Part shown: positions 1-64,000 of the stretch, one piece after another
Position numbering within the stretch: the stretch's first letter is position 1
Layout of the letters: every line of letters begins with the position of its first letter
Assembly (NCBI GenBank): GCA_000526255.1
Contig: JAFS01000001.1
Coordinates: 620,001 to 684,000 of the forward strand
DNA: 64,000 nucleotides
From: Verrucomicrobia bacterium LP2A
Lineage (GTDB): Bacteria; Verrucomicrobiota; Verrucomicrobiia; Methylacidiphilales; Methylacidiphilaceae
Direction of reading: 5' to 3'
Position numbers and translations under genes: made by a program
Notes under the pieces: generated by a model
The model's input: only the letters and a program-made list of their open reading frames with translations
Told to the model about the DNA's origin: nothing
The model's database searches: none

Positions 1-1
1 C

Positions 2-1171
2 CGTATCGCCGGCTGTCTCCACATGACGGTGGAGACCGCGGTCCTCGTCGAAACCTTGCTCGCTCTCGGAGCGGAGGTGCGGTGGAGCTCCTGCAATATC
101 TTTTCGACGCAGGATCATGCAGCGGCCGCGCTCGCCGCCCGCGGCATCCCGGTCTTTGCCTGGAAAGGGGAGACCGAGGATGAATACCTCTGGTGCATCG
201 AACAGACGCTCCGCTGGCCCAACGGTTCGCCCCTCAACATGATCCTCGATGACGGGGGCGATCTGACCGAGCTCGTGCATGAGAAGCATCCCGAGCTCCT
301 TCCGGGCATTTACGGCATCTCCGAAGAGACCACGACCGGAGTCCATCGCCTGGCACGGCGCGGCGCCAAGGGAACCTTGGGAACGGCGGCCTTCAACGTG
401 AACGATTCTTGCACCAAGAGCAAGTTCGACAACCTCTACGGCTGCCGGGAGTCGTTCCTCGACGGAGTCAAGAGGGCGACCGATGTCATGGTCGCCGGAA
501 AGACGGTCGTCGTCTGCGGATTCGGAGACGTGGGAAAAGGGTGCGCCCGCTCCGCCCGGGGAATGGGCGCGCGCGTGGTGATCACCGAGGTCGACCCGAT
601 CAACGCTCTTCAGGCGGCGATGGAGGGTTACGAGGTGACCGTGCTCGAGGAGATCGCTCCGACCGGGGATATCTTCGTCACCACGACCGGCTGCATTCAT
701 GTGATTCGGCGGGAGCACATAGACCAGATGAAAAGCGGGGCAATCGTCTGCAATATCGGCCACTTCGACAGCGAAATCGACGTAGCGACCCTCTACAACG
801 ATGCGAGCCTCCGTCGGGTCGAGATCAAGCCTCAGGTGGATCTTTTCGTCTGGCCGGACGGCAAGCGGCTTTTCGTCCTGGCCGAAGGACGGCTCGTGAA
901 CCTCGGTTGCGCCACGGGGCATCCGAGCTTTGTCATGAGTGCCAGCTTCACCAACCAGGTATTGGCTCAAATCGAGCTGTGGAGAGAACGGGAGAGCGGA
1001 CGCTATGCTCGCGGTCATCTCTACGTCCTTCCGAAGATCCTCGACGAGCGGGTAGCCCGGCTCCACCTGGAACACTTGGGGGTCAAGCTCACCCGCTTGA
1101 CCGCAGAGCAGGCGGAATATCTGGGCGTCCCCGTCGATGGACCCTACAAGCCGGAACTCTACCGGTACTGA
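2..1171 (+). CDS. ahcY: Adenosylhomocysteinase, 5' end outside the window
   Basis: S-adenosyl-L-homocysteine hydrolase splits SAH into adenosine and homocysteine in the cytoplasm and so keeps methylation reactions running. The reading frame is open from base 2 (RIAGCLHMT...), which is the conserved family segment before the first internal ATG at 23, so the true start lies upstream of the window; 389 residues are visible. The Rossmann NAD motif [10 protein letters not shown] and the preceding [17 protein letters not shown] block are intact, and the protein ends in the family signature [11 protein letters not shown] strong hairpin follows the stop codon. The assignment is secure; only the N-terminal part is missing. 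Confidence 0.97.
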
Positions 1172-1188
1172 TCGAAGGCTAGCTTGGA

Positions 1189-1241
1189 GAGCCGTCCGGC
1201 GCTCCGCACTTGCGGAGAGAGCCGGACGGCTTTTGGCTTTT
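1189..1241. terminator. Bidirectional Rho-independent terminator between convergent genes
   Basis: GCCGTCCGGC (1191-1200) is the inverted complement of GCCGGACGGC (1221-1230), and the second arm runs straight into TTTTGGCTTTT. The hairpin lies between the stop of ahcY and the stop of the cytochrome gene on the other strand, so it probably ends transcription from the left. The U-tract is good only in the plus direction. Confidence 0.8.
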
Positions 1242-1703
1242 CTATGGGCTCGGCTTGGGTTTTGGCTCGGGAGCGGAAGGCTGCGTCTTGACAGGACTAT
1301 AGTGCTTCTGGAGATAATCGACGATCTGTCCGACCATCTCCGTCGGAATCGGAGCGCCAAGGTGGATCATCTTGTCCACCTCCTTCTTCCAGAACTCGGG
1401 CGGGAAGCGAGGCTGGACGCCGATCAGGGTCACGCTGTGGCAGATCGAGCAGTAGCTTTCGACGAGCTCTTGCCCGGTTCCTCGCGCAAGGGGAGTGGGA
1501 GCCAAGGGATAGGCTCCCACGGAATAGGTCGAGCTCGTGTTGCCCGGGTAAGGGGAAGTCGGCAAGAGCAATCCGCTCGAATCGAGAGCGTACACCCCGG
1601 CTTCAGAGAGCCCGTCGGGGTTCGTCGGAGTGGAGCCAGCGCTGCCGGGCAGCGTCCAGAGCAGCAGGGCTGCGGCAGCGGCCATGAATCGGTGCCGGTT
1701 CAC
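1242..1703 (-). CDS. Periplasmic monoheme c-type cytochrome, sulfite dehydrogenase partner
   Basis: A small exported cytochrome of 153 residues with one heme-binding CSICH motif (C85, C88, H89) after an N-terminal hydrophobic signal segment (residues about 7-23). The GTG start overlaps the stop of the preceding molybdoenzyme gene in a GTGA, which indicates translational coupling and favours this start over the much longer open frame upstream. The arrangement catalytic subunit then cytochrome resembles the SorAB/SoxCD types of sulfite dehydrogenase, in which the cytochrome takes electrons from the molybdenum centre. The C-terminus is proline and lysine rich (PEPKPKPSP). The partner role is inferred from gene order. 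Confidence 0.8.
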   Translation of the reverse strand: MNRHRFMAAAAALLLWTLPGSAGSTPTNPDGLSEAGVYALDSSGLLLPTSPYPGNTSSTYSVGAYPLAPTPLARGTGQELVESYCSICHSVTLIGVQPRFPPEFWKKEVDKMIHLGAPIPTEMVGQIVDYLQKHYSPVKTQPSAPEPKPKPSP

Positions 1704-3010
1704 GCAGCCTCCCCGACGAAAACGGTCTGCGTTTCGACCTGATTCCATGCGTATCCTCCGGGATTCCAGATCGGCTCCGTCGGCTGGGCATTGCCTTTTC
1801 CGTCGGTCGCCCGGCAGCGAAGCTCGTAGACTCCCGGCCGCTGCGGGGTCCAAGGAAGCCTCCAGCCGCGGAAGGAGTAGGGTCCCAGGTCCGGATCGAG
1901 ACGGGCGAGTCTCCAGCTCCGGCCTCCGTCGGTGGAAACCTCGACCTGCCGAATGCCTCCCGACCCGCTGAACGCAATGCCCTTCACTTCGATCGGGAGA
2001 CGAACCACGAGCTTGGACGAGCCGTCCGGCCGAACGAAAAAGGAGCGGACTGGCATGGGCACGCTGCTGGCTGCGATGGTGGCAAGCTTCCCAGTGGCAA
2101 CTTCGGCCGGGGTTACCGAGTGGCGCGCGTTGTCGGGAAGGCGGTAGGCCTCGAGCATCCAGTGGCTCCGATCGGGCTCGGAAAGCGCCTCGATCCAGCT
2201 CAGGTGCTTGACCCAGCAGGTGGAGAAGCGACCGGGCACGACCAAGCGGACAGGGAAGCCGTTCAGCATGGGCAGAGGCTCTCCATTCATCTGGTAGGCG
2301 ACGATGCACTGCGCGAGGATCGGGTCTCCCACGTCGAGCGACTTGGCATAAGAGTGGGCCGGGGTCCCTTCGGCGCTCCGACCGGAATCGAGCCCTTGGA
2401 ATCGGAGTGCCACAGTACCGGGCCGCACTCCCGCCCGGTGGAGGAGATCCATGAGCCGGACTCCCGTCCAACGGGCATTTCCCATCCCTTCGTTGCCCCA
2501 TTGGGTTCCTGGCACTCGGGGGGCGAAGCGGCTTCGCGAGTTTCCCGTGCACTGATTGACAGCGACCACGGTGACCGGCTCGAAGCGAGAGAGCAGCTGC
2601 TCGAACGAGAGCTCAAGCGGCTTGGCAACGTTGCCGCGAACCAAAAGCCGCCAGTGGGAAAGATCGATCGCATTGGGGATAACATCGAGATGGTAGCGGA
2701 CGAAGAAGGCTGCGTTCGGCGTCAAGAGGGAGTCGAAAAAGGGGCGGGGGGTTCCCAGGACGATCGGACGATCGCTGAACCGAATGAGCGGAAGCTTTTG
2801 GGGTACCTGGGCCATCGGCAGAGCGGCGTTCCAGTGCGTATCGGGAAGGGAAAGAGCGGAGGAGCCAGTGCCGTCTTCGGCGCGGACCAGCCGCGGCAGC
2901 GGAAGGGCGGTCCCAAGAAGGCCCGTCAAAATCTGGAGGGCCCTTCTGCGGGAATATCCCGGAGCGGAAAGTTTGCCCGGATCAGGAAGATCGCCCTGTT
3001 GATATGACAT
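1700..3010 (-). CDS. Tat-exported molybdopterin oxidoreductase, sulfite oxidase family (SorA/SoxC-like)
   Basis: This 436-residue protein has the sulfite oxidase fold: an oxidoreductase molybdopterin-binding domain (about residues 85-310) and a C-terminal Mo-co dimerisation domain (about 320-430, with the STDGGRSW block). C154 in VNQCTGNSRS is the expected molybdenum ligand. Residues 19-44 look like a Tat leader (SRRRALQILTG followed by a hydrophobic run and ARA-like end), fitting export with folded cofactor. The ATG chosen comes just before the twin-arginine region; the open frame extends further upstream but without a better site. The downstream gene is its likely cytochrome acceptor. The probable reaction is oxidation of sulfite to sulfate in the periplasm, but other substrates are possible in this family. 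Confidence 0.85.
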   Translation of the reverse strand: MSYQQGDLPDPGKLSAPGYSRRRALQILTGLLGTALPLPRLVRAEDGTGSSALSLPDTHWNAALPMAQVPQKLPLIRFSDRPIVLGTPRPFFDSLLTPNAAFFVRYHLDVIPNAIDLSHWRLLVRGNVAKPLELSFEQLLSRFEPVTVVAVNQCTGNSRSRFAPRVPGTQWGNEGMGNARWTGVRLMDLLHRAGVRPGTVALRFQGLDSGRSAEGTPAHSYAKSLDVGDPILAQCIVAYQMNGEPLPMLNGFPVRLVVPGRFSTCWVKHLSWIEALSEPDRSHWMLEAYRLPDNARHSVTPAEVATGKLATIAASSVPMPVRSFFVRPDGSSKLVVRLPIEVKGIAFSGSGGIRQVEVSTDGGRSWRLARLDPDLGPYSFRGWRLPWTPQRPGVYELRCRATDGKGNAQPTEPIWNPGGYAWNQVETQTVFVGEAA

Positions 3011-3207
3011 CTTGGCTAAAGTTAGCCGAGGGGGGTCCGGAGAGTCAAGGCGACGGATCGGAAAGCGAAGGGCAGGGGAAAAGCATCCTCGCTGCGCCAA
3101 GGCGGCGTTTCCCCGGGAATGGACGGCGATTCAGAGTGGCTCGATCGAACTTGCGCGGCGGGTGCCCCTTGGGTGCGGCGGCCGGCTCAGGAATGAACGG
3201 AGCATCC

Positions 3208-3612
3208 TTAAGCCAATGAGGAACGGATGAGGGAGATGATTTTCTTATCGAAAGCCATCACTTCCTGATTTTTCCCTTGCAAATGATGCCGTTGGGCTAG
3301 GGCGGCGAGGGTGTTGAAATAGACCTCGCTGCGGCCATGGGCCTCCTGTCGGATCAGGATCCGACTGGGGAGGTCGATGGCGAGGGTGGGAGCCATGAGC
3401 ATCAAGGGCGTGCCCCCTTTGGGGTTGCCAAAAACCAGGACTTGGGTCGGTGGCAATTCCAGTCCGACTTCCTGCGCCGCTGCGGCATGGTCGAAAATGG
3501 CAAAGATGCGAAAGCCTTCTGCGCTCAGGGCCTCCGTCAGGTGCCGCCGAGTTTCATCGACGTTGTGGAACGAAAGGTGGCGGAAAAGGCCATGGATGAC
3601 GAGATCCGACAT
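3208..3612 (-). CDS. DUF302 family protein
   Basis: This 134-residue protein matches the DUF302 pattern: a short alpha/beta fold with FRIFAIFDHAAAAQEVGL, then VLVFGNPKGGTPLM, then LPSRILI followed by a helix. Members are small cytoplasmic proteins of unknown biochemical function; several are linked to stress or metal responses. There is no signal peptide. It is transcribed in the same direction as the sulfite dehydrogenase pair but sits about 200 bases upstream of it, so a separate promoter is likely. Confidence 0.85.
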   Translation of the reverse strand: MSDLVIHGLFRHLSFHNVDETRRHLTEALSAEGFRIFAIFDHAAAAQEVGLELPPTQVLVFGNPKGGTPLMLMAPTLAIDLPSRILIRQEAHGRSEVYFNTLAALAQRHHLQGKNQEVMAFDKKIISLIRSSLA

Positions 3613-4012
3613 CGAATCGCTCCGGACCGGAATTGGCAGGGATCGCTGGCAGGAGGCTAATCCAACGTGGTTTCGTTGTCGAGACGGTGCAGGAGGTGGC
3701 CTTTTTGATCAGCCACACGGCTGGTTCAGAGGTCCGACTCGCAATCGACGGGCTGCATGCCTCACTCGACGTAGCGGCGAAACGGGCGCGGCCAGATTGC
3801 CCCAGAGCGCTTTGCGATCGCGATTCTTCGGAGGGTTCTGGCTGCCGTGGGGGTTGGCTGGCTTTTCTGGTCCTGGGGTTTTTCGTTTTCGAGGTCTTCG
3901 GTAAGCTCTTCTTTCACCGTATCTTCAGAAAAGCAGATTGCATGCCAGCGGAGCCACGTTTTCCAGCGCTCGGATGCGGAAAGTTGAGGGCTTTCAGGGT
4001 GCCGTATTGTGC
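3613..4012. other. Intergenic stretch without a confident gene
   Basis: About 400 bases between rsmD and the DUF302 gene. A minus-strand frame (3762-4079) overlaps the 3' end of rsmD and encodes an acidic-then-basic sequence with no recognisable family; it lacks a start outside rsmD, so it is not called as a gene. No clear hairpin or repeat is visible. Confidence 0.4.
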
Positions 4013-4561
4013 CTATCTTCCGATCTCCATCATGACGACGACCGTTTCCCCCGTCCTTCGCTGCCACCGGACGTTCCAAGGGCCGGGATGTTCGAGTCGG
4101 TTGCGGCGGAAAAACTCCCAGAGAAAAAGTCCGTGGGGAGCCAGTCGTGGCGGGACCAAGGAGAGCAGGGGGTGCTCGTCGAGGAGGAGTTCTCGCTTTT
4201 CGTAGGGTGGAGAGGCAAAGACGAGGTCATACGGATGGCAGTCCCTCGAGAGAAAGCGAAGCACATCGACTTCAACCACGCGCCCCGAGAACCCCGTCTT
4301 GGCGAGATTGTTCCGGATCGCCTGGCAGCACGCGGCAGACAAGTCGACGAAGGTCGCTTCCCTTGCCCCTCGGCTCAAGGATTCGATGCCAAGCGAGCCC
4401 GTGCCGGCGTAGAGATCGAGCACCCGCTTGCCGATGATCCATTCTCCGAGCGAGGAGAAGATCGCTCCCTTCACGCGACCGAGGGCTGGCCGGATTTCGA
4501 CGCCGTGGGGAACTTCCAGGAAAAGGCCGCCGGCGGTGCCGGAGATCACCCGCAGCGCCAT
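4013..4561 (-). CDS. rsmD: 16S rRNA (guanine-966-N2)-methyltransferase RsmD
   Basis: A SAM-dependent methyltransferase of 182 residues that modifies G966 of 16S rRNA on the assembled small subunit. Motif I is DLYAGTGSLGIE (residues 49-60) and the catalytic motif IV is ASPPY (116-120), the form used by N2-guanine enzymes. The start MALRVISG aligns with the usual N-terminus (RIIAG-like); an in-frame extension upstream reads into the gap and is not conserved in character. It lies 28 bases downstream of the AsmA-like gene on the same strand, suggesting one transcript. Confidence 0.92.
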   Translation of the reverse strand: MALRVISGTAGGLFLEVPHGVEIRPALGRVKGAIFSSLGEWIIGKRVLDLYAGTGSLGIESLSRGAREATFVDLSAACCQAIRNNLAKTGFSGRVVEVDVLRFLSRDCHPYDLVFASPPYEKRELLLDEHPLLSLVPPRLAPHGLFLWEFFRRNRLEHPGPWNVRWQRRTGETVVVMMEIGR

Positions 4562-4589
4562 GGGTGAAACAGATCTCCCTCTTTCGGGT

Positions 4590-5942
4590 TCATGGAACGA
4601 TGACCGAGGGAGGGCGTCCCGGATCGTTCCGTCGGAGCGCAAAGTTTTCGAGCAGGTGTGCCTCCGGGTTCTGAATCGTTCCCTTCAGCGTGAGGACGAT
4701 CGACTGCGATCGGTCCTGCAGAAAGCGAAGCTGGCGTGCGATCAGATCGGGAAGCCGATGAAGGATCGAGTCCTGCAAGTGGACGCGGAGGATGAGGCGC
4801 AAGGAGGAGTCGAAAGCCACCGATCCCTCTCCCGACAGGGAGAAGTTCGGGGAGCGGAAGAGGAGGTTGGAAAAGATCACGGCTCCCTCTTGAATCCGAA
4901 ACTGCCCGCTGCATTCGGAGAAGTCGGGCTGGGCAAGGCTGCTTTCTCGGAAAGTGGTTGCCAGTGCCGAGAAGAGGGAGACGTTCTCGACGTGTCCGTC
5001 CTTCACGGAGAATGACCCGCGTCCGGCAAGCGTTTTCGGAGAGAGCGGTCGGCCGTGGGATTCTAGCTCGACGGAGAGTCGGCCCTGGGCGCTCTGCTCG
5101 TTGTACCGGAGCGCCGCGAGGAATTCGCGGAGGTCGAGATCAGTCCCCTTGAGATGTATTCCGAAGTCACCCGCAGGGGAATCCGAAGGAAGCTGCGTGA
5201 GGGAGGTTTCGATGCGTCCACCGAGGGAGATCGCTTGGAGCCGGGAAAGGATCAAACGCGAAGCATCGATCGTATACTGTGCCAGAAGTTGACTGCAGGA
5301 AAAGCGTCCGAGAACCCGCATCCAGCCAGCGGTAACGGTTCCCTTTCCGGAGACCAAGCCTCCCTTTTCCTGGAGCGGGCCGTTGGTGAACATCTGCCCG
5401 ATCTCCATGAGAGGGGACCGATCCGGAAGAAGGAGAGCCGCGCTGCCGTTCGCAATGTCCAGGGAGCCCACGCGCCAGGGAACGAGCCGGGCCCGCGCGA
5501 GAATCAGCGGAGATCCCGGCTTGGTCGGATCCTCGTCGATCAGCGGCAGCAGAAGCCTGCCTTCCTTGTCCAGCTGGAAGGAGAAGATTGGCCCTTCCAG
5601 CCGGGTGCGGCGAAGGTAAAACCCCTTGGTGAGAAGGCTGGGAAGGGAATACTCGAAGCGCGCCTCTTTGGCGGCGATGAGAGCGGGAGCGATTTCGCTC
5701 GCTGGATTGTCAATCCGAAGATCGTGCAGCGTAATTTCGGCTGGCGGCTTCCACTCCGCCGAGGAGAACCGGACAGAGCTGCCCAGCGCCTCTCCCAGAG
5801 CCCATTCCAGATAGGCGGCGGCCCGGCGGCCCGATACCCACTGCTTGAGGCCCTGCTCCGCAAGGAAAAAAAAGACGATTGCGGCCAAGACGAGGCCAAT
5901 CGCAAACTCTCCGAGATGTCGCAACAGGCGCACCGCTCGCAA
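4590..5942 (-). CDS. AsmA-like / DUF3971-type inner-membrane anchored protein
   Basis: The 450-residue product begins with a transmembrane helix (about residues 12-30, FAIGLVLAAIVFFFLAEQG) followed by a long periplasmic beta-rich region. Blocks such as LRIDNPA, the ARFEYSLPSLL segment and the C-terminal AGRGSFSVKDG and SGEGSVAFDSSLRLILRVHL repeats are typical of AsmA-like proteins, which are thought to help move lipids between membranes. The start is TTG at 5942 or GTG at 5933; no good ribosome binding site decides between them. It is divergent from the kinase-like gene, only 32 bases away, so the two promoters must overlap. Confidence 0.75.
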   Translation of the reverse strand: MRAVRLLRHLGEFAIGLVLAAIVFFFLAEQGLKQWVSGRRAAAYLEWALGEALGSSVRFSSAEWKPPAEITLHDLRIDNPASEIAPALIAAKEARFEYSLPSLLTKGFYLRRTRLEGPIFSFQLDKEGRLLLPLIDEDPTKPGSPLILARARLVPWRVGSLDIANGSAALLLPDRSPLMEIGQMFTNGPLQEKGGLVSGKGTVTAGWMRVLGRFSCSQLLAQYTIDASRLILSRLQAISLGGRIETSLTQLPSDSPAGDFGIHLKGTDLDLREFLAALRYNEQSAQGRLSVELESHGRPLSPKTLAGRGSFSVKDGHVENVSLFSALATTFRESSLAQPDFSECSGQFRIQEGAVIFSNLLFRSPNFSLSGEGSVAFDSSLRLILRVHLQDSILHRLPDLIARQLRFLQDRSQSIVLTLKGTIQNPEAHLLENFALRRNDPGRPPSVIVP

Positions 5943-5974
5943 TTAGGCAAGACTTCGTAAGGATTTTCCAGCAA

Positions 5975-6832
5975 ATGAATCGCGTCTGTATCATTTTTAA
6001 TCCGGCGGCACGCGGAGAGAAGGCCCGGAGGATCTTCGACCGGCTTCGCAGGGCGGCCGGGGATGCCGTGATCCGCGTCACCAAGTTTCCCGGAGACGCG
6101 GAAGCGCAAACGGAGCGGGCTCTGGAACAAGGATATCGGACCGTGGTGGCCGCCGGGGGAGACGGGACCGTAAACGAAGTTGTCAACGGCCTCAACGGGA
6201 CGGCGGCGACTCTGGGGATCTTGCCGCTCGGCACGATCAATGTCTTTGCCATGGAGTTGGGCATTCCTGTCCATCTCGAGAGCGCGTGGGAAATCATCCA
6301 GGGAGGAAAGACTCGGAAGGTCGACCTTCCCCGCGTCGGCGGGCAGCGCTTCGTTCAGCTGGCGGGTGTGGGCTTGGATGCCGAGATCCTTGCCCGGACC
6401 AGCTGGTGGACCCGGAAGACCTTCGGTCCGCTGAGCTACGTGCTTACCGCGGTGGGCCTTCTCGGACGCTCCGCCCCACCGTTGACAGTGACGATCGACG
6501 AAAAGGAGGAACAGCAAGGACGCTTCCTGCTGGTCGGAAATGGGCGCTTTTACGGCGGCCGCTTTGCCGTCTTTCCCGATGCCAAGCTCGACGACGGCCT
6601 TCTCGACGGGTGCCTCTTCGCGGAGCTCAATGCCGTCGCCGTCGCCCGTTATGTGCAAGGCGTGATTTCTCGCCGGCATACGCACTTTTCCGATGTCTTC
6701 TATTTTCAGGCAAAGACCCTGACCGTCCAATGCGATCGTCCAGCACCCCTGGAAGTCGATGGAGAGCTCTATGGCCACACTCCCTGCTCCTTCTCGGTGG
6801 CTCCGGCCGAGCTGGAGGTCATCGTCCCATGA
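5975..6832 (+). CDS. Diacylglycerol/lipid kinase family protein (YegS/DagK-like)
   Basis: This 285-residue protein has the DAGK catalytic fold: IIFNPAARG near the N-terminus (residues 6-14), the nucleotide-binding glycine motif VVAAGGDGTVNEVVNGL, then LPLGTINVFA, and a C-terminal half with GRFYGGRF and PDAKLDDGLLDG, as in YegS. Such enzymes phosphorylate diacylglycerol, sphingoid bases or related lipids at the cytoplasmic face of the membrane. The ATG was chosen because homology begins at MNRVCIIFNP; the frame is open further upstream into the divergent gene. The exact lipid substrate cannot be read from the sequence. Confidence 0.88.
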   Translation: MNRVCIIFNPAARGEKARRIFDRLRRAAGDAVIRVTKFPGDAEAQTERALEQGYRTVVAAGGDGTVNEVVNGLNGTAATLGILPLGTINVFAMELGIPVHLESAWEIIQGGKTRKVDLPRVGGQRFVQLAGVGLDAEILARTSWWTRKTFGPLSYVLTAVGLLGRSAPPLTVTIDEKEEQQGRFLLVGNGRFYGGRFAVFPDAKLDDGLLDGCLFAELNAVAVARYVQGVISRRHTHFSDVFYFQAKTLTVQCDRPAPLEVDGELYGHTPCSFSVAPAELEVIVP

Positions 6833-7195
6833 ACCAGAGGGGAGAAGCTCCGGCAGGATGCATCCCTTGCCTTTTCTTCGCCGCTCCCTCTTCGCACGTG
6901 ATTCCCTTCCTTTTCAAGGAGAAGAGCAGGATCGACCACGAGAACGCATGAGGGAAAGAGAGCACTCCGTTCCTCCTCCGTTCAGGGGCGCGCCGGGCAC
7001 AATCGGCAACGGAGATTGCCCCGGCGTTCCTTTTGCTCTCGGACCTGGGCGTGTACGAAGATTGGCGTTGCGCTCGGAGGCAAGCGGGCTCGGATCCGAA
7101 AAAAAGCTGCCGATAGCTTGTGAAAAGGGCTTGTCAGAGCTGCCCCTCTTCGCAATAGTTGAAGCCTTTCACTCGGTTGGGTAACGAGATAAGCG
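6833..7195. other. Leader region upstream of the ribosomal operon
   Basis: About 360 bases with no convincing gene between the lipid kinase and rpsL. It includes the candidate operon promoter near 7131 and a short 5' leader. Open frames here continue from the kinase gene in other frames and have no family features. Confidence 0.5.
7131..7159 (+). promoter_or_regulatory. Candidate sigma-70 promoter for the str-S10-spc operon
   Basis: TTGTCA (7131-7136, five of six matches to the -35 consensus) is separated by 17 bases from AATAGT (7154-7159, four of six for -10). It lies 37 bases before the rpsL start, which fits a short leader. No experimental support. Confidence 0.4.
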
Positions 7196-7627
7196 ATGCC
7201 GACGATCAATCAATTAGTCCGAAAAGGACGAGAGGAGCTGCTGCGCAAAACCAAGGCCCCCGCCTTGGATTGCTGCCCGCAGCGCCGCGGAGTGTGCATT
7301 CAGGTCATGACGCGGACCCCGAAGAAGCCGAATTCCGCTTTGCGCAAGGTTGCCAAGGTTCGGCTCACGAACGGGAAAGAGGTGATCGCGTACATCCCGG
7401 GGGAAGGCCATTCTCTCCAAGAGCATTCGATCGTGTTGATCCGAGGCGGCCGGGTAAAGGACTTGCCGGGCGTGCGGTATCACATCGTCCGCGGCATTCT
7501 CGACGCGGCGGGAGCGGTCGGGCCCAGCAATAGCAACAAGCTGAATCGAAACGTCTCCCGGAGTAAGTACGGTGTCAAGCGGCCGAAGGAAGGGGCTGCC
7601 AAGACGGCAAAGACTGCTAAGAAGTAG
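7196..7627 (+). CDS. rpsL: 30S ribosomal protein S12
   Basis: Universal small-subunit protein at the decoding centre. The [11 protein letters not shown] start, the CPQRRGVC segment and the [11 protein letters not shown] loop that carries the lysine linked to streptomycin sensitivity are all present and unchanged. At 143 residues it is about 20 longer than E. coli S12, the excess being a basic tail ([16 protein letters not shown]). It is the first gene of the long ribosomal operon and is followed 17 bases later by rpsG. Confidence 0.98.
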
Positions 7628-7644
7628 CGGCAAAGGGCAAGGGT

Positions 7645-8109
7645 ATGCGAAGAAGAAGAGCGGAAAAGCGGCGAACCGCGCCGGATCCGAAGTATGGATC
7701 GGTGCTCGTGCAGCGGTTGATCAGCGTGATCCTTTCCCGGGGCAAGAAGGCGCGGGCCGAGCAGATCGTCTACGGAGCGATCGAGGGAACGGAGCCCAAG
7801 GCTGGCGACCCGGTGGAGACGTTGCAGAAAGCGATTGAAAACGTGAAGCCCCGTCTCGAAGTCAAGTCGCGGCGCGTGGGGGGAGCGACCTACCAGGTGC
7901 CGATCGAGGTTTCTTCTGACCGCCAAGTTTCGCTGGCTCTTCGCTGGATTTTGCGTGCCGCCCGCTCCCGCAAGGGGGTCCCAATGAAGGTTGCGCTCCA
8001 GAATGAATTGCGGGACGCGGCGACCGGCCAGGGCTCGGCGGTGAGGAAAAGGGACGAGGTTCATAAGATGGCGCAGGCGAACCGCGCCTTCGCTCATTTG
8101 CGGTATTAG
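7645..8109 (+). CDS. rpsG: 30S ribosomal protein S7
   Basis: Primary 16S rRNA binding protein that organises the head of the 30S subunit. The RRRAEKR start, the QRLISVILSRGKKARAEQIVY helix and the C-terminal RKRDEVHKMAQANRAFAH block are standard; 154 residues is the normal length. A 146-base spacer separates it from fusA. Confidence 0.98.
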   Translation: MRRRRAEKRRTAPDPKYGSVLVQRLISVILSRGKKARAEQIVYGAIEGTEPKAGDPVETLQKAIENVKPRLEVKSRRVGGATYQVPIEVSSDRQVSLALRWILRAARSRKGVPMKVALQNELRDAATGQGSAVRKRDEVHKMAQANRAFAHLRY

Positions 8110-8255
8110 AGATTTTTCGGTAAATAGTAAGAGCGCGAGACTGGCACCGACGGTCGCTTTACGGCTTGTCGGGAGTAGATTGGGAGCCCGGTGGTTTTCT
8201 GTAGCGGGCCTCCTCGGCGGCGAACAGACAGATTAACGGATAAGGAAGCTTCTCT

Positions 8256-10424
8256 ATGGCGACAACGACGTCCCCGGGCGCTTCGGCGGCCCGCAACTCT
8301 TCCCATCGACCGTACAGCTTGGAGAGGACCCGAAACATCGGAATCGCTGCTCACATCGATGCAGGGAAGACGACGCTGACCGAGCGGATTCTCTTTTACA
8401 CCGGCACGATCCATAAGATGGGAGAGGTGCACGAGGGCACCACCGTGACCGACTGGATGGAGCAGGAGCGGGAGCGGGGGATTACAATCACCTCGGCCGC
8501 GACGACCTGCTTCTGGCCTGTCCGGAAGGAGGAGGGGATCTGCAAGCTCTTCCCGGAAGAGAAGTTTCGGATCAACATCATCGACACCCCGGGACATGTC
8601 GACTTTACGGCTGAGGTCGAGCGTTCTCTCCGAGTCCTCGACGGCGTGATCGCGGTCTTTTGCGGAGTCGCCGGGGTGCAGCCGCAATCGGAGACCGTTT
8701 GGCGGCAGGCGACGCGGTACCGCGTGCCCCGGATCGCGTTCATCAATAAGATGGATCGGGTAGGGGCCAACTTCGACAATGCGGTGCACGAGATCCGGGA
8801 GAAGCTGGGGGCCAACGCGTGGCCGATCCTGCTTCCGCTGGGCAAGGAAGATCAGTTCCAAGGCCAGGTCGATGTGATCAATCGGAAGGCGGTCGTCTAC
8901 TCGGATAGCGACCGGCTGGGGTCGACCTACGAGGTCGTCGAGCTTCCGGAAGAGTGCCGGGAAGCGGCCGAGGCGGCGCGCCGGAATCTGATCGAGGCTC
9001 TTGCCGACAAGGACGAGGAGATGGCCGAAATCTTCCTCGCGGAAAAGGAGCCTACGATCGAGCAGATCAAGCAGGCGATCCGCCGCACGGTTATTGTCAA
9101 TGAATTCGTCCCGGTCATTGCGGGCTCGGCTTTCCGCAACAAGGGAGTTCAATTTCTCGTCGATGCGGTGATCGATTACTTGCCCAGCCCGGTCGACATC
9201 GAGGCCGCCAAGGGCCAACATCCGGTCAGTGGGGAGGAAGTCGTCGTCGAGCCGCACGACGGCGCTCCGTTCTGCGCTCTGGCGTTCAAGCTCTGGTCGG
9301 ACCCCTTCGTCGGCAAGCTGGTCTTCTTCCGGGTCTATGCCGGAACATTGCAAAAGGGGATGACCGTCTACAATCCCCGCACCCGTAAGCGCGAAAGAAT
9401 CAGCCGGATCGTGCAGGTGCAGGCCGACGAGCGCAAGGATATCCAAGAGGTGCACTCGGGGGACATCGCGGCGTTGGTCGGAATTCGGGACGTTGCGACC
9501 GGGGATACTCTCGTGGCCGAGGACTTCGATGTGATCCTCGAGCCACCGATCTTTCCGGAGCCTGTCATTTCGATGGCGGTCGAACCCAAGACCAAGGCGG
9601 ATCGGGAGAAGATGGGCCTGGCTCTCCAGCGCCTCATGGAGGAAGACCCGACATTCCGCGTCAGCACGAACGAGGAGACGGGCCAGACGATCATCGCCGG
9701 AATGGGCGAGCTTCACCTGGAAATCATCGGCGACCGGCTCCGCCGGGAGTTCGGAGTCGGCACGAATGCCGGCGCCCCGCAGATCGCCTACCGGGAAACG
9801 ATCACTCGTGCGGCCGAAGGTGAGGGTAAGCTGATCAAGCAGAGCGGCGGACGCGGCCAATATGGGCACGTCATCCTGGAAATTCTGCCCCTCGAACGGG
9901 GCAAAGGAAACGAGGTCACGAGCAAGGTGGTCGGAGGAAACATTCCCAAGGAATATATTCCCGCCTGCTTCAAGGGGGTCCAGGAAGCTCTCACCGCCGG
10001 CATCATTCATGGCAGCCCCGTGATTGATCTGGAGGTCCATATCCTCGACGGGAGCTACCACGAGGTCGACTCGAACGAGCTCGCCTTCAAGATGGCTGCC
10101 ATCTTCGCGATGAAGGATGCGATCAAGAAGGCGAACCCGATCCTCCTGGAACCAATCATGAAAGTCGAGGTCTCCACACCTGACGAGTATCAGGGAGACA
10201 TCCTCGCGGACCTGACGCGTCGCCGGGGAAAGATTCTTAATGTCGACACCAAGGGGAAGACCGCGAACGTGCGGGCGGAGGTGCCTCTGGCGGAAATGTT
10301 CGGGTATGTGAATGATATCCGATCCATGTCCAAGGGACGGTCTGCGTATTCGATGGAGCCTTCCCATTTCGAGCAGGTGCCGGCGCAAATCGTCGCTCAG
10401 ATTGTGGAACAGAAGCGAAAGTAG
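8256..10424 (+). CDS. fusA: Translation elongation factor G
   Basis: GTPase that drives ribosome translocation. G1 AHIDAGKT (residues 32-39), G3 DTPGHVDF (about 109) and G4 NKMD (about 163) are intact, and the EF-G-specific domain IV/V blocks (YREFGV-like [27 protein letters not shown]) follow. It has 722 residues, slightly longer than usual because of a serine/alanine-rich N-terminal extension of about 20 residues before [11 protein letters not shown]. The following gene is rpsJ; no EF-Tu gene lies between them, unlike in many bacteria. Confidence 0.98.
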
Positions 10425-10438
10425 GAGTACGGAACGCT

Positions 10439-10747
10439 ATGGCAGCGAGCAAAATTCGCATTCGTTTGAAATCCTTTGATTACCGGCTCTTGGATCGGGC
10501 GGCCTCGGAGATCTCAGAGACGGCGCGCCGTACCGGCTCCGCAGTCGCCGGACCGATCCCCCTACCGACGAAGATCGAGCGCCTCACGGTGAACCGCTCA
10601 CCCCACGTAGATAAGAAGAGCATGGACCAGTTCGAGCTCCGGACGCACAAGCGCCTCGTCGAAATCATGGAGCCGACGGCGAAAACAGTCGACGAGCTCA
10701 AGAAGCTCAACCTCCCGGCGGGCGTGGACATCACGATCCGCATCTGA
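10439..10747 (+). CDS. rpsJ: 30S ribosomal protein S10
   Basis: Small-subunit protein, also known as NusE in transcription antitermination. [20 protein letters not shown] and [20 protein letters not shown] are the conserved blocks, and 102 residues is the normal length. It follows fusA after 14 bases. Confidence 0.98.
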
Positions 10748-10817
10748 TCCAGAAGGGTTTTTGGGCGCAAAAGATTGTCGACGCAAAGGGTTTTCGACGG
10801 AAAAGGAGACGACGAAG

Positions 10818-11513
10818 ATGAGTATGGGGTTGCTGGGCAGGAAGCTGGGGATGACCCAAGTGTACGACGGCGACGGGAATCTGGTTCCCGTGACCGTGGT
10901 TGGGGCAGAGCCCAACGTCGTGGTTCGCTGTCAGGAGCATTCGAACGGAAAGAAGAGCGTCCAGATGGGTTTCGAGACCGTGCGGGAGAAAAGCCTTTCG
11001 AAGCCCTTGTGCGGGCATTTTGCGAAGGCCGGAGTCGCTCCGAGGCGCTTTCTGCGGGAGTTTGCGATTGCCGACTCCGAAGAGTGGAAGCCTGGCCAGG
11101 AAGTTGGCGTCACCCTGTTTCACCCCGGGCAGCGGGTCGACGTGATCGGGGTCAGCAAGGGCAAGGGATTTCAAGGAGTCATGAAGAAGCACAACTTTTC
11201 CGGCCAAGGAGCTGCGCACGGCTCAAAGATGCATCGGCGCAATGGCGCGGTCGGTTGTCGCTCCACCCCGGGGCGCATCTTCCGAAACCAAGGCATGCCG
11301 GGCCATCTCGGCCATGCGAGGGCGACCGTCCAGGATCTGGCGGTCGTTGCCGTGCGCGAGGAGGATCGCGCTCTGCTCATTCGGGGTAGCGTTCCTGGTG
11401 CGCGCGGCGGGCTGGTGCTTGTCCGGACCGCGATCAAGGGGCAGCCGAAGCCGCAGGCAAAGCCCCAACCGAAGGGCGGAAAGTCCGCAGCCGGAAAATC
11501 GGGCAAGAAGTAG
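10818..11513 (+). CDS. rplC: 50S ribosomal protein L3
   Basis: Early-assembly 23S rRNA binding protein. LLGRKLGMTQVY opens the protein and KGKGFQGVMKKHNFSGQGAAHGS is the conserved loop that reaches towards the peptidyl transferase centre. The ATG at 10818 was chosen over an in-frame upstream ATG because AAGGAG lies nine bases before it and L3 homology starts there. The 231-residue protein ends in an unusual proline/lysine tail (QPKPQAKPQPKGGK). Confidence 0.97.
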   Translation: MSMGLLGRKLGMTQVYDGDGNLVPVTVVGAEPNVVVRCQEHSNGKKSVQMGFETVREKSLSKPLCGHFAKAGVAPRRFLREFAIADSEEWKPGQEVGVTLFHPGQRVDVIGVSKGKGFQGVMKKHNFSGQGAAHGSKMHRRNGAVGCRSTPGRIFRNQGMPGHLGHARATVQDLAVVAVREEDRALLIRGSVPGARGGLVLVRTAIKGQPKPQAKPQPKGGKSAAGKSGKK

Positions 11514-11537
11514 GAACGCGCAAGCGAGGGATCACCC

Positions 11538-12161
11538 ATGAAGCTTTTGACCGTCGAAGGGGCAGCGCAGCAGCTGAAGACGCCTCTTCTTTCGAATGGG
11601 CGAGGAAGCCAAGCGCTTCATGATGCCGTCGTCGCCTACCGGGCGAATCGACGCAGCGGGACCCGCGCGACCAAGACGAAGGCCACTGTCCGCGGCTCTG
11701 GGAAAAAGCCGTGGGCTCAGAAGGGCACCGGCCGAGCTCGGGCGGGCTATGCCTCTTCTCCGGTCTGGCGCGGAGGCGGAGTCGTCTTTGGGCCTCAGCC
11801 GAGGGATTTTTCCAAGAAGCTCCCCAAGAAGGTGAAGCGGCTCGCCTTGCGGAAGGCCTTGAGCGGACGAATCGTCGAAGGAGCTGTCCTTGTCTCGGAG
11901 ACAATCGATCTGCCGCAGCCCAAGACGAAGGAGCTGGTGCGCCGACTCGACTTCTGGGACGGGAAGGAGACCCTTCTCCTCGTCGTCGAGAGGCACGAGT
12001 CACCGGTGTGGGTTGCCGCGCGGAACCATCCGCTGGTCGCCGTCGTCACCGCCGCTGAGGTCAACGCCGAGGATCTGCTCTGGCCCGATCGGATCGTCCT
12101 GGAGGAGCCGGTGCTCCCGATCCTCGACCAGCGCTTGGCCATTGGAGGGAAACAGTCGTGA
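11538..12161 (+). CDS. rplD: 50S ribosomal protein L4
   Basis: 23S rRNA binding protein lining the exit tunnel; in E. coli it also represses the S10 operon. The loop KPWAQKGTGRARAGYASSPVWRGGG (described here only by its ends KPW and RGGG) and the GPQPRDFSKKLPKK segment identify it. 207 residues. Its stop overlaps the GTG start of rplW. Confidence 0.97.
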   Translation: MKLLTVEGAAQQLKTPLLSNGRGSQALHDAVVAYRANRRSGTRATKTKATVRGSGKKPWAQKGTGRARAGYASSPVWRGGGVVFGPQPRDFSKKLPKKVKRLALRKALSGRIVEGAVLVSETIDLPQPKTKELVRRLDFWDGKETLLLVVERHESPVWVAARNHPLVAVVTAAEVNAEDLLWPDRIVLEEPVLPILDQRLAIGGKQS

Positions 12162-12445
12162 GAGATCATCGGACGATTTTACGCCACATCTGGATGACCG
12201 AGAAGGCGACCATCCTGGGGGAGAGGGGCAACCAGTATCTGTTCGAGGTCGCCCGGGATGCGACGAAGCTCGAGATCCGGAAGGCGGTGGAGACGGCCTT
12301 CTCCAAAAAGGTCGTTGCGGTGAACACCTTGCGCTCCCCGGGCAAGATCCGCCGCGGCCGAGTGGGCAGACTAGGGAAGAGCTCGGCGCGAAAAAAGGCG
12401 ATCGTGACTCTGGCTCCGGGCGAGAAGCTCGATTTCACGGCATAA
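12158..12445 (+). CDS. rplW: 50S ribosomal protein L23
   Basis: Protein at the exit-tunnel rim that serves as docking site for trigger factor and SRP. ILRHIWMTEKAT and FEVARDATKLEIRKAVE are the family blocks; 95 residues is normal. The GTG start forms a GTGA overlap with the end of rplD and has GGAGGGA just upstream. Confidence 0.96.
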   Translation: MRDHRTILRHIWMTEKATILGERGNQYLFEVARDATKLEIRKAVETAFSKKVVAVNTLRSPGKIRRGRVGRLGKSSARKKAIVTLAPGEKLDFTA

Positions 12446-12485
12446 TTGCGGATAAGGCAACACGGTTTAGGGAGAAGAAACATCC

Positions 12486-13334
12486 ATGGGCCTAAAAGAA
12501 TTTCGTCCGCTCACGCCGACGCTGCGCTTCACGCAGCTCGACTCGTTTTCGGACATCACCAAGTCGGAGCCGGAGCATTCGCTGACGGTTCCTCTCCGGA
12601 AAAAGGGAGGCAGAAACTCCCACGGCCGAGTCACGGCGCGCCACCGCGGCGGCGGCCATAAGAGGCGGTACCGCCTCATTGACTTCCGCCGGCAGCGGCA
12701 CGGAATGAAGGCGACGGTGGAGGGAATCGAATACGACCCGAATCGGACGAGCCGGATCGCTCTTCTCCGTTACAGCGATGGGGAAAAGAGCTACATCGTC
12801 GCTCCGCTCGAGCTCAAGGTAGGCGATACGGTGATGAGCGGGCCGGAAGCTCCGGCCAAGCCCGGGAATGCCGTGCCCTTGGAGAAGATTCCGGCGGCGA
12901 CCTCCATTTACAATATCGAGCTAACCCCCGGACGGGGAGGACAGCTCGTCCGCGCTGCCGGATCGAGCGCGCGGCTCATGGGTGTTGATCAAGGGTATGC
13001 CGTCGTTCGGCTTCCTTCCGGAGAAGTGCGGCGCATCGTGGCCAGCTGCTATGCTACGATCGGCCAAGTGAGCAACGCCGACCATTTTAACGTCTCGCTC
13101 GGGAAAGCTGGACGCACTCGCTGGCTCGGATGGCGCCCGCATGTTCGCGGCGTTGCCATGAACCCGGTCGACCACCCGAACGGGGGCGGACAAGGGAAGA
13201 GCAAAGGGGGCGGAGGCAGACAGCAACTCAAGTCTCCTTGGGGCAAGCTCGCCAAGGGGAAGAAAACCCGGCGGCACAGCAAGCAGTCGAATCAATTCAT
13301 TCTCGAACGGCGCACGCGGAAGCGGAAGAAATAG
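12486..13334 (+). CDS. rplB: 50S ribosomal protein L2
   Basis: The largest conserved 50S protein, needed for subunit joining and peptidyl transfer. [22 protein letters not shown] and the C-terminal [21 protein letters not shown] region, with the functionally important histidine in VDHP, are conserved. 282 residues, typical length. Confidence 0.98.
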
Positions 13335-13346
13335 GGGGAGAAGTCG

Positions 13347-13628
13347 ATGGGGCGTAGCTTAAAAAAGGGGCCGTTTGTTGATGATCATCTTCTTCGGAAG
13401 GTGAGCGTCACCCTCAAAACGGCATCGAAGAAGCCGATCAAGACCTGGTCGCGCCGATCGATGATCATTCCGGACTTCGTGGGGATCACGTTCCTGGTGC
13501 ATAACGGAAAGACCTTCCAGGCCGTCTACATCACGGAAAATATGGTTGGTCACAGGCTTGGGGAATTTTCCCCCACCCGGCTCTTCAAGCGGCATGGAAC
13601 GCATACGGAGAAGGCGACGGCGAAATAG
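13347..13628 (+). CDS. rpsS: 30S ribosomal protein S19
   Basis: Head protein that contacts S13 and t[34 protein letters not shown] and [17 protein letters not shown] are diagnostic; 93 residues. It is 12 bases downstream of rplB. Confidence 0.98.
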
Positions 13629-13660
13629 AGGGGCTCCCAATCAGCAGCGAGGACTGTATT

Positions 13661-14002
13661 ATGCAGGTTAAGGCGATCAATCGTTTCGTACGCATGTCGG
13701 CTTTCAAGCTTCGCGACGTGGCGCGGAGCATCCAAGGCATGCCCGCCGAGGAGGCGCTAGCCGTGCTCGCCCATTACCCGAAGGAGGGTGCGCGCCATAT
13801 CCGAAGGACACTCGCTTCCGCCTTGGCGAACGCGGAGAACAACCATAGCCTGCACCGGGGTGACCTTTTCGTGAAGGAAGCCTTGATTGGGGAGGCGGCG
13901 ACGATCAAGCGTTTCCAACCCAAGGCGCGGGGGAGCGCTGGTCCGATCCACAAGCGGAACAGCCACATCAGGATCGTCTTGGAACAGAAGGAAGAGAAAT
14001 AG
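13661..14002 (+). CDS. rplV: 50S ribosomal protein L22
   Basis: Tunnel-lining protein. RMSAFKLRDVARSIQG, SALANAENNH and the C-terminal KRFQPKARGSAGPIHKRNSHI hairpin region are as expected; 113 residues. Confidence 0.97.
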   Translation: MQVKAINRFVRMSAFKLRDVARSIQGMPAEEALAVLAHYPKEGARHIRRTLASALANAENNHSLHRGDLFVKEALIGEAATIKRFQPKARGSAGPIHKRNSHIRIVLEQKEEK

Positions 14003-14011
14003 GGCAAGGAT

Positions 14012-14659
14012 ATGGGTCAAAAAGTCAATCCCATCTGCTTTCGGCTGCCGGTCAACCGCCAATGGCGCTCGATCTGGTACGCCGACAAACGGTTATTCCC
14101 GGAGTATCTCGCCGAGGATTTTCAGATTCGTCGTCTCATTAAGAAGAGGCTGGCGACCGCGGCGATTGCCAAGGTGGTCATCGAACGGGCCGGCAACCGG
14201 GTGCGCGTCAACATCCACACCGGCCGGCCGGGACTCGTGATCGGACGGAAGGCGGCGGAGCTCGACAAGCTGCGCGAGGAGATCCAGCGCCTGGTGCAGA
14301 AGGGTCGCGAGGTCTTGGTCGACGTGAAGGAAGTGAAGCGGCCCGAGTTGGATGCCCAGCTCGTTGCTGAGAACATCGCCCTTCAGATCGAGCGGCGAAT
14401 TTCTCACCGGCGAGCGATGAAAAAGGCGATGCAAATGGCGAGGGAAGCTGGTGCCTTGGGCATCCGCGTCCGCTGCGCTGGGCGGCTCGGTGGCTCAGAA
14501 ATCGCGCGGGTCGAAGGCTACCGGGAAGGGAAGGTCCCTCTCCACACCCTTCGGGCCGATATCGATTATGGCTTTGCTGAAGCGCGGACGATTGCCGGAA
14601 AGATCGGCGTCAAGGTGTGGCTCTCCCGCAAGGAAGAAGTGGCCGGGGTTGGATTCTAG
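14012..14659 (+). CDS. rpsC: 30S ribosomal protein S3
   Basis: Protein at the mRNA entry channel. [20 protein letters not shown] starts the protein, the KH domain has [17 protein letters not shown], and the C-terminal S3 domain includes [12 protein letters not shown]. 215 residues, normal. The phrase ITFRL seen in many S3 proteins is ICFRL here. Confidence 0.97.
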
Positions 14660-14674
14660 GAGCGACGGCAGATC

Positions 14675-15100
14675 ATGGCTCTTTTACCAAAACGCGTAAA
14701 ATATCGGAAGACTCAGCGAGGTAGCCGTGCCGGCAACGCGAGCCGGGGGATCTCTCTCGCCTTCGGCGTTTACGGCCTGCAGACCTTGGAGCGTGCCTGG
14801 ATCACCAACACCCAGATCGAAGCGGCTCGCGTGGCGATTACCCGCCATGCGAAACGGAAGGGCAAGCTCTGGATACGGATTTTTCCCGATAAGCCGGTAA
14901 CATCGCGCCCCCCGGAGACCCGAATGGGTAAGGGAAAGGGGCAGCCCGAGTTTTGGGTTGCCGTGGTGCGTCCGGGAAACGTGCTCTTCGAGCTGGACGG
15001 CTTGACGGAGGAGACCGCGCGAGAGTCGTTTCGACTCGCGGCGGCCAAGCTGCCCGTGAATACCCGCTTTATCAGCAGGGAAAGGACGCTGCGAGCATGA
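14675..15100 (+). CDS. rplP: 50S ribosomal protein L16
   Basis: Large-subunit protein near the A site. [45 protein letters not shown] and the closing [12 protein letters not shown] block identify it; 141 residues. The stop overlaps the ATG of rpmC in an ATGA. Confidence 0.97.
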
Positions 15101-15348
15101 AAACGAGTCAACTCCGGGCCCTTCCGAAGGACGAGCTGATCGCCAAGGGTGCCGATGCCCGGGAGGAGATCTTCCGCCTTCGCCTGCAGCAATCGAGCGG
15201 TTCCTTGGAGAAGCCGAGTCGGCTGCCCGAATTACGAAAGCTCATCGCCCGAGTGGAAACCCTACTCCGCGAAGGGGAGCTCGGAATCGAGGCGGCGGCG
15301 AAGAAGGTTGTCGAGAAGCGGGGCGGGAAGAAGAAGGAGAAAGCGTGA
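15097..15348 (+). CDS. rpmC: 50S ribosomal protein L29
   Basis: Small helical protein at the exit tunnel. [17 protein letters not shown] and [24 protein letters not shown] are the standard helices. At 83 residues it is somewhat long because of a basic tail ([13 protein letters not shown]). Both ends overlap the neighbouring genes by four bases. Confidence 0.95.
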
Positions 15349-15731
15349 AGACTCAAAGTCGCAGGAAGACGGGCGCTTCGAAGAAGAGCAAGCCCGCCGG
15401 GAAAGCCCCGGCCCCGGACGCCGCGGCGGGGCAGGCCCGCGTGGTGGTGCAGCCGGAGCCTTTGCAAAAGCAAAAGGGAAGGATGCGCACGGGACAGGTC
15501 GTCTCCGCAAAGATGGAGAAGACGATCGTCGTCAACGTGGAGCAGCGTGTGGCTCACCCGCTTTATCGGAAAATCGTCCGCAGGCACAAGAAACTGCATG
15601 CGCACGATGAGGGGAGGGTGGCTAAGGCAGGCGATTGGGTGAAAATTCAAGAGACCCGTCCGCTGAGCCATCTAAAATCTTGGCGTCTGGTGGAAATCCT
15701 GCGGGCAGCTCCGGAGGAGCAAGCGGTATGA
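15345..15731 (+). CDS. rpsQ: 30S ribosomal protein S17 with N-terminal extension
   Basis: Primary 16S rRNA binding protein. The S17 core begins near residue 46 ([20 protein letters not shown]) and ends with [18 protein letters not shown], about 83 residues and normal. Ahead of it lies a 45-residue lysine/alanine/proline-rich extension. The GTG start overlaps the rpmC stop in a GTGA and fits the pattern of the operon, so the extension is probably real; an internal ATG at the core is possible but has no spacer evidence. Confidence 0.93.
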
Positions 15732-16093
15732 TCCAAATCCGTTCTTGGGTAGAAGTGGCAGACAATACCGGGGCGCGCCGCGCGACCATGATCGGGGTCA
15801 TCGGGCGCAAGAGCCACACCGCCCGTGTCGGCGATCTCATCACGGCGAACATCAAGGAGGCGACTCCGAACGGGACCGTGAAGAAGAGCGAAGTCGTGCG
15901 CGCGGTCGTGGTGAGAACGAAGCACCCGATCCGCCGGATGGACGGCTCTTATCTCCGATTCGACACAAACGCCGTGGTGATCGTCGACAAGGATCTGAAT
16001 CCGCGGGGGACGCGCGTCTTCGGGCCTGTAGCGCGCGAGCTACGCGATAAGAACTTTATCAAGATCGTCTCTCTCGCACCTGAGGTTGTATGA
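15728..16093 (+). CDS. rplN: 50S ribosomal protein L14
   Basis: Protein at the subunit interface. [38 protein letters not shown] and [15 protein letters not shown] are conserved; 121 residues. The start forms an ATGA overlap with rpsQ and the end another with rplX. Confidence 0.97.
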
Positions 16094-16416
16094 AGCCATT
16101 CGGGAGTAGAAAGCCATCTGCGCCACAGAGTTCCTTTCACGTCAAGCGGGGCGATGTGATCGCCGTTCTGAGCGGAACTCAGAAGGGAAAGACCGGCAAG
16201 GTGCTCCGTGTCCTTCGCAAGCAGAATCGACTGCTGGTCGAGGGGATCAACCTGATCAAGAAGGCGACCCGTCCAAGCCAGGAGAACCCGCAAGGCGGTT
16301 TCGCGGAACGCGAGGCGCCGATCCCCCTTTCGAAGGTAATGCTCCTTGCGAAATACCAGGAGAGCGGTCGCCGCAGCGCCAAGGCGTCGTCGACCAAGGA
16401 GGACGCGCACTCATGA
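16090..16416 (+). CDS. rplX: 50S ribosomal protein L24
   Basis: Assembly initiator protein with a KOW motif ([21 protein letters not shown], beginning near residue 18). 108 residues, a normal length with a short basic tail. Coupled to both neighbours by four-base overlaps. Confidence 0.96.
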
Positions 16417-16991
16417 GCGAACTGTCGGTTTTTGCCAAGGCGTATCGGGAGACGATCCTGCCGCAGATGCGGGAGGCGAGGGGCTACGCTAATGTCAACG
16501 AGGTGCCTCGTCTCGTGAAAGTCGCCATCAACTGCTGCGTCGGTTCCTCTCCGGAGCTCAAGACCGCGCTCGAGGAGGCGATCAACGATCTGGCGGCCAT
16601 CACGGGGCAGCGCCCGGTGAAGACCAAGGCCAAGAAGAGCATCTCGAACTTCAAGTTGCGCCAGGGGCAGGAGATCGGCTGCAAGGTGACGCTCCGCGGC
16701 AAGCGGATGTATGAGTTTGTCGAGCGGTTGATCTGGGCGGCCTTGCCTCGCGTCCGGGACTTTCGCGGCCTGTCGCCGCGGGGGTTCGACAAGAGGGGCA
16801 ACTATACGTTCGGAATTCAGGATCATAGCGTCTTCCCGGAAATCGAGCTTGAAAACGTGAAGCGCGCGTTCGGTCTTGATGTCACATTCGTGACGACCGC
16901 CCGCTCTGCGGAAGAAGCGCGGGATCTCCTGACCCGTATCGGGCTCCCGTTCATCGGGGCGCGACGGGAGCAGGCGGCGGTGACGGCTTAA
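16413..16991 (+). CDS. rplE: 50S ribosomal protein L5
   Basis: 5S rRNA binding protein of the central protuberance. [50 protein letters not shown] and [16 protein letters not shown] are the expected blocks. 192 residues, with a slightly extended C-terminus. Confidence 0.97.
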
Positions 16992-17004
16992 CAAGGGAAG
17001 CGAT

Positions 17005-17190
17005 ATGGCGACAAAGGCGTGGATAGCAAAGCAGAAGCGGGCACCGAAATTCAGCACACGGCGATACAATCGCTGTCGGCTTTCGGGCCGTCGGCGCGCG
17101 TTTCTGCGTAAGTTCGGAGTGAGCCGCATCATGTTTCGGGAGCTCGCATCCTGGGGAGAGATCCCGGGAGTAACCAAGGCCAGCTGGTAG
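17005..17190 (+). CDS. rpsN: 30S ribosomal protein S14, short form that has lost zinc ligands
   Basis: At 61 residues this has the length and sequence frame of the zinc-binding S14 ([15 protein letters not shown]..., [18 protein letters not shown]). Only one of the four zinc cysteines remains: the usual CxxC...CxxC positions read C-R-L-S and V-S-R-I-M here. It is therefore a zinc-independent variant of the short type rather than the long 100-residue C-minus type. Identity as S14 is certain; the metal-free state is inferred from the missing cysteines. Confidence 0.93.
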
Positions 17191-17204
17191 GGGAATCGAT
17201 TGAC

Positions 17205-17591
17205 GTGCAAACAGATCCATTAGCTGATTTTTGCTCCGCGCTGCAAAACGCCAAGAGGGCGAACAAGGCGGAGGTGGTGCTACCTCATTCCCGCATCAAG
17301 GAGGCGGTCGCCCGCGTCCTCGTAGAGGAGGGATATCTGGAAAAAATCGATGTCGTGCCCATCCGTAAGGGGGTGCGGCAGCTTTACCTCACGCTGCGCG
17401 AGGCGACCCCCTTTCGCAAGACGCGCCGTATCAGCAGGCCCGGCTGTCGGTACTACGTTGGAGCCAAGGAGGTGCCGCGGATTCTGGGAGGCCTAGGCAT
17501 CTGCGTGCTTTCGACCCCCAAGGGAATTCTTGTCGGTCACCGGGCCAAGCGGGCCAACGTGGGGGGAGAGTTGCTGCTCTCGGTCGAATAG
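17205..17591 (+). CDS. rpsH: 30S ribosomal protein S8
   Basis: 16S rRNA binding protein that also represses the spc operon in E. coli. QTDPLADFCSALQNAKRANK and the closing GLGICVLSTPKGILVGHRAK block, with the STPKG motif, are diagnostic; 128 residues. The start is GTG, 14 bases after rpsN. Confidence 0.96.
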   Translation: MQTDPLADFCSALQNAKRANKAEVVLPHSRIKEAVARVLVEEGYLEKIDVVPIRKGVRQLYLTLREATPFRKTRRISRPGCRYYVGAKEVPRILGGLGICVLSTPKGILVGHRAKRANVGGELLLSVE

Positions 17592-17644
17592 GAGCGCCGC
17601 CGCAAAGGAAATGATTGCAAAGGAAGAAAGGAGACGCCCCGATC

Positions 17645-18187
17645 ATGTCACGAGTTGGAAGAAAGCCGATCCCGGTACCCGCCGGAGTTAAGGTCGCCAT
17701 CCAGGAAAGGGCGGTCGCCGTCGAGGGACCGAGGGGAAAGGCGTTGCATCAGCTGCCGGAGTGTTTGTCCGCAGCGGTCGACAGCGGCACGCTCACGGTC
17801 GAGAACCGTAGCGGAGAGCGGGAGAGCCGCGCTCTCCATGGCCTCCACCGGACCCTGCTCTTCAACGCGGTGACAGGAGTCCATACTGGTTTTCGCAAGG
17901 ATCTGGAGATCCACGGGGTAGGATTCCGCGCCGCAGTTCAAGGGAAGGATCTCACGCTGAGCCTCGGCTTCTCTCATCCGGTGGTCTATCCCATTCCCGA
18001 CGGGATCCGGATTGCGGTGAACGAGAACACCAAGTTGTCGATCGAAGGAATTGACAAATATCTGGTCGGTCAGGTGGCGGCCGAAATTCGCCGCTTCTAT
18101 CCGCCCGAGCCTTATAAGGGAAAAGGAGTCCGCTACGCGGGCGAGGCGATCCGGCGGAAAGCGGGCAAGACCGCGCAGGGCAAGTAG
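17645..18187 (+). CDS. rplF: 50S ribosomal protein L6
   Basis: Protein near the GTPase-associated region. [14 protein letters not shown] begins the protein and [15 protein letters not shown] closes it, both canonical; 180 residues. The ATG at 17645 is preceded by AGGAGAC; an in-frame upstream start would add ten unconserved residues. Confidence 0.97.
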
Positions 18188-18218
18188 GCTAAGGGAAGAC
18201 AGGGACGGAGAAGAAGCT

Positions 18219-18572
18219 ATGCGTCTGGGACGAAGGGAGATGAGGGAAAGGCGCCACTCGCGCACGCGGCGGAAGATCGTGGGATCGGAGGCAAGACCGA
18301 GGCTCTCGGTGCACTTCAGCGGCCAGCACATCTACGCGCAGGTGATCGACGACCACGAGGGCAAGACATTGGCTTTCGTGTCAACACGGCAGAAGGCCTT
18401 TGCCGGCCTCCGCGCCAACGTCGCGGGAGCGTCGCAGATGGGAGCCCGGCTGGCCGAGGAGGCGAAGCGGAAGGGGATCCAAAAGGTCGTCTTCGATCGA
18501 GGCGGCTTCCTCTATCACGGCAAGGTCAAGGCTTTGGCGAATGCGGCCCGCGAAGCGGGATTGGAATTTTAA
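18219..18572 (+). CDS. rplR: 50S ribosomal protein L18
   Basis: 5S rRNA binding protein. [29 protein letters not shown] and the end [26 protein letters not shown] are typical; 117 residues. The open frame extends far upstream inside rplF but homology and spacing fix the ATG here. Confidence 0.96.
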
Positions 18573-18613
18573 CGGCTCACTCGAATCAGTGGCCGGATCG
18601 GATTAGACAAAGC

Positions 18614-19303
18614 ATGGAAACATCACAAACGCGGACGAGCGACGAGAAGAAGCACGAGAGCGCCCCGCAGAATCAACCCAGCGTGGCGCCGCCGCCCGCC
18701 GCTCCCCCGGCGTCGGAGCGGCCCGCGCCGCGGGGAAGGCGCCGCCCGCGTCGCGGCGGCCCGGATGGACAGCGCCGGGAATCGGTCGCCGGGGAACTCA
18801 TGGATCGTGTCGTCTATGTGAACCGGTGCGCTAAGGTGGTCAAAGGAGGGCGGCGCTATAGCTTCGGGGCGCTGGTCGTCGTGGGAGACCGGCTAGGAAA
18901 GGTCGGTGTCGGCTTCGGCAAGGCGAATGAAGTCGCCGACGCGGTCAAGAAGGCGACCGAGAACGCGCGCAAGCGGATGGATCCCGTCGTCTTGCGGGGA
19001 CAGACCATTCCCCACGAGGCGATCGGGGAGTTCGACGGCGGTAGGGTGCTGATCAAGCCAGCCTCACCGGGAACGGGTGTGATTGCCGGGCTGACGGTAC
19101 GTGCGGTTCTCGAAGCAGCCGGAGTGAGGGATGTCTTGACGAAGTCTTTCGGCTCGAGCAATCCGTACAACGTTGCCAAGGCGACCCTGTTCGCGCTACG
19201 GCAGCTCCGTTCGCCCGACGAAGTTCTCCACTTGCGCGGGAAGCAGATCTCCAGGAATGACCGGGAAAGAGCTCAGGAACAGGCTTTGGAAGCCAAAGCG
19301 TAG
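18614..19303 (+). CDS. rpsE: 30S ribosomal protein S5 with proline-rich N-terminal extension
   Basis: Fidelity protein at the mRNA entry site. The core starts near residue 62 ([23 protein letters not shown]) with the [12 protein letters not shown] and [11 protein letters not shown] blocks and is of normal length. It is preceded by about 60 residues rich in proline, alanine and arginine ([20 protein letters not shown]), giving 229 residues in total against about 165 in E. coli. The next gene, rplO, starts eight bases later, so rpmD (L30) is missing from its usual place. Confidence 0.95.
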
Positions 19304-19311
19304 GAGTCAGA

Positions 19312-19755
19312 ATGAGATTGCACAATTTACACCCGAGGCCTGGCGCGCGCCACAGAAGGAAGAGGCTCGGCTGCGGTGAGAGCTCAGGTCACGGAAAGAC
19401 GAGCGGCAAGGGCAACAAGGGCCAGAAGGCCCGGTCCGGGGGAAGCATCCGGATCGGATTCGAAGGGGGGCAGATGCCTCTCATTCGGCGGGTGCCCCGC
19501 AGAGGCTTCAACAACGCCGCCTTCTCCACGGACTACGCCCCGGTCAATCTCCGGGACCTCGACAAGATCCCGGGAGATCGCGTCGACGAGCAGGCCCTCC
19601 GTGCGGCGGGAATCGTCAAGGGCCGTTGGGCGGGCGTCAAGCTGCTGGCTGACGGCCAGATCGCCCGATCCGTCACCCTTGTCGTCCACGCCGTCAGCGC
19701 TGCCGCGCGGGCAAAAGTGGAAGCGGCGGGAGGAAAGATCGAAATCCTTTCCTAA
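19312..19755 (+). CDS. rplO: 50S ribosomal protein L15
   Basis: Late-assembly large-subunit protein. The RLHNLHPRPGARHRRKRLG start, GKTSGKGNKGQKARSGG basic loop and FEGGQMPLIRRVPRRGFNN block identify it; 147 residues. It is followed by a 114-base spacer before secY. Confidence 0.96.
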   Translation: MRLHNLHPRPGARHRRKRLGCGESSGHGKTSGKGNKGQKARSGGSIRIGFEGGQMPLIRRVPRRGFNNAAFSTDYAPVNLRDLDKIPGDRVDEQALRAAGIVKGRWAGVKLLADGQIARSVTLVVHAVSAAARAKVEAAGGKIEILS

Positions 19756-19869
19756 GCTGCTTTCGCAGCGGGAGAGTGGGGGAGGCGACCTTCGGTCGGG
19801 AGAAGCTTCGACCCAGACATCGCCGGAGGAGTAGACGCGTCAGACGAGCTTGCGAAAGAGAAGAACACG

Positions 19870-21366
19870 ATGGTTTCTGCGTTTGCTAATTGCTTCAAGA
19901 TCCCCGAACTGCGCCAGAGAATTCTGTTCACGCTTGCGGTGATCGTCGTCGTCCGCCTGGGCTCGGCCGTGCCCTGTCCTGGCGTGAATCCCAACGTGCT
20001 GAGCGAATACTTTCGCACGGTTATCGACCAGCAGGCGGAAGGCTCGGTGGTCGGGATGCTCAATCTCTTCAGCGGTGGGGCGCTTGAGAACTGCGCTCTC
20101 TTCTCGCTGAGCGTCATGCCCTACATCAGCGCGAGCATCATGATCCAGTTGCTGACGACCGTCATCCCCAGCCTCGGCAAGCTGGCCCGGGAGGAGGGGG
20201 GAAGGGAGAAGCTGACGCAATATGCCCGGGTGCTGACGGGGCTGCTCTGCGTCTTCCAGGGCTATCTGCTCGCGGTCGGCTTTGAAAATCCCGAAAGCAT
20301 CCCGCTCCTTCACGGGATCACCTCGGTGATCGAGCGGCTGGGCGTCCCTCTTGTGCCCGATCCGGGCTGGGCCTTTCGGCTGGTCACTGTGCTCAGCTTG
20401 ACGACAGGAACGATGCTGCTGATGTGGCTCGGAGAACAGATCACGGACAAGGGGATCGGCAACGGAGTTTCTCTGATCATTACGATCGGCATCCTGGCGC
20501 GCCTACCCGCCGCCCTTTTACAGGCATGGTCGAAGCTTGCCTCCCCTTCGAGCCTTTCGGCATCCAGCCCTCTGCTCGTCGCGCTCCTTCTCGTTTTCCT
20601 CTTCGGGGTCGTCGCAGCTACCGTTGCTATGACCCAGGGGGTGCGCAAGATCGTCGTCCACTACGCGAAGCAGGTACGTGGCAATAAGGTCTATGGAGGC
20701 CAGAGCACGTTCTTGCCGCTCAAGGTCAATTACGCGGGGGTGATGCCGCTCATCTTCGCCCAGGCGCTACTCCTCTTCCCCTCAACGATCATCGGCTTCC
20801 TCTTCCCGAACTCGCCGACCGCCGCTCGGTTCGCGACCTCTCTCTCCGCCGGAGGGCTCTACTACGGCATCACCGTGCTGCTGGTCTTCTTCTTCTCCTA
20901 TTTCTGGGTGGCGACTCAGTTCAACCCGGTACAGATCGCCGATGACCTGAAGAAGCACGGGGGTTTCCTCCCCGGGATCCGTCCCGGGCAGCCTACGGCC
21001 GAGTTCCTCGACTTCGCGATGACCCGTCTCACACTCGCGGGAGCGGCTTTCCTTTCGGGACTGGCGGTCCTCCCGATGCTCGTGCAGAGCCTGCTGGGGA
21101 TCCCGGCCATCACCGCGCAGTTTTTCGGCGGGACGAGCCTTCTGATCGTCGTCGGGGTCATGCTCGACACGATGCGGCAGACCGAGACCCACCTGCTCCA
21201 GCGCCGCTACGACGGCTTCCTGAAGCGGGGAAAGATCCGGGGGCGTTCTGCCTTCGGTCCCGCCGGCCGAACGGGCCCGGTCCAAGAGGGAACCTTGGTC
21301 TGGCTCTACGCCTTGATCGGTCTCCTGGTGATCGCCGGGGTGACGATCTCCCTGGCCAAGCACTAA
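19870..21366 (+). CDS. secY: Protein translocase subunit SecY
   Basis: Core channel of the Sec translocon in the inner membrane, with ten predicted membrane helices. CFKIPELRQRILFTLAVIVV starts helix 1; GVNPNVLSEYF, the plug-region, MPYISASIMIQLL and the cytoplasmic loop with VHYAKQVRGNKVYGGQSTFLPLKVN are standard. 498 residues is somewhat longer than E. coli SecY, with a longer fourth loop. Its stop overlaps the convergent lipA stop, so no adk, map, infA or rpmJ follow. Confidence 0.97.
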   Translation: MVSAFANCFKIPELRQRILFTLAVIVVVRLGSAVPCPGVNPNVLSEYFRTVIDQQAEGSVVGMLNLFSGGALENCALFSLSVMPYISASIMIQLLTTVIPSLGKLAREEGGREKLTQYARVLTGLLCVFQGYLLAVGFENPESIPLLHGITSVIERLGVPLVPDPGWAFRLVTVLSLTTGTMLLMWLGEQITDKGIGNGVSLIITIGILARLPAALLQAWSKLASPSSLSASSPLLVALLLVFLFGVVAATVAMTQGVRKIVVHYAKQVRGNKVYGGQSTFLPLKVNYAGVMPLIFAQALLLFPSTIIGFLFPNSPTAARFATSLSAGGLYYGITVLLVFFFSYFWVATQFNPVQIADDLKKHGGFLPGIRPGQPTAEFLDFAMTRLTLAGAAFLSGLAVLPMLVQSLLGIPAITAQFFGGTSLLIVVGVMLDTMRQTETHLLQRRYDGFLKRGKIRGRSAFGPAGRTGPVQEGTLVWLYALIGLLVIAGVTISLAKH

Positions 21367-22286
21367 CGGAGCGACGGAGCGGATCGGCGAAAGCTGCGAA
21401 ACGTTTGCGGCTTTCCCATCACCTGCTCCTCGGCGTGGTAGGAGCTCCGGACGAGCGGTCCCGATTCGACGAAGCGGAAGCCGAGGGCGAGAGCGAATTC
21501 TTTCCAGGAGGCGAACTCCTCCGGTGTCACCCAGCGATCGATCGGCAGGTGATGGACTGAGGGACGCAGGTATTGGCCGAGGGTGAGGATGTCGACGCCG
21601 ACGGCGGCGAGATCGCGCAAGGTCGAAGCAATCTCCTCCTCCCGCTCGCCGATGCCGAGCATCAAGCCGGTCTTCGTCGCGAAGCCTTCCTGCTTCGCTG
21701 TGCGCAGCAGCTCCACGGAGCGTTCGTAGCGGGCCTGCGGCCGGACCATCCGTTGCAGTCGGGGAACCGTTTCGATGTTGTGATTGAGGATGTCGGGTGC
21801 GGCTGCGAGGACCCGGAGGAGATCCTCCTTCTTTCCGCGAAAGTCGGGAATCAGGACTTCGATGCGCGTGGAAGGATTGCGTTCCCGTACTGCCTGAATC
21901 GTCGCTGCCCAGACCGCCGATCCGCCGTCCGGGAGCTCATCGCGCGCCACCGAGGTCAGCACCGCGTGGCGCAGTCCCATCGCGGCGACCGCCTCTGCGG
22001 CTCGGCGGGGCTCGTCCCAGTCGAGCTCTTCCGGGCGTCCGGTCTGCACCGCGCAAAACCGGCAGCTGCGCGTGCAAATCTCTCCCAGAATCATGAGCGT
22101 GGCGGTGCCTCTCGACCAGCACTCGCCCAGATTGGGGCAATGGGCACTTTCGCAGACAGTGTGGAGCCGCTTTTCGGCAACGAGCTCTCGAACGACCTGA
22201 TATTGAGCGCCGGAAGGGATTTTCGCCCGGAGCCACGGCGGCTTCCGGTCGGTCGGCCAGGTCCGGGGGGCGGGGAGGCACTCCAT
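21363..22286 (-). CDS. lipA: Lipoyl synthase
   Basis: Radical SAM enzyme that inserts two sulfur atoms into octanoyl groups on lipoyl domains. The auxiliary cluster motif CESAHCPNLGEC and the radical SAM motif CTRSCRFC are complete, and the C-terminal GPLVRSSYHAEE contains the serine that ligates the auxiliary cluster. 307 residues, normal. It converges on secY with a four-base overlap and starts 64 bases from the divergent CoaB-like gene. Confidence 0.96.
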   Translation of the reverse strand: MECLPAPRTWPTDRKPPWLRAKIPSGAQYQVVRELVAEKRLHTVCESAHCPNLGECWSRGTATLMILGEICTRSCRFCAVQTGRPEELDWDEPRRAAEAVAAMGLRHAVLTSVARDELPDGGSAVWAATIQAVRERNPSTRIEVLIPDFRGKKEDLLRVLAAAPDILNHNIETVPRLQRMVRPQARYERSVELLRTAKQEGFATKTGLMLGIGEREEEIASTLRDLAAVGVDILTLGQYLRPSVHHLPIDRWVTPEEFASWKEFALALGFRFVESGPLVRSSYHAEEQVMGKPQTFRSFRRSAPSLR

Positions 22287-22350
22287 CTCTCCCTAGATGA
22301 AGGAGAATTGCCCTTGGCGCAAGCCCACATTCCTCGCATAGGATCAGTTC

Positions 22351-23019
22351 ATGCGGATCGTCGTCACCTGCGGCCCTTCCGCGGAACCCGTGGACCAGGT
22401 CCGGTGCCTGACGAATCTTTCGACGGGTTCCCTCGGGCTCTTTCTCTCTTCGGCCTTTGCCCGCGCAGGCCATGAGGTGCGCTGCTTCCGTGGATTGCGA
22501 GCGACGGCCCAGCAGAAGAGCACCGCATCTTTTTCGATCGTTCCGTTCACCACCACGGATGATCTGGCCCGGGAGCTGCTGGCGCTCGGGCAGGAGCAGT
22601 CGGTCGACGCGCTCTTTCACGCCGCCGCCTTGTCGGACTTTCGCGTTGGCTCCATCGAGGATGAAGCGGGGCGGACCGTCTCCGCCGGCAAGCTCGCGAG
22701 CGATAGGCCCTACCGGCTCATCCTCGTTCCCGCGCCGAAGCTGCTGCTCCGATTCCGCGCACTCTTTCCCCGCACCTTCCTGGCGGGCTGGAAATTTGAG
22801 GTGGACGGCGACCGCGCCGCCGCAGTCGCCCGCGGGGAGCAGCAGATCCTTGCAGCACAAAGCGACCTTTGCGTGGTCAACGGTCCGGCCTATGGGAAGG
22901 GTTTTGGTCTTCTGCTGCAGGGGGGAAGCTTGCTTCCGGTCGCCGACCGGGAAAGCCTGGCGGAGCTGCTTCTGGAGCAGCTTGGCCGCTGGGAGAAGGT
23001 GCGGCGGCTACAAGAGTGA
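22351..23019 (+). CDS. Stand-alone phosphopantothenoylcysteine synthetase (CoaB)-like flavoprotein
   Basis: The 222-residue protein matches the DNA/pantothenate metabolism flavoprotein domain: VVTCGPSAEPVDQVRCLTNLSTGSLG at the N-terminus (quoted here in part: TCGPSAEPVD and TNLSTGSLG), AALSDFRV in the middle, the GWKFEVD strand and the VVNGP motif near the end. In CoA biosynthesis CoaB joins cysteine to 4'-phosphopantothenate, usually fused behind CoaC. Here there is no CoaC domain, and the motif KISS-like segment is changed, so it may be a divergent relative rather than the main CoaB. Confidence 0.75.
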   Translation: MRIVVTCGPSAEPVDQVRCLTNLSTGSLGLFLSSAFARAGHEVRCFRGLRATAQQKSTASFSIVPFTTTDDLARELLALGQEQSVDALFHAAALSDFRVGSIEDEAGRTVSAGKLASDRPYRLILVPAPKLLLRFRALFPRTFLAGWKFEVDGDRAAAVARGEQQILAAQSDLCVVNGPAYGKGFGLLLQGGSLLPVADRESLAELLLEQLGRWEKVRRLQE

Positions 23020-23025
23020 CGCCTT

Positions 23026-24486
23026 TCAGGCGAGAGCCACCGCGGCGCTCTGCCGCCGCTCCTTGAGGATCGCGGTCAAGGTACCGATGCCGACGAAGCC
23101 GAAGCCGAAAAGGTGAAGAAGGCAGCCCGGCAGCGCGAACCACCACCCGTGGCGGATCGCGACCGCGAGCGCCCAGAGAAACGCGGCGGCGACTGAAGTT
23201 TCAATGAGCGGCAATCCCCAGCCCTGCCGCGCCAGATAGAGAAGCCCAAGCGATCCGACGCCGGCATCCCCCCGCTTCGGCGTGCGGACGAAGCCGCTGG
23301 GGACGTTGAGCGCCCCCTCGATCACCGAGCGGGTGTTGGCAAAGCTCATTCCGAGCGAAAGGGCCAGGGAAACCGGCAGCAGCAGCCAACTGCTCCGGTC
23401 GAGCTTGCCCTTGTGCAGGCGCTGGACGGCCAGGAGATAGAAGAGAAAGGAGACGGAAAGCCCTGTAAAAAAGCAGGAGACCACCGGCTGCAGGGTGGAG
23501 GCGGGGCAGGGAGCGAGGAGAACCGCTAGATTGAGAAGCGCCAACGCCGCCACCAGCGGATGGATCGTATGGGCGAGGAGGTGGAAGCCGCCTTCTACCT
23601 TGTGGCGCCAGGGGAAGGCCCCGCAGAAAAGCGCGGGAAGATGACGCCGGGCGGTCTGGATGGCCCCTTTGGCCCAACGATGCTGTTGGGTCCGGAACGC
23701 GGTGATGGGAGCGGGAAGCTCGCTCGGTACGACGATTTCGGGAGCGTAGACAAACCGCCAGCCGCGGAACTGCGCCCGATAGCTGAGATCGAGATCCTCT
23801 GTGAGCGTCTCCCCGTCCCATCCCCCCGCATCCTCGATGCAGGATTTTCGCCAAAGGCCCGCGGTTCCGTTGAAGTTGAAGAAGAGGCCTCCTTTCGAGC
23901 GCACCGCCTGCTCCAGGAGAAAATGGCCGTCGAGAAAGAGGGCCTCGCAGCGGGTGAGGAGATTTTCCTCTCGATTGAGAAAACCCCAGCGGGCCTGCAC
24001 CATTCCTACGCGAGGGTCGGAAAAATAGGGGACCGCCTTCTGGAGGAAGTCGGCGGGCGGGACGAAATCGGCGTCGAGGATCGCGATGAGCTCTCCTCGG
24101 GACCGTTTCAGGCCGTACTGGAGCGCCCCGGCCTTGAACCCGGCGCGCGTCGGACGGCGGATATGCTCGATCGAGACTCCCGACCGGAGGAGCTCCTCGA
24201 CGATGCGTCGGACCTCCAGGCTTGTGGTGTCGGTCGAATCGTCGAGCACCTGAATCTCGAATCGATCCTGTGGATAATCGAGGGCGGCGACCGATCGGAG
24301 AAGCCGTTCGACGACGAAGCGCTCGTTATAGATCGGAAGCTGCACCGTGACCTTGGGGGGATTTGCCCCCGTTGATCGAGGGGAGGGGTCGTCTCGAAGA
24401 CGATGGAGGCGGATGAGAAGCGAGAGGCGGTGCGCCGCGTGGGGCGCCAAGGCGAGGGCAAGAATCAACAAGATGACCCAAATCAT
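23026..24486 (-). CDS. Membrane glycosyltransferase family 2 (cellulose synthase/CslA-like)
   Basis: A processive-type GT2 of 486 residues. An N-terminal helix (residues 2-20) is followed by the catalytic domain with VTVQLPIYNE, LDDSTD, the DxD motif in AILDADFVPP, the acceptor-side TEDLDLSYR, and QQHRWAKG (the QxxRW motif). Three or more helices follow in the C-terminal 150 residues. This fits synthesis and export of a beta-linked polysaccharide such as glucan or mannan across the inner membrane. The ATG at 24486 has GAGGAGCG just upstream; the frame stays open far beyond it but codes for nothing recognisable. Confidence 0.88.
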   Translation of the reverse strand: MIWVILLILALALAPHAAHRLSLLIRLHRLRDDPSPRSTGANPPKVTVQLPIYNERFVVERLLRSVAALDYPQDRFEIQVLDDSTDTTSLEVRRIVEELLRSGVSIEHIRRPTRAGFKAGALQYGLKRSRGELIAILDADFVPPADFLQKAVPYFSDPRVGMVQARWGFLNREENLLTRCEALFLDGHFLLEQAVRSKGGLFFNFNGTAGLWRKSCIEDAGGWDGETLTEDLDLSYRAQFRGWRFVYAPEIVVPSELPAPITAFRTQQHRWAKGAIQTARRHLPALFCGAFPWRHKVEGGFHLLAHTIHPLVAALALLNLAVLLAPCPASTLQPVVSCFFTGLSVSFLFYLLAVQRLHKGKLDRSSWLLLPVSLALSLGMSFANTRSVIEGALNVPSGFVRTPKRGDAGVGSLGLLYLARQGWGLPLIETSVAAAFLWALAVAIRHGWWFALPGCLLHLFGFGFVGIGTLTAILKERRQSAAVALA

Positions 24487-24772
24487 ACGCTCCTCGCCGC
24501 GCTTCCGGTGCCAGAAGTCCCGCTTACCGCCGCCTGCCGATGCTCGGGGTCGGAACGCCCCGGTCGCGCCGGGCCGCTCCCGGCGGCGGGAAGGCGCCGA
24601 ATCATTTCCGATCGAACTCTGTGGATCAAGAGAAACCTTCCTCCCCCAAGGAGCGCATCTTTCCGCCGCCGAAAGCCGGTCGGCAGCAAAATGGAGTTGC
24701 GGCCTCCTCTCCCCCTGGTTCATAGAGCAGCGTGGGTCTGGACGTGAAGCGGATTCCACAGGGTTTCTCTCC

Positions 24773-26449
24773 ATGCAACTCGGTCTCGCCCTCATTGACC
24801 TCGCTGGTCTGGCCGCCCTGCTGCTCTGGGGGGTGCGGATGGTGCGCACGGGCCTGCAGCGCGCGTTCGGACCGCGGCTGCGCCTTCTCATGGGGAGCGC
24901 GCTCGGGAGCCGCTGGAGCTCGTTTTTAGCTGGAATCTTGATCACGGCCCTCCTGCAGAGCAGTACGGCCACCGCCCTCATGGCGACCGGCTTTGTCGCC
25001 AAGAAGATGGTCGGCCTGGTTCCTGCTCTGGCGGTCATGCTGGGGGCCAACGTGGGAACCACCCTGATCGTGCAGATTCTCTCCTTTCCCGTCTTCGCGG
25101 CCGCGCCCGCCGCGATCCTGGCGGGCTATCTCCTCTTCGGCTCGCGCAATACGACCGCGCACGACCTGGGCCGGGTCTTCATCGGGATCGGCCTGATCCT
25201 CTCCGCTCTCCATCAGATGGTCCGCCTCGCCGACTCCTATGCCGATTCCCAGGCCCTGAAAGCGTTCCTTGAGACCGTCTCCCGGCAGCCGCTGATCGAA
25301 GCGCTCTGCGCGGCCGCGTTCGCATGGGCAGCCCACTCGAGCGCGGCGGCCATTCTCCTGGCGGCGTCCTTTGCGGCAAAGGGGGTGGTATCGCTTCCCG
25401 CGGCACTCGCCCTGACCCTCGGCGCCAATCTGGGCGCGGCGATCAACCCGATCTTCGAAAGCACGACTGGGAGCGACCCGGCCTTTCGTCGGCTGCCGAT
25501 GGGGAACCTCCTCAACCGGCTGGTCGGCTTCGCGGCCGGCCTCTTCCTCCTGCCGCTCGCCGCCGCCCGGTTGGAATCCTGGGAGCCCAACCCGGCGCGG
25601 GCGGTCGCCGATTTCCATACCTTTCTCAACCTGGCGCTTGCGCTCCTTTTCTTTCCGTGGCTTTCCGCTTATGGCCGCTGGTTGACCGCCTGGCTCCCGG
25701 ATCGGAAAGAGAAGGAGGTTCTCGGTCAGCCGCTCTACTTGGATCCGGCCATCCTGGGAACCCCGACCGTCGCCTTGGGAAGTGCTGCCCGAGAGGCGCT
25801 CCGCCTGACCGATCTCCTCAAGGGGATGCTCGAAAAGTTTCGGGAGATCTTTGTCCGGGGAGACCGCTTGAAGCTGACTCCCATCAAGCGCGCGGGAGAG
25901 GCCGTCGATAAGATCCATCAGGCGATACGGAGTTATCTGAGCACCTTGGATCGCGACATCATGAGCGAGTCGGAGCGGAGGAAGCTCGAGGACATTCTCT
26001 CCTTTTCGGCTAGCCTGGAGCAGGCGGCCGGAGTCGCCGAGAAGGAGCTGCTGGCCCTCGCCACCGAACGGATCGAGAAGAACCTCGTCCTCCCTCCGGT
26101 CGCCCAGGCTGAGCTCTCCTCGATCCTCGACCGCATTCTCGCCAATCTGCAGGGGGCCTCCTCGCTCTTCCTGACACCGGATCTGCGCGTTGCCCGGACG
26201 CTCGTCGAGGAGAAGGATGCCTTCCGCGGCCTGGAAGCCATGGCTTCCGCTGCTCACTTCGAAAGGATGCGGGCCAATCCCGCGGATCAGGATCCTGCGG
26301 CCGCCCTCCAAGTGAAGGTCGTGAGGCAGCTCAAGCGGATCAATGGCCTGGTGGTGGCGTCGGCGGCCTATCCGATTCTCGAACGGGAAGGAGAGCTTTT
26401 GCCGAGCCGGCTCCGTTCGGCGAATGCGGACGAAGCGGCGAAGGGATAG
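24773..26449 (+). CDS. Na/Pi cotransporter family protein with PhoU-like tail
   Basis: The 558-residue protein carries two Na_Pi_cotrans repeats in its membrane half (residues about 5-310). The first has the classic LLQSSTATALMATGF motif and LGANVGTTL; the second has AHSSAAAILLAASF and LGANLGAAINP, with the glutamine of QSS replaced by histidine. A cytoplasmic helical region from about 340 on resembles PhoU. Related proteins take up phosphate with sodium or work with PhoU in phosphate signalling. It is the first of three co-directed genes with purU and pgm, though spacing of 100 bases makes an operon uncertain. Confidence 0.88.
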   Translation: MQLGLALIDLAGLAALLLWGVRMVRTGLQRAFGPRLRLLMGSALGSRWSSFLAGILITALLQSSTATALMATGFVAKKMVGLVPALAVMLGANVGTTLIVQILSFPVFAAAPAAILAGYLLFGSRNTTAHDLGRVFIGIGLILSALHQMVRLADSYADSQALKAFLETVSRQPLIEALCAAAFAWAAHSSAAAILLAASFAAKGVVSLPAALALTLGANLGAAINPIFESTTGSDPAFRRLPMGNLLNRLVGFAAGLFLLPLAAARLESWEPNPARAVADFHTFLNLALALLFFPWLSAYGRWLTAWLPDRKEKEVLGQPLYLDPAILGTPTVALGSAAREALRLTDLLKGMLEKFREIFVRGDRLKLTPIKRAGEAVDKIHQAIRSYLSTLDRDIMSESERRKLEDILSFSASLEQAAGVAEKELLALATERIEKNLVLPPVAQAELSSILDRILANLQGASSLFLTPDLRVARTLVEEKDAFRGLEAMASAAHFERMRANPADQDPAAALQVKVVRQLKRINGLVVASAAYPILEREGELLPSRLRSANADEAAKG

Positions 26450-26557
26450 AAGCCGGAGAAGAGGAAATTTTGCTTTGCCGCCGCGACGCGGTTCCCGCAC
26501 AAAAGGAGAGGGGACCGGAGTCCCCTCTTGCGTCAGCCCGAGAAGAAAGCGCCAGCG

Positions 26558-27412
26558 ATGTCGAAAAGTGCGGTACTCTTGATTGCCTGTCCGGACCAAA
26601 AGGGTCTGGTTTCCACGATCGCCAACTTCCTTTTCGAGCATGGCGGCAACATTCTTCACGCCGACCAGCACCAGGATGCTGAGCTCGGCCTCTTTCTCAT
26701 GCGCGTCGAATGGGATCTCGATGGGTTTGCTCTCGATCTCTCGGAGCTCCCCGCGCGTTTTGGCCCCATCGCCCGGCGCCTCGGGATGGAGTGGCGCCTC
26801 GCCTCATCCTCCCAGCGACTCCGGATCGCGCTCTTCGTCTCGCGCCAGACCCACTGCCTGGTCGACCTGCTCTACCGTTATCGGGCGGGCGAGCTCGCCT
26901 GCGAGATTCCCCTGGTCGTGAGCAACCATTCCGAAGGCCGCTGGATCACCGCCGGCTGCGACATTCCCTACCATCTGGTCGAGCTTCCGCCCGGAGGCAA
27001 GGAAGAAGCCGAGTCCCGCCAGCTTGCGCTTCTGGAGGAACATCGCATCGATCTGGTGGTGCTCGCCCGCTACATGCAGATCCTCTCTCCGACCATGGTG
27101 GCTCGCTTCCCCAACCGGATCATCAATATTCACCACTCCTTCCTTCCCGCGTTCTCGGGTGCCAAACCCTATCACCAGGCTTATGAACGGGGAGTGAAGC
27201 TGATCGGGGCTACGAGCCATTACGTCACCGCAATCCTCGATGACGGTCCGATCATCGAGCAGGATGTCGTTCGCGTCTCGCACCGAGATGAGGTTCCGGA
27301 CCTGGTTCGGAAGGGACAGGATCTTGAGAAAGTCGTACTCTCCCGCGCGGTCCGTTGGCACGTGGAGAACCGCATCCTGGTCTATGGCCGGAAGACGGTC
27401 GTCTTTTCGTAG
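26558..27412 (+). CDS. purU: Formyltetrahydrofolate deformylase
   Basis: PurU hydrolyses 10-formyl-THF to formate and THF, balancing the C1 pool. An ACT domain (residues about 3-85, LLIACPDQKGLVSTIANFLF) is followed by the formyltransferase domain with the catalytic set NIHHSFLPAF, GATSHYVT and DDGPIIEQD. 284 residues, normal. The ATG at 26558 is preferred over an upstream TTG because homology begins at MSKSAVLLIACPD. Confidence 0.95.
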   Translation: MSKSAVLLIACPDQKGLVSTIANFLFEHGGNILHADQHQDAELGLFLMRVEWDLDGFALDLSELPARFGPIARRLGMEWRLASSSQRLRIALFVSRQTHCLVDLLYRYRAGELACEIPLVVSNHSEGRWITAGCDIPYHLVELPPGGKEEAESRQLALLEEHRIDLVVLARYMQILSPTMVARFPNRIINIHHSFLPAFSGAKPYHQAYERGVKLIGATSHYVTAILDDGPIIEQDVVRVSHRDEVPDLVRKGQDLEKVVLSRAVRWHVENRILVYGRKTVVFS

Positions 27413-27520
27413 TCTTTCGGGCCGGACCATCCGCCTTGACCGAAGGCCAGCGAGAAGATAGACAGAAGCAGAGCCTCGTTTCCTCGAAGAGGCCCAATCC
27501 CCGGACGAAAGGAGAGTCTC

Positions 27521-29164
27521 ATGGAGGTCAGCCCCCTGGCCGGCAAGCTGCCGCCCCTGTCGCTTCTCACCGACCTGGCGAAGCTTACGTCGGCTTATTA
27601 CGAGCTTTCACCCGACCCCAAGGACGGAGACCAGCGGGTCAAGTTCGGGACCTCGGGCCATCGCGGATCGAGCCTCCGCGGCTCCTTCAACCAGGGTCAC
27701 ATTCTTGCGATCAGCCAGGCGATCTGCGACTACCGCCGCGAACAGGGGATCTCGGGGCCGCTCTTTTTGGGCAAGGATACTCACGCGCTTTCCGAACCCG
27801 CATTCGCGACGGCTCTCGAAGTCCTCGCGGCCAACGGCGTCGAAGTCCGCATCGACCCCGAGCTCGGCTATACGCCCACCCCGGTCATCTCTCACGCCAT
27901 CCTGACCCACAATCGAGATTCCGGGGCGGGACAGGCCGACGGGATCGTCATTACTCCCTCCCACAACCCCCCGACCGACGGGGGCTTCAAATACAACCCT
28001 CCCCATGGGGGGCCGGCTGGCACGGTCCTCACCCGGGCGCTCGAGGAGCGGGCCAACGCTCTCTTGCCGGGAAACGGCTCGGAGGTACGCCGGATGCCCT
28101 ACGAGCGGGCTCTGCTCTCCGCCCAAGTCCAGCGCCACGACTACCTTGACAGCTATGGCCGCGGCCTCGCCTCGGTGGTCGATTGCGAGCTCCTCCGCTC
28201 CTCCTCGATCCGAATCGGCATCGACCCGCTGGGAGGTGCTGGCGTCCACTACTGGAAACCGATCGCCGAGCGCTACGGGTGGAACGTCACCCTCTTGAAT
28301 GAGACGGTCGACGCTACCTTTCGTTTCCTCACCGTCGATTGGGATGGCCAGATTCGGATGGACTGCTCCTCCCCCTACGCGATGGCGGGCCTGATCGGGC
28401 GGGCCCGGCAGTTCGACATCGCCTTCGGCTGCGACACCGACCACGACCGCCACGGGATCGTCGCTCCGAGCTGCGGGCTCCTCAATCCAAACCATTTCCT
28501 GGCCGTCGCCGCCTCCTACCTCTTCGGGGGCTCACGGGCCGGATGGAGTCCCGAAGCCGCCTTGGGGAAGACCGTGGTCAGCTCGGCCATCCTCGACCGG
28601 GTGGCGCAAGCCGCCAAGCGGCCGCTCTTTGAAGTGCCGGTCGGATTCAAGTGGTTCGTCGAAGGGTTCCTCTCCCGGACGCTCGGATTTGCGGGGGAGG
28701 AGAGCGCCGGAGCAACGCTCTTGCGGAAGGACGGCACGACATGGACGACGGACAAGGACGGCATGGTCCTGGGGCTCCTGGCGGCGGAGATCACCGCGCG
28801 GACCGGCAAGGACCCGGGGGTGCTCTACCAGGAGATCACCGGAAGGCTCGGCAATCCCTTCTACGAGCGGATCGACGCGCCCGCCAGCCATGAGCAGAAG
28901 AAGAAGCTGCTGGCCCTCTCGCCTGAGGAGATCGCGATGCCGACCCTTGCCGGCGATCCCGTGAGGGCCATCCTCAGTCGCGCGCCTTCGGGGGGCGAGA
29001 TCGGAGGAATCAAGGTCATCACCGAAAACGGCTGGTTTGCGGCCCGGCCGTCGGGTACCGAGGAGGTCTACAAGCTCTATGCGGAGAGCTTCCGGAACGT
29101 CCTCCACCTTCGCCAGATCCAGGAAGAGGCCCAGGCAATGCTCGCCAAGCTCTTCGCCCGGTAG
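27521..29164 (+). CDS. pgm: Phosphoglucomutase (alpha-D-glucose phosphate-specific)
   Basis: Interconverts glucose-1-phosphate and glucose-6-phosphate. The VKFGTSGHRGSSLRGSFN start region, the phosphoserine loop ITPSHNPPTDGGFKYNPPHGGPAG (here read as TPSHNPPTDGG), the metal-binding DTDHDRHG and the sugar-phosphate loop RPSGTEEVYKLYAE are all present. 547 residues, matching the Pgm type rather than the shorter GlmM. It would feed glycogen or the polysaccharide made by the GT2 enzyme nearby. Confidence 0.95.
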   Translation: MEVSPLAGKLPPLSLLTDLAKLTSAYYELSPDPKDGDQRVKFGTSGHRGSSLRGSFNQGHILAISQAICDYRREQGISGPLFLGKDTHALSEPAFATALEVLAANGVEVRIDPELGYTPTPVISHAILTHNRDSGAGQADGIVITPSHNPPTDGGFKYNPPHGGPAGTVLTRALEERANALLPGNGSEVRRMPYERALLSAQVQRHDYLDSYGRGLASVVDCELLRSSSIRIGIDPLGGAGVHYWKPIAERYGWNVTLLNETVDATFRFLTVDWDGQIRMDCSSPYAMAGLIGRARQFDIAFGCDTDHDRHGIVAPSCGLLNPNHFLAVAASYLFGGSRAGWSPEAALGKTVVSSAILDRVAQAAKRPLFEVPVGFKWFVEGFLSRTLGFAGEESAGATLLRKDGTTWTTDKDGMVLGLLAAEITARTGKDPGVLYQEITGRLGNPFYERIDAPASHEQKKKLLALSPEEIAMPTLAGDPVRAILSRAPSGGEIGGIKVITENGWFAARPSGTEEVYKLYAESFRNVLHLRQIQEEAQAMLAKLFAR

Positions 29165-29174
29165 CGACCGAAGG

Positions 29175-30770
29175 TTATGCCTCGAGCCGCGAGGCTTCGA
29201 GTGCCTCCGGGTGGAGCACGAACTCGTCGAGGCTGATGATCGCCTGCTCCACGGCGTCGGCTCCCAGCATCTCCTCGGGATCCAGCGAGTGGAGGAAACG
29301 CCGGAACTGGAGGAGCGCCTTCAATGCCTCTCCTTCGCTCCGGACCCGTTCCCGGATCCGCCTAATTTCCTGGCGCGCGTCGATCTTGCCTTCCAGGACG
29401 AGCATCTTGGCCAGGCTGAGATTCTCGGCGACCGTGAACTCGTCGAAATAGATCCGCCGCAGGACCTCGATTAGCCGCTCGCCCGCTCTCGCACGCCTTT
29501 GCAGCAGCCGACAGCTCCGGTCGATCTCCTCCATCGAGATCTCGATCATCCGCTGGAAGGTCAGGAGCTCCTGGGGATGGAGGGCGGGGAAGGAGAGGGA
29601 GGCCAATTGCCGGAGCTCCTCCTCGATCGGCATCTGATTGAGGATTCGCTTGATCGAGGGGAGCGGGCGAACGCGCAGCGGCTCGAGCGGCTTCTTCTTG
29701 AGCAAGCGAAAGAGCCGCTCGGTATCGAAGCCCCGCGCCTCGAAGCGCGTCTCCAGGAAGCCGACATACCCGGCTTCCTGGAGGTTGGGGCGTCCCGCCC
29801 TCCCGGCCATCTGGAGAAACTCCATCTTGGCGATGGGTCCGGTGACGTAGCGTGCCAGCTGGGCGAAGAGGACCGTCTTTACCGGAAGATTGATTCCCAG
29901 GGAAAGCGCATCGGTGGCCGCGACGGCCAGGAGCAGGTTTTCCCGGGCGAGCCGCTCGACGAAGAGCTTCTCCTTGTAGAGCAGCGTGCCATGGTAGATG
30001 GCCACTCCCCCAGTCGTCATCCGGAGAAGATCGGGCCGATCGACTCGGTAGCGCTTGGCCAGCTCCCGAACCCGTTCCCGCTGCGGCGCCCGCATCCTCC
30101 CCTGGGCGGACGAATAGAGCTCCCCCGCCAGCCCCATCACCCCTTTGTACGAGAAGGCGAAGACGAGCACGGGTGAGAGCTCCTCCCAGAGCTTTCGCGC
30201 GGAAGGCTCCCGATCCAGATAGTGGATGGGAACGGGACGGCGGTCCTGCTCGATCAGCTCGATCGGCCGCGCCGCCAGCCGCGAGAGATAGGAGAGGAAT
30301 CGTCGGGCATCCACCGTCGCCGAAAGGAAGAGAAGATCGCTTTCGGGGTGCGTGCCGGCGACTCCCTCGGCGTAGGCGCGGGCGCGGTCGGGGTTGTGGA
30401 CCATGTAGTGGATCTCATCGACGATCACGCGCTGCCGCGGGAGGCCGCAAAAGCGGTTGGCATAGACCTCCTGGGTCATGCAGAGAATCGGAGCCTCGGA
30501 ATTGCGCTTCACATCCCCCGTGAGGATCCCCACTCCCTCCCCGAAGAGAGCCCGAAGCTCCAGATACCGTTCATTGGAGAGGGCCTTGATCGGAGCCGTG
30601 AAGATCACCCGGCGGCCCGGCTCCTCCCAGAGCTTCGCCCAGCGGTAGGCAACCACCGTCTTCCCGCTGCCCGTTGGGGCGGCGATCAGGGCGCTCTTGT
30701 CGCGCACCCGCTCCAGCGCGTCGGCCTGCCACGGATAGAGATCGATCCGTTTTCCGTAAAGATTGCGCAT
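29175..30770 (-). CDS. Ski2-like DEAD/DEAH-box helicase
   Basis: Superfamily 2 helicase of 531 residues. Motif I APTGSGKT (31-38), Ia TAPIKALSNERY, II DEIH, III LSATVD and the C-terminal motifs ATDALSLGINLPV and QMAGRAGRP are in order. A helical tail follows in place of a known accessory domain. The likely role is RNA or DNA unwinding, but the substrate is not deducible. The ATG was chosen over a TTG 45 bases upstream because helicase homology starts immediately. It converges on pgm with a ten-base gap. Confidence 0.88.
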   Translation of the reverse strand: MRNLYGKRIDLYPWQADALERVRDKSALIAAPTGSGKTVVAYRWAKLWEEPGRRVIFTAPIKALSNERYLELRALFGEGVGILTGDVKRNSEAPILCMTQEVYANRFCGLPRQRVIVDEIHYMVHNPDRARAYAEGVAGTHPESDLLFLSATVDARRFLSYLSRLAARPIELIEQDRRPVPIHYLDREPSARKLWEELSPVLVFAFSYKGVMGLAGELYSSAQGRMRAPQRERVRELAKRYRVDRPDLLRMTTGGVAIYHGTLLYKEKLFVERLARENLLLAVAATDALSLGINLPVKTVLFAQLARYVTGPIAKMEFLQMAGRAGRPNLQEAGYVGFLETRFEARGFDTERLFRLLKKKPLEPLRVRPLPSIKRILNQMPIEEELRQLASLSFPALHPQELLTFQRMIEISMEEIDRSCRLLQRRARAGERLIEVLRRIYFDEFTVAENLSLAKMLVLEGKIDARQEIRRIRERVRSEGEALKALLQFRRFLHSLDPEEMLGADAVEQAIISLDEFVLHPEALEASRLEA

Positions 30771-30942
30771 CGGAAGGCTAGGCGGATCGGCGGCGCGGAG
30801 ACCGGCGCCCAGCAACGGGTAAGGTCGGCACGGACAACGTTCGGCTCTTTTCCTTTTTTGCTCAAGGGAATAAATAAGGAGAGAAAAGATCGACCGGCCG
30901 GTGGATTGGACGCGAATCGGGCCGCTTTTCCGGTGACTTTCG

Positions 30943-32073
30943 ATGAAACGGGCTTTCGCTGAACTGCCCCTGCATAGCGGGAAGGCGCCCTCCGCCCTCT
31001 TCGACCGGATGGTGCGCCTCTCCGGAGCAGTGGTGATGGCGATCGTCGACGAGCATGGTTCGGACGAGATGCTCCGCCGTCTCGCCGATCCCTGGTGGTT
31101 TCAGGCCTTCGGCTGCCTGCTCGGCTTCGACTGGCACTCCTCCGGCCTGACGACCGTAACCTGCGGCGCGCTTAAGGAGGCGTACCGGGCCTACGGCAGC
31201 GAGCTGGGAGTCGTGGTGGCCGGAGGGAAGGGGGCGACGAGCCGGAAGGCGCCGGAGGAGATCGCGCGCGCCGCCGATCGTCTCGGCGTCTCCCAAGGGG
31301 AGCGCCTCGTCTATGCCTCGCGGATGAGCGCCAAGGTCGATTCGGCTGCCGTTCAGGACGGCTACGCGCTCTACCATCACAGCTTCTTCTTTACTCCCCG
31401 GGGCGGCTGGTGCGTCGTCCAGCAAGGGATGAACGAAGGATGCGGGAGGGCCCGCCGCTACCACTGGATGGGCGAATCGGTCGCTGACTTCGTCTGCGAG
31501 CCCCATGCCGGGATCGGCGACCTTTTTAGCCCCTCCGAGGATGCTCCGGGATCAGCCTCGGGTGACCTCCTGAACATGATCGCTGCGGAAGCGGGCCCCA
31601 ACCGCGCGGCGAGCGCCGCCCTCGTTCGGGACGATCCGGAGCGGCTCCTGGAGACCCTGCAAGCCGCGGTCGAGGGACCGACTCTTTTTGCGCCGGCGCG
31701 GCACGTGCTGCTTCCGATCGATGTCAACCTCCCGAGGCTCGGACGCATCGTCGCCGCCGCACACCGGACCGCCCCGAAAGACTTTGAAGCCCTGCTCGGG
31801 ACACCGCAAATCGGCCCCAAGGCAATCCGAAGCCTGGCGCTCACGGCTGAGATCATCTACGGGGCTCCCGTCTCCCACCGGGATCCTACCCGCTCGAAGC
31901 GATGGGCCGACTATGCCTATGCGCACGGCGGCAAGGACGGACACCCCTTTCCCGTCGACCGGCGTCTCTACGATCAGGATATTGCCGTCGTTACCGATGC
32001 GGTCCGCAAATCACGCCTCGGCCACACCGAAAAGACCGAAGCGCTGCGGCGGCTCGCTCGGCTGGGGGGCTAA
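30943..32073 (+). CDS. DUF763 family protein
   Basis: A 376-residue cytoplasmic protein with the DUF763 pattern: RAFAELPLHSGKAP at the start, LGFDWHSSGLTTV, YHHSFFFTPRGGWCVVQQGMN, YHWMG and the closing DVNLPRLGRIVAAAH and FPVDRRLYDQDI segments. The family is widespread in thermophiles and archaea and has no established biochemical function. The helix-hairpin-helix-like segment near TPQIGPKAIRSLAL hints at nucleic acid contact, which is inference. Confidence 0.85.
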   Translation: MKRAFAELPLHSGKAPSALFDRMVRLSGAVVMAIVDEHGSDEMLRRLADPWWFQAFGCLLGFDWHSSGLTTVTCGALKEAYRAYGSELGVVVAGGKGATSRKAPEEIARAADRLGVSQGERLVYASRMSAKVDSAAVQDGYALYHHSFFFTPRGGWCVVQQGMNEGCGRARRYHWMGESVADFVCEPHAGIGDLFSPSEDAPGSASGDLLNMIAAEAGPNRAASAALVRDDPERLLETLQAAVEGPTLFAPARHVLLPIDVNLPRLGRIVAAAHRTAPKDFEALLGTPQIGPKAIRSLALTAEIIYGAPVSHRDPTRSKRWADYAYAHGGKDGHPFPVDRRLYDQDIAVVTDAVRKSRLGHTEKTEALRRLARLGG

Positions 32074-32098
32074 CCGCTCGGCGGAGTGCCGCGGACCC

Positions 32099-32935
32099 CT
32101 ATTCCGCGTAAAGCTGGAGGAGGCGTCGCACCCGTCGGGCGCTCACCAGGAAAGCGGACGGGGGAAAGGTGATTGCGGCGGGATAGCGTCCGATCTCCAA
32201 AAGGGAAGCTTCCTCTTTCCCCGCCGGGGCCCGCACCTCGATCCGCCAGACATCGCGCCACTGCGTGGCCAGAAGCCACCACCAGCAGCAGCCCTTGATC
32301 CAGACGATGACGGGCGCCTGACCGAGAAAGGAGGCGAGCGTGTCATAATCGGGTGGGAGAAGCGGGTGAAGCCGCAGGTTGATCTCCCGAGGTATGCATT
32401 CCCCTTCCCAGGCGTGCTCCTTCTCGACCAGCTCCTGGAGAAGCGCCGAAGCGGCGATCGATTCAGCGGCGAGAGACGAGGGGGGAGGCGTCAGCGGGGG
32501 TAGAGCGGCCGTCCCCTCCCACGCAAACTTTGGAAGCACTCCGACGTCGATCGTATAGGAGACCTCTTCGGCGCCGATCGGCTTCGCGGTGAACCAGACC
32601 CCGTTCAGCATGGTCGCCATCGCGGCCTGTGCATCTCTCTCCGGGGCCTCCACGATGGCGGTTCCTTCTCCCAGGATCCCCAGCAGCAGCTCCTGCTCCT
32701 CGGGATCGAGACCCGAGAGCGGGATTTGCGTGGGCCGCTCCCACAAGCGCTGGCTCACAAGCGCCCGTTCGAGCGCCAAGAGCACTTCCTCGATGCGCGG
32801 CGCATAGTCGAGGGACGGCTTGTCTGGCTTCGAAAGGGCAACTTTCTTTTTTGCCTTCTCGATCTTTCCGAACGAAAAGGGAAGCTTGCCCTTGCCGGCT
32901 GCAAGCGGGCTCAGCGATTTCCTGGAGGAGAGCAT
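32099..32935 (-). CDS. hupH: HupH/HyaF-type hydrogenase expression/maturation protein
   Basis: The 278-residue protein carries the HupH pattern: ELLLGILGEGTAIVEAP in the middle (compare the family LLGEGEVS), NGVWFTAKPIGAEEVSYTIDVG, and the C-terminal region TQWRDVWRIEVRAPAGKEEASLLEIGRYPAAI. HupH assists folding and iron-sulfur assembly of the small subunit of uptake [NiFe]-hydrogenases. No hydrogenase structural gene is present in the window, so it is an isolated accessory gene. Similarity is moderate and only the C-terminal half is strongly characteristic. Confidence 0.7.
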   Translation of the reverse strand: MLSSRKSLSPLAAGKGKLPFSFGKIEKAKKKVALSKPDKPSLDYAPRIEEVLLALERALVSQRLWERPTQIPLSGLDPEEQELLLGILGEGTAIVEAPERDAQAAMATMLNGVWFTAKPIGAEEVSYTIDVGVLPKFAWEGTAALPPLTPPPSSLAAESIAASALLQELVEKEHAWEGECIPREINLRLHPLLPPDYDTLASFLGQAPVIVWIKGCCWWWLLATQWRDVWRIEVRAPAGKEEASLLEIGRYPAAITFPPSAFLVSARRVRRLLQLYAE

Positions 32936-33361
32936 AGAAGGTGTCAGTCGTCAGCCAGGTGGGGATTCTCCCTCGGTTTCGGGATAACGACCGTCTCGGC
33001 CGCTTCGCGCCCGAAGGGTGCGGAAGCCATTGCATCGCCGGCAAGAACAGGGGCGCCGGCGCTCGACAAACGGACTCTCATTGTTCCATAAAGCCTGGTT
33101 AGTTATTCTTAATGAACAGACCCTTCTTCGCAAGCAGGAAGGTCAAGCGAAGATACCCTGTATTGATATACGGCATTTCCCTGATTGCCGATCCGATTAC
33201 TGCCTATCCAAGGCGATCAAAAGAGGCTGACGATGCGTGGCTCCCCTTGGTGGTCTCAGCCGACGCGAAATCCTCGTTGTCGTTCCGCCTTTCCAAACGT
33301 ACCCTCTTGTCATCCCCCGCTTGGGAGAGATTGTGCGTTTCCCGAGGCTACGGGCCAAGAA
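32936..33361. other. Intergenic region upstream of tRNA-Ser
   Basis: About 425 bases with lower GC in the middle (the stretch near 33090-33170). No coding frame shows family features, and no repeat was seen. It probably holds the promoters of hupH (minus) and the tRNA (plus). Confidence 0.4.
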
Positions 33362-33449
33362 GGACAGGTGGCAGAGCGGTTGAATGCGGCGGTCTTGAAA
33401 ACCGCTAGCCCGCAAGGGCTCGTGGGTTCGAATCCCACCCTGTCCGCCA
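33362..33449 (+). tRNA. tRNA-Ser(UGA)
   Basis: Acceptor arms GGACAGG and CCTGTCC pair, and CCA is encoded at 33447-33449. The anticodon loop CTTGAAA carries TGA for serine, the long variable arm (TAGCCCGCAAGGGCTC) is as expected for tRNA-Ser, and the T arm is GTGGGTTCGAATCCCAC. The island recombinase gene runs into it from the opposite strand. Confidence 0.96.
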
Positions 33450-35038
33450 CCTCAGTCCCTGTATGGGCACTGCGTTTACGCCACCATTCGCCACGAGCGC
33501 CTGAAGCAGCCGGGACTTCGATCCCATGATACGGACCTCGCCTTCGGCGACCTCGACCCGCTGTGCGAGAGCGCGAAGGTGGTCGCGACGATAGCCGCCG
33601 CCTTCGAGCCGGATGCGCTGGCGCGCGGCGCGGGCGAACTTGCTCAACATCTGCGGCGTGACCGCCTTGCTCCCTGAGTTCTGGAGCATGGCCTGGGCGC
33701 GCTCCGCGTCGGCCTTCGTCTGGTCGCGGATGGCCTTGAGGCCATCGATGCGGTCCTTGAGAGCCGAATCGCCGATATCGGCCACTCCGGCTTCGATAGC
33801 GTCGTAGAGGCGCTTGAGCCGGGCTTCCGATTCCGCCGAACGCCTATTCAACTCGGCAATATGCTCGCGCTGGCGCTCGGATCGCTCCTGCCGCCGGTCG
33901 AGCACCGTGGCGAGGATAGCTTCCAGCCGCTCGGGCTGAAGCAAGCGTTCTTCCAGATGGCTGGCGACAAGATCATCCAGCTTGTCCATCGGCACGGCCA
34001 TGCCTTCGCAAGCGGTCGGCCCCTGCCGGGCCTTGGTCGAACAGGCGTAGTAGCGATAGCGCCCGCCCTTGCCGGTGCGGATGGTCATGGCCCCGCCGCA
34101 CTTGGCGCAATGGATCAGGCCGGTGAGCATCGTCGGACCACTGATGACGGCGGATGGCGTCACCGTGGGATGGCGGGCCTTGAGCAGCGCCTGCACCGCG
34201 TCGAAGGTCTCGCGGTCGACGATCGGCGGGACGGGCACGACCACCACCTCGCTGACTGGCTTCAACTCCTTGGACTTCGACCGCTTGTTGAACTCATGCT
34301 CACCGACATAGGTGCGGCGGGTCAGGATGCGGTGGACTTGGCCGATGCCCCAGCGCCCACCATCGCGGGTGAAGATGCCGTTGCGGTTCAGATAGCTGAC
34401 GATGTTCTTCACGCCCATCTGGCCCTTGGCACCGTCGCCGTGGAGCGCAAGCCGGTAGATCAGCCGCACCGTCTCGCCGTGGAGCGGGTCTATCTCCAGC
34501 TTCTTCTTGACCTTCGCGCCGCGCTGCTCGGCCGCGACGACACGGTAGCCGATGGGCGGCAGCGAACCATTCCAGAAGCCTTGCCGTGCATTCTCCTTCA
34601 AAGCCCGCATGACGTGCTTGGCGTTCTCCTTGGATTGGTACTCGTCGAACAGCGCCATGATCTGCCGCATCATCTGATGCACCGGATCGTCGCCGATCTC
34701 CTGGGTGATCGACAGCAGCTTGACGCCGTTCTTCGCCAACTTGCGGACGTAGAACTCCATATCGAAGGCATCGCGGAAAAAGCGGCTGAACGAGTGGACA
34801 ACCACCACGTCGAACGGCGCGGGCTTGGACGTGCCCGCCTCGATCATCCGCTGGAATTCGGGGCGGCGGTCGTTGGTCGCCGACGCGCCTGGCTCCACAT
34901 AGGTTTCGACGAGCTGGTAGCCGCGCGAAGCGCAGTAGGCTTCGCCCTGGTGCTTCTGGTCGGGATGGAGACATCGTGCTCGGCCTGCCGCGCCGTCGAG
35001 ACGCGCAAGTAAAGGGCGGCGCGCAGCGGCACGGTCAT
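33405..35038 (-). pseudogene. Large serine recombinase with a frameshift
   Basis: The N-terminal resolvase domain starts MTVPLRAALYLRVSTARQ with the catalytic serine in RVST, but the frame breaks after HDVSIP. One missing base near 34971-34974 moves the continuation (DQKHQGEAYCASRGYQL) into the next frame, which then stays open through the resolvase core (SRFFRDAF), the recombinase domain and the zinc-ribbon (CAKCGGAMTIRTG...C) to a coiled-coil tail. Without the break it would be about 540 residues. The last 14 codons (WRTGWDSNPRALAG) are antisense to tRNA-Ser, so the original 3' end seems to have been replaced at integration. The break may be decay or a base-call error. Confidence 0.85.
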
Positions 35039-35059
35039 GGCGTGTATCTCCCGGTCAGA

Positions 35060-35284
35060 TCATCGGTCCGCCCCGAACACCTCATCGAACAGGTCGGCAA
35101 ACCATCGCTCGAACACCTCCACCTCGGCCTCGGTAACCGGGACATGCTCAGGCCTGTCGTCGGTGACGGCCCAGGTCGAAAGGTCATGCTTCGGCGGCCG
35201 GCCGGGGAACGGCCAAGGGTCTCCGAGCAGCTTTTCAAGCTGCTCGGAGACCGTAGGAACCGATTTGACGACAGGTCGGGGCAT
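35060..35284 (-). CDS. Small conserved acidic protein beside the recombinase
   Basis: A 74-residue product (MPRPVVKSVPTVSEQLEKLL...) with a C-terminal acidic helix (EAEVEVFERWFADLFDEVFG). I do not recognise a named family; small proteins of this kind commonly sit next to island recombinases. It reads toward the recombinase, 21 bases away, and may be co-transcribed with it. Confidence 0.5.
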   Translation of the reverse strand: MPRPVVKSVPTVSEQLEKLLGDPWPFPGRPPKHDLSTWAVTDDRPEHVPVTEAEVEVFERWFADLFDEVFGADR

Positions 35285-35372
35285 GCCGGGAGTATCGCGC
35301 CGGCGGGCGGCAAGCAGAATGGCCCATGATTGCGCCACGACGCGCCCCGATACACCTCGTTCGTGACGCTTC

Positions 35373-35732
35373 TCATCGTTCCCCTTTCCGGCCCGTTCTC
35401 GGCGACACTGCCAGGCCGAGGAACACCATCAAGGCCTGGTTGAGCCGGACCACATCCTCGTCGTCCAGCCGGCCGACCCGCTCGCCGACCTTGGACTTTG
35501 GGACGGTAGTGATCTTGTCCACCATAAGCCGGGAGACGGCACGCAGCCCGTTGCGCTCGTTCGGTTCGACTGGCAGCCGGAACAGGGGCACTTCGGTCGG
35601 GTCCGTGGTGAAGGCGCAGATCGTGATGGAGTCGGTTGCGTCGAAGGCGTCGTCCTGGACGATGACGACAGGGCGTAGCTTGCCCGCATAGTCCTTGCCG
35701 CCGGAGACGGTCCAAATCTCTCCGCGCTTCAT
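35373..35732 (-). CDS. MazF/PemK-type toxin (type II toxin-antitoxin)
   Basis: A 119-residue endoribonuclease of the PemK/MazF fold: KRGEIWTVSGG at the start, the KLRPVVIVQDDAF strand, ITICAFTTDP, and LMVDKITTVPKSKVGERVGRL, with the usual C-terminal helix. Such toxins cut mRNA when their antitoxin is degraded. The start overlaps the antitoxin stop by four bases, the normal antitoxin-first order. Confidence 0.9.
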   Translation of the reverse strand: MKRGEIWTVSGGKDYAGKLRPVVIVQDDAFDATDSITICAFTTDPTEVPLFRLPVEPNERNGLRAVSRLMVDKITTVPKSKVGERVGRLDDEDVVRLNQALMVFLGLAVSPRTGRKGER

Positions 35733-35953
35733 TCATCGTCCCAGTTGGACACTGCGTCGATGAACGCCTGATCCTCGGCCGCATGGGTGCTCGCCGCCAC
35801 GGCCGCCGATTGGCGGTGCGCCTCCGCCCGGAAGGACGACGCGCGCACGTCCGGCACCCAAATCTGGATTGGCCGCAGGCCCTGGGCGCGCAGCCGGTCG
35901 CGGTGCTCCTGCACCTTCATCTTGGTAGGCTTCGCGCCTCTCGCCTGGGCCAT
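35729..35953 (-). CDS. MazE-like antitoxin (DUF3018)
   Basis: The 74-residue protein fits DUF3018: MKVQEHRDRLRAQGLRPIQIWVPDVRA followed by the ARAEAHRQSAAVAAS-like helix and an acidic C-terminus (AFIDAVSNWDDE) that would wrap the toxin. The ATG at 35953 is the first codon of the homologous part; the frame is open upstream but crosses the operator palindrome. Upstream lies a perfect palindrome, a likely autoregulatory site. Confidence 0.85.
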   Translation of the reverse strand: MAQARGAKPTKMKVQEHRDRLRAQGLRPIQIWVPDVRASSFRAEAHRQSAAVAASTHAAEDQAFIDAVSNWDDE

Positions 35954-35971
35954 GCCTCGGTTCCTTGATGT

Positions 35972-35985
35972 GGTTACATGTAACC
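35972..35985. promoter_or_regulatory. 14-base perfect palindrome upstream of the antitoxin gene, candidate operator
   Basis: GGTTACATGTAACC reads the same on both strands and lies 19 bases upstream of the antitoxin start. Toxin-antitoxin operons are usually repressed by the antitoxin at such sites. Binding is inferred. Confidence 0.5.
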
Positions 35986-36093
35986 TATCATGCGGCGCTC
36001 GGCATGGAAAGCGGATTCGATCCGGCAGCTCGACTATCGCCGACTGAGAAATGTGTAAAAAGTTGTTGTTACGCAATATGTTGACGGCACAGC

Positions 36094-36176
36094 GCACATT
36101 GCGCCCCAAGACCGCACATTGCCGGATCGGCGAAAAACCGAAGCAAAATCAATCGACCGACCGAGCCGCAATGTGC
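36094..36176. repeat. Three copies of a GCACATTGC nonamer
   Basis: GCACATTGC occurs directly at 36094-36102 and 36114-36122 and inverted (GCAATGTGC) at 36168-36176, all in the divergent space between the antitoxin and the R-M operon. The second and third copies form a longer inverted pair, CCGCACATTGC and GCAATGTGCGG. A protein-binding or recombination site is possible. Confidence 0.5.
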
Positions 36177-36184
36177 GGCCTTTT
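36165..36184 (+). terminator. Small hairpin followed by a T-run
   Basis: GCCGCA and TGCGGC pair around a three-base loop and are followed by CTTTTA. It resembles a weak intrinsic terminator reading toward the R-M operon, and overlaps the inverted nonamer. Confidence 0.35.
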
Positions 36185-36255
36185 ATCTGGCCCTCTGAGT
36201 GGCTCCGCCCCCAGGCTCCTCCCCCGTCCATCGCCACTTCATGGTACGCTTTTCT

Positions 36256-36284
36256 TTGGACTGTCCCGTCGCCGGCACTACAAT
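36256..36284 (+). promoter_or_regulatory. Sigma-70 type promoter of the R-M operon
   Basis: TTGGAC (36256-36261) and TACAAT (36279-36284) are separated by exactly 17 bases, and each differs from consensus at only one or two positions. Transcription would start near 36291, about 33 bases before the first gene. Confidence 0.65.
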
Positions 36285-36285
36285 G

Positions 36286-36298
36286 CACCTACCTGGTG
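36286..36298. promoter_or_regulatory. Inverted repeat at the transcription start, candidate operator
   Basis: CACC-TACCT-GGTG lies immediately after the -10 box, covering the expected start point. A repressor bound here would block the R-M operon; the ribbon-helix-helix protein encoded next is the obvious candidate. This is inferred from position only. Confidence 0.4.
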
Positions 36299-36323
36299 TA
36301 AAGTGATGATTCAGGAGGTAGCT

Positions 36324-36530
36324 ATGGCGGTAAATGAGGAGGTGGGCGTCGAACCAGGCGGCCGGAGCGTCCGCACGTCCGTCACCCTGCCGCGCGAGCT
36401 TTACGAAACGCTTGGGCAAATCGCCAAGAACGGCAAGGTCACGGTTGCATGGGTCATCCGCGATGCTGCCGAAAACTACGTGGCCGAGAAGTGGCCTTTG
36501 TTAGCTAAAGGGAAGGCCACGCGAGGATGA
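36324..36530 (+). CDS. Ribbon-helix-helix (CopG-like) protein, possible regulator of the R-M operon
   Basis: A 68-residue protein with an RHH core: RTSVTLPRELYETLGQIAKNGKVTVAWVIRDAAENYV, a beta strand followed by two helices, as in Arc/CopG repressors. The start ATG has the ribosome binding site AGGAGGTAG. Its stop overlaps the start of the endonuclease gene (ATGA), so the two are translated together. In place of the usual HTH C-protein it may time expression of the endonuclease. Confidence 0.8.
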   Translation: MAVNEEVGVEPGGRSVRTSVTLPRELYETLGQIAKNGKVTVAWVIRDAAENYVAEKWPLLAKGKATRG

Positions 36531-37198
36531 CGCGAATTGACCTAACGATAGACCTGCTGTGCAGCGAGGCGCAGACTTTCTCTGACATCGAAAGCAAGCA
36601 TAGCGAGCCTGCCTTGTTCGGTGTGACAGACGGCAAAGCTGTCGGCACCTACTTGGAGCACAAATTTAGGCTGTACCTGAAAGAACGCTACGAGTTCGCG
36701 GAAGGCAATTCGGCGAACGGCGTTGATTTTCCGGGGTTGAGCGTGGACATGAAAGTGACCAGCATTCGCCAGCCTCAATCATCGTGTCCCTTCAAGTCGG
36801 CGCGTCAAAAAATCTTCGGCCTGGGCTATGGCCTCATTGTGTTCGTGTACGACAAAGCCGACGATCCCGACAGCAAGACCGCCATTTTGCGCATGACCAA
36901 CACGGTGTTTGTCGAGCCGCAGCGCACGGCTGACTATCAGATGACACGCGGCCTGCGGAACATCCTGGCAAATGACGGCAACGCCGAAGACCTGATGGCC
37001 TTTATGATGGAAAAGAACCTGCCGGTTGATGACATCGAGCTAAAGAACTTGGCCGATGAACTCATGACCAACAAGCCGGAGCAGGGCTATTTGACGATTT
37101 CAAACGCCTTGCAATGGCGGCTTCAATACGGCCGGGTCATCGAAAAGGCCGGAACCGAGTCCGGGATTCGTTCAATTTACAAGAGCGCCCCGCTATGA
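36527..37198 (+). CDS. Restriction endonuclease, PD-(D/E)xK type
   Basis: A 223-residue protein placed directly before an adenine methyltransferase. Residues G65-V66-D67 and V73-D74-M75-K76 give the D...DxK arrangement of PD-(D/E)xK nucleases, with E44 in the preceding helix (GTYLEHKFRLYL) as a further candidate active-site residue. It overlaps both neighbours by four bases. The recognition site cannot be inferred. Function rests on the motif and on the operon context. Confidence 0.8.
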   Translation: MTRIDLTIDLLCSEAQTFSDIESKHSEPALFGVTDGKAVGTYLEHKFRLYLKERYEFAEGNSANGVDFPGLSVDMKVTSIRQPQSSCPFKSARQKIFGLGYGLIVFVYDKADDPDSKTAILRMTNTVFVEPQRTADYQMTRGLRNILANDGNAEDLMAFMMEKNLPVDDIELKNLADELMTNKPEQGYLTISNALQWRLQYGRVIEKAGTESGIRSIYKSAPL

Positions 37199-38721
37199 GC
37201 GTTGAACGTAAACAGCGCATCGAATTTGGCGACTTTCAAACGCCCGACGATCTGGCGCGCGAAATCTGCGCACAGCTAAAGGGCTTCGGCCTCAACCCCG
37301 ACACCATCATTGAACCGACTTGCGGCGTGGGGTCATTCCTGGTCGCGGCGGCTGACACCTTCACGCAGGCGAAGGCCGTCTATGGCTTCGAAGTGAACCG
37401 CTCCTATCTTGAACAGGTGGAAAAGCGCGTTAGCGGGCGAGCTGACCGGCAACGTATCCAGCTAGAGGCGGCCGACTTCTTCAAAATGGACTGGCGCGCG
37501 CGCGTCGATGCGCTGCCCGGCCATGTGTTGGTGATCGGCAATTTCCCCTGGGTCACGAACGCGGTTCAAGGGTCTATCGGCGGCGTCAACATGCCGAAAA
37601 AATCCAACTTCCTTGGGCACAACGGCTTCGACGCGATCAGCGGCAAAGCCAATTTTGACATTTCGGAATGGATGCTTTTAGACGTGCTGCGCTGGCTGCG
37701 GGGTCGCTCGGCCGATGTGGCAATGCTCGTCAAAACCGCCGTCGCCCGGAAGGTCTTGGCTCATGCCGAACGTATGGGGGAGGGCGTCCAGGATTCCTTC
37801 CTGATGAGCATTGACGCGAAAAAGCATTTCGGCGCGGCCGTGGATGCGTGCCTGCTGGTGATGCGGCTCGACCCGAACGGCGCGCGCTGCTCGGATTACA
37901 CGGTCTATGAAACGCTGCACGCCAAGAAGGGCAAACGTGTCGGCCATCGCCACGGCATGACGGTCGGCGACCTGGATACCTTCGAGTCCTTCTCGTTCCT
38001 GCTGGGCAGCAGCCCGCAAAAATGGCGCTCTGGCGTCAAGCATGATGCGTCATCGGTGATGGAGTTCACCCGCACAAGCGGCGGCTATGTGAACGGGGCC
38101 GGTGAGGTCGTGCAACTAGAAGAACAATACCTATTCCCACTCCTGAAAGGCTCCGACATAGGCAGCGCGAAGGCATGGCGGGAAAAGTTCGTCTTGGTGA
38201 CGCAGCGCGCAGTTGGCGAGGCGACACACAAAATCCAAGATCAAGCCCCCCGGACGTGGCGTTACCTGACGGCGCACGCAGAACAGTTGGATGCGCGCGG
38301 CAGCACCATCTATGAGAAAAACCCGCGCTTCTCGATTTTTGGCGTCGGGGACTACGCTTTCCGCCCGTGGCGTATCGCTATCTGCGGCCTTTACAAAGCC
38401 CTGCGGTTTCGGCTCGTCGGCCCGATAGAGGGTCGTCCCGTCATGTTCGATGATACAGTTTATTATCTCTCGTTTGAGAGCGAGCGCGACGCCACGGAAA
38501 CGTTTGATCATCTGCATTCCGAAGCGGCAACGGGCTTCCTGTCCTCACTCGTGTTCTGGGATGAAAAACGCCCCATCAAAACCAGCATCCTCAACGCCTT
38601 GGACTGGTCAAAGCTTAACGAGCAGGACGGGGAGCAAGGGCAGCTCACGCTGAACATCGCAGCGCGCAATACATGGTCGCACGAACGCCGTCCTGCGGCT
38701 CGATTGGCGCAGCGACGATAA
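37195..38721 (+). CDS. N6-adenine DNA methyltransferase of the R-M operon
   Basis: The 508-residue protein has the class I MTase motifs: FQTP at the N-terminus (motif X-like, F14-P17), motif I EPTCGVGSF (40-48), and a motif IV variant GNFPW near residue 116 instead of the common NPPY/F. A long target-recognition region follows. It would protect host DNA from the adjacent endonuclease. The frame is intact to its stop. The GNFPW form is unusual but known among adenine methylases that use an N-x-P-aromatic motif. Confidence 0.85.
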   Translation: MSVERKQRIEFGDFQTPDDLAREICAQLKGFGLNPDTIIEPTCGVGSFLVAAADTFTQAKAVYGFEVNRSYLEQVEKRVSGRADRQRIQLEAADFFKMDWRARVDALPGHVLVIGNFPWVTNAVQGSIGGVNMPKKSNFLGHNGFDAISGKANFDISEWMLLDVLRWLRGRSADVAMLVKTAVARKVLAHAERMGEGVQDSFLMSIDAKKHFGAAVDACLLVMRLDPNGARCSDYTVYETLHAKKGKRVGHRHGMTVGDLDTFESFSFLLGSSPQKWRSGVKHDASSVMEFTRTSGGYVNGAGEVVQLEEQYLFPLLKGSDIGSAKAWREKFVLVTQRAVGEATHKIQDQAPRTWRYLTAHAEQLDARGSTIYEKNPRFSIFGVGDYAFRPWRIAICGLYKALRFRLVGPIEGRPVMFDDTVYYLSFESERDATETFDHLHSEAATGFLSSLVFWDEKRPIKTSILNALDWSKLNEQDGEQGQLTLNIAARNTWSHERRPAARLAQRR

Positions 38722-38855
38722 CGGTTTCCCATCAGGCCGAGGCTTTGTCGGCCAGTTGGGCGGCCTGACCAGATCGCAAAATTGAGCTTGCTAGAGGGTT
38801 GCCAACAGTTGACTAATCAATAGACATAACTCACGTTGCATGGCATTATTTTCCC

Positions 38856-39416
38856 ATGAAGCTGAGCGTCTGGGCAAGGCGGCAGGGGATTGGCTCCAAG
38901 ACGGCTTGGCGGATGGGGAAGGACGGGAAGATGCCGGTGCCGGTCGAGCAGTTGCCGACCGGGACGGTGATCGTGCATGCGGAGGAGAGGCAGCCCGGCG
39001 GTGTTGCCCTCTATACGCGCGTCTCCAGCGCCGACCAGAAGACGGATCTGGACAGGCAGTTGGCGCGGCTGACGGAGTGGGCGCTCGCCAAGCGGTTGCC
39101 GATCGTCGATGCGGTCAGGGAGGTCGGCTCTGGGATGAACGGCCAGCGCAAGGGGCTCTTGCGGCTCTTGCGCGATCCGAAGGTCGGCGTCATTCTGGTC
39201 GAGCATCGGGACCGGCTGATGCGCTTTGGATTCGAGCATGTGGAGGCGGCCTTGGCTGCGCATGGCAGATCCCTGCTGGTTGTCGATCCCGAGGAGATGA
39301 CCGACGACATCGTCCGCGATCTGCACGAGGTCATCGAGTCGATGTGCGCGAGGCTCTATGGCAAGCGGTCCTCCAGGAACCGGGCGAGGAAGGTGCTGGA
39401 GGCTCTTCATGAGTGA
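38856..39416 (+). CDS. tnpA: IS607-family serine transposase TnpA
   Basis: A 186-residue recombinase with a MerR-like helix-turn-helix at the N-terminus (LSVWARRQGIGSKTAWRMGKDGKMP, abbreviated) and a small resolvase domain with the catalytic serine in ALYTRVSSADQ. GSGMNGQRKGLLRLL and VEHRDRLMRFGF follow as in other IS607 transposases. The stop lies eight bases inside tnpB. It appears intact. Confidence 0.92.
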   Translation: MKLSVWARRQGIGSKTAWRMGKDGKMPVPVEQLPTGTVIVHAEERQPGGVALYTRVSSADQKTDLDRQLARLTEWALAKRLPIVDAVREVGSGMNGQRKGLLRLLRDPKVGVILVEHRDRLMRFGFEHVEAALAAHGRSLLVVDPEEMTDDIVRDLHEVIESMCARLYGKRSSRNRARKVLEALHE

Positions 39417-41037
39417 CCCTGCGCTCTTCACCTACCAGACGCGCTTGAGGCTGACGGAGGGGCAGGTCGCGGCTCTGGACGCCTATGCGGATCTCTACGG
39501 GCAAGCCGAGCGGGCACTCTTTGCCAGGATGCGAGTGGGGATTCCGATGGGCGATCTCAAGTGCGAGTTCCTGAGGCGCTTCGGGATCACCGCCCGGCAG
39601 TTCAACGCGATTCGCGTGGGCCTCGAGGGCAAGATCGCCTCGATCCGGGAGCGGCTTCCGGAGTTGATCGCCGAGGCCGAGTCCCGCATCCAGAGAGCCG
39701 AAAGGGTCATCGGCATCCTCTCGGCGAGGGAGCCAGGCTCGGAGAAGCTGCACCAGAAGAAGCGGCGGCTTGGAAGCCTTCGCGCCAGGCTCGCGGCCCT
39801 CATCACCGACCGGGACTCGGGGCGCGTCCGCCTCTGCTTCGGCTCCCGCCGCCTTTTCCGCAAGCAGTTTGCCCTGGAGGAGAACGGCTACGCCAGCCAT
39901 GAGGAGTGGAAAGAGGAGTGGCAGGCGGCGCGGAGCGGCCAGTTCTTCGTGATCGGCTCGAAGGACGAGACCGCGGGCAACCAGTCCTGCCGGGCTTCGG
40001 TCGAGGAAGACCGCAGCCTGACCCTACGTCTGCGTCTTCCCGATGCGCTGGCCTCGGATGGCAAGCTTCTGGTCATTCCCGCCGTGCGATTCGCCTATGG
40101 CCAGGAGGAGATCCTTCAGGCGCTCGCCGCGAGCCGGGTTGTCTTCTCGCAAACCAAGACGGGCAAGCCTGTCCGGAAGCGGGAGGGAGTGGCTGTGAGC
40201 TACCGCTTTTTAAGGGACCGGAAGGGCTGGCGGGTCTTCGCGAGCGTCCTGGCCAAGCCCGTTCCCATTGCGACGAGCCGCCTGGCGGGAGCGCTTGGGA
40301 TCGACATCAACCACGACCATCTGGCCGTGGCGGAGACGGACCGGTTCGGCAACCTGCGGCGGGCCCTTCGGGTGGATCTCAACCTCTATGGCAAGACGGA
40401 AGATCAAGCCCAGGCGATCATCGGCGACGCGGCGAGGATGATTGTGGAGATGGCACGGGAGCGTGGTCTTCCCCTGGTCCTTGAGCGGCTGGATCTCAAG
40501 AAAAGGAGGGCTGAGCTTGAGGTGGCGAGTCCATCCGCCGCCAGGAAGATCTCGTCGTTTTGCTACTGCAAGACCATTTCCCTGCTCAAGGCGGCCTGTT
40601 TTCGAGCCGGAGTCGAGGGGATCGAAGTCGATCCGGCCTATACTTCCGTGATTGGCGCGGTGAACCACGCGCGTCATCACGGTGTGAGCTCTCACCAAGG
40701 CGCGGCCCATGCCGTGGCCAGGAGAGGCTTGGGCCTCTCCGAGCGTCCGACCGTGCGGGAGGCCGTCGCGCCGGCCCGCAATGGCGGCCACCTCACCTTT
40801 GCCCTACCCGCGAGGAATCGGGCGAAGCATGTGTGGTCGTTCTGGTCGGAGGTTCGGAGGAGGCTCAAAGCGGCGCATGCAGCGCATGCCCGGTCGGGAG
40901 GCTTGCGAGAGCCGCCCGCGCCTTTGCTCCCGGAAACGCGGGCATTGAGCGCAACCTGGGCATTGCCGGCGGAATCCCGGCACGCGAACCGTCGGCAGAA
41001 CTGTTCGGCCGACGTCATCGACGACCTTCCCTGGTAG
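39409..41037 (+). CDS. tnpB: IS607-associated TnpB, variant with altered RuvC/zinc-finger region
   Basis: A 542-residue TnpB-like RNA-guided nuclease relative, longer than the common 400 residues. RuvC-I is GIDINHDHLAVAE (D299) and RuvC-II is LVLERLD (E359). The segment that normally has the CxxC...CxxC zinc finger and the third aspartate reads VDPAYTSVIGAVNHARHHG then SSHQGAAHAVARRG: no cysteine pairs, and histidine where the aspartate of the DxNAA-like motif is expected. The start ATG at 39409 overlaps tnpA and lacks the 17 further upstream codons, which are inside tnpA. The C-terminal 60 residues are poorly conserved in composition. Whether it still cuts DNA is uncertain. Confidence 0.85.
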   Translation: MSDPALFTYQTRLRLTEGQVAALDAYADLYGQAERALFARMRVGIPMGDLKCEFLRRFGITARQFNAIRVGLEGKIASIRERLPELIAEAESRIQRAERVIGILSAREPGSEKLHQKKRRLGSLRARLAALITDRDSGRVRLCFGSRRLFRKQFALEENGYASHEEWKEEWQAARSGQFFVIGSKDETAGNQSCRASVEEDRSLTLRLRLPDALASDGKLLVIPAVRFAYGQEEILQALAASRVVFSQTKTGKPVRKREGVAVSYRFLRDRKGWRVFASVLAKPVPIATSRLAGALGIDINHDHLAVAETDRFGNLRRALRVDLNLYGKTEDQAQAIIGDAARMIVEMARERGLPLVLERLDLKKRRAELEVASPSAARKISSFCYCKTISLLKAACFRAGVEGIEVDPAYTSVIGAVNHARHHGVSSHQGAAHAVARRGLGLSERPTVREAVAPARNGGHLTFALPARNRAKHVWSFWSEVRRRLKAAHAAHARSGGLREPPAPLLPETRALSATWALPAESRHANRRQNCSADVIDDLPW

Positions 41038-41102
41038 GGGAATGTTTGTCTATGGTTTTAGGAACGGCTATGGCGAAAACGTAGTGATCATCGCTATCGG
41101 GC

Positions 41103-41601
41103 GTGGCCCGGGACATCAACGATGCACCCTATCTCGACTATCGCCCGTCGTGTACGGGCGGCCTGCTGGTCGCGCCGATTGGGCTGATTCGCGCTATGGG
41201 TGGGCAGCCGCAGGCGTCGGTTTACACCGTGGGTCGCTACCCAAGCTGGCGCCGCACGGGCGCGGGAGATCGTCATGGAGGTCGCACGCAGTCTGGGCTT
41301 CGTGCCGGTGGACCGAGAATTCGAAAAGCCCGGTTACGACATCGAAAGCGTCATGCCCGGCACGGGGCGCCTGCGCTTCCTCGAGGTGAAGGGGCGCGTC
41401 GCGGGACGGGACACTGTCACCGTGACCAAGAACGAAATCCTCTATATGCTCAACAAGCCGGACGACTTTATGCTGGAGATGGTCGCGTTCGGCGCGGACG
41501 GCTCGCATGAGCCCCGGAAATGCGTCACCATCCACTTCGCCGCCACCAACGTCAATTTCCCCTTCGCGCAACTGCTTGACGAAGCGGCTCAGCCATTATG
41601 A
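41103..41601 (+). pseudogene. Remnant of a helicase C-terminus (DUF3883 domain)
   Basis: The pieces ARDINDAPYLDYRP and GGLLVAPIGLIRAM read in one frame, and from about 41225 the homology continues in another (AARAREIVMEVARSLGF, VDREFEKPGYDIES, GRLRFLEVKGR). These are blocks from the end of large SNF2-type helicases with a DUF3883 domain found in defence clusters, but long stretches between them are missing and the terminal part is shortened. The gene is clearly dead; it lost its 5' part and has a frameshift. The IS607 element abuts its broken left end. Confidence 0.75.
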
Positions 41602-41608
41602 GACTCGT

Positions 41609-41728
41609 ATGATCGAAAAGGCTCGAAAGACACTTATCGAAGCTGCGCTGCAGTGGGAAGCGATCAACGCAATATCTCCGCTCGGGTGCGAAGCCAAAGA
41701 GACCATACCGGGGCGCCGAGTTACATGA
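41609..41728 (+). pseudogene. First truncated start of a DUF1156-type methylase gene
   Basis: The frame MIEKARKTLIEAALQWEAINAIS resembles the N-terminus of DUF1156 proteins (pattern KxLIEVALPLEAIN). Homology ends after about 25 residues and the frame stops at 41726-41728, overlapping the start of the ATPase gene. A short match, so this is moderately supported; a second copy of the same kind lies downstream of the pair of intact genes. Confidence 0.5.
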
Positions 41729-42942
41729 AACCGCCATTTATACAACGGGTGACCATCCGCAACTACAAGAGCATAGCGGCTTGCAGGCTCGATCTCCAGA
41801 AGTTGACTTTCATGGTGGGACCGAACGGCGCAGGAAAAAGTAACTTTCTCGACGCGCTCAAGTTCGTGTCTGACGCCCTGCGGAGCTCGCTCGACCATGC
41901 CCTGCGTGATCGTGGCACGATCAGCGAGGTAAGACGACGTTCCGGAGGCCATCCCAATCATTTCGTTCTGCGTCTCGATTTCATTCTCCCGAATGGCCAG
42001 GTCGGACACTACGCGTTCAGGGTGGGAGCAAAGCCCGCGGGGGCCTACGTCGTTCAGGATGAGGAGTGCGAGATCCACCCAGAGGAAGGTTTCGGACAAA
42101 GTGAGTATTTCCGCGTCAAATCGGGAGTCGTGGTCGAGAAGACGGTTTCTCCGATGCCCGCGGCGCTGCCCGACCGTCTGCTCCTCGTCGCCGCATCGGG
42201 CCTACGAGCCTTCCGGCCCGTCTATGACGCGCTCTCGCGGATTGAGGTCTACAACCTCAACCCGCGCGAAATCGCGAACATGCAGAAACCCGACCCGGGC
42301 GAGATCCTCCGGCGGGATGGAAGCAACGCCGCGAGCGTGCTGCAACGGATGCCCGATCACGTCCGAGCCATGATCCGGGAAGATCTTGCGCGGATCGTCC
42401 CAGGCGTTTCCGACGTGGAAGCTCGCACTCTGGCTTCACAGGAGACGGTCGAGTTCCGTCAGGCGGTCAAGGGGCAGGCGCATCCGTGGCGCTTCTTCGC
42501 ATCCGCTATGTCGGATGGGACGCTCCGGGCGTTCGGCATTCTGTTGGCCGTGTTTCAAGCTGCCTCGGAGCAGGCCAGCGGGCGGCCACCCCTGTTAATT
42601 GGCCTGGAAGAGCCCGAGATGGCGCTTCATCCGGCCGCAGCGGGCGTCCTCCTCTCGGCGTTACGCAAGGGCGCTGAGCACTGCCAGGTCATCGTTACGA
42701 GTCACAGCCCCGACCTGCTCGACAATCCCGACATCGAGCCCGAATCCCTTATGGCTGTCGATAATCCCGGGGGCCTGACGCGGATCGGCAAGATCGACGG
42801 GCTCGGGCGGGAGATGTTACGCAAGCAGCTCTTCACGGCCGGCGAGCTGCTGCGCCAGAATCAGATTGCCCCGGACCCGGAATCTGTGGCCGAAGTCAGC
42901 GACGAACATCAGCTCGATCTCTTTGACTTCAGGGGAGCGTGA
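41725..42942 (+). CDS. AAA ATPase of the RecF/OLD-like ABC type, putative defence protein
   Basis: The 405-residue ATPase starts IQRVTIRNYKSIAACRLDL and has Walker A GPNGAGKSN (32-40), the signature-like SDGTLRAFGILLAVF, a Walker B LLIGLEEPEMALHP and the H-loop region VIVTSHSPDLLDNP. This order is typical of AAA_21/AAA15 ATPases that work with nuclease partners. The next gene, 4 bases on, encodes a DUF4276 protein with a Toprim-like fold; the pair resembles the split OLD/PARIS logic in which an ATPase controls a Toprim effector. It is intact although its neighbours are degraded. A role in phage defence is inferred from context. Confidence 0.85.
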   Translation: MKPPFIQRVTIRNYKSIAACRLDLQKLTFMVGPNGAGKSNFLDALKFVSDALRSSLDHALRDRGTISEVRRRSGGHPNHFVLRLDFILPNGQVGHYAFRVGAKPAGAYVVQDEECEIHPEEGFGQSEYFRVKSGVVVEKTVSPMPAALPDRLLLVAASGLRAFRPVYDALSRIEVYNLNPREIANMQKPDPGEILRRDGSNAASVLQRMPDHVRAMIREDLARIVPGVSDVEARTLASQETVEFRQAVKGQAHPWRFFASAMSDGTLRAFGILLAVFQAASEQASGRPPLLIGLEEPEMALHPAAAGVLLSALRKGAEHCQVIVTSHSPDLLDNPDIEPESLMAVDNPGGLTRIGKIDGLGREMLRKQLFTAGELLRQNQIAPDPESVAEVSDEHQLDLFDFRGA

Positions 42943-42946
42943 GTCA

Positions 42947-43528
42947 ATGGCGTTCCTTGCGTCGATCGGAGAGGGGCAGGGAGAGGTTGAGGCTCTCCCA
43001 GCGCTTCTATACCGCCTGGCGCGCCTGCTCGAGTTGCCCGCACTGAGCGTTACCCCGCCCATCCGGGTGAAGTCTGGTTCCTTCCTCAACCATGAATCGT
43101 ATTTCAGAAGACATATTGAGCTCGCGGCCAGCAAGGCGATTGCCTACGGAGGAGCCGTATCGATTCTGCTTGATTGCGACGACGATTGCCCAGCCAAGCT
43201 CGGGCCTAGGCTACTGGCGCAGGCGCGCGCAGTTCGCAGCGATGCTAAATTCTTTGTTTCCCTCGCCTATCGTGAGCTTGAAACGTGGTTCATCGCCGCG
43301 GCAGAGTCGCTTCGCGGACAGTTTGGGCTGCCTGCGGATCTGACGCGTCCGGCGAATTTCGAGTCGATTCGGAATGCAAAAGGCTGGCTCGGCGAGCGTA
43401 TGCCGGATGGCTACGACCCGGTGAGGCATCAACACCTCATGGCAAAAGAGATGGATATCGGTCAGGCGCTGACCGCCAGATCGTTCCACCGTTTGGCGCA
43501 GCATCTTCCACTCATCCTCCAGGCCTGA
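42947..43528 (+). CDS. DUF4276 family protein (Toprim-like), partner of the ATPase
   Basis: The 193-residue product begins MAFLASIGEGQGEVEALPALLYRL, the typical start of DUF4276 (EGxGE near the N-terminus), and contains LLDCDDDCPAKLGP, an acidic DxD-type cluster as in Toprim domains. The conserved glutamate plus aspartates would bind metal. ELETWFIAAAESL and FESIRNAKGWL are further family blocks. The gene follows the ATPase by 4 bases. DUF4276 proteins are known from phage-resistance neighbourhoods; the biochemical activity here is inferred. Confidence 0.85.
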   Translation: MAFLASIGEGQGEVEALPALLYRLARLLELPALSVTPPIRVKSGSFLNHESYFRRHIELAASKAIAYGGAVSILLDCDDDCPAKLGPRLLAQARAVRSDAKFFVSLAYRELETWFIAAAESLRGQFGLPADLTRPANFESIRNAKGWLGERMPDGYDPVRHQHLMAKEMDIGQALTARSFHRLAQHLPLILQA

Positions 43529-43529
43529 A

Positions 43530-43811
43530 ATGACTCTCAAGACGCGAAAGAAATCGATCGAGGTTGCGTTGCGTCTGGACGCGATCGACGAAGAAGGTTC
43601 GCGACGGAAACGGAAACCGCCAGGCGGATATCCCACGGTTCTTCACAAGTGGTGGGCGCAATGACCGGTCGCGGCGGCGCGGGCCGTTGTCTTCGCCCAG
43701 ATGGTGGATGATCCCTCATTCGTCCGACTCCTCTTCCCGACAGAAAGGGCGCAGGAGAAGGAGCGGCAGCATCTATTCCACATCATCGAGGACTTGTGGG
43801 AGCGTGGAAAG
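43530..43811 (+). pseudogene. Second truncated DUF1156 methylase gene, with internal stop
   Basis: Translation from the ATG gives KKSIEVALRLDAIDEE, GYPTVLHKWWAQ, then a TGA stop at 43662-43664, and the same frame continues with PVAAARAVVFAQMVDDP and ERAQEKERQHLFHIIEDL. The intact family reads WWARRPLAAARA at this place, so CAA TGA probably derives from two arginine codons by two transitions. Homology ends at about 43805, where host sequence begins. Only the first 90 or so residues of a protein that is normally close to 1000 residues remain. Confidence 0.8.
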
Positions 43812-43941
43812 ACCCGACCACGATCTCGTCGGCCCGGCGCATGACCTCGTCCAATTCGTAGTCGAGCTGCCGGATCAGCCATTCGCGGGCGATCTCGCGA
43901 AGCGATCTCCGATCCAAGGAAGCTCGACCGAATCGGAGGTC
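43812..43941 (-). pseudogene. Possible fragment of a host gene cut by the island
   Basis: Downstream of tRNA-Leu on the minus strand a frame reads SLREIAREWLIRQLDYELDEVMRRADEIVVG, a coding-like helical sequence of no family I recognise, which then runs into the antisense of the DUF1156 remnant. It may be the surviving start or middle of a gene truncated when the island arrived. Weak evidence. Confidence 0.25.
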
Positions 43942-44024
43942 TGCCGGCGGAGGGACTCGAACCCACACCCCGTTGCCGAGACCAGATTTTGAGTCTGGCG
44001 CGTCTGCCATTCCGCCACGCCGGC
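43942..44024 (-). tRNA. tRNA-Leu(CAA)
   Basis: Read on the minus strand, acceptor arms GCCGGCG and CGCCGGC pair, the anticodon stem CCAGA/TCTGG encloses the loop CTCAAAA with anticodon CAA, and the T arm is GTGGGTTCGAGTCCC-like with TTCGAGT. A long variable arm (TCTCGGCAACGGGGT) fits leucine. The CCA end is not encoded. Confidence 0.95.
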
Positions 44025-44318
44025 GAGCGCCGGCCGACCGATGCCCGAGAGGGCATCGCCTGCGACCGGATCGAGCAAATGAGTAGACAAGCAAACCGCT
44101 TTCTTTCCTGCGCGTCAAGGAAGGAGGGGAAGGAAAAGAAGTCTCACCGCGTCGGGGCCTTTGCCAAAGGGGCGGCCGTGCGCAGCCTAGGCTCTTGGGG
44201 ATGGGGTTGACAACGTTTGGGCCCGAGTTCATACGAAGGAAAGCCGTTCCGAGAAGCAGCGGATTCCTCGGGAGGAGGATCTGAAAACCAACTCTTCCGG
44301 GGCGGTCGTAGGAGGAGC

Positions 44319-44648
44319 ATGAAAACGAAGTTGTTGTCGCGGTTCTTGATTTGCACCACCCTGTTGGGCCTCGGTTGCGGAATCTCCGAGCGTGCGCTCG
44401 CTCAGGGGATGCCCTCGGCGTCCGGGCTGGAGCAGCAGGCAGAAGGCCAGGCCCAGAAGGCGGAGGGTGGGGCCCAGAAGGATGTTCAGAAGGAAGAAAA
44501 GAAGGTAGAGAACGAGGGGAAGCAGGAGGAGAAGAAGGTCGAGAAGAGTGCGAAGAAGGACGAGAAGCACGCCAAGAAGCATCTCCACAGCAAGAGCAAG
44601 AAGGAGAAGAGCTCCCTGAAGAAGGCGGAAAAGGACTTGGGTCTCTAG
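44319..44648 (+). CDS. Secreted lysine/glutamate-rich protein
   Basis: A 109-residue protein with an N-terminal signal peptide (residues 1-28, KLLSRFLICTTLLGLGCG, cleavage likely after ERALA). The rest is a highly charged helix with repeated KVEN, KKVEK and KKDEKHAKKH units and no hydrophobic core, so it is likely an extended periplasmic or envelope protein. The ATG is preceded by GGAGGAG. No family is recognised. Confidence 0.65.
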   Translation: MKTKLLSRFLICTTLLGLGCGISERALAQGMPSASGLEQQAEGQAQKAEGGAQKDVQKEEKKVENEGKQEEKKVEKSAKKDEKHAKKHLHSKSKKEKSSLKKAEKDLGL

Positions 44649-44686
44649 CCCTGGTTTTTCCCGCGGAGGTCCTAGCCGACGACCCG

Positions 44687-44717
44687 GGGGGATCTGTCCA
44701 TCCAGGATGGATCCCCC
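44687..44717. repeat. Imperfect hairpin between convergent genes
   Basis: GGGGGA...TCCAT pairs with ATGGA...TCCCCC around a short loop, with one side bulge. It sits between the end of the charged-protein gene and the end of pit. It has no T-run on either side, so it may slow polymerase or protect 3' ends rather than act as a full terminator. Confidence 0.4.
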
Positions 44718-44723
44718 TCGCGG

Positions 44724-46331
44724 TCAGCTCCCCCAGCGCAGGAGGGTGAAGAGCAGGCCGGAGAGCAGGATCGAGGCGGGAAGCGTAAGCAGCCAGGCCG
44801 CCGCCAACTTCCGGACGGTCGCCCATTGAAGGCCGGCGCCGTTGGCGGTCATCGTTCCCGCCACCCCCGAGGAGAGGACGTGAGTCGTGCTCACGGGGAG
44901 GCCGAAGAGGTCGGCGAAGCCGATCGTCGTCATCGCCGTGATCTCGGCCGCCGCACCCTGGGCGTAGGTGAGGTGCTCCTTTCCGATCTTCTCCCCCACC
45001 GTCACGACGATGCGCCTCCAGCCGACCATCGTTCCCAGGCCGAGGGCGAGAGCGACCGCCACCTTGACCCAGGAGGGAATGAACTGGATCGCCCGGCCCA
45101 TCTGGTGGCGATAGGTGCTGAGAGCCTCCCGGTCGCGTGCGCCGAGCGCGATCTGCGGTGATTTCGTGAGCGCGCGCAGCGACTGGTTCAGGATGAAAAG
45201 CTTGTTTCGGATGTTGGCGACCTGGGTGGCGGGAACCTCCGCGAACGACTTGCACAAGCGGAGCTGCACGGAGACCTCCTGGAGAAGCTGGCGGATCGCG
45301 GGAATGGTCTCCGGCTGGAGCTTCCGGCTCTGGACAAAGGCCGTCGCCCGGGCGGCGGGATCGGCCTCGGAAACCACTCCGGGAGGTGCGTAGCGGTCGA
45401 GGACACGGATGCAAGCTTCGGTCTCGAGCAGCATCTGCTGTGTCTCCCGCTCCGGGATGGCATGGTTGAGGGCGTAGACGGTGGGAACGACCCCGATCAA
45501 AATGAGCATGATAAGCCCCATGCCTTTCTGCCCGTCGTTGGAGCCGTGGGCGAAGCTCACCCCCGTGCAGGTCAGGAGCAGGAGCGAGCGGATCCAGAGG
45601 GGAGGAGGTCTTTCCCCTACCGGAGGAAGGTAGAGCCGGGGATCGTGGATCAGAGCCTTGGCAACGACGAGAAGAAGCCAGGCGATGGCGAAGCCGATCA
45701 GCGGCGAGAAGAGGAGAGCCTTTCCCACGTTGATCGCCTGCGACCAGTCGATCCCGGAAAGGTCTCCTCGGCCCGAGAAGAGCCGACTGGCCAAGCCGAC
45801 GCCGATCACCGAGCCGATCAGCGTGTGCGAGCTCGAAGAGGGAAGCCCCAGGTACCAGGTCCCGAGGTTCCAGAGGATCGCTGAGGAGAGCAGGGCGAAG
45901 ATCATGGCGAATCCGGCCTGGCTGCTGACATGGAGGACGAGATCGGGCGGCAGGAGTGCCACGATGTTGAACGCAACCATGCCGGAGGAGGCGAGCACCC
46001 CCAGGAAGTTCCAGGTCCCCGACCAGAGAACGGCGGCTCCGGGGCGGAGGGTGCGCGTGTAGATGACGGTTGCCACCGCATTGGCCGTGTCGTGGAAGCC
46101 GTTGACGAACTCGAACGAGAGGGCGGTCAGCAGGGCCACCGCGAGCAGCAGGAACGGCAGGAAGGCCAGCGGGTGAGAACTGGAGAGATCTCGGAAGAAG
46201 TGGACCGCCGCGTAGGCGCTTCCCATGAGGACGACGAGGCCAAACAGGACAAAGCCCCGCTTCCCTCCGCCAGCGATCGTCCGCTCCATTGGCTTGGGCA
46301 GGGGATTGTCTTGCGTCGAAAGCTGAGCCAT
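44724..46331 (-). CDS. pit: PiT family low-affinity inorganic phosphate transporter
   Basis: A 535-residue inner-membrane protein with the two inverted PiT signature repeats: FEFVNGFHDTANAVATVI near the N-terminus and FGLPVSTTHVLSSGVAG near the end, plus SSSSHTLIGSVIG and VSFAHGSNDGQKGMG. A cytoplasmic loop with helical segments (about 290-400) splits the two membrane halves. It moves phosphate with protons or as a metal-phosphate. A second phosphate-type transporter occurs at about 25-26 kb. Confidence 0.93.
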   Translation of the reverse strand: MAQLSTQDNPLPKPMERTIAGGGKRGFVLFGLVVLMGSAYAAVHFFRDLSSSHPLAFLPFLLLAVALLTALSFEFVNGFHDTANAVATVIYTRTLRPGAAVLWSGTWNFLGVLASSGMVAFNIVALLPPDLVLHVSSQAGFAMIFALLSSAILWNLGTWYLGLPSSSSHTLIGSVIGVGLASRLFSGRGDLSGIDWSQAINVGKALLFSPLIGFAIAWLLLVVAKALIHDPRLYLPPVGERPPPLWIRSLLLLTCTGVSFAHGSNDGQKGMGLIMLILIGVVPTVYALNHAIPERETQQMLLETEACIRVLDRYAPPGVVSEADPAARATAFVQSRKLQPETIPAIRQLLQEVSVQLRLCKSFAEVPATQVANIRNKLFILNQSLRALTKSPQIALGARDREALSTYRHQMGRAIQFIPSWVKVAVALALGLGTMVGWRRIVVTVGEKIGKEHLTYAQGAAAEITAMTTIGFADLFGLPVSTTHVLSSGVAGTMTANGAGLQWATVRKLAAAWLLTLPASILLSGLLFTLLRWGS

Positions 46332-46551
46332 CCCTCCCCGGAGTGCGTAGTGCGCCTGGACGACCCTACCACGATGCTTCCCTTGGTCAAGGCTGCACCC
46401 GGGCCGTGCCGATCCAACCTAGCTCAAACGAAGGGGAAGAAGAAGCAATTCCGCCGCACCAGGGAGGAGCCCGCCTCCCGCGAGCCTCGGCAAGAGCATT
46501 GGGCTTGCGTCTCTCCGGCGCATCGGGCATGGGCAGGGAAGACCACTCGCC

Positions 46552-47559
46552 ATGAAAGCGGTGATTCTGGAACGGCCCGGCGGCCTCGAAAGGCTCCGAA
46601 GGGTGGAGCGGGAGGATCCGGGAGCCCCGGGAACGGGGGAGATCCGTGTCCGCCTCCATGCCAGCTCCCTCAACTTTCACGACTACCTGGTAGCTTCGGG
46701 AAAGCTGCCGGCGGGAGAAGGCCGTATCCCGATGTCGGATGGCGCCGGATTTGTCGAGGAGGTTGGGGAAGGCGTCTCGGACGTTGCGGCGGGCGATCTG
46801 GTGGTCTCCTGCTTCTTTCCATCCTGGCAAGAAGGTGATCCGGTCGCCGGAGACTTCTCTCAGGTCCCCGGGGACGGCATCGATGGTTATGCCCGGGAAG
46901 CGGTAGTCGCCCCGGCTTCCTGGTTCACGCGGGCGCCGGCCGGCTGGACTCCCGAAGAGGCTGCGACCCTGACGACAGCCGGCCTTACCGCTTGGCGGGC
47001 CCTCGTGGTCGAAGGCGGGCTCAAGGCCGGCGACACGGTGCTCGTGCTCGGCACCGGCGGGGTCTCGATCTACGCGCTCCAGATCGCCAAGGCGATGGGA
47101 GCACGCGTGATCGCGACCTCCTCCTCGGAGGAGAAGATCGAGAGGCTTTTTACCCTCGGAGCCGATCAGGCGGTCGACTATCGCCAGAATCCTCGCTGGG
47201 CCACCGAGGTCCTCCGTTGGACCGAGGGCCGAGGGGTCGACCATGTGGTCGAGGTGGGCGGCCCGGGCACCTTGGACCAGTCGATCCGGGCCTGCCGGGT
47301 CGGCGGCCGGATCGCTCTGATCGGGGTTCTCACGGGAATCGAAGGGCCCGTCCGGACCGCGCTCCTGATGCAACGGCAGATCCGGCTCCAGGGGCTGGTC
47401 GTCGGGAGCCGCCGGCACCAGATTGAGATGGTGCGGGCGATGGAAGCGACAGGCCTCCGGCCGGTGATCGATCGGACGTTCGCCTTGGCCGAGATCGCCG
47501 ACGCCTTCCGCTACCAGGAGTCGGGCAAGCATTTCGCCAAGATCTGTCTCGCGTTCTAG
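46552..47559 (+). CDS. Zinc-independent MDR oxidoreductase (quinone oxidoreductase/alcohol dehydrogenase-like)
   Basis: The 335-residue enzyme has the medium-chain reductase GroES fold (residues 1-125, RLHASSLNFHDYLVASGKLP) and a Rossmann domain with VLVLGTGGVSIYALQIAKAMG. The catalytic zinc cysteine of true alcohol dehydrogenases is replaced (SSLNFHD rather than CGTD), pointing to a quinone or enone reductase. Substrate unknown. It has no close operon partner upstream. Confidence 0.85.
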   Translation: MKAVILERPGGLERLRRVEREDPGAPGTGEIRVRLHASSLNFHDYLVASGKLPAGEGRIPMSDGAGFVEEVGEGVSDVAAGDLVVSCFFPSWQEGDPVAGDFSQVPGDGIDGYAREAVVAPASWFTRAPAGWTPEEAATLTTAGLTAWRALVVEGGLKAGDTVLVLGTGGVSIYALQIAKAMGARVIATSSSEEKIERLFTLGADQAVDYRQNPRWATEVLRWTEGRGVDHVVEVGGPGTLDQSIRACRVGGRIALIGVLTGIEGPVRTALLMQRQIRLQGLVVGSRRHQIEMVRAMEATGLRPVIDRTFALAEIADAFRYQESGKHFAKICLAF

Positions 47560-47748
47560 ATCTTGCGGGTCGACCGCTCGACCTGCTTCCCGCCAGCCTC
47601 TCTCTCGTGGAGATCCCGATCGTCGCCTCGCTCGCGAAGAGGGCGGCTGCGCGTTCTGGACGGGGAGCGGTAGCGCTCATTCGGTTGCGCTTCCGTTTTT
47701 TGTTCGCCTGCGGCCTTTCCGGCGGGAACAATCTGACCGGAACGCTCG

Positions 47749-48945
47749 ATGGCTCCCGATTTCCGATGCGCGCTCGATCCGATCCTCGAGCGTACAGTCT
47801 CCAGCCGGCCCGGCCTGCCCGGAGTGGTCGCGATGGTCACGGGCCGCCGGGGAACCCTTTACGAGGGAGCGGCGGGGAAGCGCCGGATCGATCGTCCGGA
47901 GGAGATGACGACCGACACCGTCTTTGCCCTCTATTCGACCACCAAGGCGTTCACGGCGACGACCGCCTTGCGGCTCGTGGAGGAGGGTCGTCTCGACCTG
48001 GATGCTCCGGCCGCGCGGTATGCGCCGGAGCTCGGGACTCTCCCGCGGATCGAAGGCTTCGATCGTAGCGGGGAGCCGATCCTTCGTCACCCGAAGCGGC
48101 CGATTACGACCCGAATGCTTCTCACCCATACGGCGGGATTCGGCTACGAGTTCTTCCATCCGGTCTACCTCCGGCTCCACCGGACTCGAGGCCAGCCCGC
48201 GAGTGTCTCCGGGCTCAAGGCAAGCCTCATGACCCCGCTCCTCTTCGAGCCTGGGGAGAGATGGGAGTACGGGACGAGCATGGACTGGTGCGGGCAGGTC
48301 ATCGAGAGGATCGCTGGCCGGCAGCTCGGGGAGGTCTTCCGGACTGAACTCTTCGAGCCGCTCGGGATCGCGAGCACCGGCTTTAGCCTGACCGCCCCGA
48401 TGCGCGCCAAGCTCGCAGCCCTCCACAAGCGGAACCCGGATGGATCGCTCCTACCGACTGACTTCGAGCTGCCCGCAAACCCCGAGGTGCAGATGGGCGG
48501 CCACGCCCTCTACGGGACGGTCGGTGACTTCCTCAAGCTCATCCGAATGTGGCTCAACGATGGCATGGGCGACGGGGGCCGGGTGCTCCGGCCAGAAACG
48601 GTCCGGATGGCCGAGCAAAACCATCTCGGCAGCGGCCAGATCGCTCCCTTTCCCGGTGCTGCCTCACGCCATCCCCGCCTCGCGGAGCTCCTTCCCGGGC
48701 CCTCCAAATCCTGGGGCCTTGGCTTTCTGATCGATGGGCAAGATCTTTCGACGGGCCGTCCGGCGGGCTCCCTCAGCTGGGCGGGCCTCGCCAACACCTT
48801 CTTCTGGATCGATCGGCGCAACGGGATCGGCGGCTACTGGGCCACCCAGGTGCTCCCCTTCGGCGATGCCGCCGCCGCCCGCGGCTATCTCGATTTCGAG
48901 AGCGGGGTCTACGCCGCGGGGAAGCGGGCGGAGGAGAACGGGTGA
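47749..48945 (+). CDS. Beta-lactamase-related serine hydrolase (class C/esterase-like)
   Basis: A 398-residue serine hydrolase of the penicillin-binding-protein fold. The SxxK motif is STTKAFT (near residue 64) and the second active-site motif is YGTSMDW (Y-x-S), with LLTHTAGFGYEF and SWAGLANTFFWID as further family blocks. No signal peptide is evident, so it acts as a cytoplasmic esterase or peptidase rather than a classical beta-lactamase. Its stop overlaps the GTG start of the next gene. Confidence 0.85.
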   Translation: MAPDFRCALDPILERTVSSRPGLPGVVAMVTGRRGTLYEGAAGKRRIDRPEEMTTDTVFALYSTTKAFTATTALRLVEEGRLDLDAPAARYAPELGTLPRIEGFDRSGEPILRHPKRPITTRMLLTHTAGFGYEFFHPVYLRLHRTRGQPASVSGLKASLMTPLLFEPGERWEYGTSMDWCGQVIERIAGRQLGEVFRTELFEPLGIASTGFSLTAPMRAKLAALHKRNPDGSLLPTDFELPANPEVQMGGHALYGTVGDFLKLIRMWLNDGMGDGGRVLRPETVRMAEQNHLGSGQIAPFPGAASRHPRLAELLPGPSKSWGLGFLIDGQDLSTGRPAGSLSWAGLANTFFWIDRRNGIGGYWATQVLPFGDAAAARGYLDFESGVYAAGKRAEENG

Positions 48946-49655
48946 GCCAAGCGGTCCTGCTCCGGATCGCGGAGGTGGAGCTGCTCCTCCGGCGCAAGCA
49001 GATCAAGCATCTCCATCTGCGCGTCTCTCCGCCAGACGGAATTGCGAGCCTCTCGGCCCCCGACCGGATGCCGCTTGAGGCCGCTTATGCCTTCGCGGCT
49101 TCCAAGCTCGACTGGATCCGCCGGAAGCAGGCGGAGGTTCGCGCTCGGCCCCCGGCGATCCCCTTGTCCTACGGCGACGGCGAAAGCCACTCCCTCTGGG
49201 GGGAGCACTATCCGCTCCGGCTGGTCGAAAGAGAGGCTCCCGTCCGGGTGGAGTTCTTGGAGGGCTCGATCCTCCTCCAAGTTCCACCGGGGACGCCACA
49301 GAAAAGGAAAGGCGCTCTACTCGCCCTCTGGTACCGCGGGCAAGTCCGGCAGGCGGCCGCTCCCCTGATCGCGCAGTGGGAGCCCCGCCTGGGCGTCCGT
49401 GTCGAGCGCCTCTTCGTCCAGAGGATGAAGAGGCTCTGGGGGAGCTGCAACATCCGCGACCGGCGGATCCGGCTCAACAGCGAGCTGGCGAAAAAGCCGG
49501 TCGACTGCTTCGAATATGTGGTGGTCCACGAGATGGCGCATCTTCTGGTCCGCCTGCACGACCATCGGTTCAAGGCCCTCCTCGACCGCTTCCTGCCCGA
49601 CTGGCGGCTGCGTCAGCGCCGGCTCAACGACTTGCCGCGCGATCCGGCCGGGTAG
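48942..49655 (+). CDS. YgjP-like (DUF45) metallopeptidase family protein
   Basis: The 237-residue product has the zincin motif VVHEMAHLLVRLHDHRF (HEMAH plus the downstream histidine), the KRLWGSCNIRDRRIRLNSEL block and an N-terminal half typical of the YgjP/SprT-like group. The GTG start overlaps the hydrolase stop in a GTGA, so the two are co-translated. Family members include a reported pyrophosphatase and uncharacterised proteases, so the activity is open. Confidence 0.85.
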   Translation: MSQAVLLRIAEVELLLRRKQIKHLHLRVSPPDGIASLSAPDRMPLEAAYAFAASKLDWIRRKQAEVRARPPAIPLSYGDGESHSLWGEHYPLRLVEREAPVRVEFLEGSILLQVPPGTPQKRKGALLALWYRGQVRQAAAPLIAQWEPRLGVRVERLFVQRMKRLWGSCNIRDRRIRLNSELAKKPVDCFEYVVVHEMAHLLVRLHDHRFKALLDRFLPDWRLRQRRLNDLPRDPAG

Positions 49656-49954
49656 GGTCGCGCCTTACCGCTTACCCTCCACAAGAATGCGATGACGACG
49701 CTGGGAATCTGGGCGGCGATCCTGGCGGGCTTCAGCAGTGTCCATGAGTTGGCGAGCGAGTTTCACTCGCCTCGGGAGACCATTCGTCGGCGGCGGGAGC
49801 GGGATTCGGGCATCCCATTCCGACAACGCCGAACGCGGGACAAAAAGGATAGGTCCACTCCACCGAACGGATCTTCCGTGTCCGCTCAATAACACATTCA
49901 CATCCAGCAGCCAAGCGGTTGCGGATGGAAGGCCGCATAGGGTAACCTTGCCCG

Positions 49955-50614
49955 ATGCGTTATGCGTTTCTTGCTTTGGCTTTCCTGCTCACCCTCAGCT
50001 GCGCGGGCATGGCCCAGCCGCCGATCCTTCCCGATCCCAACCTCACTCCCGGCGACACCTTTCCCGTCAGCCGAGGCGACGTATGCGTCCCGGGCTACGC
50101 AAAGAAGGTCCGGGACGTTCCGTGGGGAGAAAAGCGCGAGGTGCTCCGCCGTTATGGAGTCCCGCTCACGGACCGGCGGAACTATGAGATCGACCACTTG
50201 ATCCCGCTCTCCTTGGGCGGCTCCAACTCGATTCGGAACTTGTGGCCGCAGTCCCGGAGGACCCAGCCTTGGAATGCGGGAAAGAAGGACTTCTTGGAGG
50301 ACCGCCTCCACAAGCTCGTCTGCTCCGGAAAGGTCAACCTCACGGAAGCTCAGAAGGCGATTTCGGCCAACTGGATCGAAGCCTACCAGAAATATATCGG
50401 GCAGGGGGGAGGGAGGCGGAAGGAGCAGTTACGGGCGGGCAAGCTACCCGCTGCGCGGGCCGGCCAAGGCTCTCTTGTCTGGGTCAACACCAGCTCCGGA
50501 GCCTACTGGAAGCCCGGATCTTCCTTTTACGGGAAGACCAAGCGTGGGCAATATATGAGCGAAGAGGAGGCCAAGGCGAAGGGCTTCCATCCCGCGCACG
50601 GCACGGGAGAATGA
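49955..50614 (+). CDS. Secreted HNH-like nuclease
   Basis: A signal peptide (residues 1-20, [17 protein letters not shown]) precedes an HNH-type domain with [23 protein letters not shown] (abbreviated: EIDHLIPL and NLWPQ), where the Asp-His pair and the later asparagine are the metal and catalytic residues. The C-terminal repeat-like end [24 protein letters not shown] ... FHPAHG is often attached to exported nucleases. 219 residues. It likely degrades extracellular nucleic acid, perhaps for phosphate or nucleobase supply; that is inference. Confidence 0.8.
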
Positions 50615-50639
50615 TGCAAGACGACGAAGGAAGGGAACC

Positions 50640-50933
50640 ATGGCGCTCAATCGAAAGCTCAGCCCGATCCTGCAGGGAAGGCGGATTGCACAATGCGAAG
50701 CTGCTCCCGGTCAGCTCTCTTTTACGTTCACGGACGGCTCCCTTTTGGTCGTGCGGCTGGCGGCAGCCGCTCCCCATCTTCCCAGCGCCGGCACGGTCGA
50801 AAAGGTGCTCGAAGCGGGCAACCGATTTGTGCTCGTCCTCGAGGGCGACTCGCAGGTCGAGCTCACGCTCACCGATCCGGGTTCTTCGATCTCTCTCCGC
50901 GACGGGCGGGGGCAGGTCGAGTATCTTGGATAG
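50640..50933 (+). CDS. Small hypothetical protein
   Basis: A 97-residue beta-rich protein (LSFTFTDGSLLVVRLAAA, VLVLEGDSQVELTLTDPG) without signal peptide. No family recognised. It starts 25 bases after the HNH-like gene and ends shortly before tRNA-Gly; the coding pattern (third-position GC) looks real. Confidence 0.55.
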   Translation: MALNRKLSPILQGRRIAQCEAAPGQLSFTFTDGSLLVVRLAAAAPHLPSAGTVEKVLEAGNRFVLVLEGDSQVELTLTDPGSSISLRDGRGQVEYLG

Positions 50934-51000
50934 ATCGGCTAGAGCTGCCGAAATGCTTTTGACAATTTGACCAATCGAAGGGAGCATTGCCCTCTGCTAC

Positions 51001-51071
51001 GCGGGTGTAGTTCAGTGGTAGAACACGGGCTTCCCAAGCCTGTAGCGAGGGTTCGATTCCCTTCACCCGCT
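51001..51071 (+). tRNA. tRNA-Gly(CCC)
   Basis: GCGGGTG pairs with CACCCGC in the acceptor arm; the D arm is GTTCAGTGGTAGAAC, the anticodon loop TTCCCAA carries CCC, and the T arm is AGGGTTCGATTCCCT. The discriminator base is T and CCA is not encoded. Confidence 0.95.
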
Positions 51072-51169
51072 CTCCCGTTACCGGTCTGCACTGGACGCAA
51101 GAGAACGAGAAAGACGGTTGCATCTTGACCCAGCACCTTCTTTGTCTTAATGGGGCCTAAAATCACAGC

Positions 51170-51508
51170 ATGAAGAGCCTTCTCGCCGCGCTCGGCCTCC
51201 TCGCGCTCCCCTTGGGTACCTTCGGGCAGGGACTCTTCTTCGATCGGTCGTCCAAGGACTCGGTCCTGGAAGAGGGACAAGGCATGCTCCCCGGGCGGCG
51301 CTCCGCCGGGAACTACCAGGGGCGGGGAGCCCTTGCTCCTTCAGGAAACGTTGCACGCGCCGTCCCGGTGCAGGCGTCGGAGGGGCTGCCGGAAGGAATG
51401 CCGGAGGGGTGGCCCTGGGGAGAAAAGCCCGCCGATGACGAGAGCAAGCAGACGCCCCCCGAGGAGGGTGGGGAGGAGACGCCTCCGCCGCAAGAAGAAG
51501 GCCCATAG
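51170..51508 (+). CDS. Small secreted hypothetical protein
   Basis: 112 residues with a signal peptide (MKSLLAALGLLALPLGTFGQ) and a low-complexity proline/glutamate-rich C-terminus (TPPEEGGEETPPPQEEGP). No family recognised. It starts about 100 bases after tRNA-Gly. Confidence 0.5.
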   Translation: MKSLLAALGLLALPLGTFGQGLFFDRSSKDSVLEEGQGMLPGRRSAGNYQGRGALAPSGNVARAVPVQASEGLPEGMPEGWPWGEKPADDESKQTPPEEGGEETPPPQEEGP

Positions 51509-51980
51509 GCCCGGTCTTGGCATGGCGCCTGGGCGTTTGCCTCTGATCCCATTCTTCTTGCTGCCAACCCGCGCAAGCGGCTGACCTTGAGCCTCTCTTC
51601 CACCGGAAAGCTCGCTCGCTGCCGGCGCGACCGCATTCCGCTGCCTTCTAGATCTAAACCGCTGCGGTTCAACGGTCCCGCCCGTCAATTGGGGCAGGAG
51701 ATTCGACGTGCGCATGGCATGCACTGAGCCCAAACTGAACAAAACCCGTTGCAGGAACGTCGAAATAGTCGGACGGGTCGACTGTTTCCTCGGCTGACGA
51801 GGCCGGGAGCGGGCGAGGGCTCAAGGTGGCCCGCAAGGGAGCGCACGTCGATGACCGGTTTGCCGGTTCGTTTCGTGAGCTTTCGCGGGAGCCGGTGAGC
51901 CGCGCTCCTCCTCCAGAGTAACAGATCTGATCCTCCGTGAATTTCCGCCGGGAGGGAGAGGGTCGTTCCGGCTTGCCATT
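51509..51980. other. Intergenic region without visible features
   Basis: About 470 bases with no convincing coding frame, tRNA or hairpin. Frames on both strands lack starts, family blocks or consistent codon pattern. Confidence 0.4.
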
Positions 51981-52766
51981 ATGCTGAAAAGAACGCTCGA
52001 TCTGGTGCCGCTAGTCGCGACGGCCGCATTGGCCGCTTCCCTGGTCGATCGCTTGTTGACCAGCGATCCATCCGGGCAAGAACCGATCTCCCACTCCTCC
52101 CCCTTCCTTCCCGGGCTAACGGAGAACGGGCACGAACCCGTGGAAGGGGACGGGAAGATGCAGTCCCGCTCCATTTCCCTTGCCACGAGCGGGCTGACTC
52201 AGTCACGCCCCAACGATCGCTACGCCAGGGAATTGGGAGCAATCGCCCTCCGACAGCTCCAGGGGAGATACTGGATCGGAGCCAACGGGCATCTCTATGT
52301 GAACGCGGCCAACCACCAACAGCGAGCCCTGCTTTTGCGCAGTTTCCCGGGATCCGCCGGCCTACCGGAAAGCTGGTCGTGGCTCGCGGAAATGGCCAAC
52401 TTTGATGGTCCCGAGGTCTGGTCCTCCTCTCGCGAGATCTCCCCTGCAGAAAGGCGCCAAGGGGTAGAATGGAGGGGCGGCTTCCTGCTCGTCCGAAGGG
52501 TTCTCGATCCGGTCACGTTCCAGCCGAGAACGGCGTTCCGGCTCTTTTCCTACTCCGATCGATCCTGGGACAGATGGCGCGACGGGATCGTGGCGGTGAG
52601 CGCCGATGCGAGCCGGAAAAACGGTCGATGGACCATTCAGTGGCGGCTCGATGCGAATGGGGGCCGTTTCCTGCTCGGCAACGACCCAGGCGTCCATCCC
52701 GAGCATGCGGCCCTCTTTGGCGAACCCTTCTTCCTCCTGCCGATCGGCGCAAGCGACATTCCCTAA
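51981..52766 (+). CDS. Membrane-anchored or secreted hypothetical protein
   Basis: A 261-residue protein with an N-terminal hydrophobic segment (LVPLVATAALAASLVDRLL) and a mixed alpha/beta body (RYWIGANGHLYVNAANHQQRALLLRSFPG, GFLLVRRVLDPVTFQPRTAFRLFSY; both shown in part). It looks well folded and coding but matches no family I can name. It converges on the GlxA-type regulator gene. Confidence 0.6.
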   Translation: MLKRTLDLVPLVATAALAASLVDRLLTSDPSGQEPISHSSPFLPGLTENGHEPVEGDGKMQSRSISLATSGLTQSRPNDRYARELGAIALRQLQGRYWIGANGHLYVNAANHQQRALLLRSFPGSAGLPESWSWLAEMANFDGPEVWSSSREISPAERRQGVEWRGGFLLVRRVLDPVTFQPRTAFRLFSYSDRSWDRWRDGIVAVSADASRKNGRWTIQWRLDANGGRFLLGNDPGVHPEHAALFGEPFFLLPIGASDIP

Positions 52767-52802
52767 AGCTTCCGAGGGTAACGGGGCCGCCCGCTTCCTC
52801 CG

Positions 52803-53846
52803 CTACGTCGCCGTCGGGCAGGAGCAGGACTCCGCAGCTTCCTTCTCCGGACCGGCGCAGAAAACCGTGAACTTGCGCCGGTACCGCTTGGGTGAGATGC
52901 CGACCTGCTTGAGGAAGAGGCGGCGAAAGGAGCGGGAATCATCGTAGCCCACCTCGGTGACGATCTCCTCCACGGTCCGGTCGGTGTTTGCCAGGAGATG
53001 CTTCGCCTGCTCGATTCGCAGCCCCTGCCGGTAGTCCCCCGGGGTCTCCCCCAACGCCGTCTGAAACCGGCGGAGCAGGGTCCGGGGACTGACCCCGCAG
53101 GAGGCGGCGAGCTTGGGGAGGGAAAGCGGCTTTTCGGGAGCTTCGGAGAGGATCTCCTGGGCTCTCCGGACGACGCTGTCCCCATGCGGCTGCTGGTTCG
53201 AGCGAACCATGTAGGGAAGCTGGGAGTCGCGCTCGGGATCGACCAGCGTAAACCGAGCGACCGCGAGGGCCTGCGCCCGGCCGAGGAACTTTTCCGCGAG
53301 CTTGATCATCAGGTTGAGATAGGCGGTCGCGCCGCCGGCGGTGATGAGCCGACCGTCCTCGACGACGAGGCGGGAAATCTGCCACAGGACCTCGGGATAA
53401 CGCTCCCGGAAGTAGTCCGCATGGCACCAGTGGGTCGTCGCTCGGCGTCCGTGGAGAAGGCCCGCTTCGGCGAGGAAGAGCGCTCCCGAGCAGGAGGTCG
53501 CCACGGTGGCGCCCCGGGCGTGGCAGGCACGGATCCAGTCGAGATAAGGGCGATTGCGCTCCAGCGCCTGCTCAAAATCGGCTTCCGGTCCCGGAACGTA
53601 GATCAGGTCGGGAGCGGGCAGCTCGCCGAGCGCACCGTCGGACCGGATCCGCATCGACTCGAGCTCGACCGGCTTTCCGTCGACCGAGAGCAGATGGACG
53701 CGAAAGCGCCCCGGGCCGCAGGGCCGGCAGGGGCCTGCGAAAGTCGCACCCATCTTTCCCAGAAGGTGAGCGGGTCCCACGACCGACACTGGAATGGCCC
53801 CCCAAAGCAGCGGGATCGCCACCGTGATCGGGAGGGATGGCTCCAT
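52803..53846 (-). CDS. GlxA-type AraC-family transcription regulator with DJ-1/PfpI domain
   Basis: A 347-residue regulator. The N-terminal class I glutamine amidotransferase-like domain carries ATSCSGALFLAEAGLLHGRRATTHW, in which the cysteine elbow is present as TSCSG, and the C-terminal AraC-type domain has two helix-turn-helix motifs (LAASCGVSPRTLLRRFQ and IVTEVGYDDSRSFRRLFLKQVG) closing with SPKRYRRKF. The start at 53846 is taken from the first homologous residues; the frame is open well beyond it. It is divergent from the cysteine-rich small protein gene with 203 bases between, so it may control that gene. Confidence 0.88.
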   Translation of the reverse strand: MEPSLPITVAIPLLWGAIPVSVVGPAHLLGKMGATFAGPCRPCGPGRFRVHLLSVDGKPVELESMRIRSDGALGELPAPDLIYVPGPEADFEQALERNRPYLDWIRACHARGATVATSCSGALFLAEAGLLHGRRATTHWCHADYFRERYPEVLWQISRLVVEDGRLITAGGATAYLNLMIKLAEKFLGRAQALAVARFTLVDPERDSQLPYMVRSNQQPHGDSVVRRAQEILSEAPEKPLSLPKLAASCGVSPRTLLRRFQTALGETPGDYRQGLRIEQAKHLLANTDRTVEEIVTEVGYDDSRSFRRLFLKQVGISPKRYRRKFTVFCAGPEKEAAESCSCPTAT

Positions 53847-54049
53847 CTTACGAGAACCATAGAGCCGGATGCGCCGATCGTCCAAGGCAGAAAGAGCGGT
53901 TGGCGCTTTTGACCCGAAGTTTGTCTTTGGGCACCCTGGAAGAAGATCCCCCATTCCGGCAGAATAGTCCGCGGATCGTCCGGAGTGGAGGCTTGAGTGG
54001 AGCCGCACGTTCCTGAGCGATCCAGGGAACATCCAAGGAGAGCAAGACA

Positions 54050-54361
54050 ATGAGCGAGTGCGAAGAGAAGAGCTGCTGCGAGGAGACGAGCTGCCACGGG
54101 AAGGAAGCGCAGAAGTGTCACGAAGAGGGCAACCTCGTGGAGCATGTCGCGGAAATGTGGGAATCGGCCGGCTGCCGGGCCTGGCGGGAAGTCGTAGACG
54201 AAGTCCTCAAGGAGAAGATCCGGGCGCGGTGGGGCGCTCAGCTCGAGAAGGGAGCGGAAGCCTTCGTCGCGGCCATGGAGGCCGGCTGGCAGGCCAAGAT
54301 CGCTAAGGTCAAGGCGCAAGCCGAGTTCCGGAAAGCGATCGAGAAGGGCCTTCTGGGCTAA
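54050..54361 (+). CDS. Small protein with cysteine-rich N-terminus
   Basis: 103 residues: the first 23 contain cysteines in CEEKSCCEETSCHGKEAQKC, and the rest is a long charged helix (WREVVDEVLKEKIRARWGAQ). The cluster of cysteines and a histidine suggests metal binding. AAGGAG lies before the ATG. No family recognised, but length, start signal and codon pattern support a real gene. Confidence 0.65.
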   Translation: MSECEEKSCCEETSCHGKEAQKCHEEGNLVEHVAEMWESAGCRAWREVVDEVLKEKIRARWGAQLEKGAEAFVAAMEAGWQAKIAKVKAQAEFRKAIEKGLLG

Positions 54362-54564
54362 GCGGCGACGATCGGGTCGCCCTCTCGGCGACCAGGAATG
54401 GCTGCTCTCTTACCGGGGCAGCCATTCTTTTTTGCCTTCGAGCAAGCCATCTCGAATGCTCCGTTTCGTCCGCTGATCCCATTCATCCCACGGGCCCTAT
54501 TTCTTTTCCCGCTTTGGTAAAAATCGGTTGAAGGGCGGGCTGGACCTCCCGAAGATCGGAGGAG

Positions 54565-55563
54565 GTGAGCCTCCCCAATCGACAACTGCTCCTGGTCCGC
54601 CGGCCGGAGGGAGCCTTCCGGAACGGGGATTTCTCGCTCGCCACGAGGGAGCTCTCGGAGGATTTGGCCCCCGGGGAGATCCTCGTCCGGAATCTCTTCG
54701 TGTCGGTCGACCCCTACCTGCGGCTCCTGGCCGGCGGCGGGGAGACATTCACCCAGCCGCTGACGCTCGGGCAACCGATGGCGAGCTGGGCGGTGGGAGA
54801 GGTAGCGGCTTCGCGGGATCCCGGGATCGCATCGGGGGACAAGGTGGTGACCTACCTCGGCTGGCAGCTTTTCGGCATCTGCCCCGGGGCGGAGGCGCGG
54901 AAGGTGAGCGGCCGCTTGCCCTTGCCGGCCTATCTCGGCGTCGCGGGCATGCCGGGAGTGACCGCCTATCTGGGCATGTTTGACATTGGCCGCCCCAAGG
55001 CGGGGGAGACAGTCGTTATCTCTGCTGCAGCGGGAGCGGTCGGAAGCATTGCGGGCCAGCTCGCCCGGATGCACGGCTGCCGCGTGATTGGAATCGCCGG
55101 CGGTCCGGCCAAGTGCCGGCATGTCGTCGAGGATTTGGGCTTTGGCGCCTCCGTCGATTACAAGGCGGCCCATTTCCCAAGCGACCTTGGCCGCGCGGCT
55201 CCCGAGGGAATCGACCTCTATTTCGACAGCGTGGGGGGTCCGGTCCTCGAAGCGGTGCTGCCGCTCCTCAACCCTTTTGCCCGGATCGTCCTCTGCGGCC
55301 ACATCTCGACCTACAACCGTCGAGAAACCCCCGTCCCGAAGGGATGGGAGTTTCTCCTCTCGCGCCGGGTCCGCCTTCAGGGATTTATCGTCGGCGACCG
55401 ACTCGACCGCTGGCCGGAAGCCTTGGCGCGGCTCGAGCATTGGGCGGCCGGAGGAAAGCTCCGCTACGAGGAGACGATCATCGAAGGTCTTGAGAACGCT
55501 CCGGAGGCCCTTCACGATCTTTTTCAAGGGAAATCCCTCGGCAAGCTGGTTGTCGCTCTCTAG
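54565..55563 (+). CDS. NADP-dependent MDR oxidoreductase (prostaglandin/leukotriene reductase-like)
   Basis: A 332-residue medium-chain reductase of the zinc-free YncB/PTGR type: the start NRQLLLVRRPEG, VSVDPYLRLL, GMPGVTAYLGMFDIGRPKAGE, VVISAAAGAVGS nucleotide motif and CGHISTYN. These enzymes reduce enones with NADPH. The start is GTG, immediately behind GGAGG, and no other in-frame start fits better. It is followed by glpK after 8 bases. Confidence 0.85.
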   Translation: MSLPNRQLLLVRRPEGAFRNGDFSLATRELSEDLAPGEILVRNLFVSVDPYLRLLAGGGETFTQPLTLGQPMASWAVGEVAASRDPGIASGDKVVTYLGWQLFGICPGAEARKVSGRLPLPAYLGVAGMPGVTAYLGMFDIGRPKAGETVVISAAAGAVGSIAGQLARMHGCRVIGIAGGPAKCRHVVEDLGFGASVDYKAAHFPSDLGRAAPEGIDLYFDSVGGPVLEAVLPLLNPFARIVLCGHISTYNRRETPVPKGWEFLLSRRVRLQGFIVGDRLDRWPEALARLEHWAAGGKLRYEETIIEGLENAPEALHDLFQGKSLGKLVVAL

Positions 55564-55571
55564 CGAGGCGC

Positions 55572-57071
55572 ATGGAGTATATTCTCGCCCTCGATCAAGG
55601 AACGACAAGCTCCCGGGCTCTGCTGCTCGATCGGAGGGGAGAGATCGTCTCGCAGGCGCAGCGGCCCGTTTCGCTCCTCACGCCAAAGCCCGAATGGGTG
55701 GAGCAGAGCCCCGAGCTGCTTTGGAGCTCGCTCGAGGAAGCGGCGCGTGAGGCTCTTGAGCGCGCGGGAGTCAAGCCGCGGCAGGTTGCGGCGATCGGCA
55801 TCGCCAACCAGCGAGAGACCTTCCTCCTCTGGGACCGACGAAGCCTTGAGCCGTTGGGAAACGCCATCGTCTGGCAGGACCGCCGGTCGGCTGCGCTCTG
55901 CAACCAGTTGCGGAAAGCGGGCTGGGAAGAGGCGATCCGGGCAAAGACCGGCCTCCGGCTCAACCCCTACTTCTCGGGGAGCAAGCTTCTCTGGCTTTGG
56001 GAGCACGTTCCGGTGCTCCGGAGCCGTCTCGACCGCCTCTGCTTTGGAACGGTCGATAGCTGGCTTCTCACCCAGCTGACCGGGGGGAGAGTCCACGCCA
56101 CCGAGGAGTCGAATGCTTCGCGGACCCTCTTTTTCAATATTTACGAGCATCGCTGGGACCAAGAGCTCCTCGGGCTCTTTCAAATTCCGCCCTCGATCCT
56201 GCCGCAGCTGCTCCCCTCGGCCGGACTCTTTGGAAAAGGGGTGGGTTTCTGGGAGGGGGTTCCGATTCTCGCGGTCCTGGGCGACCAGCAGGCTTCGCTC
56301 TTCGGCCAGCTCTGCTGGGGAGCGGGCAGCTTCAAGACGACCTACGGGACCGGGGCATTCTCGCTCATGAACCTGGGGAACCAGCCTCTTGCGGCCGCTG
56401 AAGGCTTGCTCGTCTCCTCTGGCTGGAATCTCGGGAGGGAGACCGACTATGTCCTCGAAGGGAGCGTCTTCGCCGCCGGGGCCGCCCTCCAGTGGCTGGT
56501 GGAGGGATTGCGGCTCGCACCCAGCGTCGCCCAGGTCGAGGGGTTGGCGCGACAGGCTCCCGAGACGGAGGGGCTAGTCTTCGTCCCGGCTCTCACTGGA
56601 TTGGGAAGCCCCTATTGGGACTGCTCGGCCGAGGGCCTCTTGATCGGGATTACCCGGAAAACTCGGCCTTCCCACATTGCACGGGCCGCGTGGGAAGGAG
56701 TTGCACATCAGGTTTGCGACGTGATCGAGGCGATGGGCCGGGCGACCGGGGGGCCTCTCCACGAAATGAAGGTGGACGGGGGTGCGGCCCAGAGCGATCT
56801 CCTCCTCCAGATCCAAGCCGACCTGCTCGGGCTCTCGGTTGCGCGCTCCCGCTGTCCCGAGGCGACCGCGCTTGGAGCTGGCCTCCTGGCGGGCCGGGAG
56901 ACCGGACTCTTCACGAATCTGGAGGGGAGCTCCTTCGGGCAGATCGAGCGGACCTTCTCGCCCCATCTCGATTCCCGGGAGCGGCTCCGCAAGCGGGAGG
57001 AGTGGAAGAGCGCGGTCGAGCGGGCCCGAGGCTGGAGAGGGGAAGGATCCGCAGATCTCTCATCAGGATAG
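55572..57071 (+). CDS. glpK: Glycerol kinase
   Basis: FGGY-family kinase that forms glycerol-3-phosphate. YILALDQGTTSSRALLLDR begins the protein; NAIVWQDRR, TVDSWLLTQLTGG, GDQQASLFGQ and LTGLGSPYWDCSAEGLLIG are family motifs and the nucleotide region is KTTYGTGAF. 499 residues, normal. No glycerol uptake or dehydrogenase gene is adjacent. Confidence 0.96.
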   Translation: MEYILALDQGTTSSRALLLDRRGEIVSQAQRPVSLLTPKPEWVEQSPELLWSSLEEAAREALERAGVKPRQVAAIGIANQRETFLLWDRRSLEPLGNAIVWQDRRSAALCNQLRKAGWEEAIRAKTGLRLNPYFSGSKLLWLWEHVPVLRSRLDRLCFGTVDSWLLTQLTGGRVHATEESNASRTLFFNIYEHRWDQELLGLFQIPPSILPQLLPSAGLFGKGVGFWEGVPILAVLGDQQASLFGQLCWGAGSFKTTYGTGAFSLMNLGNQPLAAAEGLLVSSGWNLGRETDYVLEGSVFAAGAALQWLVEGLRLAPSVAQVEGLARQAPETEGLVFVPALTGLGSPYWDCSAEGLLIGITRKTRPSHIARAAWEGVAHQVCDVIEAMGRATGGPLHEMKVDGGAAQSDLLLQIQADLLGLSVARSRCPEATALGAGLLAGRETGLFTNLEGSSFGQIERTFSPHLDSRERLRKREEWKSAVERARGWRGEGSADLSSG

Positions 57072-57234
57072 GGGAAGTCGGCCTTGCCAATCGTGCGGCA
57101 GGCCGATGTTTGATTCCAATCAGCGGATGCTTGGGTTCCGCCGCACGGCATCCGGCGGGTTGCTGTTCGCACCAGATAGCGTAGGCCGACCTCTTTATAT
57201 CGGGCTTGGCAAACCGGCTCCTTCTCCAAAAAGG

Positions 57235-57378
57235 ATGAGCTTCCGCGAGAGCCGAGTGGCAGGCAAGGCCTTCGACCGCAAGAGCGCCTCCGGTGGGAAG
57301 AAGCAGCAGCGATCCAAGAAAGAGCAGGAAGCGCTCAAGAAGAAGACGCAAAAGAAGAGGCACGGATTCTTCTGGTGA
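57235..57378 (+). CDS. Possible small basic protein
   Basis: 47 residues starting MSFRESRVAGKAFDRK and ending in lysine-rich KKKTQKKRHGFFW. AAAAGG lies a few bases before the ATG. It is short and of simple composition, so it may not be translated; the hairpin directly after the stop is the main argument for a transcribed unit. Confidence 0.35.
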   Translation: MSFRESRVAGKAFDRKSASGGKKQQRSKKEQEALKKKTQKKRHGFFW

Positions 57379-57381
57379 TGG

Positions 57382-57399
57382 CTCGCCATGGATGGCGAG
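57382..57399. terminator. Hairpin after the small basic frame
   Basis: CTCGCCAT and ATGGCGAG pair around a GG loop. It is followed by CAAGAAAGG rather than a T-run, so it is a weak candidate terminator. Confidence 0.35.
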
Positions 57400-57485
57400 G
57401 CAAGAAAGGACGTGCTTTTTACGGACCCGTTTGGCACTACTTCCCCTGAGCGTGATGTAGTTTGCCTTGAAGGAAGGAGACCCTA

Positions 57486-58031
57486 ATGCGCATCTTGATC
57501 CTGCCTCTTCTCTTGGCCGTCGGCCTGCCGACCTGCTCCTCGTTTGTGGGTGGAAACGCCAGCCAGCCGAATCAGCAGCAGCAAAGCGGGGCTTCAAACG
57601 CCGTCCCAGCGGGAGCCGCCAGCAGCGGCCTGTTCGGCTTCATTCCAGGCGGCTGTCCGGCAATCACGGAGGAGACGAGGAGAGAGGTCTACAATGTGCT
57701 GTTGGTTGTGCTGAACAGGCAAATGATAAGCACTATTCCGCAAGTAGACTGGGCTGATGCTCCCAATCCAAGTAGCGGTGCCGCTCCGGTTATGCGCATC
57801 CTATCATTGGCTACAATCCCAAGCCGAACCATTTCGTGTGGCATTAGCGCGCAATGGACTGCCTCGTATAATTGGAATGGTAGCTTTCAGCGTGTTATTC
57901 CGGGTAGCGCAGACCTACCACGAACGACAACGGGACAACTCGATCCAACCGCCATACCGATATTGTCCAATTGGGCGGAGATGATTCACTCGACCTACGT
58001 AAGTCAAGACAATCCTATAATAAGACATTAG
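57486..58031 (+). CDS. Putative lipoprotein of unknown function
   Basis: A 181-residue protein with a lipoprotein signal peptide (MRILILPLLLAVGLPTC, lipobox LPTC with C17). A glutamine/asparagine/serine-rich linker follows, then an unrecognised domain. After about 57700 base composition becomes more AT-rich than upstream, and another frame is open in parallel, so the C-terminal part might be altered or of foreign origin. No family recognised. Confidence 0.5.
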   Translation: MRILILPLLLAVGLPTCSSFVGGNASQPNQQQQSGASNAVPAGAASSGLFGFIPGGCPAITEETRREVYNVLLVVLNRQMISTIPQVDWADAPNPSSGAAPVMRILSLATIPSRTISCGISAQWTASYNWNGSFQRVIPGSADLPRTTTGQLDPTAIPILSNWAEMIHSTYVSQDNPIIRH

Positions 58032-58477
58032 GCGCTGAGTTTTGGAGTAAAGTGACGAGTGGCGAACAAACGCTCGTAAGCACATGCAGCCTTAGGGAAA
58101 CGTGTTGTGATGTGAGCGCGCTATTCTTGGCACAGTCACGTCAACCCTGCGGTCCTCGCGGATTTCTCGGAACTCCACGAGCGAAGTCCCCGATTTGCCC
58201 GAACAGTCCGCCGGTCATCGAACCGAGCCCTCCGCTGATCGAACCGCCAAGCCGCTCGAAGTGCTCCCGGTGAGCGCCGATCCAGGCTCCGGCTGCGTCA
58301 GCAAAGGCCCTGGGTCCCGTTCGCGCCACCCCTGCTCGGACCAAACGTAGTGAAGCTCGATGTGCGGCCGTGTGGCTTGCTGGAACGGCTAGGCCGCTCC
58401 CTTCCAGAGCTGATCGAGGTCATCAGCAGGTGGAAATCGCGTCGCCTCAGAAACCGGAACGGAAAGCACGCCAACAC
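58032..58477. other. Intergenic region with no clear gene
   Basis: About 445 bases, lower in coding character than the surroundings. A plus-strand frame near 58350 (KLDVRPCGLLERLGRSLPEL) and a minus-strand frame are open but short and match nothing recognised. Possibly decayed sequence next to the transporter cluster. Confidence 0.4.
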
Positions 58478-59452
58478 TTAGGGACGAGGTTTCGATGCCC
58501 CAAGTCTTGAGAGCAAGCGTACATAGACTAGTTCGCTCACCAGTTCAACGAGCGTCTGCGTGACGATAATCGCTGGCAGTATCGGAATCGCACCCGGTAT
58601 CGCTAAGGCGAGCGGCAGCACAACAAGCGAATTTCGTGTGCCAGCGCTGAACGCAACCGCCCGACCGGCAGGAGCTTCCAGGTGGAAAAGCCGCCCGACA
58701 ATCCAACCGAGAACGGGAGAGGCCAACGCGAAGGCAACATAAAGCGGGATGACCTGAAGAGCCGCATCGGTCGCCGCCCCAAGCTGTGGCACCACGGTTG
58801 CAATGACTATGAACAGGACAAGAGCGGTCGCTGGTACCGGTAACAAGCTAAGGATAGCCAATGCACTTTCCCCGATCCGGCTTCGTGCAGCCCATAGCTG
58901 CATGAAGCCAGCCGCCGCAAAAGGGATGGCTATCAACCAGACGAATGCATGGATAAACGGGCCAAGGTGAACAAGGCCAGCGGTAGCGTCCCCGAGAAAC
59001 ACGCCAAGGAAGGCTGGCAGCAACAACATTTGCCCGATCAGCAGAACAGGCGTTGCTGCCAACAGCAAGCGGGCATCGGCACGGCCAAGGTGCGAGAAGG
59101 TCACCACGTAGTCAATGCAGGGTGTTAACAGGACCAGCAGCACCCCGAGCCGCACGATTGGGTGAGGCGGCAGGAGCTGCACCAGGAGCACCACGAGCAA
59201 CGGCACGACAAGAAAATTGGTCGTAAGCAGCGCGCCAAGGAACCGAGAATGCGAGAAGGCGCGAGCAAGGTCGGCAAGTGGTACTTGCAAGAACGTCACA
59301 AAGAGCATCAGAGCAAGCGCTGGATTAATCGCGGCCTCAAATGCTGTCGTTCCTGGCACGATCAGAGCAAATATTGCGGCCGCCACAATGGTCGCGAAAT
59401 AGACCGCGATCTGATGGTTTTCCAGGATTTCCTTAAGGCGTGGACTGTTCAT
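58478..59452 (-). CDS. Bile acid:sodium symporter/arsenite-efflux (ACR3-like) family transporter
   Basis: A 324-residue inner-membrane protein with about ten hydrophobic helices. LALMLFVTFLQVPL, LLTPCIDYVVTFSHLGRAD with the conserved TPC/D and FSAGTRNSLVVLPLALAIPG are typical of the BASS superfamily including arsenite transporters. The ATG at 59452 was chosen over a GTG 93 bases upstream because the hydrophobic part starts soon after. It is convergent with nothing and lies in the same direction as the modABC genes. Substrate uncertain: arsenite, or an organic anion. Confidence 0.82.
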   Translation of the reverse strand: MNSPRLKEILENHQIAVYFATIVAAAIFALIVPGTTAFEAAINPALALMLFVTFLQVPLADLARAFSHSRFLGALLTTNFLVVPLLVVLLVQLLPPHPIVRLGVLLVLLTPCIDYVVTFSHLGRADARLLLAATPVLLIGQMLLLPAFLGVFLGDATAGLVHLGPFIHAFVWLIAIPFAAAGFMQLWAARSRIGESALAILSLLPVPATALVLFIVIATVVPQLGAATDAALQVIPLYVAFALASPVLGWIVGRLFHLEAPAGRAVAFSAGTRNSLVVLPLALAIPGAIPILPAIIVTQTLVELVSELVYVRLLSRLGASKPRP

Positions 59453-59541
59453 CTCTTCCCGGGAACGTGAAGTTCGCCAATCGGGGTTATTCGTTTTTGT
59501 ATCCGTCCAAGCTAGGCCTCGAGCGGACATCGACGGGACGC

Positions 59542-60609
59542 TCACTCCAGCAATGCGACCGACTTCACCTGTACCCAGAGCTCTCGACCAGAAGCGACGC
59601 CGAGGGATGCGGCGGCTCGTCTGGTCAACCGTGCGAGCAGCACCGATTCACCGACACGGAGGCGCACGAGCGCCAGGCCGGGATGCTCGTCATCGCCGAT
59701 GGCATCGACCTGACCGCGCAGCGCGTTCTGGATGCTGCTGGTCCCCGGCTCCTTGGCAAGGCTGACATCGCGAGCCAGCACCCGCACCCGGATGCGGCGG
59801 CCGACCGTCAGGCCCGGATCGGGTGCCCACAGGCTGCCGCCATCGAAGTCCATGCGCGCCAGACGCCACTCCTTGTCGACCGCGCCCACGGTGGCATCGA
59901 GCACCGCACCGGCATCCTCGCCGAGCCGGAAGGGCAGGTCGAGGCGGGCCAGGGTTTCGGTCAAGGGGCCAGCAGCCAGCACCTTGCCGCCCTCCATCGC
60001 GACCAAGTGATCGGCCAGCCGTGCCACCTCGTCAGGCGAGTGGCTGACGTAGAGAATCGGAATCTCCAATTCGTCGTGGAGCCGCTCCAGATAGGGCAGG
60101 ATTTCCTGCTTGCGCTTCCAGTCGAGCGCGGCCAGTGGCTCGTCCAGCAGCAGCAGGCGTGGGCTGACGGCCAAGGCGCGGGCGATGCCGACCCGCTGGC
60201 GTTCGCCACCCGAGAGGAGATCCGGTCTGCGGTCGAGCAGATGGCCGATGCCCAGCAGCTCGATGGCCTGATCGAGGCTTACCCGCTGCGCATCCCGGAC
60301 GCGCTTCCTGCCATAGCGCAGATTGCCCAGTACCGACAGATGAGGAAACAGGCTGGCCTCCTGGAACACGTAGCCGATGGGCCTCCTGTGTGTCGGCAGC
60401 CATCGGTCGGCGTCTTGCCACACCTCGCCATCGACGGAGAGCCATCCTTGCGGCGCATGCTCCAGTCCTGCGATGCAGCGCAGCAGCGTGGTTTTGCCGG
60501 AGCCGGAATGGCCGAAGAGAGCGGTGACGCCTCGACCAGGAAGGGTGAGATCCACATCGAGGGAGAAGCTCGGCCAGTCGAGCCGGAAACGCCCTTCGAT
60601 TCCCGCCAT
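59542..60609 (-). CDS. modC: Molybdate ABC transporter ATP-binding protein
   Basis: The 355-residue ATPase has Walker [10 protein letters not shown] (33-41), the signature [15 protein letters not shown] and Walker [13 protein letters not shown]. The C-terminal 120 residues form a Mop/TOBE-type molybdate-binding module ([12 protein letters not shown]), which is specific to ModC and contributes to substrate sensing. It follows modB by one base. Confidence 0.95.
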
Positions 60610-60610
60610 C

Positions 60611-61288
60611 TCAAGCGCCTTTCTTCGGATTGGGACGCCAGGAGTAGAGGGCCAGCAGCACGAGGAAGGAAAAGAGCAGCATCACCGCCGCGAGGCGGTG
60701 CGCCTGCATGTATTCCAGCGCCTCCACGTGGTCATAGATTTGCACCGAGGCGACACGGGTGACGCCCGGCAGGTTGCCGCCGATCATCAGCACCACGCCG
60801 AACTCGCCCACCGTGTGGGCGAAGGTCAGGATCGAGGCGGTCAGGAAGCCGGGTGCGGCTAGCGGCATGGCCACGGTGAAGAAGGCATCGAGCGGCGAGG
60901 CGCGCAGCGTGGCCGCCACCTCCAGCGGCCGGTCGCCCACGGCCTCGAAGGCGGTTTGCAGCGGCTGCACCATGAACGGCAGGGAATAGAACACCGAAGC
61001 GACGACCAAGCCCCAGAAGGTAAAAGGCAAGAGCCCTAAGCCCAGCGCATGGGTGAGTTGCCCCACCGGCCCGTTCGGCCCCATCGTCAGCAGCAAGTAG
61101 AACCCGAGCACCGAGGGCGGCAGCACCAAGGGCAAGGCGACCACCGCGCCAATCGGTCCCTTCCACCAGGTCCTGGTGCGGGCGAGCCACCAGGCGATGG
61201 GTGTGCCGACCAAGAGCAGGATCACGGTGACGGTGCTAGCCAGGCGCACGGTCAGCCAGAGGGCCTGTAGGTCGCTACTGTTCACCAT
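60611..61288 (-). CDS. modB: Molybdate ABC transporter permease
   Basis: A 225-residue permease with five or more helices; the cytoplasmic EAA loop is [29 protein letters not shown] (read as [15 protein letters not shown]). [15 protein letters not shown] is a ModB hallmark. The start at 61288 is the first ATG at the homologous N-terminus ([17 protein letters not shown]). Confidence 0.94.
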
Positions 61289-61431
61289 GGCATCCCTCAC
61301 TGCGCGCGCGGGAAGGTCTGGATGGCTGAGACCAGCAGTCTGCGGAAGCCGATCCATCCGCCCAGGGTGCCGATCGGCGAACCGGCGACGAAGCCTTGGC
61401 CGTTGCGTTCCCGGGTGCTCATGGCCGCGTG

Positions 61432-62202
61432 CTACTTACCGACGACTTCGCCCGGCAGGACGAAGCCATACTTGGTCATGATGGCTCGCGCCGGTTTGCT
61501 GCCCATGTAGTCGGCGAAGCGGCGAGCCAGGGTGTTGCCTTCGGCTCTCTTGGTGAGGATAAATCCTTGCTCCAGCGGTTCGTACAGGTGATCGGGGATC
61601 AGCCAGTAACCACCCTTGCTCGCCAGCTTGGGATTGACCGCCAGAGCTAGCGCGATGATGCCGACCTGGGCGTTACCTGTCTGCACGAGCTCGGCGGTGT
61701 GAGCGATGTTCTCTCCATAGACGATCTTCGGTTCGACCTTCTCCCAGAGCCCGGAAGCGCGCAAGGCCTCCTCGGCGCGCTTGCCGTAGGGTGCGTGCTT
61801 CGGGTTGGCGATGGCAATGCGGGTAATCTTGGCATCGGTCAGGTTGGCGAGCGTCATTTTGCTGGCGTCCAGCTTTGCGCTCCACAGTACGATGCGGCCG
61901 AAGGCGTAGAGCCTCGCCTCGGAGGCGGCCAAGCCCGCCTTGGCTAGCTCGCGCGGAAAACCAATATCAGCCGAGAAGTAGAGGTCGTAGGGTGCCCCCT
62001 GCTGAATCTGGGTGTAGAACTTCCCGGAGGAGCCATAAACCACGTCCACCTCGGCGCGGGCGTTGGCCTGCTGGAAGCTGGTGACGATCTCATCCATCGC
62101 AAACTTGAGATCGGCCGCTGCCGCGATGGTAATTTTTTTGGCATGGGCGGATGCCGCGCACCAGAATAAACAGGCAAAAAGCAGGGACTGGATCGGTTTC
62201 AC
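61432..62202 (-). CDS. modA: Periplasmic molybdate-binding protein, copy 1
   Basis: A 256-residue exported binding protein: signal peptide (residues 1-22, ending SAHA), then [39 protein letters not shown], and the lower part [14 protein letters not shown]. These are ModA motifs for oxyanion binding. It is the second of two tandem modA genes, 17 bases after the first, and closest to modB. Confidence 0.93.
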
Positions 62203-62219
62203 GGGATTTCTCCTTGGAG

Positions 62220-62969
62220 TCAGAATTCGTAGCCGTAGGCGCGGATCACTTTCCTGGCCGCCTCACTTTTGAGGTAGGCAAGCAACGCATCGGCTGCTGG
62301 ATTGCCTTTGCCGTGGCTGAGCAGCACTGCGGCTTGCTTGAGGGTTGAATAGAGGCTGGTCGGCACGATCCAGTGGGAACCGGAGGCGAATTGGCCGTCC
62401 TTGTAAACCTGAGAGAGCGCTACGAAACCCAGCTCGGCGTTTCCCGTGGCGGCGAACTGATAGGCCTGGGTAATGTTCTCGCCAAGGACGAGCTTGCTTT
62501 CGAGCGGCGCATAAACATTGAGCCTGGTCATCACCTCGACCGCCGCAGCGCCGTACACCGCGACCTTCGGATTGGCGATGGCCAGATGCCGGAAATCGCC
62601 TCGCTTGAGCACCTCGCCCTTGTCATCCACCAAGCCCGGCTTGGCGCTCCAGAGCACGAGCTTGCCAATGGCATAAGTAATCTGGCTCTCCGGTATCGCC
62701 AGGCCGTCCCGTTCGAGGCGCATTGGGGTCTGGTCATCGGAGGAGACCAGCACGTCGAAGGGTGCGCCGTTCCTGATCTCTGCGTAGAACTTGCCCACCG
62801 GCCCATAGGCGACGATCGCCTGATGGCCGGTCGCCTTCTCAAACTCTGGGGCAATCCGTTCCATTGGCCCGGTGAAATTGGCGGCCACCGCGACATGGAC
62901 GCTTTCGGCATGGGAGAAGGTGCCCAAGAAGAGCGAGCAGGCAAGCAACAAGGGGAGCAGGAGTCTCAT
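62220..62969 (-). CDS. modA: Periplasmic molybdate-binding protein, copy 2
   Basis: A 249-residue relative of the next gene. The signal peptide (RLLLPLLLACSLFLGTFSHA) precedes VHVAVAANFTGPMERIAPEF, AYGPVGKFYAEI, GAPFDVLVSSDDQTP and GNAELGFVALSQV. It differs enough from copy 1 (for example GPVGKF against GSSGKF at the ligand loop) to have a different affinity or oxyanion choice, such as tungstate. It is the first gene of the operon. The start MRLLLP is preferred over a longer frame with extra basic residues. Confidence 0.9.
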   Translation of the reverse strand: MRLLLPLLLACSLFLGTFSHAESVHVAVAANFTGPMERIAPEFEKATGHQAIVAYGPVGKFYAEIRNGAPFDVLVSSDDQTPMRLERDGLAIPESQITYAIGKLVLWSAKPGLVDDKGEVLKRGDFRHLAIANPKVAVYGAAAVEVMTRLNVYAPLESKLVLGENITQAYQFAATGNAELGFVALSQVYKDGQFASGSHWIVPTSLYSTLKQAAVLLSHGKGNPAADALLAYLKSEAARKVIRAYGYEF

Positions 62970-63393
62970 GGGCAGCTTTCTTTTCCTCGGATCATGACAC
63001 AAGAGAACCCGCCGCATTGCGCTTGTCCGGTTCGCTGCATCGTTCCGTGAAAAAAGATATGACGACTAGCCTATAGCATCTGGTGTACCAGAACAGAGCG
63101 AAGATCGGGAAGGGGCGGTCGGTGAACGTGCGGAGTGCCGCCCTTCCTGCCTGTCGCGCCGTCAACCACCGGCCTTCCGAGCCCTCGATTGAGTGAGTCG
63201 ATCCGCAGCCACGCGCGTCTGCAGGGCACGCCGAGCGAGCGGGCCGCGCCGACAGCTCGGAGCAGGTCGGTATTGCCGGGGCCGTTGAAGGTGCGCGCTT
63301 GCACCCGGGAACATGCCGAGGGAGGAGGATGCGCGTAGGCCTTCGGAGCCGATGGGGGATGGGTTGGCACCGAGCGCCGCAGACGAGCCACTC
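62970..63393. other. Upstream region of the molybdate operon
   Basis: About 420 bases separate the mod operon from the methyltransferase gene. It should hold the mod promoter. No convincing ModE-type palindrome was found by eye. A long frame on the minus strand overlaps the methyltransferase and is not coding-like. Confidence 0.4.
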
Positions 63394-63918
63394 TCATCGC
63401 CCGCTCTCCCGCCGCAAGAGCGCTTCCTTCCGCTCGATTCCCCACCGGTAGCCCGACCGGTGGCCATCGGCCCTCCCGACACGATGGCAAGGGATTGCGA
63501 CGGCCATGGGATTGGCGGCACAGGCACGGGCCACGGCGCGAGCCGCCTTTGGCGCGCCGATCCGCCGGGCGATCTCGCCATAGCTCACCTGCCTGCCTGA
63601 CGGAATTTCCCTCAGGGCTCGCCAAACTCGGTATTGGAAGGCGGTACCGCGGATGTCCAAGGGCAGGCCCAGGCCTTGGGCCGGGGCTTCGATGAAACCG
63701 ACCACCTCGGCGACGAGCGGCTCGAGTGCCGAGTCCCCGCCGATCCGCCGGGCTTTGGGAAGGCGCTCCCGCAGATCGCGGAGCAGGGCTTCTGGATCAT
63801 CGCCCAGGGAGATGGCGCAGACCCCGCGAGGACTCACCGCCACCAGGATCGATCCCAGCGAGCAGATGCCAAAAGCATAGCGAATTGCGCTGCCGATGTC
63901 GGCGGCCTTTCGCTCCAT
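63394..63918 (-). CDS. ogt: Methylated-DNA-protein-cysteine methyltransferase (Ogt/Ada C-terminal type)
   Basis: The 174-residue protein repairs O6-alkylguanine by transferring the alkyl group to its own cysteine. The active-site motif is PCHR (143-146, acceptor C144) and the DNA-recognition helix VSYGEIARRIGAPKAARAVA precedes it. The end DGHRSGYRWGIERKEALLRRE and the N-terminal IRYAFGICSLGSILVA resemble the C-terminal half of Ada, but here it is a separate protein. ATG at 63918 with GGGGGA nine bases upstream is taken; a TTG one codon earlier is the alternative. Confidence 0.9.
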   Translation of the reverse strand: MERKAADIGSAIRYAFGICSLGSILVAVSPRGVCAISLGDDPEALLRDLRERLPKARRIGGDSALEPLVAEVVGFIEAPAQGLGLPLDIRGTAFQYRVWRALREIPSGRQVSYGEIARRIGAPKAARAVARACAANPMAVAIPCHRVGRADGHRSGYRWGIERKEALLRRESGR

Positions 63919-63924
63919 CAAATC

Positions 63925-64000
63925 TTATCCCCCTTTTTCGGTCGGATAGCCCTTGTGGGTCCAGTCCTGGGCAAAGTCATGGGGCAGGTAGAGAACCTTG
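63925..64000 (-). CDS. C-terminus of an unidentified protein, 5' part outside the window
   Basis: The last 24 residues before a TAA stop read KVLYLPHDFAQDWTHKGYP and TEKGG. The codons look normal, but the fragment is too short to identify. It ends six bases before the methyltransferase start, so the two genes probably form an operon. Confidence 0.5.
   Translation of the reverse strand, partial: KVLYLPHDFAQDWTHKGYPTEKGG

Follow-up and report, generated by a model that had tools for sequence, protein, structure and literature searches.

The analysis presented here suggests that three genes in Verrucomicrobia bacterium LP2A form a type II restriction-modification (R-M) operon that is probably controlled by a swappable ribbon-helix-helix (RHH) autorepressor cassette, which would give a burst of expression on entry into a cell and low expression thereafter. 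The operon lies at 36324-38721 of the window, by which we mean the whole 64,000-nucleotide stretch of DNA that was analysed, and its genes run in the same direction, with the RHH gene first, the endonuclease gene second and the methyltransferase gene last. Comparison with related sequences demonstrates the gene identities, their coupling, the conservation of the operator, the recurrence of the RHH leader before other R-M systems and the separate histories of the two modules.

The RHH gene (36324-36530, + strand) encodes a CopG/RHH_1-type protein of 68 amino acids, identified by Pfam and by a 12-sequence family alignment. It matches Pfam RHH_1 at 3e-8 (33.7 bits against a cut-off of 20.5) and RHH_5 also above the cut-off, and in the family profile searches all its matches are RHH families and none is a helix-turn-helix (HTH) family. 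A monomer model built from six sequences (pLDDT 70.7) has the two helices in register and the strand unformed without its partner. RHH dimers bind their half-sites through a two-stranded sheet, as in CopG, Arc and MetJ, and the 12-sequence alignment shows no variation at the strand residues R17 and S19, which by comparison with known RHH proteins should face the DNA. The second gene (36527-37198, + strand; 223 amino acids) encodes a type II endonuclease that matches NCBIfam NF052465 with 350 bits against a cut-off of 290, and also a PADLOC type II endonuclease model. Its catalytic residues, D67...D74-x-K76, are all three invariant in the alignment of relatives. Comparison of an AlphaFold model built from ten family members (pLDDT 79.8) with the PDB places PD-(D/E)xK endonucleases at the top, NlaIV first at Z 8.2, then 3ndh (7.4), HincII, SwaI and MvaI (6.9) and MutH (6.6), with EcoRV also among the matches; the Foldseek E-values for this model are weak, and PDB sequence searches returned no meaningful match for either the endonuclease or the methyltransferase. 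In the predicted structure, the conserved catalytic residues sit in the right fold for a PD-(D/E)xK enzyme. The third gene (37195-38721, + strand; 508 amino acids) encodes an adenine-type DNA methyltransferase with NFPW as motif IV, assigned by alignment and by PADLOC MTase_II (3.5e-202), the N6_Mtase match being weak. This cognate methyltransferase adjoins the endonuclease, and the homologous pair is present in relatives. The earlier note had read the operon as an RHH protein, a PD-(D/E)xK endonuclease and an adenine methylase coupled by ATGA overlaps; the family matches agree with this, and ATGA overlaps are found at both the RHH/endonuclease and the endonuclease/methyltransferase junctions. 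The RHH gene has a strong Shine-Dalgarno sequence, AGGAGG at 36313-36318 (+ strand, by sequence reading), and because the methyltransferase start has no clear one, its translation probably depends on coupling to the endonuclease gene.

Upstream of these genes, a sigma-70-type promoter is predicted as TTGGAC-17-TACAAT (-35 box at 36256-36261, -10 box at 36279-36284, + strand), a match that by itself is not above chance. The 17-base spacing described earlier stands, but the promoter is neither very good nor near-consensus: it matches 8 of 12 consensus positions in this register and 9 of 12 at best, as TGGACT-16-TACAAT, and a scan of 5 kb yields two such sites where 1.0 +/- 1.0 are expected, so that we regard it as ordinary. 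The operator core, the inverted repeat TGCACC-N5-GGTGTA at 36284-36300 (+ strand), takes in the last base of the -10 box and extends over the predicted start point, and is longer than the CACC-N5-GGTG originally reported there. The exact repeat is unique in the 2.47-Mb genome (about 0.3 copies expected) and reaches p about 0.007 in shuffles. On its own it is weak evidence, and its significance comes from conservation, the repeat recurring upstream of related RHH genes. Its right-hand half-site also begins a direct-repeat pair, GGTGTA-N4-GATGAT (36295-36310, + strand), for which the family consensus is GRTGYA-N4-GRTGYA; the third half-site, GATGAT at 36305-36310, one turn downstream, is degenerate, with two mismatches (p about 0.03). 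A possible fourth half-site, AGTGCC on the - strand at 36274-36279, mirrors the right-hand one and is likewise degenerate, with two mismatches, and weak. All half-sites recognised in the promoter region of the window fall within 36274-36310, at and after the -10 box. Control of other host genes through this operator was considered and rejected: there is one exact copy only, and the remaining single-mismatch matches are at about chance level.

Autorepression by occlusion is the simplest reading of this arrangement, because the half-sites lie about one helical turn apart over the -10 end and the start point. We infer that the RHH dimer binds the GRTGYA half-sites there, that bound protein represses rather than activates and so would limit transcription of the three-gene, translationally coupled message, and that entry into a repressor-free cell, where the promoter would be free, may set off a burst of RHH protein, endonuclease and methylase; as the RHH protein accumulated, transcription would fall to a low maintenance level. 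Several points count against this. The promoter positions are uncertain, the third half-site of the window is degenerate, the more distant RHH members do not share the operator, and a simple burst would not yield methylase first in an operon whose endonuclease gene precedes the methylase gene. It is also conceivable, though unlikely in our view, that the RHH protein is a dual regulator like the C-proteins, giving delayed activation of the endonuclease promoter and repression at high level, for it takes the place that the C gene holds in C-R operons, and in some relatives of the endonuclease (L003) a small gene of HTH type stands in that place. C operators reach upstream of the -35 box for activation. 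In the window the half-sites run from the -10 box downstream, and none could be recognised in the part of the promoter region upstream of the -35 box, where an activator would sit, which argues against activation of the C-protein kind. C-proteins are both activators and repressors, but the RHH regulators omega and PaaR act only as repressors (PMC3874152).

Conservation of the operator bears further on the autorepressor reading. Upstream of most of the plasmid RHH genes that we located, GCACC-N5-GGTGYA-N4-GGTGYA is present despite differing flanks. We derived the operator consensus from RHH loci that BLAST had returned and then tested it on 13 loci identified by their protein only: in 8 of these 13, GRTGYA-N4-GRTGYA occurs with no or one mismatch within 100 bases of the start (Fisher combined p about 2e-11 against dinucleotide shuffles, a value that relatedness among the loci makes optimistic). 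The five test loci without it belong to the lower-scoring, more distant clade, and among strong-clade test loci (at least 66 bits, including the added loci L097 and L098) all eight have the operator with at most one mismatch, while distant RHH members have no GRTGYA operator or have other arrangements. The family operator is thus GRTGYA-N4-GRTGYA, often preceded by GCACC-N5; in the window the inverted repeat is exact and the second direct half-site carries its two mismatches. This degenerate half-site, together with the presence of the operon in only one of seven genomes of the genus, could be taken as a sign of decay, with the RHH gene and its operator left as remnants beside inactive R-M genes. 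We think this very improbable, as all three genes are intact and keep the residues invariant in their families, and the exact ATGA couplings and the perfect inverted repeat have been kept. Scanning viral contigs for the three-half-site pattern gave 32 matches, of which only one (L055) was recognised as an RHH-headed R-M operon; the others look like chance or unrelated repeats. The exact pattern was absent from 398 Pseudomonadota genomes, for which it is too strict, the protein profile finding 11 matches in the same genomes. The best -10 box lies just left of the operator in the window and inside the operator in other loci; a general rule that the -10 box lies inside the operator has modest support only (combined p about 4e-5, relatedness ignored) and is untrue of the window.

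The recurrence of the RHH leader is the second line of evidence. A search of plasmid proteins with the window RHH protein gave matches in Xanthomonas, Methylomonas, Ancylobacter, Neorhizobium, Mesorhizobium, Rhizobium and others, and in all nine annotated plasmid loci that were opened, a DNA methyltransferase or R-M operon lies directly downstream. These plasmid operons comprise an Eco57I-like methyltransferase with a BsuBI/PstI endonuclease, a C5 methyltransferase with an endonuclease, an Eco57I-type methyltransferase with an IIG-like protein, and a beta-class methyltransferase with a large N6 methyltransferase. Profile searches covered viral contigs and two genome samples that share few genomes, namely the 398 Pseudomonadota genomes and 385 genomes of the class of genome G420; a phage collection gave no match to the RHH protein. 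The loci found by profile include C5 with an EcoO109I-like gene, two N6/N4 methyltransferases, two D12 methyltransferases, a TaqI-type methyltransferase with a XhoI endonuclease, C5 with Vsr and a PD-(D/E)xK protein, C5 with a NotI-like gene, and a DrmD-Schlafen-Type III Mod-Res operon, while more distant members head Type I HsdM/HsdS, SIR2-HerA, BREX (BrxB-BrxC-PglX) and Ssp (SspC-SspD) operons. By these sequence comparisons, taken over plasmids, viral contigs and chromosomes, the R-M types that the clade and its near relatives directly head number at least ten and are unrelated to one another. The junction between the RHH gene and the downstream R-M gene is mostly an ATGA overlap in these relatives as well. 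The clade is defined by the signature RxSxS...VSVAWV[IV]R...PLL, which the window protein fits as RTSVT...VTVAWVIRDA...PLL, and the closest relatives of the window protein are the RHH proteins of C5 and PstI-type operons (51-54%). Weak profile matches L078 and L079 and the alpha loci L099 and L100 have no recognised defence gene adjacent, and these four set a limit to the clade.

RHH proteins such as CopG and ParG are common on plasmids and many of our matches are plasmid-borne, and a plasmid copy-control or partition gene could in principle come to stand beside R-M genes by chance through mosaic recombination. This is highly improbable given the neighbourhoods: a defence operon follows the RHH gene in 15 of 19 profile matches of the genome surveys, whereas no R-M gene resembling the ones found here follows any of the 28 generic RHH_1 genes taken from 60 genomes (p about 5e-9, optimistic because of relatedness among the loci). 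The conserved operator directly upstream of the RHH gene also speaks against it. About a dozen of the 28 control genes, by eye, precede ParE/RelE-like toxin genes. In toxin-antitoxin operons the toxin gene comes after the RHH antitoxin, as in these controls, and by analogy the RHH protein might bind and restrain the endonuclease protein itself. We give this little credence, for the genes that follow this same clade are not homologous to one another (C5, N6, beta and D12 methylases and an ATPase), and the partner is mostly a methylase and not a nuclease while the C-terminal tail of the RHH protein stays PLL. In the window, the genes after the RHH gene are an endonuclease and a methyltransferase and not the small toxin of a toxin-antitoxin module. 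The autorepressor reading is favoured over both, and the RHH protein seems to be a regulator that can be exchanged between DNA-cutting defence systems, because the same protein and operator head many unrelated restriction operons. Some of the loci are unusual in their own right. At L085 (1297-9199) and L087, an RHH leader, a DrmD-like helicase, a Schlafen AlbA_2 protein and Type III Mod and Res form one mixed defence operon. At L097 (879-4998) and L098 (2291-6434), an RHH gene with the same operator precedes an SMC-like ATPase of 905-930 amino acids with a weak Ppl match, followed by a Schlafen AlbA_2 protein, possibly an undescribed defence pair.

The RHH gene with its operator would thus be an interchangeable cassette, its clade heading many unrelated R-M systems, and the endonuclease-methylase family of the window usually travels without it. 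Relatives of this pair occur in cyanobacteria, Acidithiobacillus, Planctomycetes and others, with 60-81% identity in the endonuclease and the endonuclease first. The NF052465 endonuclease and methyltransferase of loci L001, L002, L013 and L014 are the same pair in the same order within this range of identity, and the relatives that were read differ from the window in having no RHH gene or operator. An RHH gene of the window family is absent at all 12 genome and 2 plasmid relative loci read, and the nearest relatives (74-81% in the endonuclease) have neither the RHH gene nor the operator. Because the closest relatives of the pair lack the RHH gene, the controller cassette and the R-M pair must have been combined separately. 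By the same comparison, the methylase-last order came with the pair, being that of its RHH-less relatives, and was not selected along with the controller, and the argument that this order calls for a tight controller does not hold. As to the same gene order elsewhere, RHH-headed R-M operons do recur, but among those read the endonuclease precedes the methylase in the window only, the methylase standing directly after the RHH gene in the other RHH-headed type II operons read. In a cyanobacterium (L003, 4769-4984), a small gene of HTH type, judged by eye, lies directly before the same endonuclease family, so the same R-M pair occurs there with a classical C-like gene. On an Aeromonas plasmid (L013, 882-4825), a pair of this endonuclease-methylase family is accompanied by qnrS2.

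For HTH C-proteins and for methylase autorepression, the control of an R-M system as it enters a new host is textbook knowledge. The window RHH resembles the C-proteins of PvuII, AhdI and Esp1396I in being a small DNA-binding protein that heads R-M genes with an operator over the promoter; it differs in its fold and in an operator placed as for repression only, and its clade heads many system types, usually with the methylase next. The half-site of omega is a heptad. Compared with omega and PaaR, the window has R-M enzymes under regulation and a GRTGYA half-site in place of the heptad. Omega (epsilon-zeta) and PaaR (paaA-parE) are RHH repressors encoded first in three-gene toxin-antitoxin operons, and the window is like them in having RHH first, repeated half-sites over its own promoter, and then a toxic enzyme and its antidote (PMC3874152). 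Reg_p576 is an RHH repressor of the establishment genes of pLS20 clade II conjugative plasmids, which are transiently expressed after transfer (PMC8708921); in its described logic it is like the proposed cassette, an RHH repressor of mobile-element genes with transient expression on entry, but it serves the establishment genes of another conjugative-plasmid group and is not an R-M controller. The WYL-domain regulators CapW and BrxR are one family found on many defence systems including R-M (PMC9122588), and they combine a winged HTH with a ligand-binding WYL domain, whereas the window protein is a bare 68-residue RHH that carries no sensor domain. None of the PADLOC models matches the window RHH, PMC3346939 mentions RHH only for the ParG protein, and no RHH controller of an R-M system was found in the open literature, subscription papers and REBASE lying outside this search. 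By the open literature, RHH is a type of DNA-binding protein not known to control bacterial R-M systems, and the earlier proposal of an RHH controller with its operator before an R-M operon, unlike the HTH C-proteins, gains support from the recurrence and the conserved operator. Such a family, whose conserved operator can be read from the sequence, would be a further solution to entry control across many restriction types, and its signature and GRTGYA operator offer a handle by which the regulation of many R-M systems on plasmids could be predicted. The window operon makes it testable whether repressor-only control is sufficient with the nuclease gene ahead of the methylase gene. We put at about even chances the broader proposal that these RHH genes, scattered as they are, belong to a single family that leads defence operons, an autorepressor with its operator that can be transferred as a cassette and has been placed before BREX, Ssp and SIR2-HerA systems as well as R-M Types I, II and III. 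If true, the cassette would be a way in which DNA-modifying defence generally meets the problem of cost and entry, parallel to HTH C-proteins and WYL regulators.

The genomic context is consistent with a mobile island, for which control at the time of entry is important. No counterpart of the operon was found in six other genomes of the genus. Upstream, a large serine recombinase gene (33362-35012) ends inside a tRNA-Ser gene (33362-33449), at which genus-level homology on the left stops, and a recombinase-related segment (84%) is present elsewhere in the same genome; the tRNA-Ser/recombinase site is likely the integration site of the island. A MazE/MazF-like toxin-antitoxin pair at 35373-35953 is 81% identical in DNA to an Acidibrevibacterium plasmid. 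The 124 bases at 36072-36195 hold a repeated GCACATTGC and the near-palindrome GCCGCAATGTGCGGC, and their identity is 83% to sequence that lies near conjugation-type genes on Bradyrhizobium plasmids; by this similarity, the stretch appears to be a plasmid-derived site. Downstream of the operon, 38797-41068 is an insertion element of the IS607/OrfB type with many copies in the genome and genus. Beyond it, at 41653-43528, an AAA_21/AAA_15 ATPase gene (AbiEii/OLD-like) is followed by an overlapping second gene, and the two are possibly a defence system.
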